Source: Whalleya microplaca
Taxonomy: Eukaryota > Ascomycota > Sordariomycetes > Xylariales > Xylariaceae
Assembly: GCA_022497155.1 (NCBI GenBank)
Contig: MU385781.1
Location: 62,001-126,000, forward strand
Length of the DNA stretch: 64,000 bases
Direction of reading: 5' to 3'
The translations under genes were made by a program, and so were the position numbers. Below the pieces are notes generated by a model. The model was given only the letters and a program-made list of their open reading frames with translations. It was not told the origin of the DNA and did not search any database. Positions 1 through 64,000 of the stretch are shown in pieces (the first letter of the stretch is position 1; each line of letters starts with the position of its first letter).

Positions 1-2459
1 AGGATACTCGGGTCCGCAAGATCAACTAAGCCACTCCCCCCAGAGGAGGAAGTGTTAGCGTGTCTGTGCTTCTTCCCCTTCTTCTTCTGCTTAGGTCCGA
101 AGTCTTGGAAAGCTCCAGGCTGGGTACCATAGAGCGATGCCAGGAGGCCCGGAGCCGGAGCAGGAGCAGGGCTGGAGGTAGAGGAAGGGTACTGGTTGTG
201 AAAAGAAGAGAATAACTCACGCTTTCCCGTATCATGGGCCTGGCTACCGCCCGCGCCCCTTCCCCGAATCAAAGACTGTAAGAGCTCGCTCGAGTTGTCC
301 TTGGATGCGGCGCCGAATGCCGACCCTCCAAAAGAATGGCCTTGGCCAAACATACCGCCGCCAATGGGCGGTGTACCGGTCGACTTTAAGCCGGGCGGAG
401 GACCCGGCATCGATGACGGATATAACTGGCTACCGGGCTGTGACCGATACGCCGACGGCATCATGGATGATTGCTGCGCCATGTACCTCGGGTCCGCCGC
501 CGACTTCACGTTGACCGAGCTGGAACTGTTCTCATTCGCAAAGCTGAACCTGGATTGCTGACGGGTATGTCCCTGGCCTTGAAAGAGAGAAGATGGTTGT
601 GACGAGATACCCGGTGGCATCTGATCAGCAAAGCTGCTCTGAGGACGGACGAAGAGTTGCTGTTGCAGTGCCATCGTACGATTGCTGATAGAACCGGCAC
701 TCGGAGATGTTTGCCCATAACCAGACAGGGACGTCCCGAACAGGTCGTTTGTACCAGTTCGCTGTATCGGTGGCTGCGCCGGGTTCCGTCTTTGGTCATA
801 ACGAACACTTTCATGAACCTGGTCTCGATCTTCAGGCTCTCCGCCGAGTGCGAGACTACCGCTTTCAGGCTCACCTTCAGATGGCTCAAGGTTGTCGACA
901 GGCTCTTCCTGTTCTTCCAAGCGATTCTCGTCTTCATCCCTTATAACACGTCTTCGTTCGCCGCCATTGATGTCGAACAGAGGTGGATACGAATCGCTGG
1001 CATGCTTAGGCGGCACAAATGCGCTTGCAGAGCACGAAGAGAGCATCTTCATAATGGCACTAAAATCAAGCACGTCTTGCTTGGTGCTAGACACGGTTTT
1101 CGTACTCGAAGTGGCGGCTGGAGCAGCACTATCGGTAGCTGTTGACTTCTCGGCTTTCCGGCTCGTCGGAGCGGGTGCCTCTGCGGGCGCGGTAGTCGTA
1201 GCCTCCTCGGATTCTTGCGCAGACTCGGCCGTGACAGGCAATGACGTCGATATAGCAGGACTCGAGGTGGCACCACTCGTAGCATGGCTACCTCTTCTAC
1301 TTCGCTGCTGCGTTGTACGTGCCCAGTTGGCAGATGCAGGCAGGATCGGCCCATCACCAGCATCCGAGCCCTCCTTGCTCGATGTGCGAACCATGGGTTG
1401 TGCCCCTGCAGGTGGCGCAGGGGCAGGCGCCTGATGTCGCGACGTAGAACGGGACGATGAGGCGGCATTGGAGAGCGGACGTTGGGTATGTACACTATTC
1501 AAAGATGAGAGGTCCTGCCGCGAATAGCTATCTTCCTCGTCGCCAAGTTCATGCAAGAACATGCACTGGCGATTTCCACATTGTTCATGCCTCAGCCATG
1601 CCGAACAATATTTGGTGGTTCCTAATTGTGCCTTGAGGACGCGATCACCATTCTGCGAGCCGTGAACAGCCTGTATGCACCTAGCAGCATCCTCCTTCTT
1701 CTCGAACGTTACGTAGATTCCGAGGGACTGAGGCTGACCGTCAGAAGACTTGCGATTACTAATGGAAATCTTCTGTATGTTGCCATATTGACCGAAGAAC
1801 TCGGGTTTGCGTAACGTCTTCAGCAACTCGTCTTCGCGAACAGTGGGTGTCAACCCCGTTACGTAGACAAGGTTCTTCTGCACAACGCGGACGCCTTGGA
1901 GGTTTTTGCGATTCTCTTTCTCGGCCTCGCGCTTCTGTACCTCCTTCTGACGTTGTTCTGTCGCTCGCTTCTTCTGATTCTTCTGGATATTGGCCCGGAA
2001 CTCGGCCTCCCTATGTCGGGTTAGCCAGCTGAAGACGTTTCCTTACTCTACCTAGAATGCATACTCTTCGTGTGTAACCACTTTCCATTTTATGTCTTTC
2101 TCATCATATGGACGACGACACGCAGGGCACAAGCCGCTCAGATTATTCTTGAGATTGTTGAAACAGAATTGGCAAATCTGTTGTAGTGTTGTTGATTAGC
2201 AGAGTATTCGCAAGACGCCTCAGTTGGCGCCGGATTCATACCTGATATCCGCACGGACAAGGTCGGAAATTTCTATCGGAAAGATCGAACTCTTCTATGC
2301 ACAGCGGACTTTGTAAAACTTGTCAGCAAATATAACATCAAATACAACAAAAGCGAAGTAGAGAATGCAGAGAATAACGTGGCCTTGCAGGAAGTTGAAT
2401 AGATAGAGGACCTACCAGGTGTCTTCCTCATCATCGATGAAACTGTCTTGAGGGGCCAT
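1..2459 (-). CDS. NOT4: CCR4-NOT subunit Not4, RING E3 ubiquitin ligase (C-terminus off the left edge)
   Basis: Exons (minus strand): 2459-2416, 2308-2242, 2177-2065, 2010-1; all joins are in frame and the reading frame stays open to base 1, so the 3' end lies outside the window. About 744 residues are visible. In order they show a C4C4 RING finger (residues about 15-58, starting CPLC and ending CPACRR), a charged linker, an RRM (about 115-200, starting NLVYVTGL) and one CCCH zinc finger with C-x8-C-x4-C-x3-H spacing, then a long Ser/Pro/Gln-rich tail. This order is diagnostic of Not4/Mot2. The family is the E3 ligase of the CCR4-NOT complex and acts in mRNA decay and ribosome-linked quality control. 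Intron 3 has a clear GCTAAC branch site. The start at 2459 gives MAPQDSF directly before the RING finger, as expected. Confidence 0.92.
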
Positions 2460-3705
2460 GGTGATCTTCGGCAAGCTCAATCAAAGAGCTTGGGCTGCTT
2501 CGGACGAAAACAAACGGACCGGATATCTCGAGGCGGAATATCCAGATTGTATTGTGTGTAATCGACTTGAATGGCCTGTCGCGAAAAAAGAGGAATGTTG
2601 CGTGGGTGATTTTTGTTGCACTTTTGGCAGAAGGCGCGTCGCGGTACCGGTCAAGTCCAGGTTGGGTTGAATCTACAGTTCGGGTGCTGCTTTATGCACG
2701 AGAAAAAGAAATGGCTATACTGGGGGACGAAAGCATGCAGATGAAACCCTGTATGAACGCCCAAGGGAAATGTACAACGAGGCGGAAAAGATAGAGTGGT
2801 TGCTTTTGTGTCGTCTGGGTGATCCGCGGAAATGATCGGGGCGAGACGAAGGGGTGAATGGAGAGGGTGCGTTGTTTGGTATTTGGTATGGAGGTGAACA
2901 GATTGGAGGCAAAAACGCAAAGGAGGTCGATGTCTGCAAAAGATCACCAGAGCCTTGGAGAGAAACGTTGACCTGGGTGGCGCTAGTGATGATGAGACCC
3001 TGAAGTGGTTTAGCGCCAATTTCGATTTTTGCCTCGTTGCACCTGCCCACATTAACACCTTCTACGAAGTCTTCCGTCTTCTGTACACAGTGTATCGTAC
3101 TTGGCCCTCGGTTTCGTTTGGCTGGGAGATATAGTCAAGTCAGATAAGCATTTATAGTTCCCTATGTATATAGGAGCACGATGATCAAATCAGAAATTTT
3201 ATATCTCGCATTTCACTGCAGTCGAGGCCTTGGAGAACAGATATGTAGGACAGGTACCTATTTGCCAGGCCATGCACTACGTCACATAGGTACACGTATG
3301 TACATGCCTTTGGTACGTACGTAGTAAGGGACTAAATACCAGGTACATACCACAGAGCTTTAAGCGGCAAGTGCTACCTAAATAGTATGTACTAATAGCT
3401 GCTTCCGCCATAATGAGGTTCCGCGGATAACTTCGGAGCAGCCTTAAATATTGTTCCGCCATCATGTACTTAGGTACATACCTGCCTCATTGGTAGGTAC
3501 ATGTATCATGTACCCTGTCTAGGCATAATACAGTGTCACACTGTAGAGACGGCACGGCCTCCCGGCTTCGAAATTGGGGGCCGTTGATTCGATTATGTAC
3601 CACTCCGAACCCGAGCTGCCTCTCGTACTGCGTAATGGTCAATTCTCTCAACCAGCTCCAGCCCTATCCGCCATCAATTGGCCCGCCAGCCGTCGTCTAG
3701 CAAGC
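2460..3705. other. Intergenic region between NOT4 and the complex I gene (divergent promoters)
   Basis: No convincing gene. It separates two divergently transcribed genes, so it should hold both promoters. Bases 3230-3510 are rich in short TACCTA/TAGGTA and GTACGTA words that recur in several other spacers of this window. Open frames at 2651-3058 have no domain and poor codon character. Confidence 0.5.
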
Positions 3706-4642
3706 ATGGCGACCAAACTATGTCGAAGCAGAGCTCTGGCTTCAGCTCTGCGACCGACGAAGCCCTCACTACAATGCCGCAATGACCAGGTTGTCCGCTG
3801 CATCGCCTCGACGGCCCCTCGAAATGTCGCTATCCCCAAGGACGCCCCCAACATGCGGCAAGCCCCGCGAGACCATCCCAAGGAGCTCAAGGCACCCATC
3901 ATCAATCCGGCCGACAAGTACGAGTCCAAAGCCGACGACCTCCATCGGTATGGATCGTGGCTCATGGGCTGTCTGCCCAAGTACATCCAGCAGTTCTCCG
4001 TGTGGAAAGATGAACTGGTTATCTACATCCCACCCTCGGGGGTGATACCAGTCTTCTCTTTCCTCAAGTGTAAGACATACATAGCAAAACACCCGGCTGG
4101 ATGATGTTGATCCACGTACTCACCCGAAGCCAGACAACACGGCCGCCGAGTTCACGCAGGTCAGCACCGTGACGGCCGTCGACTTCCCGACGCGGGACCA
4201 GCGCTTCGAGATCGTGTACAACCTGCTGAGCGTGCGGCACAACGCGCGGATCCGCGTGAAGACGTACGCGGACGAGGCGACGCCCGTGCCGAGCATCACG
4301 CCGCTGTTCGACGGCGCCAACTGGTACGAGCGCGAGGTGTACGACTTGTTCGGCGTCTTCTTCGTCGGCCACCCGGACCTGCGCCGCATCATGACCGACT
4401 ACGGCTTCGAGGGGCATCCCCTGCGCAAGGACTTCCCCCTCACCGGCTACACCGAGATCCGCTACGACGAGGAGAAGAAGCGCATCGTCACCGAGCCGCT
4501 CGAGATGACCCAGGCCTTCCGCAACTTCGAGGGCGGCTCGACCGCCTGGGAGCCCGTGGGCGCTGGCACCGACCGCAAGCCGGATACTTTCAAATTACCT
4601 ACGCCGAAGCCTGAGCCGCCGAAAGAGGAGCCTAAAAAATAG
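3706..4642 (+). CDS. NDUFS3: NADH:ubiquinone oxidoreductase 30 kDa subunit (complex I, NDUFS3)
   Basis: Two exons, 3706-4069 and 4134-4642, joined over a 64-nt intron, give 290 residues. The join restores the family segment FLKYNTAAEF. The second exon carries the highly conserved signature region of the NuoC/30 kDa subunit ([17 protein letters not shown], then [23 protein letters not shown]). The protein is a core subunit of the matrix arm of mitochondrial complex I, near the quinone site. The first 40 residues are rich in Arg, Ser and Ala without acids, as in a mitochondrial presequence. An upstream in-frame ATG at 3598 exists, but 3706 gives a normal presequence ([16 protein letters not shown]) and is preferred. 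Exon 2 is markedly GC-rich. Confidence 0.95.
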
Positions 4643-5444
4643 ATTCTAGCTAGACGGCTTGTACATAATGACTGACACAATCGACAATGATATTTTTTTT
4701 TATCTTGGTTCCCACTATCATGCACGAGTCTAAGACATGTAATAAACTCAAAGATGGCCTTCAAGTATAGAACGCTTTCGTGAGATACAGTTCCTGCTAT
4801 TCTTGATTGCACTGTTTCAGACTTTCAACCATGAAAAGTATAGCTGTATTAGGGTATACGTACTACTATCGTAGAGACCGTCTCCCCCTGAATAACTTCT
4901 CAATCGCTTGGCTCGAATAGTGAAAACACAGCCTAACAATCTCTCTTCAAAACAAGTTGAAGTAAATTGATTCTAATTGGAAAAGCATGGGTGAGACTCG
5001 CTGAGACGGCTGATTTACGTGGATCAGATATCTGAACATGTATAGTCAAGGGGCAATTAGAAACCTTTTATAACCTTAGCTAAGTGGCTCTCAATAGTTT
5101 AATAAAGAGGGCCACTGGTGGCCGTAATGAGCGCTACATCGTGCGTTCAAAGTATGGAGAGCCTTCGAATGGGGGCACATTACAACATCTACTTCAACAC
5201 ATTATCCTAGTAGGCGCTCGGAAAGCAGTTTCTACTCATACAAGCTAGTTATTTCTATAAACTAGCACCTTATCATAACCTCTGCCTAGCAGCATATAGT
5301 CTACTGCCATAACTCCAAGCCATGCATGCATAATAAACCCCAGCTCTCATTCGTAGTATCCAGCCCATTTATGCAACATGTCTCACGAGGGTTCAAGGCA
5401 AAGCCCGGCCTGCCCATACATAAACCAAGGTGCCGGCCGGTAGT
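4643..5444. other. Intergenic region between convergent genes
   Basis: The 3' ends of the complex I gene and the PUA-like gene face each other here. The stretch is AT-rich and I see no coding pattern, RNA gene or clear repeat in it. Confidence 0.5.
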
Positions 5445-7868
5445 CTAGTCTGACTGTTCATCTGCGGAATCCCATATGATCGGCGGCGGCTCCTGAATAT
5501 CATCGTTCAACAGACTATCCGGCAACATCTGGCTCCGCGTGGGGAACTGTGACGACCGCAGAGAATGGCGCGTATGCCGAAACGCCGTGGGACTGCTGCT
5601 GTGCAACTCGTGGTTTGACACCTCGCTAGAGATAGTGATGGCGCGAGGAAGCGACTTCACGGGACTTAGCTGCGGACTTGATGATACCTGGCTGACCGTA
5701 GTGGCCTGGGAGGGTCTCACGCCGCCTTGCGATCTTGGGATCGGAGCTGCTGGTAATGCCTGAACAGAAGATCCTGACCGCAAACGAGGCGCTGCGGGCT
5801 TGACAAAATTCCTTATATCTCCCGACTGAAGTCGTCTGTCGGTTGACCTACGCGGAGACTGGCTCGCAGGAACCACCTCATCGGCATTTTGGGATGATTG
5901 ATGTTGCGTCGAAAAATCTAAGTCACTCTGGAGCTGTGCCCTGAGTTCCTGGGATTCCGTAACGTTGGGCTTGCCCCCTAAAAGCGGCGATTCTGGGTCT
6001 GCGAATAGGGCACATCTCAGGTTTGCCGTGAGCTCGCCAACAACGGCCGGAGCGATCCATGTGTATTTCTGCGGAGCAGCACCAATCCAACCCTTCTGCT
6101 TCATCTCGTCTAGCGAAACCGGGTTGTTCAATTCGTAGACCTGGAGGATTTCGTACGCGAATTTCATGACTCCTTTTCCTTGGTTGAATTCCGCATTGCC
6201 AATTCCATCCTCCTTTTGGATTTCTCCAGGCACCTTCGCAGGACCAAGCATACACATATGCTTCAACTCACAGAATGGTCTAGTTGAATATATCCAAACG
6301 CGGGATACGCTTGCCGGTATCTTCCAAGTCCTGAATTCGTGGTTCTTCGTTCTGTCGAGAATCTTCGCTAAAGGTTCGGGGTGAAGAGAGACCATAATAT
6401 CAGAATTTGGAGTTTGCGGTCCAAGAGCATGGATAGCCTCAAGGGGTAGTCGTTGGCTTTCGAGACCTTGGGTCAACGATTGAGCCTGTGTCATTGTCAT
6501 ATTCTCATAAGTCGGTTCCGCCTGTGGCGAGGATATTGGTGTTTGTTCTACCACCGAAGCAGACGGAGGCGGAGTTACGTCTCTATCGCGAGTGGTTTGG
6601 GCCACATCTCCATGCTCCGATGTAGGCGATGTAGGAGCACCTGCGTCTGCTGGGGCTGTCTCTGGGGGGCCATCTGCTTCGATTTCACGACTGAGTCCTT
6701 CCGCTGACGACAAAAGCTCAGCCTGCGTCTCCTCTCCGATGTCATCATAACAAGTCTCTGGTGCTGTTCCGGGGTCGGGCGATGTCAGGACAGTATCGTC
6801 GTGCTCCACCGGCGCATCCTGTTCTTCATCAAATGCCTCGGAGCTTTCCTCATCTTCGGTCTCACCCTCGGTCTCGTCAAAGTCTTCGTCAGAATCAGGA
6901 ATTTCTCGTAGAGGCGGCCGTCCTGAAGACTTCTTTGCAGGTTTTGGAGATTTGGGCTTAGTCCTTCCTGGGGTGATATTTTCTTTGTCCTCGGGCAATT
7001 CGAAGCGAAGCTTCTTTCCTGGTGTGATATTCACGGTTGATTTTGGAGTTGGTGTAGCTGGAGAGCTATGGGATGAACTGTATGAATCCTGTATTACCCG
7101 GTCTCTCGGAGTCTTTAGAATCGTTTTGATGATGGGAGATGGTGCCGAGATATTGGTAGACTTATTTTTTAGAGGTGAATCGTGCGGCGCTGGGCTATAG
7201 CGCATCAACATTGGCGTTAATGGCGTATTAGACGACGGAATGACCGTCTTCGTCTTGCGATTTTGCGGAGTGGAGGAGTTGTATAAGCTTGGGACGGAGG
7301 ATCTGGGCGGGTTTTCCTGCTCTACTCCCTTCGGATCGCTGATCTGTGGTGTACGAGCACTTTTGTCTTTGGTTGGAGTTTCCAAAATAAAGCCTTGCTC
7401 ATCGTCGTCTCCCGACTCGCTGATTTCCCAGATTTTCTCGTCCTCATCCTTGTTGGAAAGGAACTGAGTCAAGGTTTGCGTGTGGAAGCTGCTTGTCACG
7501 TTGACATTTGGAGAGTCTCCCAAAGTCTTGCGTCGCTTTGAGGCCCTTGGCTTCTCATTCGCATCTAAGTCGTCACCCGTGGTCTTGCGCCGGGTTCCGC
7601 GGGCCTTCTTCTTGGACTTGACTTCTTCGACACGATTTGCGTCCTCTTCCTCATCTTCAGTGTTGAGCAGGTCCTCCTGCATTGAAGGGGGTACAAAATC
7701 CATCTGGGTGAGTGTGCTTTGTTTCATTTCTCGGGAAGTCCTCGAGCGTCCATATGTCTTGACCTGTCGCCGACGGGGCGGAAACAGTTGCTGTTGAGGA
7801 GCTGCGGCAGTTGATTTAAACGTCACACCTGCAGACGCTTTGCCACGGGATCGTGTCTGCGGCGGCAT
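5445..7868 (-). CDS. Hypothetical protein with a PUA/ASCH-like domain
   Basis: Single-exon gene of 807 residues. The N-terminal 490 residues are low-complexity, rich in Ser, Thr, Pro, Lys and acidic runs with many SP/TP sites, so probably disordered and nuclear. A compact conserved-looking segment at about residues 490-625 (starting MVSLHPEPLAKILDRTKNHE, containing RTWKIP and VWIYST) has the pattern of the ASCH/PUA-like fold, which binds RNA or modified nucleotides. The tail is again Ser-rich. The start at 7868 (MPPQTRSRG) is chosen because the ten upstream codons in frame begin with TTG, not ATG, and ACCATGCC is a good fungal start context. I do not recognise a named orthologue. The domain call is by pattern only. 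Confidence 0.75.
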   Translation of the reverse strand: MPPQTRSRGKASAGVTFKSTAAAPQQQLFPPRRRQVKTYGRSRTSREMKQSTLTQMDFVPPSMQEDLLNTEDEEEDANRVEEVKSKKKARGTRRKTTGDDLDANEKPRASKRRKTLGDSPNVNVTSSFHTQTLTQFLSNKDEDEKIWEISESGDDDEQGFILETPTKDKSARTPQISDPKGVEQENPPRSSVPSLYNSSTPQNRKTKTVIPSSNTPLTPMLMRYSPAPHDSPLKNKSTNISAPSPIIKTILKTPRDRVIQDSYSSSHSSPATPTPKSTVNITPGKKLRFELPEDKENITPGRTKPKSPKPAKKSSGRPPLREIPDSDEDFDETEGETEDEESSEAFDEEQDAPVEHDDTVLTSPDPGTAPETCYDDIGEETQAELLSSAEGLSREIEADGPPETAPADAGAPTSPTSEHGDVAQTTRDRDVTPPPSASVVEQTPISSPQAEPTYENMTMTQAQSLTQGLESQRLPLEAIHALGPQTPNSDIMVSLHPEPLAKILDRTKNHEFRTWKIPASVSRVWIYSTRPFCELKHMCMLGPAKVPGEIQKEDGIGNAEFNQGKGVMKFAYEILQVYELNNPVSLDEMKQKGWIGAAPQKYTWIAPAVVGELTANLRCALFADPESPLLGGKPNVTESQELRAQLQSDLDFSTQHQSSQNADEVVPASQSPRRSTDRRLQSGDIRNFVKPAAPRLRSGSSVQALPAAPIPRSQGGVRPSQATTVSQVSSSPQLSPVKSLPRAITISSEVSNHELHSSSPTAFRHTRHSLRSSQFPTRSQMLPDSLLNDDIQEPPPIIWDSADEQSD

Positions 7869-8980
7869 GGTTTCGATGACCTGTCCTGATCCTTGCAATA
7901 GCTAGTGTAAATGATATTCTAGAAGCGCACGATGTAATTCTTGAAATGTTTGTAGAAACTGAAGTACAACAGGCCACAGTCCAGGGACCGATGATTTCCA
8001 AGTAGTAGATGTTAATGAGAGTGGGATGCCTATTGTCCAACAGGGAGCATACCAGTACTTTAGATCTTATCAGGTGATGTGCGACATGACGCGGTCGAGG
8101 TGCGACTTTCGCGTCTAATGCATATCAATTAGGCTGCTCCTGTTTAATGTACCGCCTAACTCGGTAAATGAAACCCGGATACAGGATAGCTCAGTACCTA
8201 CCCCGCCTTTATTGTAGGTACCTATTCATCTCGCTTGCTTGCCCCTCCACTAAGGTAGTTGAACAGCTTCATAGCTTCATACATGTATACTACCGGGTAC
8301 TTACTTGGGCATTAGCTCTGGTCACCTACATATGTACATACTTTATATGCATAGATAGCTTCAAGCTTCCTAACCGACGCCACCTGCCTCAACCAAAAGC
8401 AGCATTGGTCAATGGGTCAGTCACTCGGCCAGAAAAATCACTTCGGGTGTTTTTCGAAGGTACCGGAGTTCAAGCCAAGCTGCAAGAGCTTGAACATCAC
8501 GGTTCTGAGCTTTTTTGTCGATAGGGTATAAACGATTCAAAGACTACCTAGCTACCTACCTACAACTACCTATCTAAAGGTAAACCCTCCAATCGAAGTT
8601 ATGTTGCTTCTAGTCCGATGCTGCCGGTACCCACCTGACCTAACCCATGCTACGTGTGGACGTACCTAGATTATGCCGGCCACATCTGCGCTACCTACCG
8701 AGGTACGAGGTACGGCGCGTAAGTTGGATATAGACCATCCTTCACTCAAAGCATACCGATCTTGCCCAGATTGAACTCATCGGTGTAATTCTAACTAAAG
8801 CGCAATGCTACGTAGATAGCTTTTAATTGGAATATCAACATCTATTGCTTATATATCTTGTACATATCATACTTTACGAGGCTTGGTTGTGAGCAGCTGG
8901 CTGGCTGGCTATCTATACAGCCGCGGCTAAATCATCAGTGATACCCCCTAAGCCCAACAACAGCTAAGAACAGCGCCACA
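7869..8980. other. Intergenic region between divergent genes, rich in TACCTA words
   Basis: It holds the promoters of the PUA-like gene (minus) and the Lpx1-like gene (plus). Bases 8196-8600 contain many TACCTA, TAGGTA and GGTACC words, including an array near 8544-8570. I find no gene; the short frame at 8168-8524 has no family features. Confidence 0.5.
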
Positions 8981-10291
8981 ATGGCGTTCCCCTTCCACGT
9001 CAAAGAGCACACGATCCCATCGCAGCACGTGCGCGAGTGGCCGCGCGCGACGGCAAACTCACAGGAAGAGATACTCCACCTCAGCGTGAAGCAATACACC
9101 CCGATCGACAACCCGGACCCGCGACTGGGGGACGTGACGATCATCGGGGCGCACGCGAACGGGTTCCCCAAAGAACTCTACGAGGCGCTGTGGGCGGACC
9201 TGCACGCATCCTCCAAGCACCACGGCTTCCGCATCCGCGGCATCTGGATCGCCGACGTCGCGAACCAGGGGTACAGCGGCGCGGCGAACGAGGCCGCGCT
9301 GGGCGACGACCCCAGCTGGCACGACCACGCGCGCGACCTGCTGCACCTGACCAACGTGTTCCGCGCGGACATGCCGCGGCCCCTCGTCGGCGTCGGACAC
9401 TCCTTCGGCGCCGCCATCCTGACGCGGTTGGCGCTGATCCACCCGCGCCTGCTGACCACGCTCGTGCTCTTCGATCCCACGATCACCTGGTTCACGCTGA
9501 CGAGCCTGGGGCCGGGCAAGAGCCCCGCGCGCGCGTCGACCTTCCGCCGCGACGTGTGGCCCTCGCGGGAGGCGGCCGCCGCCGCGTTCCGGAAGTCGCC
9601 GTTTTACCAGTCCTGGGATCCGCGGGTGTTGGAGGCGTGGATCGCGCATGCGGTGCGAGAGACGCCGACGGCGCTGATTCCGGATGATGATGGGAAGAAG
9701 GAGGAGGGGCAGCGGCAAGTGACGCTGCGGACCACGAAGCACCAGGAGGTGTTCACGTACTTCCGGCCGCTGTGGCCGTACATCAAGGCGGACGGGACGA
9801 TAGACAAGGAGGGCGCGCCGGATTGGGACCCGGAGGCGTACGAGAAGCTCGATCTCAAGGATATATATCCGTTCTACCGGAGCGAGGGCCCCAGCGTCCT
9901 CCAGCAGCTGCCTGGCGTCAGACCGTCTGTGCTATGGGTCTTCGGAGGTACCAGCGACCTCAGCACGCCCAAGGCGCGGAAGATGAAGACGGAGTCGTGC
10001 GGCGTTGGTGGCGGCGGCAGTGGAGGGCTCGCGGCCGGACGCGTGGACCAGGTTGTCATGGAAGGCATGGGACATCTGTTTCCCATGGAGGTGCCGGAGC
10101 AGTGTGCCAATCACTCCGCCATATGGATCGGCAAAGAGATGAAACGGTGGAGGGGAAAAGAGCGAGAGTACGAGGAGTGGACCAAGTTATCTCTGCAAGA
10201 GAAGTCAACACTTAGTGAAAAGTGGTTAGACATGATAGGTCGTCCGCCGCCAAGAAAGGGATCAAAAGAAAGCACGGGATCGAAATTATAA
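8981..10291 (+). CDS. Lpx1-like peroxisomal alpha/beta hydrolase
   Basis: Single exon, 436 residues. The alpha/beta-hydrolase nucleophile elbow is seen as GVGHSFGAA with Ser141. An acid candidate lies in VFGGTSDLSTP and the catalytic His candidate in GMGHLFPME, in the expected order. The last three residues are SKL, a classic type 1 peroxisomal targeting signal, so the enzyme should be in the peroxisome matrix. Size, elbow and SKL fit the Lpx1-type peroxisomal lipase family of fungi, which also includes hydrolases recruited into secondary-metabolite pathways. No biosynthetic cluster is visible around it, so a housekeeping lipid role is more likely; the substrate is unknown. The first 750 bases are strongly GC-rich at third positions compared with the 3' half. 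Confidence 0.85.
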   Translation: MAFPFHVKEHTIPSQHVREWPRATANSQEEILHLSVKQYTPIDNPDPRLGDVTIIGAHANGFPKELYEALWADLHASSKHHGFRIRGIWIADVANQGYSGAANEAALGDDPSWHDHARDLLHLTNVFRADMPRPLVGVGHSFGAAILTRLALIHPRLLTTLVLFDPTITWFTLTSLGPGKSPARASTFRRDVWPSREAAAAAFRKSPFYQSWDPRVLEAWIAHAVRETPTALIPDDDGKKEEGQRQVTLRTTKHQEVFTYFRPLWPYIKADGTIDKEGAPDWDPEAYEKLDLKDIYPFYRSEGPSVLQQLPGVRPSVLWVFGGTSDLSTPKARKMKTESCGVGGGGSGGLAAGRVDQVVMEGMGHLFPMEVPEQCANHSAIWIGKEMKRWRGKEREYEEWTKLSLQEKSTLSEKWLDMIGRPPPRKGSKESTGSKL

Positions 10292-11004
10292 ACAGGCCAA
10301 TAGCGAATTGGTATGAATTTAGCATCTACTTATGGGCTTTAGGATATTAATCTTGCCGAGTATGAGGCAACATGCCGGGCTATGGCATATGTGTCTAGCT
10401 AAGTCTAGAAAGCAAGGACCTAGAATTGCCTAGATACAACATACATAATAATCATGAACACTTGAAAGCCTCACATGTAGCAATCACATAGAAGAAGGTC
10501 GGGTGGCAAACAGAAAAAGTAAAACAACATAATGCTATGGAATTATACTTTGACAAAAACGGCCAGTCTATCTACTCGATGAAGCCATCCCTTTTTTGGT
10601 GAAGAAAAACACAAAGCTAATGCCAGGCCTCGTCAGGGTCGTCCATTCTGATGCCCTAACCGCGCCCGGAATCATTACTCATTCCTACGCCGAAACAACC
10701 TCCCATGCATCAAAGGCGACCTACTCGCAACCATTTCATATGCTCTGTCCTTCGCTGCCCCATTTCGTCATTGTGATCGAGAGTCATGACGGGGCATCAG
10801 AAAGAATAAGACGGGTTTCGTCAAATAAAAAGAAAAGCTCTCATAACTCTATACAACGGGATGATGGTGATGAAATGAGCAAAATTTTCATTTGTACCTC
10901 ATCAACTCTGCCCGTGTACCATGATACTGGTGTGGGGGCATCTCTTCTCGCTTCTTCACTGCCCCCCCTTCCCCCCCCCCCCCTTTTCACCTCTCAGGTG
11001 ACGT
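10292..11004. other. Intergenic region between convergent genes with a poly-C tract
   Basis: It lies between the 3' ends of the hydrolase gene and UFD4. It contains a C-run interrupted by TT (10962-10983, thirteen consecutive C from 10971). The open frame at 10596-11039 has no recognisable protein character. Confidence 0.5.
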
Positions 11005-14000
11005 TTAGGACAAGTGGAAGGCACCCTGGCCCTCCTTGATAGCAACAAACAGTTGTCGCCTCATGCTCTCGATAGATGTATAATCGGGCAATTTTAAGTA
11101 GTTCACACAAGTCATGACGCTAGGGAGATAATCGTCAGGTGTGTAGGGCTGCTCACTGGGTTTGCAGACCACAGTGAACATCGGAGTCAGGCTCTTGAAA
11201 CCTACGGTAACAGTCAGTATAATTATAGTCAAAAGAGGGTGGCAATGGATCATACCTCCAATCGGGAGCTTCGGGCTGCCGGTAGTAAATTGCAGAAAGT
11301 CGCGGCGTAGAGCCGGTGTGAGCTCGCTCATCGTCTGGAGTAGGTTTCTAACGCTCCTGCTGTCCATATTAAACCCATGGTCCGCCTTGATGGAGTCCAT
11401 CAGAGCTAGAGAGGAAGAAGGTTAGCCTTAGTAATATCATAAGAAATCGTGGAAACTTACTCTCTAGGGACCAGTCCTCCTCAACACGGCCGAAGAGTGT
11501 CACCAACTCATCGGGTGTGAACGCGCTCAGAGCAGAGTAAGGAAACACCTGAGAGAAACCCGTCCGGAAGGCTTCTACCTGACGTTTAACGCCACGGCCA
11601 AGGGTCAGATCAATGACCTTCTCCAAGTATGATTCCACGTTATAAATAGAGACCTGCGTATGAGATCCACCAGGGACGAGTTCAATGTCGGGATATCCCG
11701 GTAAGGTGAAGTCTAAGGCAAGATCGTCGAGTCTAGTATTCTCCACAATGATCTTCTCAGTGTCGGCAACCTTCTGTGCGGGCGTACGGTTGGGGTCCTC
11801 ATCAATAGCCTTCTTTGCCAGGGCAAATTTCTTAATATGCTTAAGAGAATTTGCTAGCCCGGGGTCGACTATCTTAACCGCACCAAGAGATGGTTTCACT
11901 CCCGAGGTGCCTTCGCCGATACGGAAGAAGATGGGGTTGAAGTTGAGATCGATAATGCGTGAGTCGATCATCGACCGTGCGACGAATTTGCCAAGCATCT
12001 TAAACAATTGCACAATAACGCCGACGGTAGGATCATCATCGCTCAATGGCCGAGGAAAGAGACCATTTGGACCAGAGATAAATTCCTCGGAATCATTGGA
12101 GTCCATCTCGCGCCAAAGCCTCAGCTTCTTTTTAGAGAACTCTTTCGAGACTGTCGAATAGAACTCTAGAGTTGGTCCCAGGCCTGTCCCAACTTCTTCA
12201 AAGTACTCAACTTCCAGTATACTCTGAGAGCTACCGTATAGCTCCATCACTTTCAACGCGGACTCTAAGATCTTAGATCGCGAGATACGGACCTTTTGAC
12301 GCTGAAGGCGTCCAAGGAACGGGCGTTCGTCACGGCGGTCACGGCGCGTAGTCTCCTCCTGCTGAGCATTCTGCCATCGACTCATAGATCGGGCATAGCC
12401 GAATGATGTCGACTGAAGGAACAAGTGACGAGTCTCGAAGGGGAAGAGGAATGGATATAGGCGGGCTAGGTCTTCGCTCCAGCTAGGTATGCAATTGCTT
12501 GCTACAATAAGAGGCTCCTCCAGCTGTCTATTGAGCTTCGCAGTCAACTTTGTATTGACGAACTGCGACAGCGGCTCCATGTTCAGCTTGAGAGCGTTCT
12601 TATTTTCCACCATAATATCGTCTATGTTTGCGTTCAAGTCGTGCATGATTTTCAGTAGACGCAGAATGGAAGCTGTAGTGGGATGGTTCGACAGAGAAGC
12701 TGGAACGCCGTTCACGTCCGGTGCGCCGTCGAACGACGAGGCGAATCCAATAGGCTCGGCAGGCGGTGGACCTGGAACACGGCGGAACTTGATAGGGTGG
12801 ACCGCAGACCATACACTGCGGCTCAGATGCTCCTCAGTAGGCGGTGTGGTGTTGTGGACAGCCCGATATATTGTAGTCTCGTTCGGGATCACCCGATCAC
12901 TAAGGCTGAACTCAATGTGCCAGTCTTGAGGTACAGATTGGATGGCACCAGCGTAAGTAAGGGGTCGAGAAGACGCCGCTGGCGTCGGAGTTGGGGTACT
13001 CTGTTGCGATGCTGGAGGCTGTGGCGGTGGTGCGGTACGACTCGGAAGATTAGAGAGCCCACCTTGAGCCGGGGTAGGGACTCGCGTTCCGTCCTCCTTT
13101 CTGGCTGTGATCTTGCCACCAGCTGCCTCCACTAGATTCACTGCGGAAGGCTCTGGAGCAGGAGCATCCTCCATGTCCTCGTCCAATTCGCCCACGATAG
13201 CGTCAAGAGCGCTATTGTCAGCCATATCGGCCTCATCATCCTCGTCGGTGATTTGCTTCTCATCGGCACATTCTAATGCATTCTGCAAGTCCTCGTCGTC
13301 TTCCGGCGGCGGCGGCGGAGGGGGCGGGGGAGGAGCTTGCAACTCGCTCGGGGGTGCTGGATGGCGACGCGTCGACCTACGAAGGATAGCCTTCTCTCGT
13401 CCAGACCCCGTTGCCGAGTTCGGAGTCGAGGGAGCCTCGGAATGTCCAGGCTGCTTCGACTTGGATCTCCGCGGTGGGCGGGAGCTAGAAGATTGCGCTG
13501 GTACGGGAGGAGGCACGGGAGTGCTAGTGAAGCCCGCCGCACCCAATCGATCAGCCAGACGTTCCGGCGGCGTCAGTCCTGCTGAACCGGCCATAGCGGC
13601 TAACGCTCGAGATAACCCGTCACGAGGCCTCGCACCACGAGGGCGCTCGTGGAGACTGATTCGTGGACGCAAGTAGTCATCAAGGGCCTTGAACGTCGCA
13701 ATGGCATGGATAGACACCATAATATTCCGATAAGATCGCGGAATATCCGAGTCATCATCGGCGACCAGTTTGAGTCGAATCTGTTTGGCTAACATGGAGG
13801 CGGCGCTGCTGCGGTTGCCGTCAAATGTGTTGTGGTGAACAGTAACAACCTCGAAGTGCTCCGAACGACTAAGGAGATCCTGGAGTTTGTGGATCATGAC
13901 ACTGAAAGGGGTCGCCGCGGAATCTACCGTGATAGCCTTCGGCCTTGAAGTGATAGATCGACCCATGAAGACCTCAAGGAACGCAGCTCTTGCAGCATTG

Positions 14001-16926
14001 GCCAGGGTCTCGTCCGGATTGCTGAAGACCTCTTCTAGAACACGGACGAGGCCGGAAGCGAGCAACTCTGCACTGGTTACACTGTCCAAGACGTCGACGT
14101 CAAAATATGATGCTAACTTCTCAAATATCACAGTGCCGTTCTCAGGAGCTAGGTCCTTCGCAGTTCGTTGAAGGTAAAAGGCCTCGATCTCAGATGCTAG
14201 GGCTTGGAGACCGTCAAGGATCCTGCCCGCCTTTTTCTTCATTGCTTTGCCGTGCTTTTCCGTCTCGTGAGTTTCCATGAATTTCTTGGCAGCCTCAGCG
14301 ATTCGGGACTTTATGGAAGGAATGTCTCCAACGAAAAGGCGGGGTGGTCCATCAAGAGACATGGTAGATCCATCAGAACTAACTGGCGATCCGGACATAT
14401 TGTCGCTGTGATGTTCGTTTTCCTGGTCCTCATCGTCATTCTCTTCATCTTCGTCATCTTCGTGGTCCTCGTCTTCATCTTCGTCCTCGGAGTCATTGTG
14501 AATCGACACCCTATCTCCGTCATCCCCAGATGCCATACTCTGGTCAGTAGACGTCTCAGCCGGCCTGGTCTCTGGCTCACGGTACTCAGCCGCCAACTTG
14601 GTTATCTCGGTGATGACGCCTTCGCGATAGATCTGGTACCGGTAGATGTCATCAAGCCGACTTAACAGCAGCTCTGTAATCTGGATGGCGGACATCACAA
14701 GAGATGGGTGATCTTGTTGTGATAATATGGCGGCTAAGAAGGAGGCGTAAGGAACGGACTTCAGTGCGTCGACGAGAATGTCCCGGTCTAAGTTCGATAG
14801 CATTTTCAGCTGAGCAGTCAGGACTTTCTGGCGAACGCTCAAGTTTACTGTACTCGAGAATGCGTCTGTCAGGGTCGGGAAGAGAATCAACGCAAACCTG
14901 CGTACTTGGTCCTTACACTCGTCGAGCAGCTCTATCCTCTTGTCATAGGATGACTTCTTACGGGATCCAAGTGATGACGGGGTAATAGGTTCGGCGATAT
15001 CAAGATCAAGGGGGACTTGGATTGCAGAGGCATCGTTCCACTTCAAACCCGGAAGCAACTCGCAGACGACGTTAAGAGTCTCGATGATTTGCTCACGGGG
15101 ACGATGGATCAATGCTTGCATTATGACCACGCTGTCAAGCTTCGACGCGACGTCTTCCGTCTCGCTCGGAGGGGACACACCAGTCAGGATCTGATAGAGA
15201 GTCTCAACCACGTTCATCTTGAACAGTTCCGCCGACAAGCGTGGGCTCGCGCGGGCTGTGATGGCCAGAACACGGAGGAACTGCGTGTGGATGTTGGCAC
15301 TAATGAGATTGGTGGTTCCGGGGACCAAGAGTCGCAATATGGCCCTAAGCAGATCCACGCTGACGAGCTGCTCCAGCTTCGATGGCTGGTACTTGAAGCT
15401 CTCAATAATACGAGTGACGCAAAGGGACGCTTGTTCCACAACGCGTTGGTCGCTGCTCCCAAGCACATTAAGGAGAATTGGCATGACCTCCTTGATCACG
15501 TTGAACGAGTCCTCTGGGATGTTGCGGCAGCAGTTGGCAGCAGTAGTAACGGCTGTCCGCTGAGTACTTGTTGCGAAGAAGTCGAGGTAAGATAAGCATG
15601 CGGTTAAGCCGCCTTCGCGCACAATGCTTGTGGGATACTCCACCGAGATCTTTTCCAATGTGCTCAGTGCTTGCTCCGCCAGGTCAATAAATTGAATCTC
15701 CAGAAGTTTCTGACACAGAACAGGAACAGCACCACCGTACACTACGTTGGCGGCGCTGGCCGGTAGAGCTTCCATCAAGTTTGCAAGACATCGGCAGGCG
15801 AGCAGCATGATCTCTGGACTTTCTTCTCCCGTCATCTCGTTGGGCTGCATCAACGTCACCAGCTCCTTTACGAAAGCGTCGGGCGAGAAGTGCCCCGACA
15901 GATTATCCTCATTGGAGACTAAGAGAATCTCGGAAAGCTCCTGTAGAGCAATCAACTGTATCGACGGATCTCCCTTCTGCCTAAGATTGTTTAGAATATC
16001 ACGTAGCCTCGACGAGATCCCCGACATCATCCCAGTAAGAGCCCTAAGCGTACTGGAGAGACCAGAACCTGGAGGGCCGCCAAACCCGCCGAACGGGTCA
16101 TCGTCGCCGTAATGGCGATGTGGGTCATGGTCGTCATCGTCATCATCGTTTTCATCACTATCGTCGTCTGCCGGATCATGTGCAGGAGGAGGCGGCGGTG
16201 GCGGTGGCGGTGCCTCTGCCTCTTTTCCATGCTCTTCTGTCCCAGTCATAGTGGTGTCTTGATCAGAAGGCGGCGGGTGGTTGCTAGATGTACGCTTCGA
16301 TCGCCGAGTAGAGTGGGAGGTGCCTGCTGTAGTAGAGTCTATTCGGAATGAGAAAATATCAGTATCTAAACTCCATCTTTAGGAGCCGGGAGTATCCCAT
16401 ACCTTGATTTGCTTGGCCACCTTTTTTGGTGCGACTCGACTTTCGGCTCGAGGAGGCTGAAGCTGAAGGGTCCTGCATTGTGGGAGGCGGGGGTGGGTCG
16501 GAGCTGGCACAAACGAAAATTAGCATCACATGGTATAAAGACGGTGAATCCCGTGGGCGCGGTGCAAACTCACCCAGCAGGGCTAGACATAGCAGCTGGA
16601 GCTTTCCCTTTGCGCCTACGTGCAGAAGATGAGGGAGTATGAGCGGCCGGTACGTCGGGCGCTGGCTCAGAAACCTTCTGCCGCTTAGACCGACGAGTGG
16701 AGGAGTTCGGCTCGTTCTGTGAAGGTGGAGGTGAGTTGTTCTCTCGAGTGAATGGCTTTCTCTTTCGTGAAGAGGGCGGAGTCTTCGAAGGTAACTGATT
16801 GGCGTCGGTGGCAGCAGTCGGTGCGGGCGGAGAGGTACCAGAAACCTCAGCAGGTGATGCTCCTCCTGGCTCGCCTGCTTGGCTCGCTGCGTTACGCGCG
16901 GAGGAACGGGTAAGTCTGGAAGACAT
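11005..16926 (-). CDS. UFD4: HECT E3 ubiquitin ligase Ufd4/TRIP12
   Basis: Five exons on the minus strand (16926-16574, 16503-16403, 16338-11461, 11405-11256, 11201-11005) join in frame to 1892 residues. The N-terminal 180 residues are Ser/Pro/Lys-rich. They are followed by proline and acidic runs, an armadillo-like repeat region (from about 270, LRQKGDPSIQLIALQEL), a second long acidic tract, a Pro-rich linker and the C-terminal HECT domain. The HECT catalytic Cys is 33 residues from the end (LPSVMTCVNYLKLPDY, about Cys1859). The armadillo-plus-HECT order identifies the Ufd4/TRIP12 family, the ligase of the ubiquitin-fusion-degradation pathway. The last three joins rebuild uninterrupted HECT sequence (WSLETLMDSIKADHG). 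Exon 1 is chosen by its ATG (MSSRLTRSSARN) and a good donor. Confidence 0.93.
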
Positions 16927-18896
16927 GAGTATTCAATCGATACTGCATTCAGAGTGGCACACAGAGATGTCGAGACTCGGGGGGGTTGAGTGAGGATCTG
17001 TGGGAGGATGCAAGATCGAAGAAAAGATAGGAAATTTTTAGAGCAGCCACCCAAGCGTAGGTTAGACGCCAGATAGGATAGCTAGCCCTCGGGTACGAGT
17101 TTAAGGTTCAGGATTTTGGTACAAAGCGCTGCATGAACCTAAGCATTGCGTGAAGTTGTCCACTATCAAGCGCAGCTGAAAGAATGGATGTATGTATGTG
17201 ACTAAGACGAAAGAGAGTAGAGGGGGACTGCTGCAGCAACTACAAAGGCTCGGGGCGTGAAGCTGGTAACAACCCCTCCCTCAAACATTAGACGGTTACT
17301 GTGGGCGACGAGGCAGTACAGGTTGATGTCTCATGGGGGGTGCAATTGAGGATGGGTAGGAATATGTAGAAAAAGGTGACGAGATGGTCGAGGAGAGAGG
17401 ATGGACAGGATTCGGGAAAATTAAAGTGGTGCTTTTGGGTTGTACCAAGGTATTATTCTTGGTGCGTGTGTGTTGTGTGTGCCTGTGTGTGTATTGATGT
17501 AGATTGTAGATAGGTATATCTGTATCGTACCTGGGGGATAAGGATAAGGTAGAGGATGGCGACGAGGCAGGGGCGGCTGGTCGCGAGTTAAAATTCAGGT
17601 TCGAGTTCGGATTCAAGTCTGAGACTGAGGGAAGTCGCGCTGGGGAGTAGTTGTCGGCGGCCGATCGAGAGCGCGGGTTCGCAGCAAAGAAATTTCGGTC
17701 TGCCATGGATTACGCCATGAGGCAGGCGGCGACGGATGGACGATTTCGATAAGTCGGCTACACGCTCGGTTCTGGCTTCTGGCTTCTTACGTGGGGATCG
17801 GATCGGATGGAGAAGGACAACGTCGTCGAATCAGACGAGCAGACAACAACGAAGATTCCGTAAATGCAACATCCGCAGTCTCGCCGTTACAGAATGGTCA
17901 AACAACTGATGGAAAACGAAGACTGTGGCCGTCGTCGAGCTTCCCAGAATACCTATACGAAGCAGTTGGAGGTTCGACTAGTGCGAGAGCGATCCGGAGG
18001 GAGCATGGGAGTTTATTAAACTAGACTACATTGGCGGCTTGGGTGTGGTCGCTGTTAGTACTGTGGGCTGCCTACCTAATAACAGTATGATTAATTGTGG
18101 ATTTGACGCAGACACCCGGTCATCAGCCTGCTTCATAGCCCGCGTAACCGTCCCTTCCCTGCTACCTATCTACTGGTAACACCCCTCTGGAGTGCCTACA
18201 TGCGTTATGGGGGATGCTGTGGATCGTCTTTTTCCCGCATAGTGACATACTGTGCCTTATCCTGGCTGTCCTGTTACGCCTGTTATCTCCTTATGTCGAC
18301 TTGTCAACCGCTTTCGACTAAAAGGCAGGGGTGAGACTACCAACACCGAGCAGCGGCACCAGCCTTGTTAGTTACCTTATTAGTTCCAGATGTTGTGCGA
18401 GTTACCTAGTTGCTTGTATGATTCAAGAGATGGATGATAATACCTACGGATGGAAATGCAGAAAAGAACCGGCTATTCAGCTGTCGATCAATAACGGTTT
18501 CGACTATGGTTCAAGTATGGAAATATGTAGCTACATAGGTATCCGTATAACAGTACGTTCAGTGAGGTGGTCGGTCATAACTGTACCATGTCCATCTTCG
18601 ACAATATCCAATTCCGTCCTTCGCCTGGTCTGCAATGTAGATACGTATTTGGAGAGTCCATGAACAGCCCAATATCCCCTATGACATGTATGTACATGTA
18701 CCTAATAACCAGAAGAACTGTCGCTACATACATGACCGGATTGCCCCGCATTGGGAAAGAGGGGCTACAACACCTAAGAAGCCACAAGCAAATAAAACTA
18801 GCTGATGCTAAATTCACAAGTTTTTCCTGCTAGCTGCAGACAGACAATGCGGTATATATAGCTCTATATTTTTATTGCGGTCCATCAATCACAAGA
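16927..18896. other. Intergenic region upstream of UFD4
   Basis: About 2 kb without a secure gene. A minus-strand frame at 17706-17296 starts with a true ATG (MADRNFFAANPRSRS), is Ser/Asn/Pro-rich and reaches a good donor near 17530. It could be a leader ORF or an upstream non-coding exon of UFD4, but nothing downstream confirms a gene. The rest is mixed, moderately AT-rich sequence. Confidence 0.4.
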
Positions 18897-18914
18897 GGCG
18901 AGATGGCCGAGTTG

Positions 18915-18972
18915 GTAAGTTATCCGAAGCCTCTTCCTTCGTCCAATGACACCATGTATTAATTCAGCACAG
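18915..18972 (+). other. 58-nt intron-like insertion in the tRNA D-loop
   Basis: The insertion begins GTAAGT and ends CACAG, as a spliceosomal intron would. Its length matches the short introns of protein genes in this window, and a weak branch-like AATGAC lies about 23 nt before the end. The first base G is also found just after the insertion, so the boundary could be shifted by one. Removing it gives a standard tRNA-Leu. The sequence shows only the form; splicing is not shown. Confidence 0.7.
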
Positions 18973-18992
18973 GTTATGGCGTCAGGTTAAGG

Positions 18993-19009
18993 TCACCTTA
19001 GCACTTAAT
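18993..19009 (+). other. Canonical tRNA intron
   Basis: Seventeen nt between anticodon-loop positions 37 and 38. The internal CTTAA (19004-19008) can pair with TTAAG (18987-18991), the usual anticodon-intron pairing recognised by the tRNA splicing endonuclease. Confidence 0.8.
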
Positions 19010-19061
19010 TCCTGGTGGAGCAATCCGCGTGGGTTCGAGTCCCACTCTCGTCACATATTTC

Positions 19062-19067
19062 TTTTTT
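19062..19067 (+). terminator. Pol III terminator after tRNA-Leu
   Basis: A run of six T starting 9 bases after the discriminator base of the tRNA, a standard RNA polymerase III stop. Confidence 0.75.
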
Positions 19068-20107
19068 CCTCTTCTCCCTCTTGTGCTTTGTAACATACTT
19101 AAGTATTTAAAGGAGCGGCCAGAGTTGAGTCAATCCAAGAAATACTACAATTGCAACCAGGTGCATAGAGCTGCAAACTTTTTTTTCCTCGTTGAACGAG
19201 TACGGCATAGAGCATGAGACATATGTAGAGGGCTTAGTCACAACTCTATGCTATGCTCGTTCAACTTGAACTGAAAATGGTATCTCATAAATACAATATA
19301 TCCCTTGTTTGGGTATAATGCGATGAACCCCATGCCTAGTTTTATATGTCAGTGATACCGCGGAGAATAATTATAGATCAGATCCCCAATTGAGATTAAT
19401 TGTGCCTGCTTTCGGTAGCTCAAAGCTACTTCTGCGCTGGATCGACTATATACAGTATATGCATATATAAGAGCTACATAAAAGTATAGGTAACGATAAG
19501 GCCCTGTATTTATATAATCCTGTAAAAAAAAAAAAGCATACATATAAGAACTTTGTATTCTGTGCCTATATATAAAAGACTTAGATGATAGAAAAGTACT
19601 CGTGAGTATAAACCTACACCAGACATAGGGCAGACACCTGCCATATGTTTTATAGTGATAATCATAGGTACCTCACCCAAACGCTGCTTCAACCAGTATC
19701 AACTGTATCGACAGAACTTCAGTGCTTTCGCAAGGAACTGCGGTATTATGTTGCATTATCGATGCCTAACGTACATACATACCTCCATGTAGCGTCCGTG
19801 AATAGCATGAAATGGTCGATATTCTGGCGCTAAAAGCCCATGCTGTCTTGTCCCTGAGCCAAGTTCTCCATTCTTTATCCGACGTGGCTAACGAGCGTTG
19901 GTTGTTTGGTCGAGCCGGCCACTAAAACATATTGCCATCGTCACCCCTCGACCCATCGACCAACCTTGCATCCACGCTGGGCAACTCTAGTTGTAGCAAA
20001 AAAGGGCTGGATTGAAAGCTAGGTTTACATAGGTGAGAGTAGCATTACGGCACAGGCAGCAGATCAACCGCGAGGAAACTCAAAGGGGTTCTAAATCGGT
20101 AGGATTT
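19068..20107. other. AT-rich intergenic region after the tRNA
   Basis: AT-rich sequence with several TATATA stretches and a poly-A run near 19525. I see no gene or clear repeat. Confidence 0.5.
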
Positions 20108-21533
20108 TTATGAGTCTAGGCTACTTTTTCCGCCTTCGTATTCGCCCAAATCGTATTCATTGGGATACTTCTCTAGATGATCCCTCAATTGCCTCATCTG
20201 GGCCTTCAAGTCGGGTGTCAACTCCTCGTATACATCTTCGAACATGGCTCGAATGGGCGGTTTCTTCTCTCGCTCGGCCTCTGAGAAGGCCTTTAGCACG
20301 TCCCGCCTGAGGCTTTCTCGTGCTTCTTTCTCCTTGGATTCGTCCCAGAATCCTTTCGCTTCCATGTATTTCCGTAGCCTCGAAATAGGATTATCCCGAC
20401 GCTTCCAGTCTTCGACCTCAACTCTAGCTCTGTATGCAAAGGAGTCGTCAGACGTGCTGTGGTGGCTGACACGGTAGCTCATTGCCTCAATCAGGACTGG
20501 CTTGCCTCCGTCTTGAAGGGCCATTTCCCTTGCCTTTTTCGTGACTTCTCTGACTGCCCATATATCATTGCCGTCCACTCTGACCGTGTCGATCCCATAT
20601 CCAATACCGCGGCTAGCAATGCCATCCCCTCGGTATTGCTCTAAGGTGGGTGTCGAAATGGCAAAGCCATTGTTTCGGCAAATAAAAATCACTGGACAGG
20701 AACGTGTTGCAGCGAGGTTCAACGCGGCATGAAAGTCGCCTTCACTGGCGGCTCCCTCACCGAAGTAGACGGCAACGATCCGAGCAGGCAAGGAAGGGTC
20801 ATTTATGCGTTGCATCTTTAGGGCATACGCTGCGCCGGAAGCCTGTGGGATCTGTGTCGCTAAAGGGGACGAGATCGTGTGCTAAAGGGTGTCAGCAATT
20901 AGGCCCATGCTAGACGCAACTTTGGTGTAGACTTACAATGTTCAGCTCTTTGCTCCCGTAGTGCACTGGCATGTTTCTTCCTCTTCCTAAATCTTGCTTA
21001 TTTGCAAACAATTGGTCCATGAAGTCTTTCAAAGTGAATCCACGTTGCGCAAAGAGGCCCTGCTCGCGATATTGGCAGAATATTACATCTTCTCGGTCCA
21101 GCGCCGACGCCGACCCAGCACTGATGGCTTCCTCGCCGGCCGACACCATGTAGAAGCTGAGACGACCTTGTCGCTGCGCGTCGAACATGACGGTATCCAT
21201 TATCGAGATAGTCAACATGTTTCTGTACAACTTGACCACTTCCTCGTTACTGAGGTCCGGCTGGAACGACGGGTCGACGATATTGCCATCTTGGTCTACA
21301 ACCCGGTAGGTCGGCAGGGCAGGGTAGTCGGAGGGCAGGACGAATTTGAGATCACTGGTGAACGCGCTCTTCACGGCGCCGGGAAAGGAGACGTGGCTTG
21401 ATCCAGGTCGTTGCGAGATGCTGCTAGCACACCGAACGGCTGTTGGAGCTTGGAAGCGTGGAGAACGAGGGTTGCGGGCGACGCAGTAGCCGGCTCTCTG
21501 CAGGGACGCCTTCGAAAGCATTCGCGTCTTCAT
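20108..21533 (-). CDS. BCKDHA: Branched-chain 2-oxoacid dehydrogenase E1 component, alpha subunit
   Basis: Two exons, 21533-20937 and 20881-20108, joined over a 55-nt intron, give 456 residues. The join restores ELNIHTISSPLATQIPQASG, a conserved E1 alpha segment. The thiamine diphosphate motif runs from GEGAASEGDF (about residue 240) to the paired Asn in CRNNGFA (about 270). The kinase loop YRVSHHSTSDDS is present with the phosphorylatable Ser at about 341, so regulation by a BCKDH kinase is likely. The N-terminus is Arg/Ser-rich, as in a mitochondrial presequence. The enzyme decarboxylates the keto acids of Leu, Ile and Val in the mitochondrial matrix. The start at 21533 is used because the preceding in-frame codons begin with GTG, not ATG. 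Confidence 0.95.
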
Positions 21534-22447
21534 GTTCACGGCGTAGCATTCTTGTCACAAATAGGGCGTGTGCGTGTCAATTCTAGACCAATTGAATTGA
21601 GGCGTTCTAGAGAAGAACAATATTATTGCCGTACAACGTCCTACTGTTGTTCGTCTGACATCCCTCGGGATATGGAGGTTGGCGACGTCACTTAAGCCGG
21701 TGCAAAGCGAGCCGTGTAGACCCGTGGATTGCGATGTTCTTGGCAACCCATGTTATACTACTAGGTATACTTTCTAATCGCTTAATATGGACCACACCGA
21801 CTATAAATCTAATAATTCAGTCTACAATAGCCTCACATTGAAGTGAAGTTATTTCATATCCAAGTTTGAAGCTAGTAGGAAACATGCATTTATTCTTATA
21901 CCCCTATACATATATACTAGAGTACATGCGATTACATAGCCTATATAAGCCGTAAGTCACAACAAATGTGACATCTTGAGAACTTGTAAAGCCAACGATC
22001 ATTAAAATTACAATAATTACTACAATTGTAAACTGTATAGTGTATGAAGAATGCAGTCGGATTACGTGTACTTTTTGAAGTTATAGAAGAGATGTTGCCG
22101 AGCTAGATATCTAGGTCATGTTGTTGCCATGGTACCAAAACGTAAATCGGCGAAGCAGTCGCAGAGTTTGGGCTCTAGCAACAAGAATCAACACAGATAT
22201 GTTGACCTGAGACCGAGCACAATCGCCTCGATACATAATAAACAGAGCAGGCAAAAGGTCAAACTTCCATCTAATTCTGTCTACCAAACCTTTCACCATC
22301 ACCATCTCACCTCACTACTGCCTCTAACAAACCCACCAAGACAGTTATACTCTTCCTCATCTCATCACCTACATTTTCACTCATATTCAACTCGGGAAAT
22401 TTCGGCCAACGCAATATACTAGCACTAGCACATCCATAACGCTGAAA
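21534..22447. other. Intergenic region between divergent genes
   Basis: It holds the promoters of the E1 alpha gene and the small membrane protein gene. It is AT-rich, and CA/CT-rich close to 22448. No gene seen. Confidence 0.45.
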
Positions 22448-22636
22448 ATGTCCGTTGCAGCCAACGTAGGGATCGGTCTCACACTCTTCCTCATCTTCGC
22501 GGGCATCGGATACATAGCCTGGCGAGGAATCAAGTTCAGCGAGAGATTTGCCCTTCTGATGTTCAGCGCCAAGCGCGCACAGCAGCTACGTGCCGGGTCA
22601 CAAGCACGAGGCTCTTCTGGAGCAAGCTCTGTATAA
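22448..22636 (+). CDS. Small single-pass membrane protein, 62 residues, unknown function
   Basis: The frame starts with ATG at 22448 and reads MSVAANVGIGLTLFLIFAGI, a short soluble start leading into one hydrophobic helix (residues about 6-25). A basic, amphipathic segment and a Ser/Gly/Ala-rich tail follow. Positive charges after the helix suggest the C-terminus is cytosolic or on the matrix side. I do not recognise a family. Four bases after the stop codon there is a strong donor, GAG followed by GTAAGT at 22641, with a possible acceptor at 22723, so the transcript may carry a 3' UTR intron. Support comes from length, composition and a CA-rich leader typical of fungal promoters. It could be chance, but the helix pattern argues for a real gene. 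Confidence 0.5.
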   Translation: MSVAANVGIGLTLFLIFAGIGYIAWRGIKFSERFALLMFSAKRAQQLRAGSQARGSSGASSV

Positions 22637-22640
22637 CGAG

Positions 22641-22723
22641 GTAAGTTGAAGTATAAGCATTATCGAAATATAATATCGAAATATCATATCGAAATATATT
22701 CGGTTTTCGTCCAATCATCTTAG
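22641..22723 (+). other. Possible 3' UTR intron with a triplicated AT-rich motif
   Basis: Bounded by GTAAGT and CTTAG, with no clear branch site. Inside, at about 22661-22703, the word ATATCGAAATAT occurs three times in imperfect tandem. Confidence 0.3.
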
Positions 22724-23039
22724 ACGATTTGGAGAAGTCTTGGCATCAAGCCAACCTCTCCCCTGCAGCGCGTGGCTAGTGCCCAGCTCGCCATCCCCCT
22801 GAAGGCACCGATCTTCCCCCACAGGTCCAGCCTGCCATCAGTCGATCGTCCCATCCGTCAGATACATAGCTCCCCCACACCTGCGCCACACAAGGACACC
22901 GTCCGTGCTAGTGCTACACAGTATTTTCGGCCGCCGGTCCGCGACATCATCATAAGATCTTCGACCGCTGTTGAGGCTGACTAGAGAAAAAAAAAACATA
23001 GCTTGCTCGCGGCCACCACACCGACAACAGCGCAGCACC

Positions 23040-24133
23040 ATGGCCGCCCGTCCGTCCTCGATCCTGCGCGCAGCTGTACGACTACCCCGATCTACCATAC
23101 CTAATTCCCCCTGCTCTCGACCTGTAAGACTATTCTGTACGACTATACCGAGCCGAAAGCCCGTCTCTTCGCCGACGGCACCCGCCGAGAATGACGGCGG
23201 CAGTAGTAGTAATAGGACGACGCACTTCGGCTTCCAAGACGGCCTCTCCGAGTCCGAGAAGACGGAGCGCGTCGCCGGCGTCTTTCATAGCGTAGCCGAG
23301 TCCTACGACCGTATGAACGATCTGATGTCCTTTGGATGGCATCGCATCTGGAAGTACGTTTACTCCTTAACTTCTCCCCTTCCCTAAACCCCCAATTCTC
23401 CTCTCCTCTGTTCTCCAATGCCATCTATTCTTTTCCGAGGTAGTCCCTAAGCTAACCGTAGTATCATTTACACAGAGACCACTTCGTAACCTCCCTCAAC
23501 CCAGGCTTCTCCGCCTCGACCCCGCCAAAACCGCAACACATCCTCGACATCGCCGGCGGCACCGGCGACATCGCCTTCCGAATGCTGCACCACGCGCACA
23601 CCATCAACGCCAACCCGTCCGTGCGCGTGACAATCTCCGACATCAACCCCTCGATGCTCTCCGTAGGCAAAGCCCGCAGCGCCTCCCTCCCCGCAAGCCA
23701 ACAAGCAGCGCTCTCCTTCCTCGAGGCGGACGCCACCACCCTCCCCCCCTCCATACCCGCGGACTCCGTGGACCTGTACACGGTAGCCTTCGGGATCCGC
23801 AACTTCGCCAACATCCCCGCCGCGCTGGCGGAGGCGCACCGCGTCCTCAAACCCGGAGGTGTATTCGCGTGTCTCGAGTTCAGCAAGGTGCGGAACCCGG
23901 CCTTCGACGCGCTCTACAAGCGCTGGAGCTTCGGCGCCATACCGCTCATCGGCCAGCTCGTCGCGGGGGATCGCGATTCCTACCAGTACCTCGTCGAGAG
24001 CATCGAGCGCTTCCCGAGCCAGGAGGAGTTCCGCGCGCTGATCGAGGAGGCGGGGTTTGTGGTCGGGGGGCAGGGGTACGAGAACTTGACGGGCGGTGTT
24101 GCCGCTATACATAAGGGGATGAAGCCTCTGTGA
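23040..24133 (+). CDS. COQ5: COQ5, C-methyltransferase of ubiquinone biosynthesis
   Basis: Exons 23040-23353 and 23476-24133 join over a 122-nt intron with a GCTAAC branch site to give 323 residues. The UbiE/COQ5 family is clear: [20 protein letters not shown] near residue 80, methyltransferase motif [15 protein letters not shown], then [15 protein letters not shown] and the C-terminal GGVAAIHKG. The enzyme methylates the benzoquinol ring using S-adenosylmethionine in the mitochondrial inner-membrane CoQ complex. The N-terminus ([18 protein letters not shown]) is a typical presequence; upstream in-frame codons have no ATG. The second exon is strongly GC-rich in third positions, unlike the spacers around it. 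Confidence 0.95.
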
Positions 24134-25011
24134 TCTGTGAGCTGGTAGCTGGTTGGATTAAGTAATTAATCAGCTGTCCGCTGTAATGGAAGGGAAGAGA
24201 AGAGAGAGAGAGAGTCTTGGCTCTTCTTGGTCTCCCTCGAAGAGCCTATATGTACATATTGTGTAGACATGGAAAAGAACGTTGGGCGGATCATAGAGAA
24301 AAGAAAGGCAGAAGGGACCTGAGGCTTCTGGTCCATTGTACATTAAAACGCTGCATACGTGGCCACTCTACACTATCCAAGCTCCTTCGGCGGCACAGCC
24401 CTTGCAATGTGTCTGAAGCATGAGGCTACGAGCTGAAACAACGATATCTTGAACTTCTAAACTCCTTGTTAAACATGCAATTGTTCAACTACTGTAATCA
24501 CTTTGACAGAGTCTCATTAAAACACGCTCAAAGCAAAGCATTAATTATTCCCCTTTAGCATCATTGTATTGGCATGAACTAAACAACCTATCTCAATGAC
24601 CCCCTTCCCCCAGTCCAGACTCAGAATGGTATAAGAAACCAATCCAGTTTTGCCGGTCCACCCCCCCTGCACATGGAAAAATAACATACGGTTTTACGTG
24701 ACCGAGGGGCATATTCGTAGAATCTGCATTGCGCAAAGCAGTATCATTCACGTCGTCACCCCCCATCCCACGCGGTAGAATGAAGAACTGGTATGTCCTC
24801 CGAAAAACTTTCCCTTCGCAGGTCCGGCAGATTTCTCTGAACTCCGCCGTGCCACCTGAAAAGCGATAGAAAGTTTGGTGTTGTTTTTTGTAAAAGGGAA
24901 ATCGGTACAAGAGCAAAAGTTAAATGTGGGCATTCCCGCGCGAGGTCATTAGTAGAATAGAGGCGGAGGACACCGTCGGGTAGAAGTGTGTGGCATCAAG
25001 GAAGAACGGGC
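24134..25011. other. Intergenic region between convergent genes with a GA microsatellite
   Basis: It contains the 3' flanks of COQ5 and of the DUF2433 gene and an AG-rich tract at about 24190-24214. No gene seen. Confidence 0.45.
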
Positions 25012-27416
25012 TTATGAGTCGCCAGCGGCTGCGGGTGCCGGAGAGGCACTGCCGCCCTCGCCTTTGCCTCCAACTCCCCGGCCACCTCGGCCACCCCGAC
25101 CGCCTCGGTCCCCTCTACCTCCTCGGGCTCCACCACCCCGACCACCACGTTGACGGTTCGTTTCCGGTCCGCTCTCACCACCACTCATGGCTCCACGGTC
25201 ACCGGCACTACGGTAGCCGCTCGCATTCGTATCTCTACCTCTGCTGCTACCCCAATTTCCTGCGCCACCTCTGGCACCAAACGGCGCCTTAGATTCACGT
25301 GGCTGGAAGATCTTCACCAACGGCTTCGATCGATCCTCGGACTGACGAACCTTGAAGTCGTCCGAAAGACTGGCGTAGGCAGCGTCTCTCTCCTCTTGGC
25401 TCTGGAAATGAGCTACCTTGTTGTTGCTATTGTTGCCCCATTTCTCGACCTTCGTAATCTTAGCCTTGTGCTCTTCGGGGAAGATATCGCGAGTCTGCTC
25501 ATCACTTTGGACGTTCATAACAAACAATCCGATGATAGCATCAGCCGACGATCTTGGCGCAGGTGACGGCGCAGACTCCGGTCCATTGGCTGATCCGTTG
25601 GCACCCGTGGGCTTCTCGTTATCCTTGCCAGCCGCGCCGCCTGGCGCCGGGGAGGAGGTTGTCGGCTTCGGTGTAGCCGGCTTAGGCTGTAACGGAGTAG
25701 CTGCCGAAGGCTTGGGAGGTTGTGCTGCGGCGGACGAGCTTCTTTGCGGGCCAGAAGGTGGAGCCACGACTGGTGCATGGTCGGAAGGTGGTACGCCACC
25801 ACCCAGAGGTGCGGGCGAAGGTGTGCTTTGGGGTACGTTGGACTGCTTGGCGCCACGGTGCGAGAAGTTGAACCCTTGAGCCCGCATCTCCGTACCGATA
25901 CGACCTTCTTGTATCTCCAGCACTAACCAGCCGAATGCCGCATCTGCCAAGTTGAAGTTCCACATGTTCTTGAAGGCGCTCTCGTCGACCTGACCCTGGG
26001 CGCCCGGGCCGCCCACTGGACCACCAAAGGGGTTTCCGCCCGCGGCGGTCTTCGGCATCTTCTCGACAAGATCTAGCGCGTTCCGAAGAAGGTTCTGCTG
26101 GGCTTCGTTTTGTTGGATCGCCGGCTCCACTTCGCCCTTCACTGTCTCCCAGACATCGTTGAACGACGCCTTTGAAGCAGCAAGCTTGCCACGGTAGTGA
26201 TCGAGGGTAGGGTTGACACTGAACTCGTTGTACGAGCTACCATATCTGAAATGCAGACCTGCGGAGATGGAGAAGTCTGCCTTCAGGCTAACCGACAGCT
26301 GGTTCAGGATACCCTCGCGGGCAGGGGAGGCGTGAGTGACAAAGATACGGGTTTCAGTCGGATCGTAAACGCGGTTCGCTGTATCGACCAGTTCACCCAT
26401 CTGTAGTAGAGTAGTCCACATGGTACCTTGTCCACCTGCGATGGTAGTTCTTCCCTCACCATTATCGAAGAGCTTGTGCATGACGACAGCGCCGCCAAGA
26501 CCGAGGAGCCGGAGCTTGACGCCTCCCAGCTCTAACAGCATAGATCGAGCCTCGTCGATAATGTGCAGGTTCGGGACCTTGTACTCGCCGGATCGGAATT
26601 TCTCCAGCACGCGCACATCTTCGCAAGCACCCCAGACAGTATAGACCGGCACGTCGAGCTTAACTTCGCCGCTAATGAGCATGGGAAGCTCAGACAGCGG
26701 CAGATCTTGAGGGCCGTATCGCGCCTTGACCGAACCGGGTCCGCCCTGACTAATACCCTTCTTGACCTGCTCGCTAATCAAAGGCGAGTACTGAGCAACA
26801 TGCTTCAGAGTCCTAATCACCATTCAGTCAGCTCGCCGATTTCCAGCTTTGACCCACACAGATATTGCATTTCTTAGCTTACTTTTCGGCGATTCGGTCC
26901 AGGGAGGTGTTGTCGTAGAAGCCGAAGTCACCAGTATGGATGATGTGGTCAGCCCGTGCTTGTAGTGCGAGCTCATTGAGAGATCCAAGGTTTCCTATCA
27001 CGCGATGCTCAGTTCCACCTCACTTGCGTTTCAGGCTCCAAGGGAGACCTCTTACCTCGTACGTCGGCTATGCATAGGACTCGAATAGGGCCGTTTTGGA
27101 TGACGCGACCCTGGTTGGGCAGAAGGGGAGTTGCGCCTGGGACGGGCACCAAGTTGGGATGACCGCCAGGAGCGCCGTTTGGCATGTAGCCTTGGTTGTT
27201 GTAAGGCTGGCGGGGTTGCTGGAAGTTGTTAAATGTCAGCGACGGGTTCTCCAATCTGATGTCTCTTGTGACGCGACGGGACTGGTAGGGCACGCGAGCG
27301 CCGTAACGAGGCTGACGCTGGTATTGCGCCATGTACTGCGGCGACACTGGGGAAGACACAGTTCTGTCGACACCACCAGATGCCATCACGTCCACTTTCT
27401 TGGGTGGGTTATACAT
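25012..27416 (-). CDS. DUF2433 / metallophosphoesterase-like RGG protein
   Basis: Three exons on the minus strand (27416-27056, 26994-26883, 26812-25012) join in frame to 757 residues. After a Gln/Pro/Asn-rich head of about 100 residues comes a metallophosphoesterase-like fold: IRVLCIADVRG, HIIHTGDFGFYD, a VWGACED block and IFVTHASPAREG in the correct order. The fungal DUF2433 region is included. The C-terminal third is Pro/Ala/Ser-rich and ends in dense RGG repeats, which usually bind RNA or are methylated on Arg. The metal-binding positions differ from active phosphoesterases (see findings), so catalysis is doubtful. Both introns are typical in size, and both joins rebuild conserved sequence. 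I know no experimentally defined role for this family. Confidence 0.85.
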
Positions 27417-29088
27417 GATTCAGGTGGTCGGGAACAGGCAGATGGGATGGAGAGAGGTACGGAGAGGTACGGAAAGAACAAATAAAAAGGTAGGGTTGGA
27501 GGTGGCAGCGGGAGTGGTAGAGAGTGTGGTGTTGGAGATGGTGTCAAATCAGTTGTGGATTAGTTGCAGACTTGAGCTCCGTTGGATGCGCAGTACTAAG
27601 AAGAATGGGAATGACATACAGCCATGGATGGGATGGTCTGATTGAGTGTGCGGAGTCGGGGGACAATGGGGGATGTTCTCGAGATCGAGAAAGAGAGGGC
27701 GAGGCCGAGCAGTAGTCTGCAGCGGAGGAAGAGTAGGGCAAGCACAGGGCGCGCGTGTCTGAAGGGATCGTGGGTGGTAGCCAGGCAGATCTACTCGTCG
27801 ACTCGTGATAAAGATGGCGGGTGCCAGGTGGTAAAGAACTAAACGGGTATCAAAAAACAAGACTTATGAATCAAGAATTGATAATGGCACGGCCGGCGAA
27901 GGGATGCGAGACTCGGGTGAATGGCCGTCTAACCTAGTGCTACGGATGTATGGTGAATATAGGTAAAGTAGCTGTGGTTTTCCAGCAGTGAATGAAGTTT
28001 TGGGGTGGTAAAAAGTTCAACGGGACCTCACGACAATCACAGCGCGCGCTAGCCCTTTCCGGTTTAGCGCCTTCAGCCTCGACCACCTACCTGCCTACCT
28101 CCTTAGGTACCTACACACGCGGACACGCACGTATGTACCTACCTCGTGCTTAGACTACATATACTACCTCCAAGACACCTTGTATGTATGTATGTGCGGA
28201 TGTACCTACTATCCTACCAGGCCTACCTAAGTTGTGCTATGCGCTTTCCCGAATTTCCGCTGAATTTGGCGGGTACTTCCTTACTTTTTATATCCTTTCA
28301 TTACATTCTGATGTCTTCTTCATGTATACCTCACCTTACTGTCGACGTCCAGTCTGTCTAACAAACTGCATATGTAGCATTGTCCTGAAACACCTGGAGG
28401 ACCTCCTCAATAGTACTAGCCTTGCCTCTGTGTTAGTCTAAGTTTCCAACCATTTGAAAAAGCACTATACAATGAATTTCGTATACATCCATATACTACC
28501 AGAATTATGGGGTGCAGTCGATTAAGCCAAAGGCATTTTTGTTTATCGTCTTTTCCACTTACCTTCCAATGTAGTCCTTACACGATTCAAAGGGTTTGCT
28601 ATGTAGATGTCACCTGCTTAGGTACCTAGGTAGTTTATGGAGCATTGAATGTGTGGCAGTCCTTATACAACTCATCTATCTATTGTCATTCACTATTTAG
28701 CTAGAATAAAATATACTGCGCTGACGCATTTCTCGATGTTTACACAATATATTTCTTCCATGTCATTCACTCAAGACAGATCAGTTGCATTCTAATGATA
28801 GTAGGGAATTCTTATCAATTTTTGGTTACTTATCGGATTCGTTCGCTTGCAGCACCTATGAACGAGCTTACAACATATCCAAGATATCACAAATAGAACA
28901 ACCCCACTCCCAAGCTCCAAAGCCATACAAGAAATAAATTACCTTCTAGGAACCACGTGTCTTGAGTTTCCATATTGCAAGATAAATTCCAATAATACAC
29001 CTCTCTTATCCAATCAGGCGAATTGAAGATCTGCTTGCTTATTGCATGCTGGGGAGAATAGCCATGCAATGATCGATCAAGTTCATCC
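27417..29088. other. Intergenic region with TACCTA words
   Basis: Bases 28079-28215 contain dense TACCTA and TAGGTAC words. Near 28615 the word TAGGTACCTAGGTA occurs. No gene is evident. Confidence 0.45.
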
Positions 29089-30599
29089 TCACTGCGAGCC
29101 CGAGGTCGTTGATCCAAGCAGAGTCTCCTCGTCTTCGCTGCTATCATATGTTTCCCCTGTTGCGTTTGTTGCGTCCATGGTCTCCCACTCCAGCCTCCAG
29201 TCATGAATGATTTTACTAGGAGATTCCGCCGATGAATCCCCTTCGTCAAAATTTCCCTTCGCAGATGCATTGACAAGTCGCTGGTTCAAAGCTGCTAACA
29301 ATTCATCTAGACCTCTGGGGAATGCAGAAATCTCCGAAAATCTCTTTGGGAGAGGCCAAGGGTAGTATACCTTACCGTGGCTCGGCGCGGCCTGGAAGCC
29401 AGCTGCTTTGATAACATAGGAGCAGCAGAAACATGAGCCCTTGCTGCATCCGATGAGCTTCCAGAACTCCGACTGTTTGCTTCTGGACAGATTTTCAAAT
29501 TCAGAGAGTATTTGCACCTCACAGTGAGGTCGTAGTAGGCCTCGACCTGTGGAGTTGAGCTTCAGCTCTTTTCGCACTGGTAGCAAATAGTCTACCCGGA
29601 GCTTAGATATTTCGGCATTAATCGAGCCAGGGGGCGTCCGCTTTTGGGAAGATTCCTTTGGATAATCAATGAAGCAGACATTCCAGGACAGCTTGCGGCT
29701 TTCGAGGAAGTCCTTAAATTCGCACAAGTCTGCGAATGCACGTGGTATTCTTGAAAGTTTCTCAACAATAGCGGCACATCTTTGGGCATTCGTTGGAAAT
29801 TGACCGAACAACTCCACAAAACTTGTCTGGTTACCACGAAAGAATTGCCAGGTTTTGCCCATAAGTTGATAGAGGCTTTTCTCGATCGCTAAAATCTAGA
29901 GTCTTGATGGTCTCGAGCAGATATGAAATAGAAGAAACAATTTTCTTGTTTGCGTACCCTTCTCCTGTCCAATTTTTAAAGTCGTCACAGCCTAGAGTAA
30001 ACCATTTCTCACGACGGTGCAACATATAGGACCGAATCCTTTCAAAACAGAGATATACAATCAAGTCCCAAACGTCGATATCCTCAGTAGTTTCTGACGT
30101 GATGTTGAACCAGTCTTGCAGCACCCATTTCAGGAAAAGTACCTTGTAGGTCTGATAGTTGATTCCCTCGTTCTTTGCAATACGGACCTCCATGGTTGGT
30201 ACCTTTCCTCTGAAATGTTCTCGTACCACAGCTGCGGTAACATCCTGGCCCTCTCGACTGAACGAGAACAGGAGTGAAAATGCATAGAGCACGTTTTTCA
30301 TGGCGGAGTCGCTAAAGCTCTCGGGGCCACCTAGAAAAGAGTCTTGAGGTCGAGATATAGCACTTAGCTCTTGAGTTTGGTCGCTGACGCTCGCTCTGTT
30401 GCTTCTCCACAGAATGAAGGATGAAGATTCGAGTAGTTAAGTCGACTATACTTGGTGCTTTCGGACTTATATTTTCCAGATCTTCTATATCTGCGAAGCT
30501 GTTGAATGGGATGTCAGGGGCTTGTGGCCGCGTGATCTCTGTATCTATAGCAAGGCTCTCTGCCTTTCCATCATTGCGAGTCGTTTGTGAGATAGGCAT
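29089..30599 (-). pseudogene. OTT_1508-like deaminase family gene, reading frame broken twice
   Basis: Three collinear open segments on the minus strand together resemble one fungal protein: 30599 to about 30380 (MPISQTTRND), about 30430 to 29880 (contains KNVLYAFSLLFSFSREGQDV) and 29880 to 29089. The last has the deaminase-like zinc motifs: HCEVQIL (His-x-Glu) and later GCSKGSCFCCSYV (Cys-x2-Cys type), as in the OTT_1508-like deaminases that are common and rapidly evolving in fungi. Each change moves the frame by one base. The second break sits at an A-run (near 29877-29880), typical of an indel. Weak introns could bridge the breaks (GTATAG to TCTAG for the first, GTACGC to AAAAG for the second), so an active spliced gene is not excluded. 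The surroundings are gene-poor and AT-rich, which fits an accessory gene in decay. Confidence 0.5.
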
Positions 30600-33584
30600 A
30601 TTGATTCTTGGTTGTATTATCTGCTTAAATTGGTCGTATCGTGGTAATGAAGAAGGTCGTGAGGAGTCTGAGTTGTATTTGGTCTGGCCTCTTTTTGGAA
30701 TACTAGGCCCCTAAGCAGCTCATCTTATACTTCTACGGGCAGTTTATATCAGAGTCTGTATGAGTCTGATATGCCAGCCTCGCCTCCTGAAGCATCCTCA
30801 GCAAGCAACACATCCGGATCATAACAGTTCACGAAAGGAGTGCCGTGGATGCTGTGACAACCCCTGGGTCTTCTGTTAACAAGCATACCTGTCCAAGATC
30901 CCACACACTAAGGATTGAGTACCTATAGCAGGTAGATGCGTACACTAATGGGCTTCTCTATAGTCGTATCTACCATGACTGGCCTAACCTTGTCTGGGAA
31001 ATCGTAAGCTCTGGAGAGTCATATTGAAACTTCCACTATATCTCAGGGGCTAATGGGACACCACGTCAAATTTGTTTCAATTCACCTGGTGTCTCCCTTT
31101 GTGCTTGCTACACACCCTTGACACTATCCTTCATGGTGTCTAGGAGTATATCCACGTCTATACGTATCAACTAAAGAAGAATATTGAGTAATATGATAAT
31201 CAAGGTTTAATAAGTAATCTGTGAGTGCTCATGAGTTGAACGGACAGAGGACTCATTTTGAAACAGCAATCACTCGCCTGAACAAGACTGACCACCCATT
31301 TTACTGCTCAAATATAAGCGGAAGGTGAATAATGTAGCTTCTGAATCTCTGCTTGCTGTCAAATCAACTATCAAAAGGTCTTAGGTAGTTAGGCAGATAT
31401 CGACCTTGTACACATTCTGACTACAGGCTATTACTTCCGTGCCCGCTGATCTTTCTACTCACTTCAATTCTTATTTATGGACACATCACACGAATGCTTT
31501 AATTCCCTCGTGGGAATATATCTATTTCAAGGGTTTGGGAATATCCGATCTTCTATCATATTTTCGTTTCTTCCGCTTCTCCTAGCATACTACCAGGTAC
31601 CGCCACAAGCTATTTCATGTGACTGATTAGAACGTGCGACAAAGAGAATAGCATTGGTGTAAGCTATTCGAATGTTTGACTGGATATCCGGGGTGGGCCA
31701 GGTTCTGTCACCAGGGGCCTTGACAATTGTGCAATATTGCGTGGTGTTTTGACAAATATATTTAAGTTTACACTATTATGATTACCTTGACATATCTTTC
31801 CATACCATGGATCTATTTTTCATCTGGGTATTAAACTCTCTCTCTCTTATGAACATAGTAGCTCATAACATCATGGCATAGATATTCTACAATAAAATAA
31901 TCTGCACTCCAATACGCACGTAATCCCGCTACCTACAGACGAGGAACTTTTCAGTGTATTGGAAGATGCTAGCGAAGAGCGACATCAACGCAGATCTGAT
32001 AGAACATAAGTACCTACAGTTGAGATCAGACTTCTTACCCTCCCTTTCCAGGTTTGTCTCGGAGACCGACCTCCTACACAAGCTCCTATATTGGACTGAA
32101 TGTACCATGGGAATCTGCAGTAGCCGTCTACTGCCTTGGAAGGCTGCTGCTTAGAGTTCTGTGGTCCGCAAATATATATTCGAACTTGTGGCGGTAGATG
32201 GTCTCGAACTCCTACCAGAAGAGACGACATTAAATAGCGCGAGGGTGATACTTCATTGTCGCCTTTTCACATTCAGCAATCGATATAAAGTTTAGGAATC
32301 TCGCCTCATTCAGCCCATTATTTATTTGGTGGATTTCTAACCTCCAGCTCCAATTTCCAAAGGGCGACTATCTTGTAGACTACGCAGAAATATGAAATTT
32401 GGATAGATGATCGCCATGGGGTTAATGAAGATAATCGAAAACAAGCTGTGTTGCCACTACACCATGTCTACTAGGATCGCACGCCTACCTAGTCGTCAAG
32501 CCAGATGACGCTGTGAACTATTCCCTTCTTAATTATATCTTTTCCTTCGAATATGCCTCCGACCCATTAATCACACCTAGGCATACGGGGTTATCTAGTC
32601 AATCATAAACCAACAAGTCATTTTTACCGAGTTATCAACATCTCACGATCAACATCAAATCACCAGGAACTCAAGACAGCATTGCAGTTGTTCGCTCAGG
32701 GGCGTACTTTTTCTCTTTTGATTACAACCCTGGCCGGATGTCTGGACGTGCATGTCAGGACGGGCGTGCCTATCCCCACCAACGATCGCGAGCCACACTA
32801 TGTTTCTTCTTCATCTTTCTCGACCGGCCGCACATCCCGAGAAGATGCCATCATGCCGTCTTATTCTTCTTCTCTCGAAGCTATCATACATCCCCCAAGG
32901 CAGACAGGCAGGCAGGTATGCATTCGGGGTTTTTTGCCTTTGCCCCCGCCAGTACAGCAGCAGCAGTAGTAGTAGACTAGGTAGGTATACGCAGCTCGTC
33001 TCCGGGTATGAAAACCAGAAGAGATGGAAAAGAGCCAGAGCCACCACAATCAGCAATAACAACAGCAACGACCACAGCGATGATGGCGACAATGATGAAC
33101 TCCAATGAGGAGCGTGGGAATGAATTGGGGGGTCCAGCAAAAAAAAAAAGTGGGGTCCCAGCTCCCCGTATGCCATATCGATCGATCGACTTGAACAACA
33201 GAAAGACCAAAAAAACACAACCAACCCTCGGCACCATGCTGTTGCTTTCCGTGTGACTGCACAAAAGAAAAGAAGAGCCCAAATCCGGGGGATGGAATTG
33301 GGGGAGGGGAGGTGAGGGGAGGTGAGGTGAGGTGAAAAAAGGGGGAAGGAGGAGGAAAATTGCCCGCTGGCGGCATTATCAGCAACAGCTGGCGATCATC
33401 TGCCCACCAACCACACCCCTAGCTAACAACGAAAGCCATGAGCCGTAGCCGTGAAGCCGCTGAAGAATCACCCCCCCAAACTCCGAGTATATGCACTTTT
33501 TTCGTGATTTCAATATACAAGTGCTGCTGCTTTGTGATCGAATTTAACCTCGTTGCATTGATGATGATGATAGTAACCCCTTTG
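30600..33584. other. Gene-poor AT-rich stretch
   Basis: About 3 kb. Bases 30700-32650 are AT-rich without long frames. Bases 32680-33560 are more GC-rich and purine/pyrimidine-skewed, with a GGTGA-type repeat at about 33294-33336. Frames on both strands in that part are low-complexity (Ser/Pro/His) and I do not call them genes; some may be 3' UTR of the Zds gene. Confidence 0.45.
33287..33357 (+). repeat. G-rich GGTGA/GGGGA repeat tract
   Basis: Irregular tandem of GGGGA, GGTGA and GGGGG units with almost no C on the plus strand; many G-runs of three to five could form a G-quadruplex. Confidence 0.6.
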
Positions 33585-36500
33585 TCACCACATCTCTTCG
33601 TCGTCTTCCCCGTGATGACGACGTCCGTTTCCATTACCGTGATGTTGTTGCCCATAGGAGGAAGAATAATAATCCTTGCTCGCGTCTTGTGTAGTAGTGC
33701 CGTAGTCGTCCGAGTCCTGATAACCACCGCCGCCGTCCTCTTTGCCGCCATGCTCATAGTCGTAGATCTCTGCGGCTTCGGGGTAATCCCCGGATTCGTG
33801 TTGCATGCTAGGATCTCCATATTGACTCGCCGACTGCAATTTGGTTAATCACTATATCACGTGGGAGGATCCGTGTTATTCTGCACTTACCCGATGGTAT
33901 TCAAAGTTGTAGCGGTCTATGCTGTCCTGTGCCTGCTGCTGTTCTGCCATATATTTCTGTTCTTGCTCTTGGCGTCTCCTTTCTTCTTCCTGAAGCCTCT
34001 TCTGCTGTGGCGATAGAGGAACCTGTATTTGAGGGTGCATTGCTTGGACCTTGGCGAGATACGAATACATGAAATTGCTGAGCAAGACTTGGCTATATAG
34101 AGCACGGCGGGGATTAGCCAGCTTGATGTGTGCCATTCGGTATATAGCTCGTTCATCGAGGATGGGAAACCTGGTCCAGTGGTAGTCGACATCGGGCACT
34201 AATACCCGGTACGGAGCTGGCTCCGGAGACGCTGGTCGTTGCGCAGCATGGAACTTCTTACTGCCCGAATCTCTGTCGCTCTTCCTCTTGCTACTTCCAA
34301 AGAATGAAGCGAAAATGCCATCCTTCTCCTTCTTTTGCTCGCCAGACTTTCGACTGCTCTCCTTTTTCCTTTCCTCTTCTAACTTGTTGTCAACCGTGTC
34401 GCGATCAAGTAGTAGACTTTCTCGTCCTCTTTGGCGTGCGGTATCGATGGAAGTTTGTAAAACGTCGAGGCGCACATTGTCATGTGCCTTCTCCACGAAG
34501 GCCCTGGTCTTCGACTTTCGGTTTTCGTCATCCTTCTTCTTTTTCTCCTTGTCCTCATTCTTATCGCTCTTATCACTCTTATCACTACTTTTATTAAACC
34601 ACTTCCACGACGTGCTCTTGGATTTTTCGCCTTCAGAATCACTCCTGTCTTTCTTGCCCTTCTTTTCTGGCTTTTTCTCCTCAGGGGTCGAGAAAGTAGG
34701 GATGAACGTTAATGTGTCTGTTCTCGTAGCACTGGCGTAAGGTGAAGGATTTTGTGATATATCACCAAATGTCTCTGACCCACTCGGGGATCTTCTAGAC
34801 TGTGATACTTTGCTTGCGGCTTGCGGTTGCGCTGAGCTTTGAAGTGGCTGCCCGTAATTCGGTCGTTTACTTGAACGTGCAGGAGGCTCGACAGGGGGTG
34901 GAGATATCGGTTCAGCGGCGGTTCTTTGTGAAGAAGACCTCTCAGGGAAAGGTCTGCTATCCGCAGCCTGCGTTTCATCAGGTTCCTCTTCGATTATAGG
35001 CGTTTCGACTATCTGCGGTACGGGAGGCGACGTTCTGATGGCGTCAGAGGATGCTGTACGAGTTAGACCAGGTGACCTAGGCGAAGTAGCTTCGCTTGAT
35101 TCTTGTAGTTCGTGCTGTTCATTACTTTCATATAAGTCGGAGGCCGGGTCTTTGGAGAATGTATGTTGCCGCCGTACAGATCTTGACGGCCGCGAAAAGT
35201 TGTCAGAGATTGGTTCTGATTGCACACGCACCAACCCGTGTCCCGGTGGCGCATCGATGGCTGATTCATTGTGATGAGGCAGACTGTCAGCTCCGTCTTC
35301 AGTCTTTTTAGCTGCCATGCGCTTCGAAAACGGAAGCCGATCTTCGGATTTCATAGAGCCACCATGTCGATTTTTCAGACTGCCGCCCTTTCGATAGGTG
35401 GTGCGGGTTGAGCGCCGCAGGCCCATGCCTGGTGCGACAGGTAGTATTGGCATATCATCTGGGCTCGCTGCTTCGATTCCGGCCTCCTGGCGTTGCGCCT
35501 CTAGAGTAAGTTTCTGGACGGCCTTCGATGGATCGTTGACGAGCTCGGCAAGGCTCAGTTCTGGCGGAGCATGGGCCGACTGCCTGTTGGAATTTTGCCT
35601 CTCTAGCCTCTCGGCACCATCAACATATCCCTCTGCCCCATGCCCGCCATCAACCTGCCTCGAAAGCATGGATTTCTTCCTCCGTAACCCGCTCGAGTCA
35701 CTTCTCTCTAAACCCTCAACAGAGAGTGTAGATTCGGTGGACTTTCGTTTCATTGATTGTACTCGTTTCTCGACAAAGTTCTTGAACTCGGTAGGAGCCA
35801 GCTCTGGATGGACGCCGGCCGGAACCCATAACAACCTTGATGGATCAGCTTCGTCGTCTCCCCTGGGCGCTACTGAGGGCATTGCCATGAGGGACATTCC
35901 TTGGAAAGGGAGGAGATCGGGGTCGCTGTTGTTTGACACATCCATAGACATGCGCCGCAGCGCTTGCAGATTGCTGAGTTCCTGTGCAATGTCGTTTGGG
36001 TTATCGATGTTTGTCAACGGAAACTGCTCAGCACCATCGCGCATGTCACGCAGCGAGGGTGACATGGGAGAGACGGGGGATTTGGGAACCGACTCGAAAG
36101 AACTACTTCTTGTTGACGGACTTCTCTGGCTGGGCATCCGGGTAAGAAGTGTCTGAGACTTGTGCACAGAGTTTCCATTTGTCGTGGGACTAGGAGCTGG
36201 AGCAGCGGTTTCCTGGGCATTCGTTTTATCTGACATTGATCGGACTAGTCGCAGCGGATGATCGTCCGAGGAAACGGGATCGGCCCCATGACGGTCGGCT
36301 ATCTGCTCGCCGCCCTTGGGGGCTGCGATGAAGCTCAGAGGGCGGGTGTCATTAGCCATATCGTCATCGTCATCGCCATACATGGTACCGATGGTTTCGG
36401 TTATGTGATGGCTTGAGTCAGATATGGAGAGCTGGTTGGCATGGCCACGTCGGTTCGCAAAGCTGCCACCTGCATCGCGGGCCCGGTGAGAGGTCTGGAC

Positions 36501-36735
36501 AATGAGAAGTTAGTCGCGCATACGCATACGCATAACCAGATGAACCAGGTGAAAGCAGACAAAGACCAGCGATTATTCCTGGCTCCGCATAGATTGGATA
36601 GCAGAAAAGATCAGTGAGTTAGTTGGGTAACTCTTGGTGAGAGTGAGAGTATTGGGACAAACATTGTCGGGTCCCAAGCTGTGCGACTATTGGTTCCGGA
36701 TGGGGATAGAGAGAGATATGGGGACATACCATCAT
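33585..36735 (-). CDS. ZDS1: Zds1/Zds2 family protein
   Basis: The main exon 36494-33891 and last exon 33833-33585 join in frame. A first coding exon of only six bases (36735-36730, ATGATG) before a GTATGT donor is proposed, giving 952 residues. Without it the start would be the ATG at 36383 (913 residues). Support for the longer form: the frame upstream of 36383 stays open for 37 codons (TSHRARDAGGSFANRRG) up to an acceptor with a GACTAAC branch site. Family features: an N-terminal block SRLLWVPAGVHPELAPTEF, a Ser-rich disordered middle, and the C-terminal Zds_C domain (FPILDERAIYRMAHIKLANP, then LLSNFMYSYL), followed by a Gln/Glu coiled segment and a Tyr/Asp-rich tail. In yeast Zds proteins regulate PP2A-Cdc55, polarity and mitotic exit. 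Confidence 0.88.
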
Positions 36736-36940
36736 TGAAAGAGTGTTTACAGTGACCTCCGACGAGGCCAGAACCTCTTTGATCCCCCTTGTAGTGTTGT
36801 CGGGTTGCACGAAGCAGAGTGTCGACCGGATCGCGGGACTACCATGGGGGTGAGGCGGTCGAAGTCGAATCGGCGGCTAGCGGAGATGCATACGCATACA
36901 AGGGAAGACGGGACTGCGCAATGTTGTTCCGAGGGTTTTC

Positions 36941-36982
36941 GATGTACGGGATGTATGGGATGTATGGGATGTATGGGATGTC
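36941..36982 (+). repeat. Tandem repeat, 10-bp unit GATGTAYGGG, four copies
   Basis: Four consecutive near-perfect units read directly from the sequence, upstream of the Zds gene. Confidence 0.9.
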
Positions 36983-37047
36983 GGTATCGCGTCGGGTCAC
37001 GATGTCGATCCGATCTTGGATAGGAACGGACGGACAAGGCACAGAAT

Positions 37048-37099
37048 ACTCACACTCACACTCACACTCACACTCACACTCACACTCACAACACACACA
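37048..37099 (+). repeat. Microsatellite, 6-bp unit CACACT, about seven copies
   Basis: Perfect CACACT repeats pass into a short CA run at the right end. Confidence 0.9.
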
Positions 37100-37728
37100 A
37101 GGCAAGTCAAGGCACTAGAAGCACGAGACACACGGCGTGCATGTGAGTGCGGAAAATAATAAAGGGGTGGCGGAAGTAAGTGTGTACTGTATGTGTGTAG
37201 GTACTGAATGTACTGTATGTATGTACCGAGCTGCTGGCGGCGGTTGGGCTGTCTGGCTGTCTGGGCTGGCTGCAAGCGAAAGGGCTGGTTGTTTGGGCTG
37301 GTTGTTTGTTTTATTAGACGAGGTACTCCGTATAGTTAGTTGTAGTAGTTATTGATTGATTGTTGAAGATGTTGTATGGACGATAGACGATAGGCGATAG
37401 GCGATGGACGCGCAGGTGCTTCGAGATCATGGTCTCGTCACTTTTCGCCAAGTTTCTTAAGACTTGAACTTGTACAAGCGTAAGACTTGATCAGTGAACG
37501 AACTTCCAGAACCTCCAATCCTACCATGTAGCCGGTTAGTACATTAGTACCTCGTTAGTACTGCTAGTAGAAGAATTCATAAATCGGCACCTTTGCTCCT
37601 CGACCTGTCAAAGCCCATTACTTGCACTGCGAGTGTCCATTTGCCTCTTGCCCGCTGCATTAGCGTAATCAAAACCCGGCAAGTTCTGAATTGGGGGGGC
37701 GCTTTTTTCTTCTCGATTACAGATACTA

Positions 37729-37767
37729 TATGTACCTAACTACATATGTACCTAACTACATATGTAC
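37729..37767 (+). repeat. Tandem repeat, 16-bp unit, about 2.4 copies
   Basis: The unit TATGTACCTAACTACA is repeated head to tail and contains the TACCTA word found in other spacers. Confidence 0.8.
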
Positions 37768-40192
37768 TGCATTACTGCAGCATCGCACTGGCCCCCCAGT
37801 GGCCCCAGGCGTTGGTCCAGGCGATGCCCAGGCGGATCACCCCCTGGGGACTGTCACGTGTGGTATGGCCTGAATGGCCTGTACGCGCAGTATTTATTCT
37901 GTATGGCCAGCGGACTTAAGTTGGTAATAAGTCGGCCCTATCCCTGTCTCTTAGCGAGAGCCCATTACCGTTTGGGGACAACGCCCGCCAAGTCCGCTGT
38001 GTGAGTCCCCTAAACCAAGGCATTTGCTCCATTACCTAGGTTACCTATGTACGGATTGACTATAATAAGGTTGGGCAACTTGCAGTCGATGTTACTAGCA
38101 AAGAGAAGCACTTGAGAACATCAATAGGTAGCTATCTATAAATTAAGTCTATGCACACCTTGGACAGCAATGGCGCTTATATAAGTAGGTAGTCATCCCT
38201 AGATGTATTAGAGTCAGTAAAGCTGCTCACAATTATCAAAGCTTTAACCGACTATACATGTTATCATTTCATAGCAATACTTGTACCTCTCTCCTTACTA
38301 GATAATATGTACATATTATTAGCTGGCCGCTCGGGCAGTCTGGTGATTCTTCACCGCCGTCACTTCTTTAGAAACCAGGGTTTGCTCGGGGATCGTGTTA
38401 CATGGATACTCCCTTTTCTATCTTGATTTATAGATTTCACAAGTCGTTGTCTACTGGTTTTTACCTTTCCTGTTAATCCATGAAGTACTTGGTTTTGTGA
38501 TCATTCCGCACCGGTTGTCCGTTGTTAATGATCCCCGCAACCACATATAGTCTCGCTAATCAAGCCTAATTTCTTTACGCAGTATACCCAACTGATTTAA
38601 AAATAACTATACGACAAAAGGATAGCAGCATCTCATCTGGTTTACTGTGGGTGACAGCTATTTTCCATGTATATATCGGACGGGTTTCGCGCCTGTATAG
38701 AACAGTAATCCCGCTTTACACCCCACTACCCAATTATCTATAATCTGTACAAAAGCTTGCTAAGATCGTAACCAACCAAAAGGTCTAGGCATTAGATGTA
38801 ATACATAGAGCTCCTGCTTACGGTTGTGTCTCTCTGACTTACCTAGTTTATCTGTATGTACGGATACTCCATATTGCTGGCACGAACGCTGTGCCGCCTG
38901 ACTAGCATATTATAGCTCCCCCCTTTTCAACTATCTCCAACGACCAAGATACTACGTCACAGCCCGCTGCACGCTGATTTTAGCATCCAACCTAGCCCAC
39001 CTAGCAAACTGATCGCTGAAGACTTTATATTAACCTCTGCTGCATAGATGACTGGCATATCCTACGTTGTACTAATTTAGTCTGTGTCTCATAGCACAAC
39101 AGTCGGCGATTAAGAGTTGTCCTCGTTACATCGAGCCCAGACAGCCAAGTACCGAATGGGCATCCTCCCTCCAGGCGGGATTACGGGATTATTATGACGA
39201 TCATCACGCGTGGTATCCTTAGACATGCAGGAAATCCAGCTGTGAGGGGGCTTGGGCACAAAACATCCAAGCCGCCAAAACCTAGCTAGACTCTGTAAGA
39301 CTGGACTTCTTCCCTGCAGTATTAAGTTGCTCCAGTGTAACTCTTTAGCATGTAGATGCCTTCATGTCATAGGTTGTTATATATATCATCCCTCGTAACT
39401 GTGCCGAAATCCCTTTCCCTGTATCATGTACTGACGATTTCCAGTTGAGGGGAACCCGGCATCTCCAGATTATTGGGGCTGACAGCTACTGACGCACATG
39501 TAGCATCTGAGTCCCGGCAATCTGGAAAACCCTAAACTCAATCTCCCTTTCAAACTTTTATATTAACTTCCCCCGTACGAGCCGTGATATGTAAGCTGTA
39601 TTGATACAAGTACATTACACACATTTTGACTACGTCAATGGTAGAAGTAATATACACATACAATATTGAAGAACACACCGCCGAGCCCCCAGCTCGGTAT
39701 TGATGACCAAAAATGCGGGCCGGGAACGGGATGCCTGGATGTTCGGATTGTGCCGTTCAGCTACGAGCGGCTCAACGTCTGGTGCGTAAGCAAATAGTAT
39801 CAATTGATCGGCAATGGCACTCACACCAAAGAAGCAGAAGCAGAGAGAGGTCACGATGTCATCCATCGTCTGGGGAGCCCTGCTCTATGGGACACACCCA
39901 AGTTCGGTACGTATTAGCCCAGCTTGGGGCGGGGTGGATCGAATCAGGACGAAAGGCGAGGGAGCACCTACATACACATAACAATGTTGTTTACGAGACG
40001 CCTTGCTGTGTGTGCTTCACACTGCATGCATCTTGTGCCACTATGATATCCCCGGCTATATACTCCGAATCGTGGAGAGGCCGAATATAGATATACCTAG
40101 GTAGCTCTCATGCGCCAAGGATATCGTCCACTTATTATCTCTTAAAGAAAGTGCCGTGTGCCTGTCTTGCCTTGCCTTATTTACTTATCATC

Positions 40193-42852
40193 ATGGCCCT
40201 CTATTATGGCCTCTCGCTTCTTACCACTCTTGTTTTCCAGCTTCTGACCTTTCCTGGATTTGCTCGTGCTCAAACCTGTTGGAGAGATACCCCTTGCAGC
40301 GATGTTCAAACCGCGGCTTTTCCTGGAGAATGGGATTCGAACATCTTCGCCCCAGCTTCAAGAAACGTCACACCCGTGGCGGTGTTCAACTTGGCCGATG
40401 GACATCAAATCGGCTCCCTGCCAGGGACAACTCCTCTGGCGAGCAACCAATCGGGTATCTACTATGATTTCGGCATCGAGGTCGGTGGTGTTGTCACCAT
40501 CGAGTATGAGGTGTTGTCCACTGCCGGCAATGGCTCTATCGGCATAGCATTCACAGAAGCTAAGAATTGGATTGGCCGCGTCTCGGATTCGACTAGCGGT
40601 ACATTCGGAAGAAAAGACGGCTCGCTATTCGCTAACTTTACATCAACTGGGAATAAAACCTACGTTATGCCTGACAAAAATCTCCGGGGAGGATTTCGTT
40701 ATATGACATTGTTTCTCACTGGAAGCAATGCCTCCTCTGTATCGATAAACAATGTCAGCCTGGAGATATCCTTTCAACCTACCTGGCCGAACCTTCGGGC
40801 CTACCAAGGATATTTTCACAGCAGCGACGACGAGCTGAATAGGATATGGTACAGTGGTGCTTATGGTGCGTACTGGATTGTGTTGTTGCAGGACCCTACG
40901 TCTTCTTCCTGGGTCTCCTGCGACATTCCTCTGTATTACCAAGGCTGACTAACGCATTCGCAGTATGTTGATGTTACTAGTGTGCCCCTAGGCTCTGTCT
41001 TGACCGCTTCTCTCTTTTGAAATCCTGTACGATTTCAAAAAGTAAGGGGTTGAGTGAAGTATGGATTGTTGACAATTGGCAGACTTTGCAAACAAACGCT
41101 ATTGATCCTCGGACTGGACGAGCGTGGCCTGCTCCTGACAGCCAATGGTTGAATAACGCCGTGATAGGCCAGGGCAACACGATCAACACCGATGGCGCGA
41201 AGCGCGACAGGACTGTCTGGCCAGGTGATATGGGTGTTGCGATCCCAAGCTCCTTCTACAGCACTGGCGACATTGAGTTACTACCCCTGGTCCACAGACT
41301 TTCTTAAATCACCGTACTAACCGTCTCTAGGAGCGCAAAAAATTCCTTGCAGATATTGTATAACTATCAAGTAAGTGTTACCTTCAAACAAAACAACAAC
41401 CGCTTGGTGTCATTCGCTGATTATTCGTCCCTAGTCACCGAATGGCTTGTTACCGTTCTCTGGGCCAGCACTGCTGGCAAAGAACAGTGACACATACCAC
41501 ATGTACGTGAAACGATACACGCGCCTTGTTGCTCCGTCGCTTATCTTTAATAGGTGGACCATGATCGGAACGTACAACTACGTCCTATTCTCCGGGGATA
41601 TAGATTTCATTGAGACAAACTGGGACAAGTACCGCCTGGCTATGGATTTTCTTGATGGCCAACTTGACCCGTCTCTGAACCTCCTTAATATCAGTGGCTA
41701 TACGGATGACTGGGGCCGATTGTATGTCGATAACATCTCAACATCGGCCCAGATGCTCTATTATCGCACGCTTGTTACGGGTGCTACGTTGGCAACTTGG
41801 CTTGGTGACACAAGTGGAGTCAACGCAACATGGCTAGAGGCTGCGGCGAAACTCCAGGAGGCCATCAATGCACACTTATGGGACGCGACAGCTGGCGCAT
41901 TCGTCAATAGTCTTGAGTCACTCGAACAGAGTTCTAGGCTGTACCCCCAAGACGCTAACTCTCTGGCTGTTCTCTTCGGGGTGGTGGATGCGTCGTCGGA
42001 CCAAGCACAGAATATATCCGACCACCTCAAACTTAACTGGACACCTGTTGGTGCTAATTCCCCCGAACTCCCGGGAGAAGTTTCTCCCTTTATCTCCTCG
42101 TTCGAGATCCAGGCACACCTGTTGGCTGGCCAGACACAACGTGCTTTGGACTTGATCCATACTTGGGGTTGGTATTTGAATAATACGAATGGCACTCAAG
42201 TAAGCAATACCCAGAGTCATCGTTACTTACCCTTTACGGGTAAATACATGGGCACCAATTTACTCGTGGAATATATTTCGAGTGGAGAATGTCTCAGAAA
42301 TTTCGATTATAAGCCAAACTACTTGGATATAAGAAATGCTGACCCTAGATGCTCCAGTCCACAATGATTGAAGGCTATCTGCTCATTAAAACCTTTGGCT
42401 ACCGATTTGATGATGGATATGCCAACGACTTATCGTATACGTCTCACTCCCATGGATGGTCCACAGGTCCGATTACCGCGTTAACACAGTATATCGTCGG
42501 CTTAAGCATTACACAGCCAGGCGGTTCAGCCTGGAGAATCGCACCACAGTTTGGAGATCTTACAAGTGCCCAAGGCGGTTTTACAACAAAATTGGGGAAA
42601 TATACTGTGAGTTGGACGGCGCAGTGCGGGGGCGGCTATATCGTGGATTACGGTGTGCCAGGGGGCACCACAGGTGACTTGCTCATGCCACTGCCTGGTG
42701 CCAGCAACGATTTCAAGCTGCTGGTGGATGGATTCGACAAGACGAATTCTCGGGATTTGATTGAAGCAAGCGGCAATAGAAAGGTGTATAAGCTTCGTGG
42801 TAACGGTGGACAGCACCGTATTGAGGTCAGTGGAGGGTCCTGTCAGGATTAG
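40193..42852 (+). CDS. Secreted alpha-L-rhamnosidase (GH78)
   Basis: Six exons (40193-40864, 41083-41276, 41331-41370, 41435-41502, 41554-42199, 42358-42852) give 704 residues. The N-terminus is a signal peptide (MALYYGLSLLTTLVFQLLTF, then cleavage near ARA-QTC) and many N-glycosylation sequons follow, so the enzyme is secreted. GH78 features: IWYSGAYTLQTNA, DGAKRDRTVWPGDMGVA, WTMIGTYNYVLFSGD, SGYTDDWGR and the C-terminal block SHSHGWSTGPITALTQYIVG. It should release L-rhamnose from plant glycosides or pectin. The first intron (40865-41082) is a twintron; as one GT-AG intron it breaks the frame. The 51-nt intron 4 has length divisible by three, so its retention would insert 17 residues. Intron 2 has a weak GTTACT donor. 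Confidence 0.88.
40865..41082 (+). other. Spliceosomal twintron [D1,2] in the rhamnosidase gene
   Basis: The inner intron 40866-40963 runs from GTGCGT to TTCGCAG with a GACTAAC branch site. Removing it joins G40865 to TATGTT and creates a perfect outer donor GTATGTT. The outer intron then ends at TTGGCAG (41082) and has 120 nt. Exons join as TAT/ACT, giving SGAY-TLQTNA. Confidence 0.8.
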
Positions 42853-43639
42853 ATGCACTTGTGTATTTGATTGTTGGCATGAGGCATCTTATAGGCAGCG
42901 ACGACCTAGACTCAGGACACTGTATCGTATAATTATGACTACCTAGGCTTAGTCTCAACGGTAAATATCCTTGATTAACGCCCCGAATGTATTGACGTTA
43001 AGGTGTGACAAGACATGCCTAGCTTGCGTGACTCACAAAGGAATACTCCAACATTGAAAGAGGGTGCAGTTCTCAATGCGAAGACGACAGCATTGCTACC
43101 TGCCTCTGAGTCATTCAAGATGCATTACATACAGCCTATACTAGATAGGCAACAGGAAGACGCACGTCATTCTAATTATAAATGGTTACGAACATCTCTT
43201 GAATCGAGGGGTATGGAGATGGAGATATTGTAAACCTCAATTGGGTCTGTTCCCACTTCTGTTCTTAGCTGCTGGAGCTACAAGTACGTACCTACCTACC
43301 GCATTATCCGAATTTCTAGCTCGGATATGCACTTAAGCCACTTGAAGATCACCTGACCTCGACACGTTGTCGCGTTACTACAGGCTTTCCAGAACGCGTC
43401 AATAAATTCCTGGGAAACAATTCGTCCCACTTTGCTACCTAGCTGATGTCAATTCACACCTGCCAGGCAACCTAACTAGTTACCCATGTAGAGAGCTACG
43501 CGCGGGACGAAATCACACAACCTTCTTGACTATTCCAATATTTTCTTTATATATGACTTTACGTTTTCAACGACTCTAATGTTCTGAATTGTTGTGTCGG
43601 TCCCTGCACCACAACGCGTATCGTCACATATATACCGAA
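42853..43639. other. Intergenic region upstream of RTT107
   Basis: No secure gene. A 72-codon frame at 43015-43233 has an ATG but no family features. TACCTA words occur near 43290. Confidence 0.4.
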
Positions 43640-46415
43640 ATGGCGGAAAAAGAAGATTCGGCTGTCTTCAGCCTCTGCGCGTTCACCTTTGTCCCCGGTA
43701 AAGATTTGACCGAGGGTCTCATAAGAGAGGTATATCAAGTTCAATGATTCTATATGAAACCTTCCTGACCACTACTAACCCCAATGCTCAATTGAAGCTC
43801 TCCCAGACTATTGTCAAATATGGCGGCGAAGTCTTTGAACGGAAACGCGATGGCACGCTCCCGCTTTCCCAGGTTACTCACATCATAGCGAACACGATCG
43901 ACTTCCCCGAATTCACCGAGGCAGATGCCACGTTGATACCCGTTGTCAGATCAAAATGGATCTCGGCATCACTCGCAAAGGGCAAGCAGGCACAGATACG
44001 GCCATTCACGCCCGACCCTCGCATGATTTTCTCCGACGTTGTGTTGTCTTGCGCCGATATTCCATCCATGGATAAGGATGCAATTATCGGTGCCACCATG
44101 GCGGGAGGCGGGATGTTTTCGGAAAATGTCACCAAGTTGACCACCCATATCTGTGCCCTCTCTGATCATGACCCAAAATGCCAATTAGCCATCCGGAAAG
44201 GGCATAAATGCAAGATTGTACTTCCTCATTGGTAAGCAAGCGGTCATCGCATAGAGCTTCTGTTTCCAGGTCTGTCTAATTGTCTAACCCCTTTCCAGGT
44301 TCGATGATTGCTTCAAGCTTGGAAAGCGAATTGACGAACGCCCCTATTTAATGCCTGACCCCGAGCTTGGGCCTAATATGACCGAGCCACCCAGCCACTC
44401 CGTCACGACCCTCACAGGTGCGACATCAGCTCAACCGGACTATCTGCCCGTTCCAGCTGAAAACGATGCGCGAGCCCGTCCTAAGCTTACAGTTTTTGAT
44501 GGCAAGAAGATCATGCTGTCCACAGATTTGTCTAGGCAACGACTTCGGAACATCGTTTTAGAACTCATCGAAGCTGGCGGTGGCGAGCTAACTAACGAGG
44601 TCCAAGAATGCGATTGGTTCATCTGCCAATATCGCGATGGGCCGCAGTATATCCGCGCATCGCATGCTGGCAAGACTGTTGGAAACCTATCGTGGTTGTA
44701 CTATCTCATCACACACAACGAGTGGACATCCCCAATGCGCCGTCTTCTGCACTACCCTATCCCACGCGATGGCATCCCGGGATTCAAAGACCAAAGAATC
44801 ACGGTGTCGAATTATGGAGGGGAGGCCCGGATATACCTCGAGAATCTGATTACCGCAGCGGGAGCCACATTTACCAAGACTATGAAGGCTGACAATACCC
44901 ATCTCATCACGGCCCGGGATAACAGCGAGAAGTGCGATGCTGCTCGAGACTGGAACATCCACATGGTGAACCACCTATGGATCGAGGAGAGTTACGCGAA
45001 ATGCGAGATGCAGAGCCTAACAATCCCAAAGTACACCCACTTCCCGCGACAGACAAATCTTGGTGAGGTCATAGGGCAGACATTCATGAACGAGGCTCGA
45101 GTGCGGGAGATGTATTACCCAGGAGGCGAGGAGAAGCTGAACGCTGCAGCTAAGCGAAAGCGTAAGGTGCTGGAATTGGCGGATGAGAATTCGTACTCGG
45201 AGGGTCCAGCTGAAGGTGTAGTGATCGGCCGGCAACCGCGCAAGGAATTCGACATTATGAAGGATACTGAGGTGGAGTATGCGCAAAAGACGACCGAAGT
45301 CTTCGGAGTGCCCGCACCTCAGAAACGTCAAGCCTCGCAGCTCGCAACTCCCGCTCGCGGCCGCCATGTCCGTGTTGGTAAGGAGAACGACACACCCTCT
45401 ACAGTGTCCTCTGCGAGTCGAAGTGCGAAAGACAAGGCATTGAATAGACTGACCACCCTCGCGCCCGACATCGCTTTGTATGAAAAGGAAAAGAAGCGAG
45501 GGCTCAAGGATGGCCATGGTCTGTGGGGAGGTAAACGGGCGGCCGATTTCATCGACCGAGAACACCTGAATCGGCGCAGCATCTCTAGTCCGGCGGCGGT
45601 GGCGGCAGATGAGGGTGAAAAGGAGACCAAGGCTGACAAGCGCCCGGCCAAGAAAGCGAGACCCACACTCAAAGACGTAGAAATACGTGTCATACTCACA
45701 GGTTTCAGGCGATGGGTCAATGATAAACACAGAGAGGATGCTGATCGGGTATGGCCATTGAACCTCTACACATATATAATTTGCTAATATTTCATCCTAG
45801 AAAACGTTACGTAATCTCGGTATCGCCGTCGTAACGGATGGCCAGCCATGCGACTACCTCGTGGCTCCACAGATGGTGCGAACAGTTAAGTTCCTCCGCA
45901 ACTTATCCAAAGGCGTCCTCGTGCTGTCTTCAACCTGGGTTGAGCAGTGCTTGGACACGAAACAAATTCCAGACCCGGAAGACTATCTTCTCAAAGATAA
46001 GGAGAACGAGAAGAAGTTCGGCATCAAGCTCGAGACCTCGGTCCGCAAGGCCCGCGAGAACAATGGGAAGCTCCTCTGGAATATCCCCATCTACTGCACA
46101 GCTGGCATTAAGAACGGCACGGAAAGCTACCAGGCCATTGCCGAAGCCAACGGCGCCATATTCATGGTCTATGCCGCAAGGAGCGGCACGACGATCAAGC
46201 CCACGAAGCCGGACGAGGAGGACGGTGCACCCGAGCCGGTATACCTGCTGAGTACGGCGAGCCCTGAAGAGAGGAAGCTGTGGCCGAAGTTCGAGGACAT
46301 GGCACGGAAGGGAAACATGGAGCCGCGCGTCGTGGCGTCGGACTGGCTGCTGGACGTGGTCATGAGGCAGGAGCTGAGTTTCGACAGCAAATACCTGGTG
46401 TCTGAGTTCTTCTAG
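43640..46415 (+). CDS. RTT107: BRCT-repeat DNA damage scaffold Rtt107/Brc1
   Basis: Four exons (43640-43729, 43798-44231, 44299-45748, 45801-46415) give 862 residues; all joins are in frame. The N-terminus (FSLCAFTFVPGKDLTE, then LSQTIVKYGGEV and HIIANTIDFPEF) and following blocks show tandem BRCT domains over residues 1-360. A basic, disordered linker with nuclear-localisation-like KR clusters lies at about 400-640. A C-terminal BRCT pair (VILTGFRRW, LGIAVVTDGQPCDYLVAP, then WNIPIYCTAG and VVASDWLLDVVM) completes the six-BRCT layout of Rtt107/Brc1. The family binds gamma-H2A through the C-terminal pair and organises replication-fork repair with Slx4 and Smc5/6. It is tandem to the rhamnosidase gene and convergent with VPS25. 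Confidence 0.88.
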
Positions 46416-46641
46416 GGCGGTTTCGCGGGAATGATGCCCTCTTACGTTTCATGGCTCTTTCAACTTGTTCAATTGCATGGCTCTCGGCGTGGGTGTTTTA
46501 GTGTGCGAGTAAATACTCCCTTGTATTTTTTACGCTTGAGGATGGCCTGGTCGGGGTGTGTGGCTTATGATAGGCGTGTCGGTAGTTTGCAGATAGCATC
46601 CGGAATCAATATTCACTTACAAAAAGAAGAAGTCAAACTCC

Positions 46642-47302
46642 TCAGAAGAACTTGACACCCTGCTGGTCCTCCTGTCCGAATATCTGCGCCTTGCCGCGTT
46701 TGACTAGCACCTGGAGTGCCTTCTGCAGCAGCTCGGGATCGAGACCGTGGAACTCTACGTAGAAGACTCCGTATCAGCGCTACCTCCTCTCCTCCCCTTT
46801 TGCCTACTAAAAGGCGTCGGCGCAACTCACCCGTGCCCCTGGTCCCCTCGCCCTCCGTCAGCTCATACAGCGTGAGCACGGCGCCCTTCTGCGCCGTGCC
46901 ATCGACCCACTCCTCGAGCAGCGCGGCCCACTCCTCCGGCGTGCGCCAGAACACCCAGACCACATCCCCTCCCCCTGCCCCCCCGCCGTCCACGTACTCG
47001 ACGCGCCCGTCCTTGCGCATGAAGTCCAGCACCTCGCGCGCGTCGGCGACGCTGAGACGTCGGTTCAGCCGGCGGTTGTGGAACAGGTCCTCGGTCGCGG
47101 GCGCGCTGAGGGACAGCTTGAAGAGCCGGTGGTGCCGGCAGTAGGATAGGATTAGCACGCTCCATTTCTCGAGTTGGCTGTGGTGCGTGGTCAGGTTCGT
47201 TTGTCGTGTGAAGAAGGGCGGGAAGTGGTATTCGCGGGGGAAGTCGAAGGGGGACGCTGTTGTGGTTGCGGTGGTGGTTGTGGGGGGTGGAGGCGTGGCC
47301 AT
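46642..47302 (-). CDS. VPS25: ESCRT-II subunit Vps25
   Basis: Exons 47302-46831 and 46754-46642 join over a 76-nt intron to 194 residues, the usual size of the family. The segment YHFPPFFTRQTN near the N-terminus is the Vps25 hallmark that contacts Vps22/Vps36. The two winged-helix domains follow, ending with FHGLDPELLQKALQVLVKRG and GVKFF. The protein links ESCRT-II to Vps20 in multivesicular body sorting. The N-terminal Thr/Pro-rich run (about 18 residues) is unusual and low-complexity. Only 226 bp separate its stop from that of RTT107, which converges on it. Confidence 0.93.
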
Positions 47303-47760
47303 TTTGGATGGGGTGGTTGGTTGGATTGGGCGTTGAGGGTATATCGTGAGGTTGTGAGGGCGTTCGTGAAGTCGTCGTGTATTTGATGCTGTTCGTTGAT
47401 GTCTGGGGCAAGTGTAGTAAGTATGCTGAGTGGACAGAGGGGTTGACGTTGAAAGTTTAGTGGGGTCGTTCCGGCATTTTGGTAGCTGGACCCCACCGAT
47501 CAACCGTTACAGAGTCTCACAAGCTTGGCACAGGGGAAGATCACTTATATAGTGCCATACGTGTATATATATACTTACGTATGTAGGACTAACGAGCAAT
47601 ATAATGAGTAGTCTTACAATTGCTCATAAACACAACAGGTAGCGAGAAACTATGTATCCACAAAGCTCTACAATGTCTCCGTCATGATCATGTTCATCCA
47701 GCCCATCCCCGAACTCCATCATAATTCGTGACAGTCAATATCAATGCGGCTGGCCGATGA

Positions 47761-50146
47761 TCACATCTCAATACCACGGGTATCATCCTTCATCTCGTCA
47801 CTACCGAGCTCCTTCTCGAGTTCGTCCGCGACGAATCCCTCGTACTCCTCGAGGTTCTTCTGGATGTGCACCTTGAATTTGATGATGTCGTTGAGCATCC
47901 TCTCAACCTCAGTATGCAACTTCTCGCGCAATTCGGTGGCGCGGACCGTCAATTGTTCATACCTAGGTATTGCCGTTAGTATAAGAGCGAGTACTTAATG
48001 AATGGATATACACAACGTACTCGATGTTTGTGTTCATCTCTCTCTGCTCCATCAGCTGTACAGATTCCGTGAGCTGGGCTCGCATCTTGGCGAGTTCCTT
48101 CTCCATCTTCTCGATCTGTGCATCGGAAGCCAACTTCTGTGTTGTCGTGACCTGCACAAGAATTAGTAAATATTCAGTTGAGAGTAGTCATTAAATGCTT
48201 TTCACGTACCTCCTTAGTCTTCTCATACTCCTCCTCGGCAGCCCTGACTCTGTGCTCGAGAGCCTCGACTTCGCTCCGTTTGTCCTCAATAGCCTCTTTG
48301 ATACCGTCGAGTAGCTCGTGGTCCTTCATCATGGCATCTATAGCTTCAACGCGACGCTCGGAGATCTCTTTCCGCAAAGCCAGGAAGTTGTTCTTAACCT
48401 GCCCGCGCAGATCCAGGTTCAGAATGTGAGCTGGCTGATAGCCAGTGACCGGATCGGCTAGTAGCCGTTCGCTTCCTGTGCCACCCGAATAGGACCCCTT
48501 CATGATAGACCCTGTGAAGTCCGACTCGTTGACGGTGACTGCAAGTTCGTATGCGATGCCTCTCGCGTTGACAGCAGTCGACGGGATGAGGCCGATTTGG
48601 TAGGCGAGGGTGTTGTATTTGTCAACCAGTCTCTCTAGCTCGTCGAGCTTGCGACTGGCCTCTATTTCCTTTTCTGCCACCCTTTTCTTGCCGTCATCAA
48701 GTCGCTGCATAGCGGACTCGATGCCTTTTTGCATTCTTTCGCGTTCCGAGGTCATGCGGTCGATATCCTGCATGCTAATACCTTGGTCGTCGACTTCTTT
48801 CTGCAATCCGCGGCGCTCGTCCTCGGCCTCCTTGAGCTCCTGCAGCAGCTTATTGAGCTCTTCCTGCAATACATCAATGCGGTTTTCGTATTTCTCAGAC
48901 CTCGACATGGCGAGCGCGTTGTACTCCTCGAATTTGACCCTGTCCTCCTCCATGATCTTGAAGTGGTTGTCAAGGACACGAGGATCCGGGGTCGACTTCT
49001 CGAGATCCTCAATTTCTTTGGTTAGCCGGGCGTTCTCTGCCTCGAGCATTTCGAGTTCCGACAGGTACTTCGAGTTTGATCGCTCAAATGCCTTGGCCAT
49101 ACCCTCCACGTGTGGTCCCAGTACTTTCTCGGCATCGTCATCACCGGCGTCCTCGTCCATAGCGAGCCAGTCTCGGTATGCGGTGCTCAAGAAGTCAAAG
49201 ATAATGTGGTCTCCGCTTACATCGATTCCACTCTCTAAGCAAGCTTCATCATAGCGGTTACAGGCGTAGCCATCTAACATCTGCGCTAATTGCATCATCC
49301 AGTGAAGTAATCCCAGAAATGTGCTCCAGTTCTGACCACCCACGGCGGAAATTTGCGACTTCGTGATACTCTTCTCATAAGGATAGCGCAGCTGCTTTAG
49401 AATCGGAGGGACTTCCTGGTCGATGTTCTTCTGAAAGCGATAACTAGGGTCGATCCGATGATACAACCATTGGAACATGTAGTTGAAGTCTTTCTGAGTT
49501 GGCGACTTGATTATGTTGTGCGACAAAGTGTGCTTCATCTCCATCTCGAAATTGTGTTGCGACAGGTAGTCCAGCAGTTCCTGGCCGATGCGCGCCTGGA
49601 ACGAGCGGTCCTTGAGTGGTCGGGGATCCCGTGGAACACCAGCTGCTTGTGGCGCTTGCTGGAAGAAGCTCTGATGGCTCATGGGCCCGTTAGTAGAAGG
49701 CCGAGAGCGGTAGATACTGCTCCTTCGTTCGCTCTCCGAGTTTCGCGACGGCACACCGCCAGACGCGTAGCTCTTCAGGGTGGAACCAGGTGCATTTTGA
49801 AAAGACGACCGCTTTACAGAAGATAACCCAACGTCAGCAAGGTTCGTTCCGGAAGATGACCGCGAGAAGTGAGGCTGGCTCGGCCTGCCGAGGGCGAGGG
49901 ATTGCCTAGATCCCGACGCTGAACGAGCATGGCTGTTTGAGAATGTGGTACCAAAGTTCCCGCTGGTCGAGTTGGATCTCTTCATCGCAGAGGCAGGTTG
50001 GGGTATGGAAGAGTTGATATTGAGGCCACCAAGTGTCTAGAAGGCATAGGCAGCCGCAGTTAGTCAACGTTCTATTCGCGACAGCATGATGACTACTGTA
50101 CCTCTCGAGGCCGCCGGACACTCCAAAGTCCGGGCTCCTGGGACAT
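47761..50146 (-). CDS. NDC80: Kinetochore protein Ndc80 (Hec1)
   Basis: Four exons on the minus strand (50146-50102, 50036-48210, 48151-48021, 47962-47761) join in frame to 734 residues. After a basic Ser/Arg-rich tail ([15 protein letters not shown], then [12 protein letters not shown]) comes the calponin-homology domain (about 130-270; [46 protein letters not shown]). Long coiled coil follows to the end, with a break near the middle where the Ndc80 loop is expected. The protein is the microtubule-binding subunit of the Ndc80 complex at the outer kinetochore; the basic tail is the usual Aurora B target. The 5' exon is supported by a perfect GACTAAC branch site and an in-frame join. Confidence 0.95.
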
Positions 50147-50679
50147 GGCAAGAGAATGTGGTATCAAACCAAGCTTCGGGTAATAGCCAGAAGTTTATCA
50201 AATACTTGGCTAATATCCAATTGTGTTTTGAAAGCACAAGCAGTAATTGCGATCCAGTGAGGGTTGAGACTTGCGATGGTTGTAAATTGTGAAGGGTGAT
50301 GATTGCGACCGATAAAGCCCCTGGTCGAAGTAAACAAATTCTTGACGGCTTGTGATTGGCCCGTGTGTGGCTGTATCAACAGATGGGTCGCACTAACAGA
50401 AGGCAGTTGATACCTAACAACTCCACTTGCGGAATACCACATCCAACTTATGCACATGTTTAAGTACCCACTTATTGCCCGCCTTCATGCATCTATGGAG
50501 GTGAATGTACTCCGTAAATCGCTATTTCATCACAGGAACCTCCACCTACCACCGCTTGTCCGCATTTACTTCTACATTACAAGATCCTTCTATGCTGATG
50601 CTGGCTCTGATTTCTGCTTTCTATATATCTTCTCATCCATCAGCAGAATGTTTCTTGCCGTCATGTCATATACGTCCCA
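50147..50679. other. Shared divergent promoter of NDC80 and the OB-fold gene
   Basis: A 533-bp spacer between two divergent start codons; nothing else is seen in it. Confidence 0.5.
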
Positions 50680-51786
50680 ATGGGGCGGAAAATAATCCTC
50701 ACCGGAGCGCCAGAAAGCCATGCGCTGAACTGGAACGACTCCAATCTTCTGAATAGGTTTCTGGACCCGATTGCAAGCTTTGCAGGTCTAGACAGACGCC
50801 TGGCCTCGTCGACTACGGATACAGCTCTTGGGTCAGCCCTTGATGTCGCTGTCTGGAGATCAATTCCACTCAGGAGAATCGCTTTGTCGACTGGGTTCTC
50901 TCAACTCCATGCAGTGAGAGAAGGTCATTCTGGAGGGCTTCCTTATGGAGATGCGAGGTTCTTCACATCCATTCCACCTTCCCAAAACACCACCTTCGGA
51001 TCAACAGAATCGGATGAGTCCCACGAGGAAATATTAGAACAATTCTATGATCATTCCTTGGCACTTCATGATGATATATCATCGTCTCAGCTACCGGCGA
51101 TGAGTTTTGCCACAGACAGTACCTCATTGGACACCACTGAGGGAGTAACTTATCATGTCTCTACACAAAGTAGCAGTTGCTCGACCCGCCAATACCCGTC
51201 GTTTGCTGTCGAGCCAGCCCATCTGAGTGACCTTGAAGATATACCGGATGCGCCATACTTGCAGTCCATTACACCTCAGACCATGACGGTCAACCTGATT
51301 GTCGGTCTCATCTCCATCGCCGAGCCACGTACTGTGAAAACCAGATGGGGCTCGACTAAGTCTCTTATCGAGCTTCTTGTCGGAGACGAGACTAAATGCG
51401 GCTTTAGTATTACCTTCTGGCTTTCAGAACCTACGGACTCATCAAGCATCATTCTAAAGAACCTCCGAAGACAGGACATCATACTTATCCAAAATGTTGC
51501 TCTAAGTTCCTTCATGAAAAAGGTCCATGGACACAGCTTGAGAAAAGGGCTTACGAAAGTCGACTTGCTTCATCGGAGGAAATTGGATAGATCTGACCAA
51601 GGTGGACTTTACAGCACCAAGGATGTCTCGTCAAACAAAGCAGCCCACCCGCAGCTACTAAAAACAAGAAGGGTACGAGAATGGGTGATGAATTTTGTTG
51701 CCGGTGGCGGCACAGCCCTGGGAAAGAGGAAGCAAAATGGGAAGCCTGTCAGGAGCTGGGACATGCCACCAGAGGATACGCAGTGA
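50680..51786 (+). CDS. Hypothetical protein with OB-fold-like C-terminal half
   Basis: Single exon, 368 residues, start MGRKIILTGAPESH. The N-terminal 200 residues are Ser/Thr/Asp-rich with little predicted structure. The segment from about 205 to 320 alternates beta-strand-like stretches (MTVNLIVGLISIAEPRTVKT, SLIELLVGDETKCGFSITFW, DIILIQNVALSSF), which is the layout of a single-stranded-nucleic-acid-binding OB fold as in RPA or shieldin-type proteins. A basic tail follows. The family name is unknown to me and the OB assignment is by pattern. It lies 533 bp from NDC80 in divergent orientation, compatible with co-regulation in the cell cycle. Confidence 0.65.
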   Translation: MGRKIILTGAPESHALNWNDSNLLNRFLDPIASFAGLDRRLASSTTDTALGSALDVAVWRSIPLRRIALSTGFSQLHAVREGHSGGLPYGDARFFTSIPPSQNTTFGSTESDESHEEILEQFYDHSLALHDDISSSQLPAMSFATDSTSLDTTEGVTYHVSTQSSSCSTRQYPSFAVEPAHLSDLEDIPDAPYLQSITPQTMTVNLIVGLISIAEPRTVKTRWGSTKSLIELLVGDETKCGFSITFWLSEPTDSSSIILKNLRRQDIILIQNVALSSFMKKVHGHSLRKGLTKVDLLHRRKLDRSDQGGLYSTKDVSSNKAAHPQLLKTRRVREWVMNFVAGGGTALGKRKQNGKPVRSWDMPPEDTQ

Positions 51787-52632
51787 CTTGGCTGTACCAC
51801 GGACCGGATAACAGCATGGTCTGAACGTCCAGTCTTTAGCAAGGCTACAATGAGGTACGACTTTCACCCCTCTTCTTGTGCCAAGCATAATCAGGCATAA
51901 ATAATCAAGGCATCCCGCTTGGCCGGATTTGCGCGATTATTCCAGATATCTTGGCCTGGTGGCTCTAAACTTGGTGTGACCCTTGTGTCCGCCGTACAGA
52001 ATGCTAGAGGTAGTGGGTGGCTTTATCCTGGCCATATGTAAGTTGGGAATATTACAGGTCCTGAAACACCAACACTGACAAATTTAGGTTGGCCGTAGTC
52101 GCGTGGTCCCTTTTCTCCTACTTCGCTCGATAGGAAACTCCATTTAAATTTTTAGACTGCGTCTGTGTCAGGTGTTGCTGCATTTGCTGCATCGTGTATG
52201 CGGCTGGATTGGCCAATGAAAATGAGTTGGCGTAACCCAGTCTAGGAATTTTCTTCACCGCCTACCGCTTTCGGTACCAAGGTACCCCGCCATCACAGAA
52301 TTTAAGCCTCTCAGCCAGTCACCCCGCCGTTCGGTAATGCGAAATTTATTTGGTAAAAAAAAAAAAGTTTGGGGGTTTTTCTAAAATTAATACACTCAAT
52401 CACGACATGGTCTCTCTCTCAAGCTAATTCCTTCTCTTGCCTTGTGACCTGAACTGATCAATCAGGTTAGACCTAATTCCTCACGGTTTTATCTATCTCC
52501 TTCATCTCCTCACGATACTTTGATATCGATTTTCCTATTTAATTGTGCGCTGCTCGCAGCTGACTACCAATCGTCCCATTCCTCTTTACCATCTCTACCT
52601 TGAACCTCTTTCGTCTCACCTAAGCATACATC
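51787..52632. other. Intergenic region upstream of ADE13
   Basis: It contains a poly-A run at about 52355-52366 followed by T- and G-runs, then a CT-rich leader before the ADE13 start. No gene seen. Confidence 0.45.
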
Positions 52633-55600
52633 ATGGCCGGTTACGACCATTACAAGACGCCGCTTGACTCGCGCTATTCAAGCGAGGAGATGAAAACATT
52701 ATTCAGCCAGAGATCGAGACAAGGTACCTGGCGCCATCTCTGGCTGTGGCTTGCTGAGGCCCAGAGAGAGCTTGGCCTTGAAAATAGTAAGACATTTATA
52801 TGCACTTTCCTCGTGACGCGGTTTGCCCGTATAAGCCTATGTGCGAGCCATGAGCTCATGTAACGGGCTCCGATGCCTCCGGGCATTTATATGTTTCCCC
52901 CCAGAAATAGTAATTACTGACTCATGACGTTGCAGTCACGGAAGAGGCCCTTACTCAAATGAGAGATCATCTTACCGTGACAGATCACGACTTCGAGGTT
53001 GCGAAAGAAGAAGAAGCCCGCCGCCGTCACGATGTAATGTCCCATGTTCATGCGTATGGTCTTGTTGCACCGGTACGTTTGATATAATTCAAGCGAAGGC
53101 CCTAGATATTTCATGCGCCTTTATAAGAATCTCTCACGAGTTCGCCAGCTTGACCTGTAGATGCTAATACATCTACAGTACGTAAAATCATAAACTCCCA
53201 TATCTCAACTAGGAACTACAACAGTAGAGAATGAACTTGCTCCCAGGAGATGCTAACCTGCAGCAGGGCTGCCGCCGGTATTATCCACGCTGGGGTAAGG
53301 TTTTTCTGCCACGATCAACACATAACCATACTTACATTGACTATAGGCTACTTCATGTTATGGTCGGTCACGGATTATTCGTTATTCTTGATGGAATTGC
53401 TAATTATCCATTGTAGTTACGGATAACACAGGTCAGTATCCGAATACATATGAGTGACTGTTCAGTTGGTCTGCAAGGACTGCTTTATTCTCATGATATG
53501 ACCTTGGAGTCGTATGCTCTTGACCTGCCCCAAATTCTCTGGTCGCTGCCCAACATCACATGATGGAGTAATGGCTGACCTGTAGGCCTGAGATAGAATT
53601 GATTCTTATGCGGAGGGCGATGGACCTTATCCTCCCTAAGCTCGCCAAGGTTATTTAGGTATGTACTCCCTCTCGGTTTTTCTACCAAGCTCCTCTTCAA
53701 ATGATACTGACCAATCCATAGTATGTGATAAATGCCCTGTTAATATGGTCTTCCCCAATCATATTAGCCCCTTTTACACTGAATATATCGTCATATCATG
53801 TATCAATCATGATCGCTCCAATAAAAGCTAACATATTACAGTAACCTTTCAGAGTTTGCCTTGAAATGGCGTGAAGAACCGACGCTTGGTTATACACACT
53901 ACCAGCCCGTAAGTAACATTTATGCCTGTTCATTATCTACATTTACCAATGAACACACCCCTGACATGCTTTTAAGGCACAAATGATTACGGTTGGCAAA
54001 CGAGCTGCTGAATGGGCTCACGAGCTCACCCTGGATCTTGAGGATATCGAACATGTTCGCAAGGAGCTCCGATGTAAGCAACATCCCAGGTCATACATAA
54101 TCCACCCTGTCGTGATTCATGAACACTTGTGTCTCATTACGACATGTTCAAAAGTCAAAATCTCGCCGGAACGAATCTCCCGGCCCCCTACTACCCACAA
54201 AACTGCGTAAGAAAGGAGTACTAACCACAGCTGCGTAGTCCGAGGAGGCCAAGGAACGACAGGCACTCAAGCGTCATTCTTAGAGTTATTCAAGGGCGAC
54301 GAAGCAAAGGTCGACCAATTGAACGTTCTTCTTTGCGAGAAAGCAGGATTCCCGAGTTGCTATGATATATCGACACAAACCTACACGCGCAAGGTTGATC
54401 TCCGAATCGCCAATGCTGTCGCTGGCCTGGGTGCTACGGTACAGCGTATTACTTCTGATAGTAAGTACCTAGCGGACTACCGTTGCCAACTCAGTCACAT
54501 CCGGGCACTGACCATAATTTAGTTCGCCATTTGGCCAATATGAAGGAAATGGTTCGTTCCCAATTTGAAGCAACTCGAAACCTACGGCTTCTATTTTGCG
54601 ATCTTGCTAAATCGGTTGCTAACTCTTGTGCACATATAGGAAGAACCATTTGAACGCGATCAGATCGGCAGTAAGTCATATTTTAGACTCATTCAATCCT
54701 ACCCAGGCCTCCGTGAAGCTATCAACAAGTAATATATTTCACATCACATTTGATCATGTTTTTGAGAAGTTGCTCACTATTGGTTACTTCAGGTTCGGCC
54801 ATGGCCTACAAAAGGAATCCGATGCTGTGGGTAGAACCGATTCCGGCAGTGAAGCTGCGCTAGAAGGCGTAGCGAAGGATCGATGTTGTGGACTGACTTA
54901 TTGATTTGCAGGTCTGAGCGACTTTGCTCACTTGGCCGAAAGCTTGCGAGTCTTCCAGTCAACTTCACTAACACATACTCGGCGCAATGGATGGAGCGGT
55001 CTCTAGATGACAGTGGTAGGTGTTACTTTGTCTAGAGTTGGCATATTATTAGCTGATGTGGTTTGTGCATTCAGCCATCCGCCGAATCGACATTCCTGAA
55101 ATGGTTCGTATATCTGATTCAACCCGAAAGAGAAACGTGAAGCTGATAAATTTTAGTTCCTCCTTGCTGATGCTGTTCTGATTGGCCTTGACAACGTTAC
55201 CAATGGCCTGGTTGTTTACCCCAAGCGGATCGATTGTACGTCTATCTCAGGATTTCCTTAAGCTCTTTTTGTTCCCATGGTCGACAGGAACCGTCCCCTT
55301 TTCTCCGAGAACCCTAATCATAGGATCTCCCTTGCTGGCGAACGCTGTGAGACATCACAGACCAAGTAATGCTGACTCGCTATTGCAGCACACAATAAGC
55401 AGGAGCTTCCATTCATGATAACCGAGGCTATCTTGATGAAGATACTTGCCAAAGGTGGTTCTCGACAGGAAGCTCACGAAAGAGTGAGAGTACTTTCTCA
55501 TGAAGCTAGCTATGTCGTTAAAAATGAGGGTACGTACGATCCACAGACGCCCTGAGACCTTAGCCTTTCCCATCGAGTCCATTTCGTCTTATAACAATAT

Positions 55601-56081
55601 TTGATTGATGCTGACAAATTCACAGTACGTCGTGAAACTATCGTCTATTCTTACTCCGACATTTAGATCAAAGTGAGATACGGAGCTTGTTTTGGAGACG
55701 CTAACTCAGTATAGGGCGGGAGCAATGACCTGATCGAACGGATCAAGAAAGACGAGTACTGTAAGTCATGCGGAACGATTTTTCCTCATCAACCTGCCTT
55801 AGTGGTTTCATTCCCCCAAGTCAAGCTCACGAGAGAAATTCTTCTCTATGAAATCTCCCTACACTGTTTACTAGGCCTGGAAGAGATTTCAACTAACTTG
55901 CGATGTTACAGTCAAGCCTGTCTGGGATGAGATCGATGACATGCTAGATCCTAAGCTTTATATTGGCCGGAGTACTACCATCGTTGATAGGTTCTGCGGC
56001 AAGGGCGGGGTGGTTGAGAAGAAGCTGGAGCCGTATCAAGACTACATCTCCAAGGCTGAGACTATCAAGCTGAGCCTTTAA
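52633..56081 (+). CDS. ADE13: Adenylosuccinate lyase, 18 exons, three twintrons
   Basis: Exons: 52633-52786, 52936-53071, 53267-53294, 53347-53362, 53417-53431, 53597-53657, 53842-53908, 53977-54073, 54239-54460, 54523-54551, 54640-54670, 54793-54826, 54912-55015, 55075-55103, 55157-55235, 55389-55528, 55715-55760, 55912-56081. They join without a stop to 485 residues, the family length. Landmarks: start [111 protein letters not shown] and [12 protein letters not shown]. The enzyme acts twice in purine synthesis: on SAICAR and on adenylosuccinate. The catalytic loop reads KRNPMLSER with Leu where Arg is usual; this codon is split by intron 12. With 17 intron positions it is far more interrupted than its neighbours (0-5). 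Introns 2, 6 and 16 only splice in frame as twintrons. Confidence 0.85.
53072..53266 (+). other. Spliceosomal twintron [D1,2], ADE13 intron 2
   Basis: The inner intron 53073-53178 (GTACGT to CTACAG) removed, G53072 joins TACGTA to form the outer donor GTACGTA. The outer intron (89 nt) has branch TGCTAAC and ends CAGCAG. Exons then join CC/G GCT as Pro-Ala-Ala-Ala-Gly, the family sequence. The tandem CAGCAG acceptor could also give one extra Arg. Confidence 0.8.
53658..53841 (+). other. Spliceosomal twintron [D1,2], ADE13 intron 6
   Basis: The inner intron 53659-53721 (63 nt, GTATGT to CCATAG, branch TACTGACC) removed, G53658 joins TATGTG as outer donor GTATGTG. The outer intron (121 nt) ends with GCTAAC then TTACAG. 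Exons join TA/T AAC (Ile-Tyr-Asn-Leu). Read as one GT-AG intron, the exon would end in a TAG stop. Confidence 0.8.
55529..55714 (+). other. Spliceosomal twintron [D1,2], ADE13 intron 16
   Basis: The inner intron 55530-55625 (96 nt, GTACGT to TTCACAG, branch TGCTGAC) removed, G55529 joins TACGTC as outer donor GTACGTC. The outer intron (90 nt) has branch CGCTAAC and ends GTATAG. Exons join GAG/GGC GGG. A simple GT-AG intron here would lead to a TGA four codons later. Confidence 0.8.
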
Positions 56082-57462
56082 GTGGCTAAGCAGTAGCTTC
56101 AATGCTATTATCTCGTTGGGAATCCCGCTCCGTTCGGCAATACTGGTTACCGCGGTCTTCGGCTGCCGAGCCGCTGCATAACCAGAATCTCTTTAGTATA
56201 TTACATGAAGCAGGGAGTTTATTGGAGAAAAGGTTCCATCCCAGAGACGAAGACCACGGGTTTAAGAAAAGAAAAAATAGCAAACGCGCTTCAACGAGCA
56301 ATCGTTAGTGTTCGCGAATACGTGATGAGTTTACGAAATCGGGAAGGACACGAAAATTCTTGTATTCGAAGGTGAAATGTTGGAGTTAGTGAGGTATATA
56401 CTTTCTAATAATATAGTTTCGTTTCCTGAGAACTTTATCATTCATGAAAGGTGAGAATGTGCTATTCAACGCGACTTAACGCTATTCCTATCGATACAAA
56501 AGAGAATCAATAATAGAAGATAAGAAATCGTCGAATTATATATGCCTACAGCCTACATACGTATCCAGAGTATAAGTAGAGATTAATGTATCAGATCAGT
56601 CCTATGGTTGCTCTCGAACATGAGGAAGGCATATGAAGTTGCTGAGCTTACCTAAGTAACCAGCCAGGTGGAGTCAACAAAACGCCGCACACTTTCACCA
56701 AGACACTACGTATTAATTAATTCATATCAATTCCAATGTATATAAAATAAAATATTAAAACTTGCTTCATTAATCTTAAGAGTGTATAATTGCTGGTTAT
56801 AATTTTTTGCATTTTATCCAAGTAACTATTCAGCTTATAAGTGTTATGTATTATATATTGGCATTTGGCCCGTATGCGAGCTTTTGCTGACTCCACCTGC
56901 CAGCCACCCTGTCTGCCTGTCAGGGAGATAAACGTACATGTACCTAGGTACCTTATGACAGGGACCACAAAAAGGTGGATCAGGTACGCAGGTACAACTG
57001 TACATGGGCAAGCCAGCTGTTGGCTTTGCTGGGTGTTGGTCAAAGCTCCCTCAAGCAACATCGAAAGTACCAGCCTCGTCGCGCCTTCCACCGAAAACAG
57101 TTATAGTCAGGCTTCTTCCAGGGTCACAAAGGAAAGCCAAAATCTCTACCTTCCTCATTTCCTCACCATTTTCTTATTGCCAACGCTTGTACCCCTTCAC
57201 GGCGTCGGGTTACTTGATTGATTGATTCGAGTCTTTGTGACTTCATTCCATTCCTTACCCGATTTTCTTTCCAAAATTTTCGACGGTCCGCTCAACACCA
57301 TCCTCTCAGGCGGGACCTACCGACCCCAACGCGCACAGCGACGACCTTGGCGATACTGTTACCGAGTGCCATCTATCCGAGTACCTTTGCTATATTGTCG
57401 CCTTGCCCTCCCGAAGTCTTCACGTCCATGAATTCCCGGTCGCATCTACGTACTTGACGAAG
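56082..57462. other. Intergenic region between ADE13 and MLP1
   Basis: AT-rich to about 56850, then a GC-richer promoter and leader of MLP1. No gene supported; short frames here lack family features. Confidence 0.45.
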
Positions 57463-60400
57463 ATGGCAGAGGTGGACCTAGGCTACCTGGCTACCCATCT
57501 GGGTATGCCTGAGGATAACCTTTCGACCGTTGTCACCGATCCCACAGCCGACCTTATAAAGGTCATTCTATCTGCTGTCGCCGCTAGGGGTCATGAATAC
57601 GACACCCTCTTTACGCAGAAGGTCCAGTTGGAAGTCGAACTTGAGACCTCCGTACGAAGCGCAGAGGCCCAACGCGATGCGAGCAACGAGACTGCTAAGA
57701 AAGCCCTGAAGGACGTGGAAGAAGTTCGGCAGAAGCTTAAGGAAGAAGGTATGGAAAGCATGACAACCCAGAGGCAACCTCTCAGAATATTCACATCAAA
57801 GCAGAAACTACGCGACAAGCCCTGGAGAATGAGCTGCAGTCCATCAAGTCATCGAGCTCGACATCTCAGTCCGAGATCGATACACTTCGCGCGCGCATCG
57901 CCTCGTTAGAAACTTCGAATCGAGAGTCGCTCGCCATCATCGACACCAAGAATTCAGCCAACGACACATTGTCTCAGGAATTACAGGCTCAGCACCAGAA
58001 AAATCTGAAACTGAACCAGGAGATTACGGCTCTGCAGCAGTCCGTCCAGAATGCGAATAATGCAGCCAGTAGCGCCAAGTTCCGCGAGCAATCCCTTCAG
58101 CAGCAGGTACAGATGGCCCAAAGCAGCTGCGAGTTCTTCGAAAATGAGTTGAAGACCAAGTCAGCTGAGGCACTCAAGTACCGCAAAGAGAAGGGAGCAC
58201 GCGTCGCCGAGCTCCAGCGCCAAAACGAGGATGCTGCCAATAGTATCAAATCTCTCCAGAATTCGGAGCAGCAGCTTCGACAGCGACTCGATGAGGCCCA
58301 GAAGAAGGTGGATGAGGCACTTACCAAAATCCAACAGCTCCAGGAGGCCGCTGCTCGCAGAGAGGAGGATTCCCGACAAGAGAGCGATAGTCTACGGCGA
58401 TTAGTCGATCTGAAAGAGCAGCAGACCCTCACACACAGAAACCGAGTTCAAGAAGTCGAAGCGAGAGAAGGGCAGGTTAAACGCGAGTGTGAAGACAAGG
58501 TTCGGCGGATCAGCGAAGAGCTTGCTAAGGCCAACATGGACAAGGAAGAGCTTTCTCAGGCCATCGAGTCACTCCGAGCTGAAGTTGGTCGTCTGGAAGC
58601 GATGGTCGTATCAGGTTCGCCTGCCCAACCAGGATCTGCACCGCAAACGCCCCGGCCATTGAACGGGTCCTTGTATCGCGCTGGATCACCTCTGGCGACT
58701 CCAGGTTCTGCGCGAAAGCAATTTTCAGCAACGCATGCTATGGAGGAGTACTACAGAATCAAGGGACAGCTGAGCGCCGAGAAGCTTCGCAGCGCCAGTC
58801 TTGCGAAAGAGCTAGATGATGTTATCGAACAACTAGAAGCCAAGGGCCCGGAGCTTGAGGAACTACACGCGGAGAATGAGCGCATACAACAAGAGATTAA
58901 GAACATGTCGCATCTATCCGACGAAGCCTTCCGAGAGCGTGACAATGCCAAGAAGGTGGCGCGCAAGGCTGAAAAGGATGCCATGCAGGCCGAGGCGCAG
59001 ATCAAGATCTTGCGTAACCAAGTCAGAGACCTTGGTGCACAGATCCAGATGCTGACGTTCAACATGCATTGCCGCGAGAAAGGCTACAACGAACTAACCC
59101 TCGAGGAGACCCTCCACCTTCAAAAGCTTGAGAGGGGCCAAATTGACGAGCAGTCGGAGGAATTATCAGATGTCAACAGCATGATCCTCCAACGTCTGGT
59201 TGTCTTCAAGGATATCCAGGAACTTCAAGAGAGGAACGAGCAGCTACTTCAAGTCACCCATGAGCTTGGACAGAAGATGGAAAGTGAGGAAGCCATCGCA
59301 GCCAAGAACCAGGCAGTTGAAGACCACGAGGAACGCATCCGTTTGCAACAAGAACTAGAAGTCTTCAGGGACACTCTCCGGGGTTTCCGAGTACAGACCG
59401 AAAGCATCACCAAGGAGAGAGACATGTTCCGTCGGATAGTCGAGTCCAGAGCGTCAGGAGATGAGCTAGCTTCAGCGCTCGGTCGTTCAACTCAGGACGG
59501 TGTTCTTGCTAGTATCGAACAGAATTCCACCATGAACGACGACGGCTCCGACTACACCACCCTACTCCGGGATCTTCAGCAGAACTTCGACCAGTACCGA
59601 AATGAGCAGACCGTCGATCGGAAGACAATCAAGGAACAAGTCGAAAAGCTGTCTGCAGAGCGAAATTCGCTCCACTCAGAAGTCTCGAAGATTCAGAGCC
59701 AACTCTCTCTTGCATCCGAACGGTATGAAATCCTTCAGTCTAATTTTGCCGCTGTGCAAAATGAAAACAAAGAGTTGCAAAAGAGAAATCAAACTCTTTC
59801 CGAGTCCGCTGCGAAACAGGACATTCGAACCCAGTCAGTGGCCGAAGACCTGGTGGAAGCAGAAGCCAAGGTGGAGAGCATGCGGAGTGAAAATGCGAAC
59901 CTCAAGGCAGAGAAGAAATTATGGCAGAATATTCAAGACCGACTGAGTCAGGACAACGAGAGTCTGATGCAGGAGAAATCACGCCTGAATAGCCTCCTGG
60001 CCACGCAGCAGACTCTGCAGAACGAACGAGAGCTCGGTGAAGCTGAATCAAAACGTCGCCTTCAGTCCCAAATCGACACTTTAGAGGCCGAGCTGAATAC
60101 CACAAAGCGGAAGCTGGCGGATGAAGTAGAGGAGGCGAAGAAGGCACAGCTTCGAAAGGAGTACGACGCTCAGCAATCCCAGAAGCGAATCGATGAGCTC
60201 AGTGCGAACCTAAGTCAAATCCGCGAAGAGCTTGTTGCAACGAAGACAAGTCGGGATCACCTCCAGAGCAGAGTTGATGAGCTGACTATACAACTGCGAA
60301 GTGCGGAGGAGCGCGCAGAGAGACTCCAACCTAGGCCCACTCCCAGACCAGGATCAACGGTTCCTGCGACAGAGCAAGACACCAACCAACTGAACACAGA

Positions 60401-63400
60401 TGAGCGCATTCAAGATTTGATCCACGAAGCGACGGATTTGAAGCGCGACTTGGATTTGACCAAGTCTCATCTTGAGAACGCTCAAGCGCAGGCTGAGAAA
60501 TACAAGGAGCTGAGCCAAGCGTCAGAGGAGGAGCTTGAGAGAATGAACTCTACACAGGAGCAATACCAGCAAGAGATAGATGCAACGATCTCTGCCAAGG
60601 ATGCTACGATCAAAGAACTAGAGCAGCGAGTTGAGGACCTTTCGACAGAATTGACAAGATCTAACAGCGAACTGTCAACTCTGCGCGACTCTCAGGCGGA
60701 GGTTGCTCGCCACTTCGAAGACGAGAAGGCCATTTTAGATGAGGAAATCAAACGCCTAAAAGACGAAGAGGAGAAGTATACAGCCTCTGCTCAGTTCCAC
60801 CAACAAGACCTTCGTGCACAGGCTGAAATTGCGACCAACGCACAACAAGCATACGAGACCGAAGTCATGAAGCATGGCGAAACTGCTACATCATTGTCTA
60901 CCATCCGCGTCGAACTCAACGAGTTGAAGACCAACGTAGCAACCTGGAAAGCCGAAGCCGAGTCGGCAAAGGCTACCCTGTTGCAGAACGAAAGCTCCTG
61001 GGAGGAACGCCGGCAGAGATTCGAGCGAGAACTTTCGGAACTGCGCGCCCGCCGAGACGACGCCAATGCACAAAACAAGTTACTACATCAGCAGCTAGAG
61101 AGTGTAAGTTTGCAGGTCTCTGCGCTGCAACAAAGTAGGGCGTCAAACAGCGAGTCTCTCGACACGATAGCTACACAGCCAAGCAATTCAGAGGTGGACA
61201 AGTTCCGAGAGTTGAGTAACTACCTTCGTCGCGAGAAGGAGATTACAGAGGTTCAGTACGATCTGAAGCTTCAAGAAGCCAAGAGGTTGCAGCAACAACT
61301 TGAGTATACACAGTCACAGCTTGATGAGACTAGACTCAAGCTTGAGCAAGAGCGGCGATCACAAAGTGACAGCGACCGAAGCTCCATGGCCCACAAGGAC
61401 CTCATGAGCAAACTTGAGGAGCTGAATCTGTTCCGTGAGAGCAGTGCTGCTCTACGAACGGAGGCTCGTCAATCTCAAGCTCAGTTGGCCGAGAAGACTG
61501 CCAGGATTGCCGAGTTAGAGTCGACTATTCAACCTCTTGAGGCCCAGGTCGAGGAACTTCAAAGCCAGCAGTCATTTAAAGAAGCCGAAATGAAGCAGCT
61601 CCAGGAAGACCGTGACCGTTGGCAGAAACGTACGGAAGACATTCTCTCGAAGCATGGCAGGACCGATCCATCAGAGGTTGAGGAGCTCAAGGAGACAATC
61701 GCAAACCTTGAAGCGGAGCGAAATACGCTACGAGATGCCGAGACACCCCTCAAGGAAAAGATACAAGAACTCGAGGCCTCGATCACAGAGAAAGAAGCTG
61801 GCTGGGCAGTGTCTCGGGAGAGGCTAATCAACTCGGCCAAGGAACGATCGAAAAAACTCACAACTGCTAAGAATGAGGTCGTTGCCGAGAAGGATCAACT
61901 CCAAACGAAGCTAAACGAAGTGACGGGAGAGCTAGCAGCGAAGAACGAGGCGCTAGAGGCGTCTGATAAGGCGAAAAAGGAATTCGAGGAGCAGCTCAAC
62001 AGCTTCAGGCGCCAAGTCGAGGCACTTCAAGAAGAAGCACGCAACAATTCTGCCACTTCCGCCCCCGCTCCCGCCCCCGCTCCCGCCCCGGTTGATTCAT
62101 CTAATACCCAGGCATTGTCTGATCTTCAAACCCAACTGGCCGAAGTACAGGCAGAGCTGGCTAATGTCACTTCACATAAGAATACCATCGAGGAAGAGTT
62201 GCAGAATGTTCGTGCCCAACTAAACTCGGCGATCGCCGAACGAGACCAAGCCATATCCAGCGCAAAGACTCCGGCGACAAATGGTGATACACCCGTAGAA
62301 AACGGAGTTGAGGCTTCAGGAGAGGCTCCATCAACGGCGGTACCACTATCAGATGAAGAACGGAAGGCTCTTGAAGACAGGATTTCAGCCGCGGTTGCGA
62401 AGGCCGCTGAGTGGGAAGAGAAAGCCAAAGAGCTCGAAGAAAAGCATGAGCAAATCGTCAAGGCCAGGAGCGACAAGATGAAGGAGGCGCTGAACAAACG
62501 TCTCAGCGATTATAAGACTCAAATGGAGGCGGAGAAGGCACAGATGAAGCAAGACGCAGAGAAGTTGGAAGCTGATTTCAAGCTGCGCATGGAGCAGGAG
62601 CGGAAGATTTGGGAAGCAGAGAATTCTAATGGTCCCAGCGACACGAAACCACCTAATACACCTTCCCGGCAGCCTCCCTCCGGGACTCCAGCAGGGACGC
62701 CCACGACCTCTGTATCCGACCTTAGTAATCTGAATGACAAGGAGGTCAGAGAATTTGTCTCCAGTCACGCGACGGTTAAGAGCATCGTTCAGAATAATAT
62801 TAAGAAGCAGCTCGCGATCGAAGCCAAGAAAGCTAGGGAGGAACTAGAGACAGTGATGAAAGCAGAATGGGAGCAGAAGCTGGTGCAGGCGCGGGAATCC
62901 GCGACCCAGTTGGCTACGTCGAAGGGCAGCCTGAAGCTCAATATGGCAGAGAACAAGGCTCGGCTCGCCAATGCTAAATGGGGTGTCGTGGAGAGCGCTG
63001 CAAAGGAAACACCACAGAGACCTGTAGTCGAAGTCTACGAAGTCGCAAAAGACGCGAGGCCACCTCCACCCCCATCCAAGCCGCCAACACCTGCCGCCCC
63101 ATCAACGACAAATTCTGTAGCCAGTATGTCCGAAAATCAATTTATTAAGGTATCAAGTTTTGCTAACAGTGAAGTAGCGTCTAATGCTCAACCAGCAACC
63201 ACAAATTCGCAAGAACAAGGACCAGCTCCTAACAGCGGTATACCTAAGCCGGGCATGACATCATCGAACACTCCAGCATCAATAAATCCCTTCACACCTA
63301 TTAACAAACCACAAGGGCAGCCGGCGGCGCCAGGCATAAACCCTTTCGTACAGCCTGCTCAACCGGCAACAGCGGCACCACAGTCAGAATCGAGTGCCCC

Positions 63401-63695
63401 GCAGCAAACGGGTCCATCTTCGGGACCGTCACAAATCCCAGCAAAGCCTAGCGGTCTTCCAATGCCGGCTAGTGGTCTTCCAATGCCGGCAGGGGGAACA
63501 CGCAAGCCAAGCGGGCCTTATCAAGCTCGTGGAGGTGCCCGTGGCGGAGGAGCAAACCGTGGAGGTCGCGGCGGTGGTCGCGCTAGTCTCAACGCCTCAG
63601 CCGAAAATTTCCAGCCTGGAAATAAGCGGCCTCGAGGCGACTCGGAAGTGGGCAATGGTGCGAAGAGGCCGAGGGGTGGTGGCGGTCCGCAATAA
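57463..63695 (+). CDS. MLP1: Nuclear pore basket protein Mlp1/Tpr
   Basis: Exons 57463-57748 and 57805-63695 join over a 56-nt intron to 2058 residues. Residues from about 60 to 1700 are almost continuous coiled coil rich in Glu, Gln, Lys and Leu. Within it the conserved Tpr/Mlp segment is visible (MEEYYRIKGQLSAEKLRSA, then LTFNMHCREKGYNELTLEET and EELSDVNSMILQRLVVFKDI). The C-terminal 350 residues are Pro/Ala/Ser-rich and disordered, with Pro-Ala repeats (62065-62092), a duplicated GLPMPA unit and an RGG/KRPRG basic end. This layout is that of Tpr/Mlp, the filament protein of the nuclear basket acting in mRNA export surveillance and in anchoring chromatin and spindle-checkpoint proteins. The start at 57463 (MAEVDLGYLATHLG) is the first ATG in a good context. 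Confidence 0.93.
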
Positions 63696-64000
63696 TGGTC
63701 TGACGGCGGTTGACTAATGACGAGGAGACGTCTCGTGGACGCTGTACTCATACATGTAACATGATGGGATCTGGATCTTGGGGGTCGCTCGGGAAATAGT
63801 AGTATATCATCTAAAGCGACGACGGGAAAGTTGAGACGAATGTTGATGGGATGATTTCCTCAATCTTGCCCCTATAGCTTGCAAAAAGGGGTGAGAAGGG
63901 CCAGTTTGGGACTTAGGAAATCGAGGCATCATCGGCTGTGCTATAGCAGGTTGCACTTGACCAAGCACTCAGCGTTCGGTCTATAAATGATACACATTTT
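63696..64000. other. 3' flank of MLP1
   Basis: No further gene is seen before the window ends. Confidence 0.5.

What the first reader, a model, noticed from the sequence alone, without database searches (positions are those of the whole stretch)
18897..19053. tRNA-Leu(AAG) gene interrupted in the D-loop by a spliceosomal-looking intron
The gene folds as a perfect class II tRNA only if 58 nt (18915-18972) are removed from the D-loop. The insertion has GTAAGT and CACAG ends and the length of this genome's mRNA introns, yet it sits in an RNA polymerase III gene that also keeps its normal 17-nt anticodon-loop intron with the expected pairing. Nuclear tRNA introns of fungi are normally only at position 37/38. 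D-arm introns are known in some red algae and archaea, where they have bulge-helix-bulge ends, which I could not build here. Either a spliceosomal intron has landed in a tRNA gene, or the insertion is removed by another route, or the copy is dead.
Basis: partly seen in the sequence, partly recalled or inferred. Interest (0 to 1): 0.88.

Follow-up and report, generated by a model that had tools for sequence, protein, structure and literature searches.

The report
Spliceosomal intron in a tRNA gene
In this fungus two tRNA genes are each interrupted by a short stretch that looks like an ordinary messenger-RNA intron, placed where tRNA introns are not normally found, which suggests that the mRNA splicing machinery may be needed to make some tRNAs.

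Summary
The window carries a tRNA-Leu(AAG) gene with a 58-nt insert (18915-18972) between G18 and G19, plus the usual 17-nt intron at 37/38. The only other Leu(AAG) gene found in the genome (48 Mb; one window protein is 100% identical to a Whalleya microplaca protein) has the same mature sequence and an exact empty site. A model trained on this genome's own protein-gene introns places the insert at their 64th percentile; it ranks first of 35 GT..AG intervals inside the gene, and 5 of 1,000,000 random inserts do as well. A second case turned up: one of four tRNA-Lys(CTT) genes found has a 62-nt GTAAGT...TACTAAC...AAG insert in the T arm (95th percentile). Excising either insert restores a cloverleaf about as good as the intact copies. 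Both insertion points are G|GT inside the A or B box, and the intron's own ends rebuild the box. No strict bulge-helix-bulge fits the junctions. The U6 gene and 5S genes listed have no insert. Best reading: U2-type spliceosomal introns gained in RNA polymerase III tRNA genes and probably removed by the spliceosome. Splicing itself is not shown; no RNA data or related genomes were reachable.

The parts
18897..18914 (+). tRNA-Leu(AAG) exon 1 (acceptor 5' strand, 5' D stem, D loop to G18)
   Evidence: sequence; identical in paralogue C19
18904..18915 (+). A box TGGCCGAGTTGG; its last G is the first base of the insert
   Evidence: A-box consensus recalled
18915..18972 (+). 58-nt GT-AG insert, spliceosomal-type intron
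   Evidence: exact empty site in paralogue; intron score 14.2, 64th percentile of 55 called introns; rank 1 of 35 GT..AG intervals
18957..18963 (+). best branch-point-like heptamer TATTAAT, near the 3' end of the insert; weak (13th percentile)
18973..18992 (+). tRNA exon 2 (rest of D arm, anticodon stem 5' strand, anticodon AAG, position 37)
18993..19009 (+). canonical 17-nt intron at 37/38; differs from the C19 paralogue at 4 positions
19010..19053 (+). tRNA exon 3 (position 38, anticodon stem 3' strand, variable arm, T arm, acceptor 3' strand)
19032..19042 (+). B box GGTTCGAGTCC
   Evidence: B-box consensus recalled
19062..19067 (+). T6 run, RNA polymerase III terminator-like

Best explanation
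The insert is a U2-type spliceosomal intron gained by a tRNA-Leu(AAG) gene. It went in at a G|GT site inside the A box, and its first base restores the box, so RNA polymerase III can still transcribe the gene. The precursor carries two introns. The spliceosome removes the 58-nt D-loop intron in the nucleus, and the tRNA splicing endonuclease removes the 17-nt intron at 37/38, giving a mature tRNA identical to that of the intact paralogue. The same kind of event hit a tRNA-Lys(CTT) gene (C41), there in the T arm, where the intron's last G restores the B box. Shown: insert limits, intron-like signals, restored fold, preserved boxes, two independent cases. Inferred: transcription, removal by the spliceosome, order of steps, function of the product.
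For: Exact empty site in the paralogue, with the mature sequence identical: the 4 differences all lie in the 17-nt canonical intron, and the 1.5-kb flanks do not align beyond about 14 bases from the gene, apart from one stray 21-base match. Intron model from this genome, with no called intron in or near the window tRNA gene: Leu total score at the 64th percentile of 55 called introns (5' site 89th, 3' site 93rd), matched by 0.13% of 100,000 decoy GT..AG intervals; Lys at the 95th percentile with TACTAAC, 0.004% of decoys. The insert is the top GT..AG interval in both genes, 1 of 35 and 1 of 7; random inserts reach the score in 5 and 0 of 1,000,000. Excision restores full cloverleaves, 26.2 and 26.9, against 26.2 and 27.2 for intact copies. 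Length 58 lies within the called range 46-119; 9 of 55 are as short or shorter. A and B boxes intact, no T run over 2 in either insert, T6 downstream of Leu. By my scorer 59 of the 61 tRNAs fold with no intron or one at 37/38 only.
Against: No RNA evidence. The Leu branch-point match is weak (13th percentile). Each gene has intact siblings (1 found for Leu, 3 for Lys), so loss of the interrupted copy would be survivable. Exon identity does not date the insert: a recent insertion into a gene now dying would look the same. The intron model is ab initio, from 55 called introns that include some false calls. No conservation test in relatives was possible. The one U6 gene and 22 5S matches listed for this genome show no such introns (both lists are lower bounds).
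Confidence: 0.65

Rival explanations
1. Dead or dying copy: a spliceosomal intron (by origin) landed in the gene, but the polymerase III transcript is spliced poorly or not at all, so the copy yields little or no tRNA and is tolerated because sibling genes remain.
For: Intact siblings exist for both tRNAs. A short uncapped transcript with a very short first exon is an unusual spliceosome substrate (general knowledge). Leu branch point weak.
Against: All mature positions are identical to the paralogue for Leu and the stems of Lys pair after excision, three acceptor pairs being G-T; both promoter boxes are intact in both genes, and in Leu so is the canonical intron. Two cases, both with good splice signals. 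The U6 intron of fission yeast shows that a polymerase III transcript can be spliced (PMC10484740, passages).
Confidence: 0.25
2. The insert is removed by the tRNA splicing endonuclease or another endonuclease, as for non-canonical tRNA introns of red algae, nucleomorphs and archaea.
For: D- and T-arm tRNA introns exist in Cyanidioschyzon merolae (PMC4090602 and PMC3978253, passages), and many ectopic tRNA introns of the Guillardia theta nucleomorph form no defined bulge-helix-bulge motif (PMC3978253, passage), so absence of the motif is not proof. With ends shifted by up to 8 nt, motif-like pairings of 3 and 4 of 4 (Leu) and 4 and 3 of 4 (Lys) can be drawn, but 2.4% of random site pairs reach 3 and 3, so several are expected among 289 tries.
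Against: At the registers allowed by the junction the central helix has 0-1 of 4 pairs (Leu) and 0-2 of 4 (Lys). That test uses the strict archaeal geometry, which the canonical 17-nt intron also fails, so it excludes a classical motif only. Position is not 37/38. The spliceosomal signals would be coincidence.
Confidence: 0.05
3. Chance insertion without intron nature, or an assembly artefact.
For: No other copy of either insert was found in the genome, so no source was identified.
Against: 5 (Leu) and 0 (Lys) of 1,000,000 random inserts match the score; two cases on separate contigs, both exactly restoring the tRNA.
Confidence: 0.04

Closest known systems
mRNA-type intron of U6 snRNA in fission yeast
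   Same: Spliceosomal intron in a small polymerase III transcript; passages of PMC10484740 call it mRNA-type and thought to arise by reverse splicing
   Different: Different gene class; here tRNA genes with internal A and B boxes, and the U6 gene listed for this genome has no insert
Spliceosomal introns in rDNA of ascomycetes (Bhattacharya et al. 2000; seen only as a reference in PMC3596301)
   Same: Spliceosomal introns in structural RNA genes of ascomycetes (content beyond the title recalled)
   Different: rRNA genes, RNA polymerase I; this genome's rDNA was not examined because the search gave no usable answer
Non-canonical tRNA introns of Cyanidioschyzon merolae, nucleomorphs and archaea
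   Same: Introns in D and T arms of tRNA genes (PMC4090602, PMC3978253, passages)
   Different: Typically bulge-helix-bulge ends for the tRNA endonuclease, not found at these junctions by the strict test; many in Guillardia theta lack a defined motif too, so their route is open
Introners / intron-generating elements (recalled)
   Same: Intron gain with short direct repeats, here GGT
   Different: No other copy of either insert found in this genome

Membership tests
U2-type spliceosomal intron | GT...AG ends at the true insert limits | tested here: met
   Empty-site comparison; one of the four sliding registers
U2-type spliceosomal intron | 5' splice site like this genome's introns | tested here: met
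   GTAAGT; 89th percentile (Leu), 91st (Lys)
U2-type spliceosomal intron | Branch point like this genome's introns | tested here: inconclusive
   TATTAAT, 13th percentile (Leu); the Lys insert has TACTAAC, top of the range
U2-type spliceosomal intron | 3' splice site and length | tested here: met
   CAG, 93rd percentile; 58 nt within 46-119. Lys: AAG, 49th percentile, 62 nt
U2-type spliceosomal intron | Removal by the spliceosome | not testable with these tools
   No RNA data
Functional nuclear tRNA gene | Complete cloverleaf after excision | tested here: met
   26.2 versus 26.2 for the paralogue
Functional nuclear tRNA gene | A box, B box, terminator-like T run | tested here: met
   consensus sequences recalled
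Functional nuclear tRNA gene | Mature tRNA made | not testable with these tools
   No RNA data
Endonuclease-type (BHB) tRNA intron | Position 37/38 | tested here: not met
   Insert lies between G18 and G19
Endonuclease-type (BHB) tRNA intron | Bulge-helix-bulge at the junction | tested here: not met
   Central helix 0-1 of 4 pairs; strict geometry only, and the canonical intron fails it too
Introner element | Many near-identical copies in the genome | tested here: not met
   No second copy listed at E<=10

The most novel reading that the evidence does not exclude
In this fungus spliceosomal introns have repeatedly invaded tRNA genes at G|GT sites that lie inside the A and B boxes, where the intron ends themselves rebuild the promoter. 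Such genes stay active and make tRNA output depend on the spliceosome, with one precursor processed by both the spliceosome and the tRNA endonuclease.
Probability: 0.5. Interest if true: 0.9.

Novelty: new variant of a known kind. Interest (0 to 1): 0.78.

Why it matters
Spliceosomal introns are known in protein genes and, in fungi, in U6 and rRNA genes; my ten searches of the held open-licence library listed no title or abstract reporting one in a tRNA gene (most subscription papers are not held). If confirmed, one precursor would pass through two unrelated splicing machines, translation capacity would be tied to the spliceosome, and intron gain could be studied at sites where the empty state is known to the base. 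It also warns that tRNA finders can miss such genes.

Tried and rejected
Searching for more cases. A box directly followed by GTAAGT: 12 hits genome-wide; the window gene is one, and 281-base windows around the other 11 show no strict T arm. B box preceded by YAG: 146 matches, the first 100 listed, 36 read. ARAGORN reports one tRNA among the 36 (L109); L115 was picked by eye; seven of the 36 were scanned with Rfam, which reports L109 and L115 as tRNA. Neither shows a spliceosomal insert; four more carry a 3' half of tRNA-Leu(TAG); the others were judged by ARAGORN and eye only. Not read: 64 listed matches (some are known tRNAs) and 46 unlisted ones. tRNA-Gly(GCC): 5 genes, full length. 5S rRNA: 22 matches, 21 of 119-121 nt and one cut at a contig end (47 of 2,191 candidates scored). 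U6: one match over 103 nt, no large insert (47 of 2,566 scored). The tRNA survey is incomplete: one search scored 63 of 1,595 candidates. The 69 tRNA or tRNA-like genes seen are 61, the window gene, 5 Gly, L109 and L115.

Intron model. A first version with 35 gaps was small; a relaxed version was swamped by noise and dropped; the third, 119 gaps and 55 confident introns, was used. None of the 55 overlaps the window tRNA gene or the central tRNAs of the other 20 stretches. In the one gene with a public protein (P0001), one intron was recovered automatically and the other by eye from the printed sequence; both are in the set. One search was a failed script for this check; broke midway and was redone.

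T runs inside the inserts are no evidence: 18 of 55 called introns also have no T run above 2. rDNA introns could not be examined. Papers: passages only of PMC4090602, PMC3978253, PMC11782384, PMC3596301, PMC10484740 and PMC4494063; all others from search listings only. Two papers asked for by DOI are not held.

Full report
WHAT IS THERE. The window lies on contig C72 of a 48.1-Mb genome in 114 contigs. A protein of the window is 100% identical over the query to a hypothetical protein of Whalleya microplaca; the next named hits are Biscogniauxia, Monosporascus and Xylaria relatives, that is Xylariales (recalled). At 18897-19053 there is a class II tRNA-Leu(AAG) gene interrupted twice: 58 nt at 18915-18972 in the D loop and 17 nt at 18993-19009 at position 37/38. 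It lies between a HECT ubiquitin-ligase gene and a dehydrogenase E1 gene, both on the other strand. ARAGORN and Rfam do not report it at their defaults.

THE EMPTY SITE. Searching the genome with the gene found one other Leu(AAG) gene, C19:448537-448635. It lacks exactly the 58 nt and reads ...GAGTTG|GTTATG.... The mature sequence is identical; the only 4 differences lie in the 17-nt intron. Of 1.5 kb of flank on each side, nothing aligns beyond about 14 bases from the gene except one stray 21-base match, so the copies are not a fresh segmental duplication. GGT stands at both insert ends, so the register can slide by up to 3 nt; only one register gives GT...AG.

IS IT AN INTRON BY SEQUENCE? 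I trained donor, branch-point, acceptor and length models on gaps between coding-like open reading frames in the window and 20 other 10-kb stretches (264 kb): 119 gaps, 55 confident introns of 46-119 nt, commonest donor GTAAGT (10 of 55), commonest branch heptamer TACTAAC (6 of 55), CAG or TAG ends in 40 of 55. None of the 55 overlaps a tRNA gene looked at. The one gene with a public protein confirms two of them. The Leu insert scores 14.2: 64th percentile overall, donor 89th, acceptor 93rd, branch point only 13th (TATTAAT). Of 100,000 decoy GT..AG intervals, 0.13% reach it. Of the 35 GT..AG intervals of 40-130 nt inside the gene it ranks first. Random 58-mers placed there do as well in 5 of 1,000,000 trials or 3 of 200,000.

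A SECOND CASE. Among the 61 tRNAs listed by the Rfam tRNA model, a tRNA-Lys(CTT) gene at C41:306943-307077 carries 62 nt in the T arm: GTAAGT...TACTAAC...AAG followed by GTTCGACCCC. Three other Lys(CTT) genes found lack it; these copies share up to about 40 bases of 3' flank with it, so here the duplication may be younger. The insert scores 16.8, the 95th percentile of the introns (acceptor 49th); 0.004% of decoys and 0 of 1,000,000 random inserts reach this, and it ranks first of 7 intervals in the gene. The two inserts agree in the first eight bases and, by eye, not clearly beyond. No other copy of either was found in the genome, so a recent high-copy introner is not the source.

WHAT EXCISION DOES. 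I scored cloverleaves for every possible excision of 40-124 nt with a home-made scorer. The best GT-AG excision is the insert itself in both genes: 15.2 to 26.2 (Leu) and 16.8 to 26.9 (Lys), against 26.2 and 27.2 for intact copies; overlapping excisions without GT-AG ends tie. On the same scale 59 of the 61 tRNAs score above 23 with no intron or one at 37/38; the exceptions are Lys C41 and an AT-rich tRNA on C48.

WHY IT IS TOLERATED. Both inserts sit at G|GT: G18|G19-T20 in the D loop and the G|GTTC of the T arm. These lie in the two internal promoter elements (consensus recalled). In Leu the intron's first base restores the last G of the A box; in Lys the intron's last G restores the first G of the B box. 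The A-to-B distance grows from 58 to 116 bp and from 32 to 94 bp, which TFIIIC is known to accommodate (recalled). Neither insert has a T run over 2, but that is common among introns here, 18 of 55, so it is no sign of selection.

OTHER ROUTES. A strict bulge-helix-bulge does not fit: central helix 0-1 of 4 pairs (Leu), 0-2 of 4 (Lys) at the allowed registers. With ends shifted by up to 8 nt motif-like pairings can be drawn in both genes, as expected by chance from so many tries, and those shifted ends are not the insert limits. The strict test also fails on the normal 17-nt intron, so it rules out only the classical archaeal motif. Many ectopic tRNA introns of a cryptomonad nucleomorph also lack a defined motif (PMC3978253, passage). 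The fungal tRNA endonuclease measures to 37/38 (recalled), and neither insert is there.

HOW FAR THE PHENOMENON GOES. Two of the 69 tRNA or tRNA-like genes seen have such inserts. The tRNA list is incomplete, since one search scored 63 of 1,595 candidates. The one U6 match and the 22 5S matches listed have none.

WHAT IS NOT SHOWN. Transcription, splicing and function. Both tRNAs have intact sibling genes, so a dead copy cannot be excluded; sequence identity with the sibling does not date the insert.

AGAINST THE LITERATURE. Ten searches of the held library listed no paper whose title or abstract start reports a spliceosomal intron in a tRNA gene; subscription papers are mostly absent there. 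A review of tRNA introns holds no word beginning with spliceosom, and the passages seen treat non-canonical introns as endonuclease substrates or leave their removal open (PMC4090602). The nearest precedent is the mRNA-type intron of fission yeast U6, a polymerase III transcript, thought to arise by reverse splicing (PMC10484740, passages). Reverse splicing into tRNA, followed by reverse transcription and recombination, is a possible origin here too (inference).

VERDICT. A real, unusual feature: very probably a spliceosomal intron by nature (about 0.85), probably spliced and functional (about 0.65).

Noticed in passing
L070:101-235 (G000:C41:306943-307077): Second interrupted gene: tRNA-Lys(CTT) with a 62-nt GT-AG insert in the T arm, three intact siblings found. 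Part of the finding, outside the window.
   Followed up: yes
L109:81-266 (G000:C1:1563160-1563345, - strand): tRNA-like gene, perhaps Arg(CCT), with about 113 nt extra in the anticodon loop and C instead of T at position 33; no good splice signals.
   Followed up: partly
L115:82-202 (G000:C32:479391-479511, - strand): Degenerate tRNA-like sequence with perfect acceptor stem but poor anticodon and T arms.
   Followed up: partly
L101, L104, L110, L111: Dispersed sequences carrying a 3' half of tRNA-Leu(TAG) (L064), followed by CCA that the gene itself lacks, suggesting copies made from mature tRNA.
   Followed up: partly
L089, L090, L091, L092 and other places: B-box-like TAGGTTCGATTCC recurs many times genome-wide (146 matches to YAGGTTCRANYCC against 37 for the reversed control), apparently a dispersed repeat with a tRNA-like arm.
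   Followed up: no
L074:101-173 (G000:C48:408742-408814): Very AT-rich tRNA-like sequence, possibly mitochondrial in origin or mutated by RIP.
   Followed up: no
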